Shown here: positions 1-21,658 of the stretch, in pieces
Position numbering within the stretch: position 1 is the first letter of the stretch
Layout: each line of letters starts with the position of its first letter
DNA from: a virus
Direction: 5' to 3' (one strand)
Length of the DNA: 21,658 bases
Virus record (IMG/VR): IMGVR_UViG_3300027573_000459
Location: 1-21,658 of that record
Made by a program: the position numbers and the translations under genes
The notes under the pieces: model-generated
The model's database searches: none
Seen by the model: the letters and a program-made list of their open reading frames with translations, nothing else
What the model was told of the DNA's origin: nothing

Positions 1-54
1 GTCTATTTTACCCCCCCTCCAAAAACTCTCACTTATGCTTGACGACGTGGCAAT

Positions 55-88
55 AAAAAAGGACCAGGGGCAAGTTTGCCCCCAGTCC
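55..88 (-). terminator. Intrinsic terminator of the leftward lipoprotein operon
   Basis: Read on the minus strand, a long hairpin is followed directly by six T and then ATTG (complement of 60-51). The stem pairs 61-64 with 85-88. After a two-base mismatch (65-66 against 83-84) it continues 67-73 with 76-82, so its core is a copy of the dispersed palindrome GGGCAAGTTTGCCC (68-81). It lies 9 bp beyond the lipoprotein stop, where a leftward transcript should end. Bases 1-54 hold no gene I can support; on the minus strand there is a purine-rich run near 11-20 that could serve a gene starting just outside the window. Confidence 0.8.
68..81. repeat. Dispersed palindrome copy 1 (GGGCAA-GT-TTGCCC)
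   Basis: Exact 6+2+6 palindrome forming the core of the terminator stem. Flanking G and C extend it to 16 bp (67-82). It is the only copy followed by a T-run. Confidence 0.9.
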
Positions 89-97
89 TCCGTACAG

Positions 98-781
98 TCA
101 ATGTGGATCAACCTTGACTATCAAGTCGTAGCTGTTGATGTTGTTACAGTCAGTTCCAGGGTCTAGTCCATCGACAGCGATATTGAAGCGAGTGGGCGGG
201 ACGTAATTGGTAGGTTTCCCAGCGTCACCGTAGTCAGCAGAGCGAGGAACGTTAGCGAAGGTAGGCATGAGGGTACCGTTAGAGAAGGCAGAACCAGAGG
301 GAGGCCAGACAGAGAGGAGGGTGTTGTTACCCGTGCATTTGGAAGCCATCTCGATACGCACACGGGAGGCAGGAGAGGTGGTAGTAGCTTTGTAGCAGGG
401 ATTGCTACGTTTCCCTCCTTCTACTTTGAGGGTTTTGGTCTGCCACACACCAGGGCCTACGTAGAAAGAGGACGAGATTAGTTCTGTATGGGAGGAGCAG
501 TTAGCGACGGGAGGGGAAGGAGGGGTAGGTTGAGGGCCAGGAGGGGGAGTAGGTTGAGGGAGAGGAGGAGGGGTAGGTTGTGGAGCACCACCAGTAGCCA
601 CAAGGTAACCGGAGGCATTCTGGTAACCGGAGACATTCAGTTGGTAGGGGATCGAGGAGTAGGTCGATACGCTCTTGGTACTCTTTGTTCGAGGCCACTG
701 GGAACAGCCAGAGAGGAGGGCAATCAGACCTCCTGCAGAGAAGGCAAGAAGGCCAAGGACAAGGAAGGTTTTAGGTTTCAT
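98..781 (-). CDS. Proline-rich phage-encoded lipoprotein
   Basis: This is a 227-aa protein with a clear lipoprotein signal. There are lysines at 2 and 4, a hydrophobic stretch at 6-23, and lipobox L-S-G-C with the acylated Cys at 26. A linker follows, then a Pro/Thr/Gln-rich tract (about 67-92) that could span an envelope layer. The C-terminal domain of about 135 residues has four cysteines (95, 129, 149, 212), fitting disulfides outside the cytoplasm. The start is supported by GGGAG about 7 bases upstream, and the gene overlaps the end of the preceding zinc-ribbon gene by 11 bases. It is last in a leftward cassette, just before a terminator. I do not recognise the C-terminal domain. Superinfection exclusion, surface modification or an outer-membrane spanin are possible roles, but only the lipoprotein class is well supported. 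Confidence 0.85.
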   Translation of the reverse strand: MKPKTFLVLGLLAFSAGGLIALLSGCSQWPRTKSTKSVSTYSSIPYQLNVSGYQNASGYLVATGGAPQPTPPPLPQPTPPPGPQPTPPSPPVANCSSHTELISSSFYVGPGVWQTKTLKVEGGKRSNPCYKATTTSPASRVRIEMASKCTGNNTLLSVWPPSGSAFSNGTLMPTFANVPRSADYGDAGKPTNYVPPTRFNIAVDGLDPGTDCNNINSYDLIVKVDPH

Positions 782-1013
782 TTAGTTCTCCCTTTTCGTG
801 ACGGTCCTCCGTCTCGGGTGTCTTTCGCTCGTGGGGCATTCGTAAGTCGGGCTCGAAAGGCTTCACCGTGCTCACAGAAGGATTCGTACTCGTAGTCTGA
901 CGGCACTCTGGGCAGAGAGGCATCAGAGATATCCCTCCCATGTTTGTCTGATCTGGAATCCATAGGATCTGGTAAAGGACGGCGTTTTCTTGCAAGCAAG
1001 TCTCGCACTTCAC
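771..1013 (-). CDS. Small zinc-ribbon-like protein
   Basis: This 80-aa protein has two CxxC knuckles (C-E-T-C at residues 3-6 and C-P-E-C about 30 residues later), the spacing of a small zinc ribbon. A polar, charged tail follows. I place the start at GTG 1013-1011, which overlaps the upstream stop as GTGA and so suggests translational coupling; GAGGT lies about 9 bases upstream. A longer version from an ATG at 1049 would run into the preceding gene and adds an Arg-rich extension of no obvious meaning. Its stop overlaps the lipoprotein start. The function is unknown. The pattern fits a small DNA-, RNA- or protein-binding accessory factor. Confidence 0.7.
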   Translation of the reverse strand: MKCETCLQENAVLYQILWIPDQTNMGGISLMPLCPECRQTTSTNPSVSTVKPFEPDLRMPHERKTPETEDRHEKGELNET

Positions 1014-1267
1014 TTCTCCAACACCTCTTCTATGGCGTGTTCTACGCAACCAACGGACTTACAGCAACCCCATTCGGTAAGTATACGACGTATCACACAG
1101 GAAGGAACGAGGGCAAATTTGCCCGTCTCGATCATCTGCAACAGAGTATCAGTGTTTAGGAGATGCTCATGACCTTCGTTGCATAGGAAGACCCATCTAT
1201 CGTTCTTCAGCACTACTACTTTGTCTTTACTTTTTTTTGCCGTAGGCAGAAAGACTAGATCACCCAT
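1010..1267 (-). CDS. Hypothetical Cys-rich small protein
   Basis: An 85-aa protein that I do not recognise. It has cysteines at 29, 57, 68, 69 and 74 and a His pair near 33-35, so metal binding is possible but not shown. The N-terminal half reads as beta-strand (VVVLKNDRWVFL) and the C-terminal half as helix. ATG 1267 is preceded by an AGGT ribosome site a few bases upstream. The gene starts 17 bases downstream of a hairpin terminator or attenuator and is coupled to the zinc-ribbon gene by a GTGA overlap. It contains palindrome copy 2, read as G-K-F-A at residues 49-52. Confidence 0.65.
   Translation of the reverse strand: MGDLVFLPTAKKSKDKVVVLKNDRWVFLCNEGHEHLLNTDTLLQMIETGKFALVPSCVIRRILTEWGCCKSVGCVEHAIEEVLEK
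1111..1124. repeat. Dispersed palindrome copy 2 (GGGCAA-AT-TTGCCC)
   Basis: A perfect 14-bp palindrome inside the 85-aa minus-strand gene. It is the only fully symmetric copy. Confidence 0.9.
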
Positions 1268-1283
1268 TACCTACTCATAGCAG

Positions 1284-1319
1284 AAAACCCCCTTACCTCA
1301 TAAGAAGTAAGGGGGTTTT
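1284..1319 (-). terminator. Hairpin terminator or attenuator between HTH gene and lipoprotein cassette
   Basis: A perfect 12-bp stem (1284-1295 with 1308-1319) carries five consecutive G:C pairs, a 12-base loop, and A and T runs at the stem base. Read leftward it ends in GGGGGTTTT. It lies 19 bp after the stop of the HTH gene and 17 bp before the start of the 85-aa gene. The U-tract is short, so partial readthrough (attenuation) is plausible. By symmetry it could work in either direction. Confidence 0.65.
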
Positions 1320-1338
1320 ACAGTTTCGCCGTAGGTCT

Positions 1339-1566
1339 TTAGGACCCAGGGGTTTCAGGGAGATCGGGCCTAGGAAGCTCAGGAACTGTAGGGCTCAGAA
1401 TCCGATCTACCTCTGAAGAGGGAATAAGGACTCTACCCCTCTTCTGGCTCCCGAATCTCACAGTCTTCAGTTGGCCACTTCTAGCCATCTGATAGACCAA
1501 TGCCCTACTAACGCCTGCAGCTTCTGCTAGGTCATTAACGCTCAAACACCTCTTTGTCTCTGCCAT
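1339..1566 (-). CDS. Excisionase-like helix-turn-helix DNA-binding protein
   Basis: This 75-aa protein fits the excisionase/MerR-like winged HTH family (HTH_17 type). Residues about 8-28 (LSVNDLAEAAGVSRALVYQMA) form the helix-turn-helix, followed by a basic wing with R-F-G-S-Q-K-R-G-R and the family's typical closing I-P-x-S-E-V-D-R-I-L. The last 18 residues are a Pro-rich tail. The family acts as excisionases or as small transcription regulators. No integrase is visible here, so a regulator of the neighbouring control region is at least as likely. It is the first gene downstream of the 1865-1891 promoter and ends before the 1284-1319 hairpin. Confidence 0.8.
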   Translation of the reverse strand: MAETKRCLSVNDLAEAAGVSRALVYQMARSGQLKTVRFGSQKRGRVLIPSSEVDRILSPTVPELPRPDLPETPGS

Positions 1567-1664
1567 ACCCTAGTTCCTACATCTAAACGTCTGAGAGGTC
1601 AAGAGACATCTACAGATCTACACGCCGCTAACAAGACCTATCTCAGACTCCTCTTCCATCAACT

Positions 1665-1707
1665 GGTAACCAGGGTATCAGTGTATACCAGAGTACCTAT
1701 AGGTATC
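1665..1707. repeat. Cluster of GGTA(A/T)C words with small palindromes
   Basis: GGTAAC (1665), GGTATC (1674) and GGTATC (1702) sit with inverted forms at 1685-1689 and 1695-1697. There is an exact 10-bp palindrome ACCTATAGGT (1695-1704) and an inverted pair GGTAT/ATACC (1674-1689). A further GGTATC lies at 1784. These are possible operator or iteron half-sites, perhaps for the adjacent HTH protein. Confidence 0.4.
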
Positions 1708-1801
1708 TTATGGGAGCCCTTAAAAAAGAAAAAACCGGAAAAAAAGAAAAAATGGCAATGTCGCGAAAGAGCGCGTTTACCAAGGTATCGTCGTCTCCCG
1801 T

Positions 1802-1841
1802 CGCGCGGCTGTGCCGCACGCGAGCGCTAAATCGCGCTCGC
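1802..1841. repeat. Paired GC-rich stem-loops
   Basis: Hairpin one pairs GCGGC (1805-1809) with GCCGC (1813-1817) around a 3-base loop. Hairpin two pairs GCGAGCGC (1820-1827) perfectly with GCGCTCGC (1834-1841) around a 6-base loop. They are much more GC-rich than the A-tracts on either side. Confidence 0.6.
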
Positions 1842-1864
1842 TCGGAGGCGACCGACTCCTAAGT

Positions 1865-1891
1865 CTTATACCCCTTAAAAAAAACTGTCAA
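1865..1891 (-). promoter_or_regulatory. Candidate sigma-70-type promoter reading leftward
   Basis: On the minus strand there is a perfect -35 TTGACA (1891-1886) and a -10 TATAAG (1870-1865), separated by a 15-base T-rich spacer. That is slightly shorter than ideal. It would transcribe the HTH gene and possibly the downstream cassette. Confidence 0.45.
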
Positions 1892-1956
1892 CTTTTCTTA
1901 GGTTTGGGAAAGCCAGTAAAAACAAGGACTTGTAAAACCTGTAATATATTTATTTT

Positions 1957-3228
1957 CTAAGCAGCAGAAGGAACGTATAGATAGTTCCTACGGTTAACAC
2001 CTTCTACCCTAGTTGAGAGGAAGACCTTGTTGTCGTTCAGAAGCTCCTTGATGATGTCTTGTATCCTCTTCTTGCTCAAACCTTGGTAGATTACGAAATT
2101 GTCTACCACAGCTTCATAGATACAGGGGCCTTCTGCCAGCTTGAGGAGGATAAGGTTCCTTACCTCTTCATCGACGTTTCCTACCTCTACGAAGGTAAGA
2201 GCGCCTCCTTCGACCCTTCGTAGGACGTAACCTACATCTGTGGTAGGGCCGTAGTTCGACTTGAGGATCTTCAGCCGCACGTACTTCTGAGTAGGGTCTA
2301 GCATCATCTTCTCAGCTTCGACCCTCGATACCCCCTCGAGCCCCATAGCCTGACGGGCAAGGTCTTTCAGTACGTGAGAACCAGAGCCAGAGTGTACCGT
2401 CATCTTCTCGTCCTGATGGGGCTTTCTGGTATGGTGCCCTATCAGAAGAGAACACGCCGATAGGTGAGCTACCTTGGATAGAACAGACATGACCTTAGCA
2501 GCATCTACCTGCTTGTTTACGTCTGTACCCTTCGGCATGACCTTGAAGAAAGGGTCGATAATCACAAGATCCTGATTCAAACAGAGGTTGGAGAGTTGCT
2601 CTTCTTCCACGAAGAAATCCGTATCTGTAGAGAGATCGACGTAGGTGAAATTCTTTTCCAGCAGTTCGAGGCGTTCTTTGCCTGGACCCTGCGGCCACCT
2701 GGCGTAGACTGCGGCTTTTACTCTGCGCCGCATTTCATTTTCAGCATCCTCGCAGTTGGATATAAGTATGCGGGCTGGGGCAGGAACGTCCCAGGGACCG
2801 AATGGTTCCCCCAAGGCCAGGGATACACAAAGGCTCATCGACAGGTGACCCTTACCCACGCCGCCCTCTCCTATGAGAAGGGTGACCTCTTCCGCTGGAA
2901 GGCAATGCCTGACTAGCCACTTCACCGGGGGCGGATCTGCCCCGAAGAGTCCCGAGCCGGTAATCCGAGTAAACCGGCTATCTGGAGCCTTAGCTGCGAT
3001 CACGAAGTCCGACTCCAGAATCGTAACCAGTTCGGGCTTGGAGCGAGGGTCTTTCGACCATTCCCAGGCGTCTACGGCGTCCAGAAGGGCCGAGTAGTAG
3101 GCGGCCATATCTGGCTCCCGAGACTTGAGCTGAAACCACTTCTGACGGTAGCCTGCTACTACTTCTGGGGGCTGAGCGAAGTCATCGACACCGAAGTAAG
3201 AAGCAAGCTTCTTCCAATCGGGGGTCAA
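1957..3228 (-). CDS. RepA-like hexameric replicative DNA helicase
   Basis: A 423-aa RecA-fold ATPase of the RepA/AAA_25 type (plasmid RSF1010 RepA-like), which unwinds DNA at the fork. Visible motifs are Walker A G-E-G-G-V-G-K-G (120-127, Lys 126), the acidic E-D at 160-161, Walker B L-V-I-I-D (221-225), and the L-L-I-G-H-H-T-R-K motif (261-269) typical of this family. A C-terminal winged-helix-like part (about 365-423) may serve DNA or partner binding. The N-terminal 100 residues are a family-variable region. Its ATG overlaps the preceding 64-aa gene as ATGA, and it follows a DUF1376-like gene, a pairing seen in phage replication modules. It is the last replication gene before the candidate origin region. 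Confidence 0.85.
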   Translation of the reverse strand: MTPDWKKLASYFGVDDFAQPPEVVAGYRQKWFQLKSREPDMAAYYSALLDAVDAWEWSKDPRSKPELVTILESDFVIAAKAPDSRFTRITGSGLFGADPPPVKWLVRHCLPAEEVTLLIGEGGVGKGHLSMSLCVSLALGEPFGPWDVPAPARILISNCEDAENEMRRRVKAAVYARWPQGPGKERLELLEKNFTYVDLSTDTDFFVEEEQLSNLCLNQDLVIIDPFFKVMPKGTDVNKQVDAAKVMSVLSKVAHLSACSLLIGHHTRKPHQDEKMTVHSGSGSHVLKDLARQAMGLEGVSRVEAEKMMLDPTQKYVRLKILKSNYGPTTDVGYVLRRVEGGALTFVEVGNVDEEVRNLILLKLAEGPCIYEAVVDNFVIYQGLSKKRIQDIIKELLNDNKVFLSTRVEGVNRRNYLYVPSAA

Positions 3229-3419
3229 TTGGCTCTCCGTACGGTGATCGAGTCTCCGTAACGCAGGCTCATGTTGTAGTAGGTCTTAGCTGCCTTCTCC
3301 GCTTCCGCTTTGTTCGGGAACAGGTGGGTTATCAGGTTCGATCCGTTTCTTCTCGTAATGGCGAACTCGTGCGGCAGTAAGTCGCTTTCGATGTTCTTTA
3401 CGTGCTTTCTCGCGTTCAT
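3225..3419 (-). CDS. Small ORF overprinted on the end of the replication gene
   Basis: A 64-aa ORF whose first two thirds overlap the last 134 bp of the DUF1376-like gene in another frame. Its stop overlaps the helicase start as ATGA. The pattern F-A-I-T-R-R-N-G-x-N-L-I-T-H-L-F-P-N-K-A-E-A-E-K-A looks like a compact alpha/beta protein and is hard to dismiss as a shadow. The overlapped part of the neighbour is a charged, low-complexity tail, which tolerates overprinting. Without it, 57 bp would separate the two replication genes in an otherwise overlapping operon. The function is unknown. Confidence 0.5.
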   Translation of the reverse strand: MNARKHVKNIESDLLPHEFAITRRNGSNLITHLFPNKAEAEKAAKTYYNMSLRYGDSITVRRAN

Positions 3420-3849
3420 ATCGCATCCTTGCCATCGCTACGATGGTTTCCTGCATCAGGCGTCCGAAGGCTTTGGACACCCATACGCCGTGTCTAGGCA
3501 CGAAAAACTTCCCGTACCCAAACAGCCACTTCTTGATGACGATAAGCTCGTCAAGGTTGCAACTAAGAACAGCCATGAGGTAAGAGTCATCGTCAGGAAG
3601 GTCATAGGAACCAGAGACAACCCCCCTACTCCAGATGACGCACAGCAGGTCAATCAACGCTCCACGCATGTACCGGGGCAACATTCGTACTTCGGGGCAG
3701 GTTATCCACCCCATCGGACACACAACGAAGAAGTTAGGATCTGTAAGCTTAGTGCTAAGCCCCTTCTTCCAGGCAGCAGGAGGCAAGTGAATGTGTTTCA
3801 TGCCTGGAATGCGACTACGATGCGTTAATGTAACCTTTTTCCCATTCAT
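3286..3849 (-). CDS. DUF1376-like phage replication protein
   Basis: A 187-aa protein. Residues about 46-130 resemble the DUF1376/YdaU replication-associated domain: a helix with R-G-A-L-I-D-L-L (62-69), a W-S-R-G turn, a D-L-P-D-D-D segment (83-88) and a strand with G-K-F-F-V (113-117) plus G-V-W-V-S-K-A-F. Members occur beside helicase or DnaC-like loader genes and are thought to act in replication initiation. From about 140 on it is basic and helical, then becomes a disordered Pro/Ser/Gly tail. It begins the leftward replication unit, divergent from the late operon with only 38 bp between start codons. The family call is by pattern and not certain. Confidence 0.6.
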   Translation of the reverse strand: MNGKKVTLTHRSRIPGMKHIHLPPAAWKKGLSTKLTDPNFFVVCPMGWITCPEVRMLPRYMRGALIDLLCVIWSRGVVSGSYDLPDDDSYLMAVLSCNLDELIVIKKWLFGYGKFFVPRHGVWVSKAFGRLMQETIVAMARMRYEREKARKEHRKRLTAARVRHYEKKRIEPDNPPVPEQSGSGEGS

Positions 3850-3855
3850 TGTTGC

Positions 3856-3884
3856 ATCCTACTCCATATCAACAAGGAGGTCAA
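3856..3884 (-). promoter_or_regulatory. Possible promoter of the leftward replication unit
   Basis: On the minus strand TTGACC (3884-3879) and TAGGAT (3861-3856) are separated by exactly 17 bases. The -35 overlaps the Shine-Dalgarno of the divergent plus-strand gene, so its match may be fortuitous. If real, transcription would start at or within a few bases of the ATG at 3849, giving an almost leaderless mRNA. Confidence 0.3.
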
Positions 3885-3887
3885 GAA

Positions 3888-4115
3888 ATGTCTTCTGAGA
3901 CACCAGAAAAACTTGAGGAGACACCGGGCAAACTTGCCCAGATTCCAGAGAAGGACATCCTGGCTATCAAAACGGCTCTAGGTGTGCTAATCCTCGTTCT
4001 TACCGGCAAGAGCATTAGCGTTGACCTAATCAAGCTGATGGCAGACCTGGGGCTCAACTTCAAAGAGGAGTCAGTAGTGCTTCCTCCTACAAGAATTGCC
4101 CTAGCGAACAGGTAA
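3888..4115 (+). CDS. Hypothetical first protein of the late operon
   Basis: This 75-aa protein is not recognised. The start is fixed by a near-perfect AAGGAGGT 6 bases before ATG 3888; an upstream ATG at 3849 lacks such a site. The acidic, Pro/Lys-containing N-terminus holds palindrome copy 3 (P-G-K-L-A-Q at 13-18). Residues about 28-53 are hydrophobic and helical (LGVLILVLTGKSISVDLIKLM). It stands directly before the large terminase, where a small terminase subunit is usually encoded, but it is short for one and no HTH is evident. A small membrane-associated protein is another possibility. The stop abuts the terminase ATG. Confidence 0.7.
   Translation: MSSETPEKLEETPGKLAQIPEKDILAIKTALGVLILVLTGKSISVDLIKLMADLGLNFKEESVVLPPTRIALANR
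3926..3939. repeat. Dispersed palindrome copy 3 (GGGCAA-AC-TTGCCC)
   Basis: Inside the 75-aa gene, with the asymmetric centre in the opposite orientation to copies 1, 4, 6 and 8. Confidence 0.9.
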
Positions 4116-5012
4116 ATGGCTAGGAAAAAGGACATCTCCGCGATAACCCAGCTCAAGGATGAGGAGCTAGACCAGCTCATCCGAAAGGGCATGGAGAAGC
4201 AGCAGGCCACGAAGAAGCGGAATGCTTACATGGCCTTCGCTCCGATGGGCTATCAGGAGCGGTGGTTTGCCAGCACGAAGAAGATGCTGATTCTCCTGGC
4301 TGGGAACCAGACAGGGAAGACGACATGCGGAGCGATCAGAACGATCAAAGCATGCGTAGGGTACTGGCCTTTCTCGATTGGAGGCGAAGCGAAGCCAGAG
4401 TTTCAGGATCTCCGAGGGATAAGGTGCCTAGTCGCTGGGGAGTCCTACTCGACCTCGATTCCAAGCGCCATCCTGCCGAAGCTGAAAGAGTTTATCAGCG
4501 CAGAGATGCTGCTCGGGCCTCCAAAGAAGCATGGCTCTACTGGCATGGAGTCGGTGTTCAAGTTCGTCACTGGGGCAGAGTTGCACGTAATGAGCTACGA
4601 GCAGGGCTCAGACGCCTACGAGGGCTCCCTGTGGAACCACGTATGGCTAGACGAACCTCCTCCAGAGTCGGTATTCAACGCGATACGCAGAGGAACGCTC
4701 GCAACCAACGGAAACATCGTTATCACGGCAACGCCTCTGAAGGAGCCGTGGATGTATGACAACCTCTGTATACCCGCGCTCGATCCTAGAAGTGCTCTAT
4801 ACGGAACTGCAGACATCGAACGGTGTAACATTCACGACAATTGCATGGAGTGCAATAACGGCGCTCTTCCTCATAGGGAGATTATGGCATATCTGGAGAC
4901 GCTCTCCCCCAAGGAACGTGCAGCCAGAGAGAAAGGGGAGTTCTCCGACCTCTCAGGACTCGAATTCACGGAGTACAACGAGGTAATTCACGTCGTGGAC
5001 GACTTCATATGA
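4116..5012 (+). CDS. Terminase large subunit, ATPase domain (separate N-terminal cistron)
   Basis: A 298-aa ATPase half of a phage DNA-packaging motor. It has Walker A A-G-N-Q-T-G-K-T (62-69), Walker B V-W-L-D-E (176-180) with the catalytic Glu at 180, and the coupling motif T-A-T-P (204-207). It ends with E-Y-N-E-V-I-H-V-V-D-D-F-I, which in undivided terminases is the linker into the nuclease domain. No nuclease residues follow; translation stops at 5012, overlapping the next ATG as ATGA. The nuclease domain appears as its own cistron 317 bp downstream. The product should work with that cistron's product and the portal (6395-8419) at the procapsid vertex. Confidence 0.9.
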   Translation: MARKKDISAITQLKDEELDQLIRKGMEKQQATKKRNAYMAFAPMGYQERWFASTKKMLILLAGNQTGKTTCGAIRTIKACVGYWPFSIGGEAKPEFQDLRGIRCLVAGESYSTSIPSAILPKLKEFISAEMLLGPPKKHGSTGMESVFKFVTGAELHVMSYEQGSDAYEGSLWNHVWLDEPPPESVFNAIRRGTLATNGNIVITATPLKEPWMYDNLCIPALDPRSALYGTADIERCNIHDNCMECNNGALPHREIMAYLETLSPKERAAREKGEFSDLSGLEFTEYNEVIHVVDDFI

Positions 5013-5344
5013 GCAAAAACGGCAAAAAGGAGGGATTTACCCGCCAAGAGCTAGCAGGAGTACGAGAAGCAGAGCCAGCATCCATCAGAAAACGCACACT
5101 TCTCCCAAATGAGCCCTGGAAACTGTTCGAAAACTTCTGCCACATCATCCAAAAGCAGGATATAGAGGTCATTACAGGGCAAATTGCGATGCGTCCTGAT
5201 GGAGAGCGAGCTGTCGTCTACATGCGCCTGAAAAAGAAGATAACAGGGGCAGATCGGACGTTTTCGGCGGTGGGTGAGCCCCGAAAGCTCCAAGAGATGG
5301 TAGACGAGGTGATGAGAAACGTCATCACATGGATGGAAAACTAG
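5009..5344 (+). CDS. Unrecognised protein inserted between the terminase halves
   Basis: A 111-aa protein that I cannot assign. It has a basic, polar N-terminus (residues 1-30), then an alpha/beta-looking core with a helix (K-L-F-E-N-F-C-H-I-I), two strands around D-I-E-V-I-T-G-Q-I-A-M and R-A-V-V-Y-M-R-L-K-K-K-I, and a C-terminal helix. No HNH, GIY-YIG or LAGLIDADG motif is seen. The start overlaps the ATPase stop (ATGA) with no clear Shine-Dalgarno, so translation is probably coupled. The stop TAG overlaps the nuclease cistron. It might be a terminase partner that bridges the halves, a small terminase, or an unrelated gene insertion. Confidence 0.7.
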   Translation: MSKNGKKEGFTRQELAGVREAEPASIRKRTLLPNEPWKLFENFCHIIQKQDIEVITGQIAMRPDGERAVVYMRLKKKITGADRTFSAVGEPRKLQEMVDEVMRNVITWMEN

Positions 5345-6060
5345 TGATTCCTAACGGCCAGGCCAAGGAATGGCCCTATGTCGAGGTCATCGACCCGAGT
5401 TATAAGCGAGGACTCCATGTTATCTGGGCGAAAATTGACCCTCAAGACTACTTCTACATCGTCCGAGCCCGAAACATCGAGGACGGACCCTTCTCTACCA
5501 TGTGCCGAGACATACAGTTGGAACGTCGATCCCTCGGCCATGAGCCCGAACTTGCTATCATGGATGCGCGGGGAGGACGACTTACTGTCAACAAGGACCT
5601 TGAGCAGGATTGGTTTGATAGATTTAGAGACTATGGGCTTCACTATCAGCCCTCGGTGGAGACGGACCTAAAGAAGCTCCACGACTGGCTGAAGCCGGTC
5701 TACGACCCGAGGCACGATAAAGCCCTACCGAAGCTGAGAATATGTCGAAGCGTCGCCAATATGGAAAAAGGGCCAGTATGGGCCATCAAGAGGTTTACGT
5801 GGAACCCGTTGGACAGCCGGACGAAGCAGTACGAGCAAGCAGGGAAGGACTGGATCGACGTAATGCGCTACCTGGCCGGATATCCGGGCCTCAAGTACGA
5901 TCGGTTCCGCCAGCCCGAGGAGCTGATGATGAGCCCGCAGTCGATAGCGAGCAGCTACGCGCGGCCTCAGATCAACATGCATCAGCACCATTTCAGCGAC
6001 AGGATGGTGGGCCGCAGGCAGCCATTCCACCCGTACGGCCAGAAATACCGCCCGAGGTGA
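5329..6060 (+). CDS. Terminase large subunit, RNase H-like nuclease domain (separate C-terminal cistron)
   Basis: A 243-aa protein starting with the linker I-P-N-G-Q and then the nuclease fold. The first metal Asp lies in V-I-D-P-S-Y (Asp 22), the second in A-I-M-D-A-R-G-G (Asp 79) and the third in K-D-W-I-D-V-M-R-Y-L (Asp 174 or 177), the usual order for packaging nucleases that cut the concatemer. ATG 5329 overlaps the previous gene by 16 bases. GTG 5344, overlapping its stop as TAGTG and preceded by GGA, is an equally good start and gives a protein beginning V-I-P-N-G-Q. The last 45 residues are a Gln/His/Pro-rich tail. The summed length of both halves (about 536 aa) is that of a normal large terminase. 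Confidence 0.85.
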   Translation: MDGKLVIPNGQAKEWPYVEVIDPSYKRGLHVIWAKIDPQDYFYIVRARNIEDGPFSTMCRDIQLERRSLGHEPELAIMDARGGRLTVNKDLEQDWFDRFRDYGLHYQPSVETDLKKLHDWLKPVYDPRHDKALPKLRICRSVANMEKGPVWAIKRFTWNPLDSRTKQYEQAGKDWIDVMRYLAGYPGLKYDRFRQPEELMMSPQSIASSYARPQINMHQHHFSDRMVGRRQPFHPYGQKYRPR

Positions 6061-6398
6061 TTCAGGCTTTCGAGAACCTACAGGCCGAGGTTGCGTTTCT
6101 CCGCGACATCGTGAATAACCCGGAGAAGGTCAGGGATCTGGCCGAGCGGCACGGCTTATTCAAGGTTCACCAGCAAACCTTTAATTTGGATCAGGCTGTT
6201 GAGATAGGCTTAGCAGTAGCCAAGGTACTAGGAAACACAGTACCGATGATTCAGCCTACCCCAGTTGCAGAGCAACCACGGGCAAGTTTGCCCGCAGGGT
6301 CTAGGATCGCTCCAGAGGAGCACCAGCCCCTCCGAGCCCCGCCCCCTGGCAACCTCGGACCGCTAGAGGCAGCCTTGCGTAGAGGTTATACCGGATGA
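6057..6398 (+). CDS. Hypothetical protein between terminase and portal
   Basis: A 113-aa protein, not recognised. The open frame extends upstream to 5742, but that part merely shadows the nuclease gene. GTG 6057, which overlaps the nuclease stop as GTGA, is the sensible start, although no strong Shine-Dalgarno precedes it. Residues 1-35 are a probable coiled-coil helix (AFENLQAEVAFLRDIV). A second helix around F-N-L-D-Q-A-V-E-I-G-L follows, then a disordered Pro/Ala/Arg-rich tail. That tail contains palindrome copy 4, read as R-A-S-L-P-A at 75-80. It ends in an ATGA overlap with the portal start. Confidence 0.65.
   Translation: MIQAFENLQAEVAFLRDIVNNPEKVRDLAERHGLFKVHQQTFNLDQAVEIGLAVAKVLGNTVPMIQPTPVAEQPRASLPAGSRIAPEEHQPLRAPPPGNLGPLEAALRRGYTG
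6280..6293. repeat. Dispersed palindrome copy 4 (GGGCAA-GT-TTGCCC)
   Basis: Flanking C and G extend it to 16 bp (6279-6294). It lies in the disordered tail of the 113-aa gene. Confidence 0.9.
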
Positions 6399-8419
6399 TC
6401 CCGTTTGCCGACGACATCACCGGGATGCCGGGTCTGGACGCATCCATCACGAACCCGTTTCCGCAGCCTACGTGGATGCAGAACCAGATGTCGCCGGAGC
6501 TGGCGGGGGTAGTCGACTACGAAGCAGGCAGCGCCCTCTCCAAGGACGACATCATCAGGCAGATCAACGAGGCCAGGGACGAAGCGTATAACGCCAGGCA
6601 GACCAAAGAAGACGAGTGGAAGCTCTACATAGACCTGTACAACAACGTACAGGACTTCTCCCAGAAGGCTGACTGGCAAGCTAAGATCTTCATTCCTGAG
6701 ATCTTCAACAAGGTCGAGCGGGCCAAGAACATGATTGAAGGGGCGCTCTTAAGTGCGCCGGAGTGGTTTACGCTAGAGCAGCTCCCTAAGTTCGATCCTA
6801 ACACCCAGAACGTAACCTTTATCGAGAAGGTACTGAGATACGAACTCGAAAAGGCCAAGTTCATCGACGAGTATACCAAGTGCCTGGAGGAGGCTTTCAT
6901 TCTCGGCACGTCCTACCTGAAGATCTGGTGGGACGAGTGGATTGAGCGGAAGCCCCAGGTAACGCAAGTGCCCGTGGGTATGGACCCCATGACTGGGATG
7001 CCATTCATGGACCCGATGACGGGCATGCCCATGATGCAGCCGGTAGTCTCGTCCCAGCCCAAGAAGACTTCAGGGCTTAGGGTTAAGCATACCCCTGCCT
7101 GGGCGATGTTTCCCGACCCCTTCGCGTCCAACTTCTATGAGGGGCGCTATGTTGTGGAAGAGTGTGCGGTGGATCGGGACTACATCGAGGAGGGTGTACG
7201 CACGGGTATGTTCGATTCCGCAGAGGATATCGGACCCCCTGTCTCTTGGGAACTCGAAATCGAGTACGGGCAGCGTGACACACGTATGGACCGAAACGCT
7301 TCACGTACCACACGGAAGCGAGATCTACTCCGTATCTATCACGGGAACTTCTACTCTCACGATGGTAAGCTTGCTCTGCAGAACTGGCGAGCGATTGTCT
7401 GCAACAACAGAGCACTCCTCGCCTTTGGTCCCAATACAATTTACACTGGAAAATGGCCATATATCTCTTGCACGCCTATTCCGGTGCGAGGGACAAGCCT
7501 CGGCCGGTCGCTGGTATATGCGGCGGCCCCCATCCAGTACGAGCTGAACAATCTATGCAACCTGATGATAGACAGTACAGCGTACTCTGTCTTGCCTGCT
7601 GCTATCAAGGATGCGGACAAGTCGGACTCTCCTGTCAACATCACTACGATTACCCCTGGAACGGTGTACAACGGGCGGGAGGGGATGCTGATTCCCCTGA
7701 AGATCACCAGCGCCCCGAACGACGCCTGGCCGATGATCCAGTGGCTAGAGAGCAAGATCGACGACAGCACTGGCATCAACGAGTTCATGGAGGGGACGCC
7801 CACCACAAAAGGGCGACCTACCGCTTACGAGATTCGAGCGAAGACAGGAGTCGGGCAGGAGCAGATCAACAACCTAGCCAAGGATCTCGAACGGCGAGAC
7901 TTGGAACCAGCGGTACAGTTGGTGTACGACCTGACGCTGCAGTTCCTGTCCGACTTCTCTGATCCTGAGCTTCAGGCGATCGTGCAGCAGGAGATGGGTC
8001 CACAGGCTCTGATGGACCCGATGACGCGATACTCGATGCTGGACGCCACGTTCAAGGTGAGAGCGCGTGGCATCAGCATGGTCCTTACCCGCGAGGAGCA
8101 GAGCCAGAAGCTGATGGAGCTTAGCCAGATGGGCATGAGCATCGGCCTACCTCCGGCGAACATGCTCCAGATCTTCTACAAGACGGCACAGAGCATGGGT
8201 GTAGACCCGAGAGAGCTAGGCTACCCAGAGACGCAGCAAGAGCTACAGATGATGCTGATGCAGATGCAGGCACAACAGGCTGCGGGGGGAGCCGGGGCCG
8301 GTCCGGGTGGTAAGCCAGAGGCGGCTAACTCGGGAGGCCCACAGCCCAACGGTGCCCCCTCGCAGCCCCCTTCGGCGGAGCAGAACATTGGACAAGTTGA
8401 AGGCTCTGGCGGCTACTAG
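6395..8419 (+). CDS. Portal protein (podovirus type)
   Basis: A 674-aa head-tail connector forming the ring through which DNA is packaged and ejected. Size, position after terminase and content fit the P22/T7-like portal group: helical N-terminal wing (55-170, with DEWKLYIDLYN, WQAKIFIPEIFNKVE, ALLSAPEWF), a G-T-S-Y-L-K-I-W-W-D strand, a middle domain, the A-A-P-I-Q-Y-E-L-N-N-L segment and a crown-like region with G-I-N-E-F-M-E-G. An insertion carries the tandem nonapeptide repeat M-D-P-M-T-G-M-P-F / M-D-P-M-T-G-M-P-M at 196-213. The last 80 residues are a Gln/Met-rich helix followed by a disordered Gly/Pro/Ala tail. The start overlaps the preceding stop as ATGA. Confidence 0.88.
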   Translation: MIPFADDITGMPGLDASITNPFPQPTWMQNQMSPELAGVVDYEAGSALSKDDIIRQINEARDEAYNARQTKEDEWKLYIDLYNNVQDFSQKADWQAKIFIPEIFNKVERAKNMIEGALLSAPEWFTLEQLPKFDPNTQNVTFIEKVLRYELEKAKFIDEYTKCLEEAFILGTSYLKIWWDEWIERKPQVTQVPVGMDPMTGMPFMDPMTGMPMMQPVVSSQPKKTSGLRVKHTPAWAMFPDPFASNFYEGRYVVEECAVDRDYIEEGVRTGMFDSAEDIGPPVSWELEIEYGQRDTRMDRNASRTTRKRDLLRIYHGNFYSHDGKLALQNWRAIVCNNRALLAFGPNTIYTGKWPYISCTPIPVRGTSLGRSLVYAAAPIQYELNNLCNLMIDSTAYSVLPAAIKDADKSDSPVNITTITPGTVYNGREGMLIPLKITSAPNDAWPMIQWLESKIDDSTGINEFMEGTPTTKGRPTAYEIRAKTGVGQEQINNLAKDLERRDLEPAVQLVYDLTLQFLSDFSDPELQAIVQQEMGPQALMDPMTRYSMLDATFKVRARGISMVLTREEQSQKLMELSQMGMSIGLPPANMLQIFYKTAQSMGVDPRELGYPETQQELQMMLMQMQAQQAAGGAGAGPGGKPEAANSGGPQPNGAPSQPPSAEQNIGQVEGSGGY

Positions 8420-8819
8420 GATTATAGCGAGTTTAGCAGGTTTAGCCCTTTGGGCTAAACTCGCTAATGCTCAGTCTCCTGACAACAGCAGGGGCTATCC
8501 AGACGAGGTACAGGAGTTCCAGGGGCAGTATCCGGCTGGAAGGACGGTTACGTGCGGAACCGGAAGTACGCTGATCTCGACCGGAAACAGTTGGAACAGC
8601 ATCACTTTCCGAAGCAAAAACACGACAAACACGGTCTACGTCTGCTTAACCCGGTACCTCGGCGAGGGCCAAAACCCGTCGACCTGTTCGGCTTCAGCCG
8701 CCTTTGCCATGCTGGACGCATCACTCCCTGCCTATACTGCCGACAGGGCGCTGTATAGGGTAGGGTTTACCTGCATAGCGTCTTCAAGCACGGACATCGT
8801 GATCCACGAGGAGAAGTAG
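8388..8819 (+). CDS. Secreted small beta-rich protein with Sec signal
   Basis: A 143-aa protein if it starts at TTG 8388, with GGAG 7 bases upstream; the gene then overlaps the portal end by 32 bp. This start gives a textbook Sec signal: Lys 3 and 5, Arg 11, hydrophobic core 12-23, and cleavage after A-N-A (28). The mature part looks beta-rich and carries four cysteines (56, 86, 100, 129), consistent with two disulfides. It ends in a strand pattern (VGFTCIASSSTDIVIHEE) seen in small virion beta-sandwich proteins. The longer frame to 8307 reads through the portal and removes the signal. A stem-loop switch lies in the signal-peptide coding region. Function is unknown; a signal peptide on a gene next to the portal is unusual. 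Confidence 0.65.
   Translation: MDKLKALAATRIIASLAGLALWAKLANAQSPDNSRGYPDEVQEFQGQYPAGRTVTCGTGSTLISTGNSWNSITFRSKNTTNTVYVCLTRYLGEGQNPSTCSASAAFAMLDASLPAYTADRALYRVGFTCIASSSTDIVIHEEK
8425..8466 (+). promoter_or_regulatory. Two mutually exclusive hairpins over the signal-peptide codons
   Basis: Two copies of GTTTAGC (8431-8437 and 8440-8446) compete for one inverted GCTAAAC (8454-8460). Form A is a 13-bp stem, 8425-8437 with 8454-8466. Form B is a perfect 9-bp stem, 8440-8448 with 8452-8460, around a TTT loop. It begins 6 bp after the portal stop and 37 bp into the 8388 gene. No T-run follows, so RNA processing or translational control is likelier than termination. Confidence 0.5.
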
Positions 8820-9257
8820 ATGCCGACCTTTGCCGGTAGCTCAGACTCGTTTTACAGCCTCAGCCTCTACAGTGACGTATTCAAGGAGGTTGAGACTGAT
8901 CTTTCTTTTGCTGCATCCAACGTGACGGTAAACCTCTGGACTCCAGCCGTAGGTAAGAAGTTCATCCTGAAGGGCTGCAACCTACGGATGGTGGTCACGA
9001 CGGTTTACGCTGGGGCTACGGTCGGGGCGATGGCGCTGCTGTGCGACAACACCATTGCGACCAGGGTCATTGCCTGTATAGGCGTAGTAGGTAACGCAGC
9101 AGAGGCTGTAGGCAAAGACTACGGCGTATTTCAAGAAGACTTTAGAGAAGGCATCATCTCGGCGGCAAATGACAACACCTTAAGAGTCATCTTCTCTGCA
9201 ACGGCTACCAGCGGCATCACTGCCATCAGGGGTACGGTGTGGGGCCAGGAAGTCTAG
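8820..9257 (+). CDS. Putative virion-associated beta-sandwich protein
   Basis: A 145-aa protein that starts immediately after the previous stop, with GAGGAGAAG upstream. No signal peptide is present, unlike its two neighbours. Alternating hydrophobic strands dominate (KKFILKGCNLRMVVTT, GAMALLCDN, LRVIFSATA) and it ends in R-G-T-V-W-G-Q-E-V. This reads like the small beta-sandwich decoration or fibre-base proteins common in uncultured podovirus-like genomes, and in style it resembles the products at 14423 and 16145. That resemblance is read by eye and is not a family assignment. Its end overlaps the fibre-like gene by 19 bp. Confidence 0.65.
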   Translation: MPTFAGSSDSFYSLSLYSDVFKEVETDLSFAASNVTVNLWTPAVGKKFILKGCNLRMVVTTVYAGATVGAMALLCDNTIATRVIACIGVVGNAAEAVGKDYGVFQEDFREGIISAANDNTLRVIFSATATSGITAIRGTVWGQEV

Positions 9258-11227
9258 CTCTCTTTCTCCTGCTCATCTTCGCGGGCAATTTTGCCCACGC
9301 CTCTGGCTACCAGGGTGGAGGGGGCGGTGGAGGCGGAGGGGGAGATCCGTCCAGCACGAACGAGATCAACACGTTCACGGTTGATGTCGGTAGCCCGACG
9401 ACAGGGCTGATCGTCGACCTGCAGAACGGTGGTGGGGTAGGAACCCTGCTCACCGTTCCAGACCGGGTGGAGTTCTTCTTCGACGACGCGACCGCTGTCT
9501 ACCCCACCGTTGGCTCCTGTATAGACCCTGACGACAGACTGGTGATTGATTCGTTCAATCAGATGCAGTGCGACAGTGGTGGTATGGTCATCCCAAATCT
9601 ACTGGATGACCTGAGCGACGTTATTATCACTTCTCCAGCAACCGGAGCGGTGTTGAAGTACAACGGCACCAACTGGATCGACGACACCGATCTTACTGGA
9701 GGTGGTGGCGGTGCGCTCGACGATCTAACCGATGTCTCGACCGCCACGGCAGCGAGCGGCGACTTCTTGCAGTTCAACGGCACCAACTGGGTCGACGTGC
9801 TGCTTACCGATGCCGACGTGCCAAACAGCATCACCGTCACCACGGCAGGCTCGGCTGTCGTTGCTATGACAGGCGACTCTGCGACTGGCTTCTTTGGGAC
9901 AGGCGAGCTTGAAGCGACGCTGATGCCTGCAGTTGCGTCAGATTGCACGGCCAGTAGATGGGCGAAGGGAATTGATGCTGACTTCGTGCTCGATTGTTCG
10001 CAGCCAGCGTTTACGGATATTTCGGGGTCGGCTACGGATGCGCAAATTCCAGACACTCTTACGCTTACCGACATCACCCAGATAGGCACTCGTCCACATG
10101 CAAGCCTGACGGGCCTAACTGCTGACGACCATACCCAGTACGCGCTCCTTGCGGGTCGTACAGGTGCGGGTGGACAGATCCTTTATGGTGGAACGGCGTC
10201 AGGTGAGCTTCTCGTACTGGAGAGTACATCCAACCCTACGAAGGGCACCATTTACTTCGGGCTCGCGACAGAGTGGGAATGGTCAGATGGGATCGTTGAT
10301 CCAGTAGACAGCAGCGTGGCGGTCGGTGGGAAGTGGGACCCGACCATATCTGTCACCGGGATAGCTGGTGGAACCTCCATCGTGCGTGGGCTCAGTATCG
10401 CTCCCACTTACAATTACGACGATGCTTCGGGCGTCATCATCAACACCTACACAGGTGTTGAAGGCGGCGGAACGTTCACGGTATCAGGTGCTGGCACCCA
10501 GGCGTCCTCTTGGTCACTGTTCAACGCCACGGCGTTGCTGACTGCAACGGCGGCCGCCAAGGTACCCCCGACTCCGGCTGTTTTTCGATCTGGTATTACC
10601 GTCGATTATTCGGCGACATCAGGGACAGGAACAATGTCCCTGTCTAAGCCGTTCGAGGATAATACCATATACCGCAATACGGATGCTGGCGGCATCTTTG
10701 CCATAACCGCTCCATCTAGCTTTGTGGCCAATCCGATATTTACTGAGACAGCAGGACAACTGAACATAACTTCATTTCGTGGATTTTTTGCCATGGACCC
10801 GGCGATCAATGGTACTCCACAGATTACGAATCAGTTTGGTGTTGATGTTCAGCGTCCGACTAGGGGATCTACACCGGCTACGACGGTGGGTGTTCGTAAT
10901 GCTGGTTCTGAAGCCTACCCACCTATTACACAGGCTCTCGCAGATGAATTTACGATAACGCCTAGTGCTACGATCGTGCAGGTTACCGCGACTACTGATC
11001 CTATTGATAGTGGTGCTACAGCCATCACCGATGGTGCGGACGGGCAACTGCTGTATATTGTGAACATCGACGAGACAGCAGCACAGACCATCACGTTTGC
11101 TGATGATTCCAATACCCAGCTCAGTGCAGCAACGATTGATCTTGATCGTTGTGATTCGATCACTCTGCTCTTTATGGCGTCTATTGGTGACTGGATTCAG
11201 GTGGGGAATGTCAATGCCCTTTGTTAA
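9239..11227 (+). CDS. Tail-fibre-like protein with N-terminal Sec signal and Gly10 linker
   Basis: A 662-aa protein starting at GTG 9239. Residues 1-21 form a probable signal peptide: hydrophobic core 6-16 and cleavage after A-H-A, though the n-region lacks Lys/Arg. Ten consecutive glycines follow at 26-35. Fibre-type motifs are present: two copies of L-D-D-L-x-D-V...Y/F-N-G-T-N-W (about 122-147 and 160-185) and D-D-H-T-Q-Y-A-L-L-A-G-R (296-307) followed by G-G-Q-I-L-Y-G-G. The rest is Thr/Ser/Gly-rich and beta-structured. Six cysteines fall in three close pairs (94/111, 236/253, about 638/662), compatible with disulfides. Phage fibres normally assemble in the cytoplasm, so the signal is odd. 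A surface-displayed adhesin-like product is an alternative. Confidence 0.75.
   Translation: MGPGSLALFLLLIFAGNFAHASGYQGGGGGGGGGGDPSSTNEINTFTVDVGSPTTGLIVDLQNGGGVGTLLTVPDRVEFFFDDATAVYPTVGSCIDPDDRLVIDSFNQMQCDSGGMVIPNLLDDLSDVIITSPATGAVLKYNGTNWIDDTDLTGGGGGALDDLTDVSTATAASGDFLQFNGTNWVDVLLTDADVPNSITVTTAGSAVVAMTGDSATGFFGTGELEATLMPAVASDCTASRWAKGIDADFVLDCSQPAFTDISGSATDAQIPDTLTLTDITQIGTRPHASLTGLTADDHTQYALLAGRTGAGGQILYGGTASGELLVLESTSNPTKGTIYFGLATEWEWSDGIVDPVDSSVAVGGKWDPTISVTGIAGGTSIVRGLSIAPTYNYDDASGVIINTYTGVEGGGTFTVSGAGTQASSWSLFNATALLTATAAAKVPPTPAVFRSGITVDYSATSGTGTMSLSKPFEDNTIYRNTDAGGIFAITAPSSFVANPIFTETAGQLNITSFRGFFAMDPAINGTPQITNQFGVDVQRPTRGSTPATTVGVRNAGSEAYPPITQALADEFTITPSATIVQVTATTDPIDSGATAITDGADGQLLYIVNIDETAAQTITFADDSNTQLSAATIDLDRCDSITLLFMASIGDWIQVGNVNALC
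9283..9296. repeat. Dispersed palindrome copy 5 (GGGCAA-TT-TTGCCC)
   Basis: It lies over the signal-peptide cleavage region of the fibre-like gene and encodes the G-N-F-A part of A-G-N-F-A-H-A. Confidence 0.9.
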
Positions 11228-11615
11228 GAAGCTAGTCGTTACTTTGAGCGGATTACTCGTCGTAGGTCCAGCTCTCGCTATAACCGTCACACGCACCGAG
11301 AACAGGATGGAGGATGTGCAAGTTTGCATTAGGAAGCAAACGGGCGATCCGAGCTTCCTGGCGAGCTACCGTACCTACGACGAGCAGGGGCTCATGCGAG
11401 AAGTGGGCGCTCAGGATATGTGGAATGACATCACCCCGGCACAGCAGACCCAGGTCAAACAGGTAATCAACGGGGTGTACAGCAAGCTCCACAACGAGGC
11501 GAACATCCCGACGCCGACGCCACAGCCTACGCCTTCGCCGACTCCGACGCCGAGCCCGGTACCCACGGTAGGTCCGAGTCCTGGCGAGAGTCCGGTTTTG
11601 ATAAAGAAGAAATGA
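11214..11615 (+). CDS. Secreted protein with Pro/Thr-rich tail
   Basis: A 133-aa protein from ATG 11214, chosen because GGTGGGG lies 7 bases upstream; ATG 11208 is too close to that site. The N-terminus is a clean Sec signal: Lys 5-6, hydrophobic core 7-17, and cleavage after A-L-A (22). The mature domain (about 23-95) is short and helical, with W-N-D-I-T-P-A-Q-Q-T-Q-V-K-Q-V-I-N. It is followed by about 30 residues of alternating Pro-Thr/Pro-Ser and a basic K-K-K end. No lipobox Cys follows the signal. Palindrome-like T-G-C-A-A-G-T-T-T-G-C-A is at 11317. It overlaps the fibre-like gene by 14 bp and the next gene by ATGA. Not recognised; a periplasmic or surface spacer-like protein. Confidence 0.7.
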   Translation: MPFVKKLVVTLSGLLVVGPALAITVTRTENRMEDVQVCIRKQTGDPSFLASYRTYDEQGLMREVGAQDMWNDITPAQQTQVKQVINGVYSKLHNEANIPTPTPQPTPSPTPTPSPVPTVGPSPGESPVLIKKK

Positions 11616-11845
11616 GCGACGAAGAGAAACTTGATATCTCTAACAAGGTTCGGCTGAACCGGATACTCATAGCGGTTCTAGCTGCGGTTGCTGTGTTTCT
11701 TACCGCTAGGGTGGAAATCAGCCTCTCAGAGTTCAGGCAGGAGCAAAGAGCAATTAAGCAGGATCTTAGGATTCTCGCTAAGCAGGCAATCGAAACCGCC
11801 AAAGACATCGAACACCTTAAAGATTTGACAGGAACCGACAGGTAG
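11612..11845 (+). CDS. Small single-span membrane protein with coiled coil
   Basis: A 77-aa protein with a polar, positively charged N-terminus (Lys 12, Arg 14, Arg 17). One transmembrane segment spans about 18-33 (ILIAVLAAVAVFLTA), and a charged heptad-like helix at 37-72 is probably outside the membrane (N-in by the positive-inside rule). Size and layout fit an inner-membrane spanin-like or holin-like lysis protein. No endolysin is visible, however, and the neighbour with which it overlaps (ATGA) is a secreted, non-lipidated protein. An anchor or partner for that protein is an alternative. Confidence 0.65.
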   Translation: MSDEEKLDISNKVRLNRILIAVLAAVAVFLTARVEISLSEFRQEQRAIKQDLRILAKQAIETAKDIEHLKDLTGTDR

Positions 11846-11858
11846 ACTAGGAGAAGCT

Positions 11859-12134
11859 ATGCCACGCGGACTCGTTTACGGCGTCGATAATCTGGGAATG
11901 CAAGCGAAGCCTCCACCGGATGACATTACCAGAGAGAAGAGTAGCGGCGGCTACCGTGGTGGCCACGATCGCAAGGGCCGGGTGATTCCCGAGCAGCCCG
12001 TGCATCTCCGGGGAAACCCAGGGATGGGTCCTGCGGGTAGCTCGCAGTACGAGCAGAACCTGCGAGCACCTATCGAGCAGTACGGCGGTGGTGTTCGTGG
12101 AATCACCCAGCGCCCGCGAAAGGGGCACTATTGA
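11859..12134 (+). CDS. Hypothetical basic Gly/Pro-rich protein
   Basis: A 91-aa protein with a good ribosome site (AGGAG 6 bases before the ATG). It is basic and rich in Gly, Pro, Gln and Arg, with little hydrophobic core, so it is probably extended or disordered. It ends in Q-Y-G-G-G-V-R-G-I-T-Q-R-P-R-K-G. The protein at 15002 has a loosely similar ending (N-Y-G-V-G-R-E-G-I), which could be chance. It may be a minor head protein or a DNA- or scaffold-binding peptide; there is no firm evidence. Its stop overlaps the next start as TGATG. Confidence 0.55.
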   Translation: MPRGLVYGVDNLGMQAKPPPDDITREKSSGGYRGGHDRKGRVIPEQPVHLRGNPGMGPAGSSQYEQNLRAPIEQYGGGVRGITQRPRKGHY

Positions 12135-12652
12135 TGGGTGGCCTAGAAGAGAAGCTTCGCCAGGGTGGAGCTATTCAGCTTGCTGCTAACAGCACCACGG
12201 ATGATTGGCATGTCGCTATTGCCCAACAGCTCTCCAGCCAGTCCGAGGAACACCGTAACACAATTGCTGGGGCAGAAAGCGCGTTCCACGCGCGGACGGC
12301 TAGAACGCATATCCAAGCACTTGCTGAGATTGGCAAGGCGCTTGGCAGTGTTGAAGCAGCGAAGAAAGAACGCACGGTTAAGGCAGATCCGCAGGAGTCG
12401 TTCATCGACGCCGCAGACCTTCTGACACCGGCAGGGTGGGAAGAGAAGTACCTTCCGCAGATTAAAGCAATTGGTGACGTTGCCTTTGGCAAGTTCATGA
12501 TGAGCGAGGAGGAAGACCTCAACCACGCGATCTACCAAGAGATTTCGCGTCTCATCACACGCTTGCAGGGCATTGCGATGCAGGGAGAAGGCGCTCGACA
12601 AGAGCGGCTGCGTCGCGCACTAAGGAGTGGAAATGTCCGCGCAGCAGTCTAA
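12134..12652 (+). CDS. Hypothetical helical protein upstream of scaffold
   Basis: A 172-aa protein, almost all helical by pattern: amphipathic stretches at about 25-75 and 105-172, rich in Ala, Glu, Gln and Arg. I choose ATG 12134, which overlaps the previous stop; a TTG one codon earlier is also possible. No domain is recognised. Between structural genes and directly before the scaffold-like gene, it may be a minor head or assembly protein. It overlaps the scaffold-like gene by 20 bp. Confidence 0.65.
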   Translation: MGGLEEKLRQGGAIQLAANSTTDDWHVAIAQQLSSQSEEHRNTIAGAESAFHARTARTHIQALAEIGKALGSVEAAKKERTVKADPQESFIDAADLLTPAGWEEKYLPQIKAIGDVAFGKFMMSEEEDLNHAIYQEISRLITRLQGIAMQGEGARQERLRRALRSGNVRAAV

Positions 12653-13334
12653 TCCGACGCCTTCCGCAGAGGAGATGATTCAGGAAATCCTCCGTGGGAA
12701 CCAAGTCATCGTCCGCAATCAGCAGATTCTGGAACAGCGTATTGCAGAGGCTGAAAAGGCACGGGCAAGTTTGCCCACGCCCGCCCCCAAGTCCCCCGAC
12801 CCCGGAGATAAGGAACGAGTCCGAGAGCGTTTTTTCGCTGACTTCGCCGAAGACCCTATCGAGGCGTTTAGGAAGACCAAGGAGCTTGCGAAGAAGGAAG
12901 CCGCCGAGGAGCTGAGGCAGGAGTTCGACGTTCGGCTGAAGCAGACAGCGCAAGACCTCGAAGCTCGGAACTACGCTCGAACGGTGATGAACCAGAACCC
13001 TGATCTCCAGGGTTTCGAGGACAAGCTCTCTGGCTACATGGATCACCTAAACCAGCATCCAGAGGCGCGGCACTGGACGAACGAGCAGCGCATCAACCAG
13101 GCGGTCCAGTGGACGCGGGACTGGAAGTGGGAGACGGCGCGGCGGGTCGAGGAAGAGAAGAAGTACGTTGAGCGTCAGATGCGTGGGCAGGCGTCTCCAG
13201 TGCCGGGGGCGTACCGGGACGGTCCACAGAGTGCTGCCCAGTTCAAGACGGACGAAGAGATGCGGAGAGAGCGGTATGAGCTGATGCAAGGAAACGTGGC
13301 GAAGCGTCGCGGCAGCTTGTACAACGCGGCGTAA
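12633..13334 (+). CDS. Putative capsid scaffolding protein
   Basis: A 233-aa protein; ATG 12633 has AAGGAG 5 bases upstream. It is strongly charged and helical: helix 13-45 (EEMIQEILRGNQVIVRNQQ), a Pro-rich linker, helix 58-115 rich in Glu/Lys/Arg, a middle part with N-P-D-L-Q-G-F-E-D, and a basic C-terminal helix (M-R-R-E-R-Y-E-L-M-Q). Composition, length and position immediately before the coat gene are typical of tailed-phage scaffolding proteins, which template the procapsid and leave or are cleaved. Palindrome copy 6 falls in the linker (R-A-S-L-P-T at 44-49). Sequence alone cannot prove the family, since scaffolds diverge fast. Confidence 0.7.
   Translation: MSAQQSNPTPSAEEMIQEILRGNQVIVRNQQILEQRIAEAEKARASLPTPAPKSPDPGDKERVRERFFADFAEDPIEAFRKTKELAKKEAAEELRQEFDVRLKQTAQDLEARNYARTVMNQNPDLQGFEDKLSGYMDHLNQHPEARHWTNEQRINQAVQWTRDWKWETARRVEEEKKYVERQMRGQASPVPGAYRDGPQSAAQFKTDEEMRRERYELMQGNVAKRRGSLYNAA
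12763..12776. repeat. Dispersed palindrome copy 6 (GGGCAA-GT-TTGCCC)
   Basis: Inside the Pro-rich linker of the scaffold-like gene, with flanks C and ACG as in copies 7 and 8. Confidence 0.9.
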
Positions 13335-13399
13335 TGTGCCAATAGGGAACCGGGCTGGTTCAGGGATGTCGATGCTGCCTCTGGGGTTGGTAATGTAAC
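13335..13399 (+). promoter_or_regulatory. Leader of the coat gene with a possible mini-cistron
   Basis: This 65-bp gap is one of the longest on the plus strand. It contains a small hairpin (GAACC 13347-13351 with GGTTC 13357-13361). An 11-codon frame (13366-13398, M-S-M-L-P-L-G-L-V-M then TAA) ends one base before the TTG start of the coat gene. A coupling leader would explain how a coat gene without an ATG or clear Shine-Dalgarno is translated well. No promoter is evident. Confidence 0.3.
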
Positions 13400-14422
13400 T
13401 TGGCAGGACAGGTTTGGTACTCCAACGAGTACGGAGGCTATTGGTCTAACCAAGAGTTGAGCATGGATATGTATGTCCAGGCTCAGCCCATCATGCGTTT
13501 CCGGCAGTTTACGGAGCGTGATGAAAACTTCGGGGCCAACCGTGGTAACACGTTGCTGTTCGACAAGAACTTCAATGTGGATACGGAAGGTGGTCCTCTT
13601 AACGAGAACCAGCCGTTCCCGAAGACTGGTTATCGGACCAAGCAGGGCTCTGTTGTCGCGACGGAGTACGGAAACTCTATCCCGTACACGGAGAAGCTGG
13701 AGCGGCTTAGCAAGTTCAATCTAAGCGACAACACTCACCGCGCGATCATCAACGACATGGCGAAGACCATGAATCGTGCGGCCCATGCTCCGTGGCCCAA
13801 CACCAAGATCTACTACACCCCCAAGGGCACCACGACTCCTTCCTTCTACTGGAAGGTCCAGACCGGCAACGTCACAGATCAGGCAGCGACGCGAAGCATC
13901 GGCGTTACCGACCTGATCGCACTTCGTGAGGCGCTCGCATCGGGCGTCTACATCACGACCTTCTCTGCGGTTGCCACCACGGCGACCGCATCGCCTGTTC
14001 CCCCGTACGACGACGACGGGAACTACATGATCCTCACGTCGGTGGGCGGTGCCTCTGCCCTGAGACGTGACTCCGACTTCATCAACGCGGCTCTGTACGG
14101 CGATCCCGAGCGGCTGTTCGCGGGTGAGATCGGCCGATTCCACGGCTTCCGCATCGTGGAAGAGAACCACATCCTCTCCAACTTCCTAGGTACCACCGAG
14201 TTCAAGGCAGAGATGTATGCCTTTGGTACCGAGGTTGTGAAGGAGATCGTGATTCTCCCTGAAGAGATCCGGCGAGGTGTTCCTCTCGACGGTGGCCGAG
14301 ACAAGGCGTTTTACTGGTACGGTATCGTAGGGTTCGGGCTGATCTGGTCCTTCAACGGGACTGTAGGCGACGTGAGCAACTACGAGCCTGAGAACCGCGC
14401 AGTGCGCGTCTGGAGCACCTGA
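13400..14422 (+). CDS. Major capsid protein (HK97-fold coat)
   Basis: A 340-aa protein whose size, position after the scaffold-like gene and sequence style fit the podovirus coat group. It has an N-terminal Y-G-G-Y-W-S-N-Q-E-L segment, A-Q-P-I-M-R-F-R-Q-F, a G-N-T-L-L-F-D-K strand, E-Y-G-N-S-I-P-Y-T-E-K-L (spine-helix entry), then the peripheral domain, and near the end a G-R-F-H-G-F-R-I-V-E-E-N-H segment. Coat proteins of this group form the icosahedral shell. TTG 13400 is the first possible start after an in-frame stop at 13391. It retains the aromatic N-terminus, whereas the next ATG (13463) would delete 21 residues. A non-AUG start for the most abundant virion protein is notable. Confidence 0.85.
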   Translation: MAGQVWYSNEYGGYWSNQELSMDMYVQAQPIMRFRQFTERDENFGANRGNTLLFDKNFNVDTEGGPLNENQPFPKTGYRTKQGSVVATEYGNSIPYTEKLERLSKFNLSDNTHRAIINDMAKTMNRAAHAPWPNTKIYYTPKGTTTPSFYWKVQTGNVTDQAATRSIGVTDLIALREALASGVYITTFSAVATTATASPVPPYDDDGNYMILTSVGGASALRRDSDFINAALYGDPERLFAGEIGRFHGFRIVEENHILSNFLGTTEFKAEMYAFGTEVVKEIVILPEEIRRGVPLDGGRDKAFYWYGIVGFGLIWSFNGTVGDVSNYEPENRAVRVWST

Positions 14423-15001
14423 ATGTTTGACCAACTACACGGCGTAACCAGCATCGAGAACTGGGAAGCTGGAACTACGACCACCAATGCCGGTACTACG
14501 GTTCCGGGGTCGGTTCCTGTCGTTGCGTCTCTGCAGTCGATCACGGCGTTTCCGTATTCGCGCACGGTGCTGATGCAGGGAACGCTGCGATATATCGGCT
14601 TCCTGACGACCACGGCAGTTACCACTCCTGCGGCGGTGGTCACGGCGTACAAGTGGCGTCGGAGAGGGGTGAACACCAACGCGGTGACCCTCGGTACGAT
14701 GACCATTAACTTCACCACGACACCTGCAGAAGGTGGAACGGCTGTAGCGTCTGCCATTGGTGACGTGACGTACCGTTACTTCGGTGTCAACGTTCCTGCT
14801 GCTGGCAACGATCTCGTCTTCAATCCCGGCGAGCAGCTCGTGGTTGGCACGACTACAGCTTCGGGTGCAGGAGGCGGATTCTTCTTCTCTTGCTTTACGT
14901 TCGACTATTTTGCCAATCAGAATCCGGCTACGTCGGGTACGGCCTGGGCGAAGGTCATGGGGCCGAACACGGTCGGTCGGGTTCAGGTGGTCACGAGCTA
15001 A
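14423..15001 (+). CDS. Putative head decoration or virion protein
   Basis: A 192-aa protein starting directly after the coat stop. It is Thr/Val/Gly/Ala-rich with repeated beta-strand patterns (RTVLMQGTLRYIGFLTT, VTLGTMTINFTTT, DLVFNPGEQLVVGTTT, GFFFSCFTFDYF). This resembles small beta-sandwich decoration proteins placed next to coat genes. No signal peptide. The product at 8820 is built similarly. Function is inferred only from composition and position. Confidence 0.6.
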   Translation: MFDQLHGVTSIENWEAGTTTTNAGTTVPGSVPVVASLQSITAFPYSRTVLMQGTLRYIGFLTTTAVTTPAAVVTAYKWRRRGVNTNAVTLGTMTINFTTTPAEGGTAVASAIGDVTYRYFGVNVPAAGNDLVFNPGEQLVVGTTTASGAGGGFFFSCFTFDYFANQNPATSGTAWAKVMGPNTVGRVQVVTS

Positions 15002-15307
15002 ATGGCCTACAAGAGCCGACTGGTTTCTCCGACCCACGGGGACGGCAAGACCGGGAACTTCGGTACCACCAACTTCATCGAGTCGCGTCAGCGTGCGCGG
15101 GGGGCCGGGCTTGTCTCGTCCCCCCGCAAGCAGGACTGCGTCTACGGTGGGCTGAAGCCGATGGACATGCCGAAGCCTCGTGAGGTTTCGCTGACCAAGG
15201 AAGTGGAAGCCACCACGCCGAAGCATGGCGCGTCCAATCAGGACAACTACGGCGTCGGGCGTGAGGGCATCCGCAAGATCATGCGTGGCTGGGGGACGAA
15301 GCAGTAA
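15002..15307 (+). CDS. Hypothetical small virion-region protein
   Basis: A 101-aa basic, Gly/Lys/Arg-rich protein with little hydrophobic core. ATG 15002 follows the previous stop TAA immediately. The C-terminus N-Y-G-V-G-R-E-G-I-R-K-I-M-R-G-W-G may be a short helix. No family recognised. It lies between the decoration-like gene and the adaptor, so a minor head or completion role is possible. Confidence 0.55.
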   Translation: MAYKSRLVSPTHGDGKTGNFGTTNFIESRQRARGAGLVSSPRKQDCVYGGLKPMDMPKPREVSLTKEVEATTPKHGASNQDNYGVGREGIRKIMRGWGTKQ

Positions 15308-15511
15308 GTGGATCTCGATGCTGAAGCTGCGGAGCGGAAGCGTCGGCTGCTAGCAGATCGCTTCATGCGCTCGTACTACCAGGGCAGAGGTAGATCACGG
15401 GCAAACTTGCCCACGGGTGGAATGAGTGGCGGACCTCCAAACCCTCAGAGAGGCAATCATCTCGAACGTCGACCGGACGGGCGGGCCGTCGGTCGAGTCG
15501 ACGCACGTTGA
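15308..15511 (+). CDS. Small ORF overlapping the adaptor gene
   Basis: A 67-aa ORF from GTG 15308, directly after the preceding TAA. The first 38 residues are unique: an acidic and basic helix (AEAAERKRRLLADRFMRSYY) followed by a linker with palindrome copy 7 (R-A-N-L-P-T at 31-36). The remaining 29 residues overlap the adaptor frame and are low-complexity. It fills what would otherwise be a 118-bp gap. It may be real, or it may be a decayed remnant whose useful part ends near the adaptor start. Confidence 0.45.
   Translation: MDLDAEAAERKRRLLADRFMRSYYQGRGRSRANLPTGGMSGGPPNPQRGNHLERRPDGRAVGRVDAR
15399..15412. repeat. Dispersed palindrome copy 7 (GGGCAA-AC-TTGCCC)
   Basis: It lies 13 bp before the adaptor GTG start, inside the small overlapping ORF. 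Confidence 0.9.
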
Positions 15512-16145
15512 TCGCTGGATCAACCAGGCCATCCGCGAAGAGATCTGCCACCGCTACAACTGGCAGCAGATGTTCGCCATCTACCGGGCGACGCTGACAG
15601 CCGACATAGCAGTCTATCAGGCTCCGAACTCGGAGTTCTTCAAGGACTATTCCAGAATCCTAATTGCAGGACTCGACGAGAACAGCGAGTACGTACCGCT
15701 GGAAGAGCTAAGCGACTTCCAGCGGACGTACGCTTTTCCCGTCTCCGCTTCGACTGGTCGCCCGCGTGTGTGGGCTCGATCGTCGGGCGACAACTACCGT
15801 CTGCTGCCAACGCCGGACGAGGACTATCCAGTCGAGGTGCGCGTCTGGGAGTACCCAGCTACGCTCATCACGGATAGCAGCACCAACACCTTCCTCATCA
15901 ACTACTCCCAGATCATAGAGGACATGGTGACGGCCAGGGCGCTGAGGTATCTCGGTGATGTCGAAAAGGCTCTCCCGATGGGTCAGATGGCTAACGAGAA
16001 TCTGGAGACGAAGATCCGAGAGGACAAGAACCGAGTTGCACCAGAGGATCAAGTGATCGTGCCGAGTCGTAATTCGGGCATCCCGGCCTCGAATACGATG
16101 GGTAGGCGGATGGGCGACCTGGGCTTTGGGTACAGGCAATACTAA
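15426..16145 (+). CDS. Head-tail adaptor protein (P22 gp4/T7 gp11-like role)
   Basis: A 239-aa protein from GTG 15426 with a GGTGGA site about 6 bases upstream. The N-terminal helix (L-Q-T-L-R-E-A-I-I-S-N-V), the V-D-R-W-I-N-Q-A-I-R-E-E-I segment and the later beta-rich part with W-A-R-S-S-G-D-N-Y-R-L-L-P-T-P-D-E-D-Y-P-V-E-V-R-V are typical of podovirus adaptor proteins that ring the portal and join it to the tail. A C-terminal helix with I-E-D-M-V-T-A-R-A-L-R-Y-L-G-D is also typical. Position after coat and before the nozzle-like gene agrees. The stop overlaps the next ATG (TAATG). Confidence 0.7.
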   Translation: MADLQTLREAIISNVDRTGGPSVESTHVDRWINQAIREEICHRYNWQQMFAIYRATLTADIAVYQAPNSEFFKDYSRILIAGLDENSEYVPLEELSDFQRTYAFPVSASTGRPRVWARSSGDNYRLLPTPDEDYPVEVRVWEYPATLITDSSTNTFLINYSQIIEDMVTARALRYLGDVEKALPMGQMANENLETKIREDKNRVAPEDQVIVPSRNSGIPASNTMGRRMGDLGFGYRQY

Positions 16146-16669
16146 TGGCAGACAGTACAATTGGTGTAAACGAGGGTACTAACACCAACCTCGACGCAGA
16201 GAGCCTTACAGTAGGCTCAAACACGGTAAAGCGGCAGCGGATTCAGCTTACTGGTGCGGCTGCTACGGATATTGCGCCGGTCTACAGCGTGAACCAAGGT
16301 GGCTCTGGAACCTATGGCCTCTCCGTTCGTGTTTCCCCTCCTGGGCAGGCTATTCAGAGTGCAAATGAGGTAGCGGTAACATCTGGATCAGGTACGACGA
16401 TAGGCACTGCTGCCACAGGGCAGCGCCTAATCGTTGGATGGCTTTCGGTATCTGTCTCGTCCACGACGGTAGTCAACATCTATACCGGGATTGTTGGCAG
16501 CACGAAGATTTTCACCTTCCGATCGCTAGCCAATACGACCATGTTCTTTGGGGCTCCTACCGGGTGGTATTTGCTACGGTCGGCGCTAAGTGATCCGCTG
16601 ACTCTGGATGTTAGCACGAGCTGTACAGTGAACTTCACCATTGCGTACTACCATTCGACTACCTACTAG
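16145..16669 (+). CDS. Putative beta-rich virion structural protein
   Basis: A 174-aa protein without a signal peptide. Ser/Thr/Val-rich strands dominate (VKRQRIQLTG, QRLIVGWLSVSVSSTTVVNIY, TKIFTFRSLANTTMFFGAP, CTVNFTIAYYHS), giving the look of a small jelly-roll or beta-sandwich. N-termini like D-S-T-I-G-V-N-E-G...V-G-S-N-T-V-K-R-Q-R occur in phage structural proteins, but I cannot give a family name. It lies between the adaptor and nozzle-like genes. Confidence 0.6.
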   Translation: MADSTIGVNEGTNTNLDAESLTVGSNTVKRQRIQLTGAAATDIAPVYSVNQGGSGTYGLSVRVSPPGQAIQSANEVAVTSGSGTTIGTAATGQRLIVGWLSVSVSSTTVVNIYTGIVGSTKIFTFRSLANTTMFFGAPTGWYLLRSALSDPLTLDVSTSCTVNFTIAYYHSTTY

Positions 16670-16670
16670 A

Positions 16671-16772
16671 ATGACTGCGCCTATTCTACTTAGTCTGGCC
16701 TCTGGGATGGTGTACGTAATCCAGACTGGAACCGCCATCACCTACACGAGAGTGGAAGTATCGTGGCCGTAG
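16671..16772 (+). CDS. Possible 33-aa ORF in the gap before the nozzle gene
   Basis: ATG 16671 to TAG 16772 encodes 33 residues with a hydrophobic first half (A-P-I-L-L-S-L-A-S-G-M-V-Y-V-I). It exactly fills the 93-bp gap between genes that otherwise abut, starts one base after a stop, and overlaps the next start by 10 bases. It has no convincing Shine-Dalgarno. It could equally be non-coding spacer. Confidence 0.35.
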   Translation: MTAPILLSLASGMVYVIQTGTAITYTRVEVSWP

Positions 16773-18994
16773 ACGCATTCAGACTTGGGCCTTTTGCTGC
16801 CCTATCTGGGACCCTAGAGGACGATCGCTCTAATCAAAGCCACCCACTCAAGGGTGGCTTTAATTATCGAGTGATGGGTGGAGAGGTCTGGCCTAGGCAT
16901 ACCCTGGATATGCTAGGTGCGACAGAGGGTCTTCGGCTTCCCTTCACGCACTGCATAACGATACCGGGTTCCTATACCTTGCAGTTGCTCATTGGGCCGA
17001 TGGCGTGTCTGAAGATTGCAGACTTCGCTTCTACCTACCAGATCCTGCTTTCGCCGACGTATGATCCTTCTACTTCCTGTAGCATTACTCTGACGCAGGG
17101 TAGCCGTGTACCGACAATCGGAGCAGGGACAGCTCCGGTAATAGGTCAGTGGTTTATCGTTAACAACGTCAAGCCTGCTGCGTACTCGGAATACTATTCG
17201 ATTGGTTCTGGTATTAATCTAACTCGTCCGTACGTTGGGCCTACGGTTACCTTTACGGCGGACTTCTACGATCCGATCATTCCGGTGGCTAGTGGTCTAT
17301 TCAACTTCGGAACAACCATTAAGCCTGGAGCACTTTGCCTGACCAACTGCGATGCCACGGTCTTTCGTCAGGCCATAGCGCACGTAGCAGATGATGCATG
17401 GACAGGTTCACCTGCCCTTCTCGCCGATACGCTGTACATCATCTACACCAGCAATTTGTACGGGCCTACTGCTATCAGTATCTTCCTAGAAGAGCCTATC
17501 AAGCGGGACATCTTTAGGGATACTAGCGTTTCTCCACCAGATCCGCTTCCTACGCCTCCAGCGTTCTGTGAGACATTTAAGCAACGACTACTCTATGCCT
17601 TTGTGTCTCCGCCGGATACGAACGAGGGCTCAGAGCAGACGTTTTGGTGGAGTGAAATTGGAGATATCCTTTCCTGGCATCGTGTAGTCCTGGGTGTAGA
17701 TTTCCCTAACTACAGGACGAATTTCGCGTTCACCAGTCAGATACGTGGAATGAAAACCCTAGGCGATAGGGCCATCATTCACTATACTGATCGCCAGGAG
17801 ATGATTTCCTCTACTGGTTCCAATTCGGAACCATTCATAATCGAGGAGAACAATCAGCAGCTAGGGATGATAGCTCCTAGATCTCTCGTGCCGGTCGGTA
17901 GGTTGCATTACTTCTGGTCGCAGGTAGGGCCAGTGTCGTTTGATGGGACCGATGTTTCACCGTTGGGTGGAGAGATCGCTGACATCTTGGCAAGGGAAGC
18001 TGGATCACCGACGTTGCCGTGGGACAATCCCCAGCTTGCCCAGCAGGGAGTGATGGAGATTGCTCCTTCGATGGTCGTCTCGTGGAAGAACGAGTCGAGG
18101 CAGGAAGTATACTATGCGGTAGGCACAGAGAGGGAGCAGCAGTATCCGACTACAGAGAAATGCTTCTCGGTCTATGTCTACAATTGGGACAAGGAAGAAT
18201 GGAGCATCGACGCAATAGAGATTCAGAATCTAAGTAGCGTCGATCTCGATTATATTCTTCTTCCCGTGTGGGGCGGTGGCTCAGGCGTCCTTGGCGTAAA
18301 TAGCTACGGATACGAAGCAACGCAGTTCATATTCCTGGCAAACGGAACAGTCCTACTCGAGCGTCCGATACTTCAGTACGCATACGAGCCAGGTAGATCC
18401 ATTCCTCGCTATCACAACGTAGGTCCGATCTTCGACGATAACGTTATGTACTCCATGAGCCCGCATATCATGGAGATGCGCGTCGAGACTGGATGGCAAG
18501 ACTTCGACTCGCCGTATCAGAAAGATCTGCTCTTGCTGGAGATCGACGTACGGGATACGCGGATGCATGGGTGGAACTCCATTCGTCCTCGCAGGGGCTG
18601 GAACTACGATCCGGGTGCAGACGATGGATACCAGGGGTACCTGCTGGTAGACGTGTACGCAGACTACAATATGATAACCCCTGTGGCCTCTCTAGAGGTT
18701 ATCGTAGACCATACCCAATGGCCCAGAACGAGAGCTATCAAGCTGAGCGAGCAGGGCATTGGCGGGCCGGGGATACGGTACGCTCCGGTAGAAGAGGGGC
18801 ACAACGGGCCTGGTAGGCAGACGATTCGGAAGAAGCTGCGGGTACAGGGTCAGGTGTTCAAGTTCGTGTTCACGAACCCAGCACCACCTACGGGCGATCA
18901 CAACAAGATGCTTTTCATTGTCTCTCAGGTCACTTGCTGGTACATGGCGAACGAGGGTCACATCAGAAGGATGCTTGCGGATGAGGGTGCCTGA
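16763..18994 (+). CDS. Tail nozzle/hub-like protein (P22 gp10-type role)
   Basis: A 743-aa protein starting at GTG 16763. Size, position after the adaptor and beta-propeller-like content fit the tail nozzle group that closes the portal-adaptor channel. Visible signatures are F-K-Q-R-L-L-Y-A (272-279), W-W-S-E-I-G-D-I-L-S-W (295-305), V-G-R-L-H-Y-F-W-S-Q-V-G-P-V-S-F-D-G (around 380) and Y-V-Y-N-W-D-K-E-E-W-S (around 475), the repeated blade strands of this protein class. The C-terminal 200 residues form a further beta domain with a Tyr/Trp-rich end. Alternative: another large tail-hub protein. A hairpin lies in codons 25-33. Confidence 0.65.
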   Translation: MAVDAFRLGPFAALSGTLEDDRSNQSHPLKGGFNYRVMGGEVWPRHTLDMLGATEGLRLPFTHCITIPGSYTLQLLIGPMACLKIADFASTYQILLSPTYDPSTSCSITLTQGSRVPTIGAGTAPVIGQWFIVNNVKPAAYSEYYSIGSGINLTRPYVGPTVTFTADFYDPIIPVASGLFNFGTTIKPGALCLTNCDATVFRQAIAHVADDAWTGSPALLADTLYIIYTSNLYGPTAISIFLEEPIKRDIFRDTSVSPPDPLPTPPAFCETFKQRLLYAFVSPPDTNEGSEQTFWWSEIGDILSWHRVVLGVDFPNYRTNFAFTSQIRGMKTLGDRAIIHYTDRQEMISSTGSNSEPFIIEENNQQLGMIAPRSLVPVGRLHYFWSQVGPVSFDGTDVSPLGGEIADILAREAGSPTLPWDNPQLAQQGVMEIAPSMVVSWKNESRQEVYYAVGTEREQQYPTTEKCFSVYVYNWDKEEWSIDAIEIQNLSSVDLDYILLPVWGGGSGVLGVNSYGYEATQFIFLANGTVLLERPILQYAYEPGRSIPRYHNVGPIFDDNVMYSMSPHIMEMRVETGWQDFDSPYQKDLLLLEIDVRDTRMHGWNSIRPRRGWNYDPGADDGYQGYLLVDVYADYNMITPVASLEVIVDHTQWPRTRAIKLSEQGIGGPGIRYAPVEEGHNGPGRQTIRKKLRVQGQVFKFVFTNPAPPTGDHNKMLFIVSQVTCWYMANEGHIRRMLADEGA
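16836..16861 (+). terminator. Intragenic terminator-like hairpin
   Basis: A perfect 10-bp stem AAAGCCACCC (16836-16845) / GGGTGGCTTT (16852-16861) with a 6-base loop is followed by AATTAT. It sits 73 bp inside the nozzle-like gene. The U-tract is poor, so it may attenuate or pause rather than terminate. Confidence 0.35.
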
Positions 18995-19343
18995 TTCGAT
19001 ACGGTGGTCGGTGACCGCGAGGGATGAGACGCGGCAGAGCACCAAGGATCTGGATATAGTCTATGGTGCCATTCGGAATGCGCTGAATGGTGGCATCCAG
19101 CCTGATGAGAATGCAGGGAAAGTGATCGCTGGCACTTACTCTGTGGCAGCAGGGAGTCCAGAGACGTTCAACCATGGACTTGGATGGACTCCGAGATTTG
19201 CCCTCTTCGTACCTGCAGAGAACATAGGTACTACCGCGACGACATTTTACTTCATTCCCGCCGACAAGCTCCTTTGGAACTCGGACGACGTAGTGATACG
19301 TTGCACCCGCACCAGCACGGACTTTGAGGCTTGGATTCTTTAG
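18981..19343 (+). CDS. Small tail-associated protein
   Basis: A 120-aa protein. ATG 18981 is chosen because AAGGA lies about 10 bases upstream and the overlap with the nozzle-like gene is only 14 bp; the frame upstream to 18918 merely shadows that gene. A helical N-terminal part (DLDIVYGAIRNALNGG) is followed by a beta domain with the motif N-H-G-L-G-W-T-P-R-F-A-L-F-V-P, common in small phage tail and fibre-tip proteins. It ends in F-E-A-W-I-L. The role is inferred from position. Confidence 0.6.
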   Translation: MRVPDSIRWSVTARDETRQSTKDLDIVYGAIRNALNGGIQPDENAGKVIAGTYSVAAGSPETFNHGLGWTPRFALFVPAENIGTTATTFYFIPADKLLWNSDDVVIRCTRTSTDFEAWIL

Positions 19344-19352
19344 GAGAGAGAG

Positions 19353-20894
19353 ATGCCTAGAGCATTTGCGCAGGGTCTAGCGCGGCCCAATCGGCTCATC
19401 AACCAGGGCGACCTGGGTGTAGGCGAGTATCTGGCGAGTCCGATGTCGGTGGATACTCAGCGTCGGGAGTTCCGGGGTGGGCAGGAGGTTGGGCCTGGTG
19501 CTCAGCGTGGTAGTGGGAGGAGCGGACCGAGCCAGGGTGGCGGTGGCTTTCAGTATTACGCTCCACCTGGGCAGAATCCAGGGAATCCTCCAAATCCGAA
19601 CCCAGTTACAGGTGGCTGGCGTCCCCTGAGTGACCTAGGACATCACCGTCAGCGTGGAGTTCCTCCAGATAACGTAGGTAACGGATTCCTTGGGGTGAGC
19701 GATCCGACTGGGCAGTGGCCTACGCGAGGAACACGCTACAACCCTGGGAATTTCACAGGAGATCCTAATACTCTACCTGTCCATGCTGCAACTCCTAGAG
19801 CATTGGGTCAGACTAGCTCTCTTGGTCCTGCTGGCATTAGCTCTCTAACTGGCCCTATGGGCAGTACCCAGTCCCTGGTTGGTCCTCCTCCTACGCCTGG
19901 CACTCGTGACAACCCTGGTAGCTACCAGGGTGGGAGCATGACTCCGCAGCTTTCGTGGACCTCCGATCCGGCCATGTACGACTGGTACGTCAAGACGATG
20001 GCTCAGCAGCATCCGAACCAAACTCCGATGGCCTTTGACGTGGATCTGTCTCGGCTGTCCCCAGAAGAGCAGAACAAGTTCCTTGCAGCGCAGGGCAAGA
20101 AGCTCTGGCGGGATGCGGTCAATAAGCAGCAGAACACTCCAGGCAAGGGAGGTAGCCAGCCGCTGCCGCAGGGTGGCCTGGCCGTCTCTACGCCTGGTAT
20201 CCCTGGAGCAGACGACCCCTACTGGATTCAGCAGGCGAGGCGAGCACGGTTCGACTACAACCGTGGACTAGACCGCAAGTACCGGGAGCAAGGCCACGGC
20301 AAGAGAGCCCGGACCATGCCTACGGGTGATGGAAACTACCGCTGGAATCCAACCACGAAGACGTGGGAAGAGGATACCGTTGGTCCTGGCTTCCCGCCTC
20401 CCGGACCACAGCATCTTCAGCCCGAGAGTGCCTCGGCGCTCTCTGCTCCCTCCGCGCTGGAGATGGCATCGAACGCTCCGTTCGAGATGGCGTCTGCCAA
20501 TCCGTTCCGTGACGAGGATGTGTTTGGTCCTGGTGGCAACTACCAGGCACAGGATTATCAGCGGCACGGACCACGGAATGACGTGATTGCTCGTAGGGCG
20601 CGAGATCAGCAGTACGCCGGGTACGGTCCTAACGAGTTTGGGCCGATGCGCTACACCGCTGCAGCTCACGACATGGGCCAAGATCCTACAGGGCGGATGT
20701 ACGCTCCTGGCTACCTGATGAACGCAGCCCGGCAGGCGCAGCAGCCCGGTGGTCCGGTACCCCGTGGGATGGACTGGCTGAGAAACGCCCCGATCATGAC
20801 GATGGGTGGTCCGCAGGCTCAGAGCATCCGTGACTGGTACATGCGCGCGAGCGCGATGCAGGGCGATCCTGGCGCTTACGTTCCTCCGGTCTGA
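19353..20894 (+). CDS. Large Gly/Pro/Gln-rich, probably disordered virion protein
   Basis: A 513-aa protein; GGAGAGAGAG lies just before the ATG. It is mostly low-complexity with recurring N-P-G, G-G and P-P units, such as G-T-R-Y-N-P-G-N and G-T-R-D-N-P-G-S. A more ordered, charged middle (about 205-260: LSWTSDPAMYDWYVKTMAQ, PEEQNKFLAAQGKKLW) and a Met/Ala-rich C-terminal third follow. No catalytic motif is seen. After the nozzle-like gene, P22-like phages encode needle and ejection proteins, so an internal virion or ejection role is possible but unproven. Confidence 0.6.
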   Translation: MPRAFAQGLARPNRLINQGDLGVGEYLASPMSVDTQRREFRGGQEVGPGAQRGSGRSGPSQGGGGFQYYAPPGQNPGNPPNPNPVTGGWRPLSDLGHHRQRGVPPDNVGNGFLGVSDPTGQWPTRGTRYNPGNFTGDPNTLPVHAATPRALGQTSSLGPAGISSLTGPMGSTQSLVGPPPTPGTRDNPGSYQGGSMTPQLSWTSDPAMYDWYVKTMAQQHPNQTPMAFDVDLSRLSPEEQNKFLAAQGKKLWRDAVNKQQNTPGKGGSQPLPQGGLAVSTPGIPGADDPYWIQQARRARFDYNRGLDRKYREQGHGKRARTMPTGDGNYRWNPTTKTWEEDTVGPGFPPPGPQHLQPESASALSAPSALEMASNAPFEMASANPFRDEDVFGPGGNYQAQDYQRHGPRNDVIARRARDQQYAGYGPNEFGPMRYTAAAHDMGQDPTGRMYAPGYLMNAARQAQQPGGPVPRGMDWLRNAPIMTMGGPQAQSIRDWYMRASAMQGDPGAYVPPV

Positions 20895-20897
20895 CGC

Positions 20898-20911
20898 GGG
20901 CAAGTTTGCCC
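20898..20911. repeat. Dispersed palindrome copy 8 (GGGCAA-GT-TTGCCC)
   Basis: It lies in the 29-bp gap between the two large low-complexity genes, just upstream of GGAG and the last start. There is no following T-run. Confidence 0.9.
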
Positions 20912-20923
20912 ACGGAGCACTAA

Positions 20924-21658
20924 ATGGCGATCAGCGTAGGTAGGCATGTAGTAGCCCCCGCCGGGATGAACGCCCTGAACATGCTGTTCGGGCCGTACTA
21001 CAACGTCGAGAATCCTGGCGAGAATGCACCGAATATCGGTGCGATGTTTGGGCCGTACGATCCTCGTCAGGAATTTGAGGGGAAGCAGGCTGGTGACTGG
21101 CGTGGGCAGTTTGGTCAGGGCAGTGGCAATGGTCAGCTAGGTAGCACTTCTGCTGGCTGGCCTTTCGATCAGCCAGGATTCGCAGCGCCTCCCCAGCTAG
21201 GTGGGGATTACCCTTATGGTGAGGATCAGCGTGGTGGTGGAGCCTTCCCTCCGGGTCAATTCGCCACTGGCCCTAACCCTGCCGGGCCTGGTGGCACTGG
21301 CTGGATGCAGAGTTTCCCAGGTTTCTGGAACCAGGGGGCACGCGGCAACCTGATGTCCAGGGGTGCTGGGTTTGGTCCCAGCAGTAGTGTCTCTCTGCCT
21401 TTGAACATGGCGATGTATGGCCAGGGCGGAGCGATGAACAGGTATGCCGATGCGGAAGGCTCGTTCAACAGGAACTTCGCGACGGACCTCGTCGACCCGA
21501 AAACCGGCCAAGTCATCGCGCCCAGTGTTCAAAGGTCGTCCGGTGAAAGATCCTTCCAGAATTATGGAGGTTTCGGTGCCGGAGGGAACCAGTGGGCTCC
21601 ACATACCGGGAGTACCTATGACACTAACACAGCATTTCGTCAGCAGGCTGCTTACGGC
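20924..21658 (+). CDS. Gly/Pro-rich virion protein, cut by the right edge
   Basis: ATG 20924, with GGAG 8 bases upstream, opens a frame without a stop for 245 codons to the end of the window, so the gene is partial. It is rich in Gly, Pro, Gln, Phe and Trp, with the near-repeat M-L-F-G-P-Y / M-F-G-P-Y early on and many P-G-G and G-Q-G units. The style matches the 513-aa neighbour, suggesting a pair of related disordered virion proteins. A more ordered region starts near residue 165 (SLPLNMAMYGQGG). No function assigned. Confidence 0.65.
   Translation, partial: MAISVGRHVVAPAGMNALNMLFGPYYNVENPGENAPNIGAMFGPYDPRQEFEGKQAGDWRGQFGQGSGNGQLGSTSAGWPFDQPGFAAPPQLGGDYPYGEDQRGGGAFPPGQFATGPNPAGPGGTGWMQSFPGFWNQGARGNLMSRGAGFGPSSSVSLPLNMAMYGQGGAMNRYADAEGSFNRNFATDLVDPKTGQVIAPSVQRSSGERSFQNYGGFGAGGNQWAPHTGSTYDTNTAFRQQAAYG

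Follow-up and report, generated by a model that had tools for sequence, protein, structure and literature searches.

A phage large terminase gene divided at its ATPase–nuclease hinge around a small overlapping gene

In a 21,658-nt stretch of viral DNA (positions 1 to 21,658 of record IMGVR_UViG_3300027573_000459; hereafter, the window), we found that the large terminase (TerL) is encoded by two separate reading frames with a third gene lying between them. Three open reading frames on the plus strand, each in a different frame, make up the locus: TerL-N, the 298-aa ATPase half (4116–5012); a gene for a 111-aa protein (5009–5344); and TerL-C, the RNase H-like nuclease half, which comprises 243 aa from ATG 5329 (5329–6060). 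No Terminase_6-type TerL is encoded here as one polypeptide, and the locus is a split TerL rather than an ordinary one. The most probable reading is that TerL underwent insertional fission and that its subunits, coupled in translation, rejoin non-covalently, with the 111-aa protein perhaps at the joint.

Both halves are recognizable as parts of a terminase. TerL-N matched Terminase_6N (PF03237; E = 1.2e-10, 41.8 bits against a cut-off of 22) and PHROG 2, the terminase large subunit family (8.5e-14). Walker A (GNQTGKTT), Walker B (VWLDEPPP) and motif III (TATPL) are all present, in keeping with a P-loop ATPase and with an earlier note on this DNA, which had placed Walker A, Walker B and the coupling motif in 4116–5012. 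TerL-C alone matched no library profile in Pfam, PHROGs or NCBIfam. Against a TerL profile of 475 positions, built from 14 single-chain relatives, it scored 11.9 bits, a value reached by none of 5000 shuffles of TerL-C. Pair alignment with the TerL of an uncut relative (L022) aligned Asp22, Asp79 and Asp177 of TerL-C with the acidic residues of the nuclease, and the surrounding KD-ID--RYLA motif was conserved, which bears out the three nuclease Asp motifs previously read in 5329–6060. The profile, the shuffles and the Asp alignment identify TerL-C as a nuclease with three acidic residues; the mean pLDDT of its AlphaFold model is low, at 41.5. The strand order of that model (beta-beta-beta-alpha-beta) is compatible with an RNase H-like nuclease, as are its structural matches (RuvC, RNase T, Argonaute and the D6E and P22 terminases), and both lend this assignment mild support.

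We then located the cut on the TerL profile. TerL-N covers positions 7–278 and TerL-C positions 280–457 of the 475, and the two halves joined together scored 168 bits as one uninterrupted domain, without gap, overlap or duplication; the 111-aa protein gave no score against the profile. Given this coverage and the intact motifs, the chain is cut exactly at the ATPase/nuclease hinge, where the C-terminus of TerL-N (HVVDDFI) falls, and nothing has been lost. The earlier proposal that a gene sits where the chain can be cut is supported in that a coding gene lies at this hinge.

Comparison with other viruses gave a uniform picture of uncut terminases. Single-chain TerLs from seven phage records and seven IMG/VR loci, 22–33% identical to the split TerL, have no domain at the hinge, and every TerL of other viruses that we examined at full length is one chain. 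The TerLs of Arthrobacter phage Jasmine, Manatee Spring phage ct7ZZ929 and the loci L018, L022, L026 and L027 are homologous over both halves, but each is one continuous frame, unlike the window terL. The alignment with unsplit relatives proposed in the earlier note thus showed chains that run through the hinge uninterrupted and carry no domain there. That note had also named two findings that would speak against a split, close relatives with a continuous frame and a 111-aa region aligning as an internal terminase domain; the uncut relatives are distant, at 22–33% identity, and none has such a domain.

The junctions are tight on both sides. The frames are separated by the stops TGA 5010–5012 and TAG 5342–5344; the 111-aa frame starts within the stop of TerL-N (ATGA), and its own stop overlaps GTG 5344, which continues the TerL-C frame (TAGTG). 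TerL-C may start at this GTG, or at ATG 5329, 15 nt upstream, which would give an overlap of 16 nt. The third frame and the ATGA overlap stand as first described, whereas the TAG/ATG overlap claimed for the second junction is corrected to either ATG 5329 or TAGTG. The protein ends were read correctly, H-V-V-D-D-F-I closing the first half and V-I-P-N-G-Q opening the second, the latter with the GTG 5344 start. The ribosome-binding sites of the two internal starts appear weak, which counts against coupled cistrons. Both junctions are −1 steps relative to the preceding frame, as would be expected if a pair of programmed frameshifts (or of assembly errors) concealed a single chain of ~650 aa with an alpha-beta-beta-beta-alpha domain at the hinge. 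We consider this unlikely: ordinary ATGA and TAGTG overlaps also produce a −1 step, neither junction has an X XXY YYZ heptamer nearby, and no TerL examined at full length carries such a hinge insert. Errors would have to comprise two independent indels to merge the three frames, and two records agree base for base (see below).

Coding statistics, an open-frame control and structure prediction all bear on the middle gene, which is a coding gene. Its codon usage is that of real genes in the window, its frame scored clearly better than its other frames, and a fully open frame of 336 nt arose by chance in 62 of 3000 shuffles (about 2%). Its GC content (0.50) and GC3 (0.57) are low beside those of the TerL halves (0.54–0.56 and 0.68–0.70, respectively), yet inside the range of other window genes, and the label "foreign" given to it earlier is unsupported. 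We found no sequence relatives of the 111-aa protein in Pfam, PHROGs, NCBIfam, IMG/VR, or phage or plasmid records. From the single sequence, AlphaFold modeled a disordered N-terminus followed by an alpha-beta-beta-beta-alpha core (helix, three strands, helix), with ten-residue blocks across residues 41–110 at pLDDT 87–95. The nearest solved structures were ribosome hibernation factors of the HPF/YfiA type (Z 7–9, up to 9.2), followed by T7 Gp1.2 (Z 8) and dsRBDs (Z about 6–7); in Foldseek searches against the PDB, the nearest E-values exceeded 0.01 and none fell below 0.001. No convincing sequence match linked the protein to HPF/YfiA, dsRBD or T7 Gp1.2-like proteins. The modeled core is a common small arrangement from which no function follows.

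Small genes also adjoin terL in other viruses. In the nearest single-chain relatives, a conserved 82-aa gene lies directly downstream of terL (L018 1617–1865, L026 5528–5776, L027 3017–3265), before the next large gene, which is probably the portal gene. As candidate counterparts of the middle gene we rejected the small genes beside terL in relatives, the alignments being at chance level or, for the 82-aa gene, borderline (about 5–10% of shuffles were as good).

Phage genes cut in two without splicing are already known (PMC2988022). In Aeh1 nrdA/mobE, T4 gene 60/mobA and gp43A/43B of phages 25 and 44RR, an enzyme gene is divided by a gene or spacer and the polypeptides rejoin unspliced; the inserts are homing endonucleases or untranslated spacer. 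The window differs in that the insert encodes a protein without endonuclease signature that overlaps both halves, and in that the host gene encodes a packaging motor. The middle gene was considered as a homing endonuclease and rejected, there being no Pfam, PHROG or NCBIfam match and the core fold being alpha-beta-beta-beta-alpha; it does not look like a homing endonuclease gene of the kind that defines the Aeh1 nrdA/mobE type. No homing endonuclease was noted among the structural neighbors listed for its model, and none was recognized among 20 larger ORFs scanned in the rest of a 43-kb record containing the same locus. The suggestion of a former homing element accordingly found no backing, neither in the fold nor in any endonuclease, intein or intron signature.

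Interruption of terL is likewise known, inteins and introns in this gene being well documented (PMC10448857, PMC3322345, PMC3853055), and in ICP1, Marshall, IBB_35 and Mic1 such elements interrupt TerL but splicing restores one chain. A self-splicing intron spanning 5009–5344 or nearby, with the 111-aa frame inside it, would similarly allow TerL to be made as one chain. We regard this as very improbable. No splicing element of the ICP1/Marshall/IBB_35/Mic1 kind was found at the window terL: Rfam gave no match, and hence no intron core, over 4800–5500 at E up to 5, and none in the whole window at gathering thresholds. Moreover, the region is coding throughout, and since its start is fused to the stop of TerL-N and its stop to the start of TerL-C, no ribozyme-only sequence could be accommodated. 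Intein ends were not apparent by eye (TerL-N ends DDFI-stop and TerL-C starts VIPN), and Pfam and NCBIfam contained no intein match. Thus, split phage genes and interrupted terL genes have precedents; the open-licence papers searched described no terL divided at the hinge into two cistrons that stay unspliced and flank a non-endonuclease gene.

The same locus occurs in a second record, IMGVR_UViG_3300009678_000085 (43,345 bp), which does not differ from the window anywhere between position 3 and the window's end. It contains one TerL match only, and the split terL is therefore the only TerL candidate there. As both records may derive from a single sampling, their identity excludes little beyond a private assembly error, and this leaves some room for an assembly chimera or error that put other DNA inside terL. 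Such an origin is very unlikely, as tight coupling overlaps lie on both sides, the insert sits precisely at the hinge, where TerL residues are neither missing nor duplicated, and its composition is within the genome range. IMG/VR scans with the N, C, middle and portal proteins returned only the identical record, and pair alignments used as search queries returned distant, uncut TerLs or nothing new. The GTDB genome collection held no relative; in the plasmid collection, TerL-N matched only distant terminases and the middle gene matched nothing. No relative sharing the split was present in the collections searched, and as far as these reach the split appears private to this lineage. Because the relatives are only 22–33% identical, the split cannot be dated, and because none shares it, its conservation cannot be shown, which counts against fission into coupled subunits.

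The surroundings are those of a tailed-phage head module. A portal protein gene (SU10-type; 6395–8419, plus strand; PF23899, 5.1e-22) follows as the downstream neighbor expected in a packaging module, and a major capsid protein (13400–14422, plus strand; PHROG 1357, 7.9e-12) marks the window as such a head module; the latter shows 32% identity to proteins from cultured phages of Vibrio and Escherichia, one of which carries the annotation major capsid protein. The closest matches of the portal are to cyanophages (21–23%) and those of the capsid protein to the Vibrio/Escherichia phages (32%), differing affinities that suggest a mosaic or very divergent lineage. A 218-aa frame (5742–6398) without family matches in Pfam or PHROGs shares 319 bases with the 3′ end of TerL-C, which it reads in a different frame, and runs to the start of the portal gene. 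On the minus strand, a RepA/primase-helicase-like P-loop ATPase gene (1957–3228; PHROG 906, 2597 and 239) is divergent from the packaging module. Beyond the window, positions 6121–8520 of the 43-kb record (L006) encode a MoxR-like AAA_5 ATPase (1.3e-14) and, after it, a 496-aa protein that matched nothing in Pfam.

We infer the following course for the fission of TerL. An ancestral single-chain terL would have been split at the hinge upon the arrival of a small gene at that place. Translation of the three cistrons would proceed in turn by termination-reinitiation (at ATGA and TAGTG), a coupling that may keep the stoichiometry of the halves, as the earlier note proposed. The ATPase and nuclease subunits would rejoin non-covalently into a motor on the portal, their interface substituting for the covalent hinge. 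The 111-aa protein may lie at this joint and bridge the halves, or it may be a passenger serving a separate function. Two lines of published work support non-covalent reassembly: the T4 gp17 domains share a complementary surface of >1000 square angstroms (PMC3012670), and split phage enzymes can work, Aeh1 nrdA split by mobE giving a fully functional enzyme and split gp43A/gp43B co-purifying with polymerase activity (PMC2988022). Counting against a working split motor, the hinge is described as essential in T4: gp17 cut at the linker keeps its ATPase and nuclease activities, but DNA translocation is abolished (PMC3012670, PMC9958956). That cut (Kanamaru 2004, as cited in PMC3012670) has the same ATPase/nuclease position; as described there, it is artificial and translocation-inactive, whereas the split in the window occurs naturally, and no other TerL is apparently present in the record.

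The loss of translocation in T4 also speaks for a terminase in decay, belonging to a defective or satellite-like element that another virus packages, as does a nuclease half so diverged that it has no library match. Against this stand two open halves, intact motifs and a normal head module downstream, and we judge decay decidedly unlikely. Double frameshifting, splicing, artefact and decay are each less well supported than coupled cistrons. Whether fission has gone so far that separate ATPase and nuclease subunits operate with a third phage protein replacing the hinge, which would then not be obligatory for translocation, is a more doubtful matter, and we advance it tentatively.

In models of the packaging motor, the ATPase/nuclease hinge is part of the force-coupling path. 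Since T4 loses translocation when the hinge is cut, a natural cut at this place directly tests such models. If the split motor works, it challenges the T4 evidence that DNA pumping requires linked halves, and a phage that survives with its terminase so divided would demonstrate that a third protein or a non-covalent joint can take the place of the hinge. Such a phage would be a natural system for the separate study of both TerL domains.
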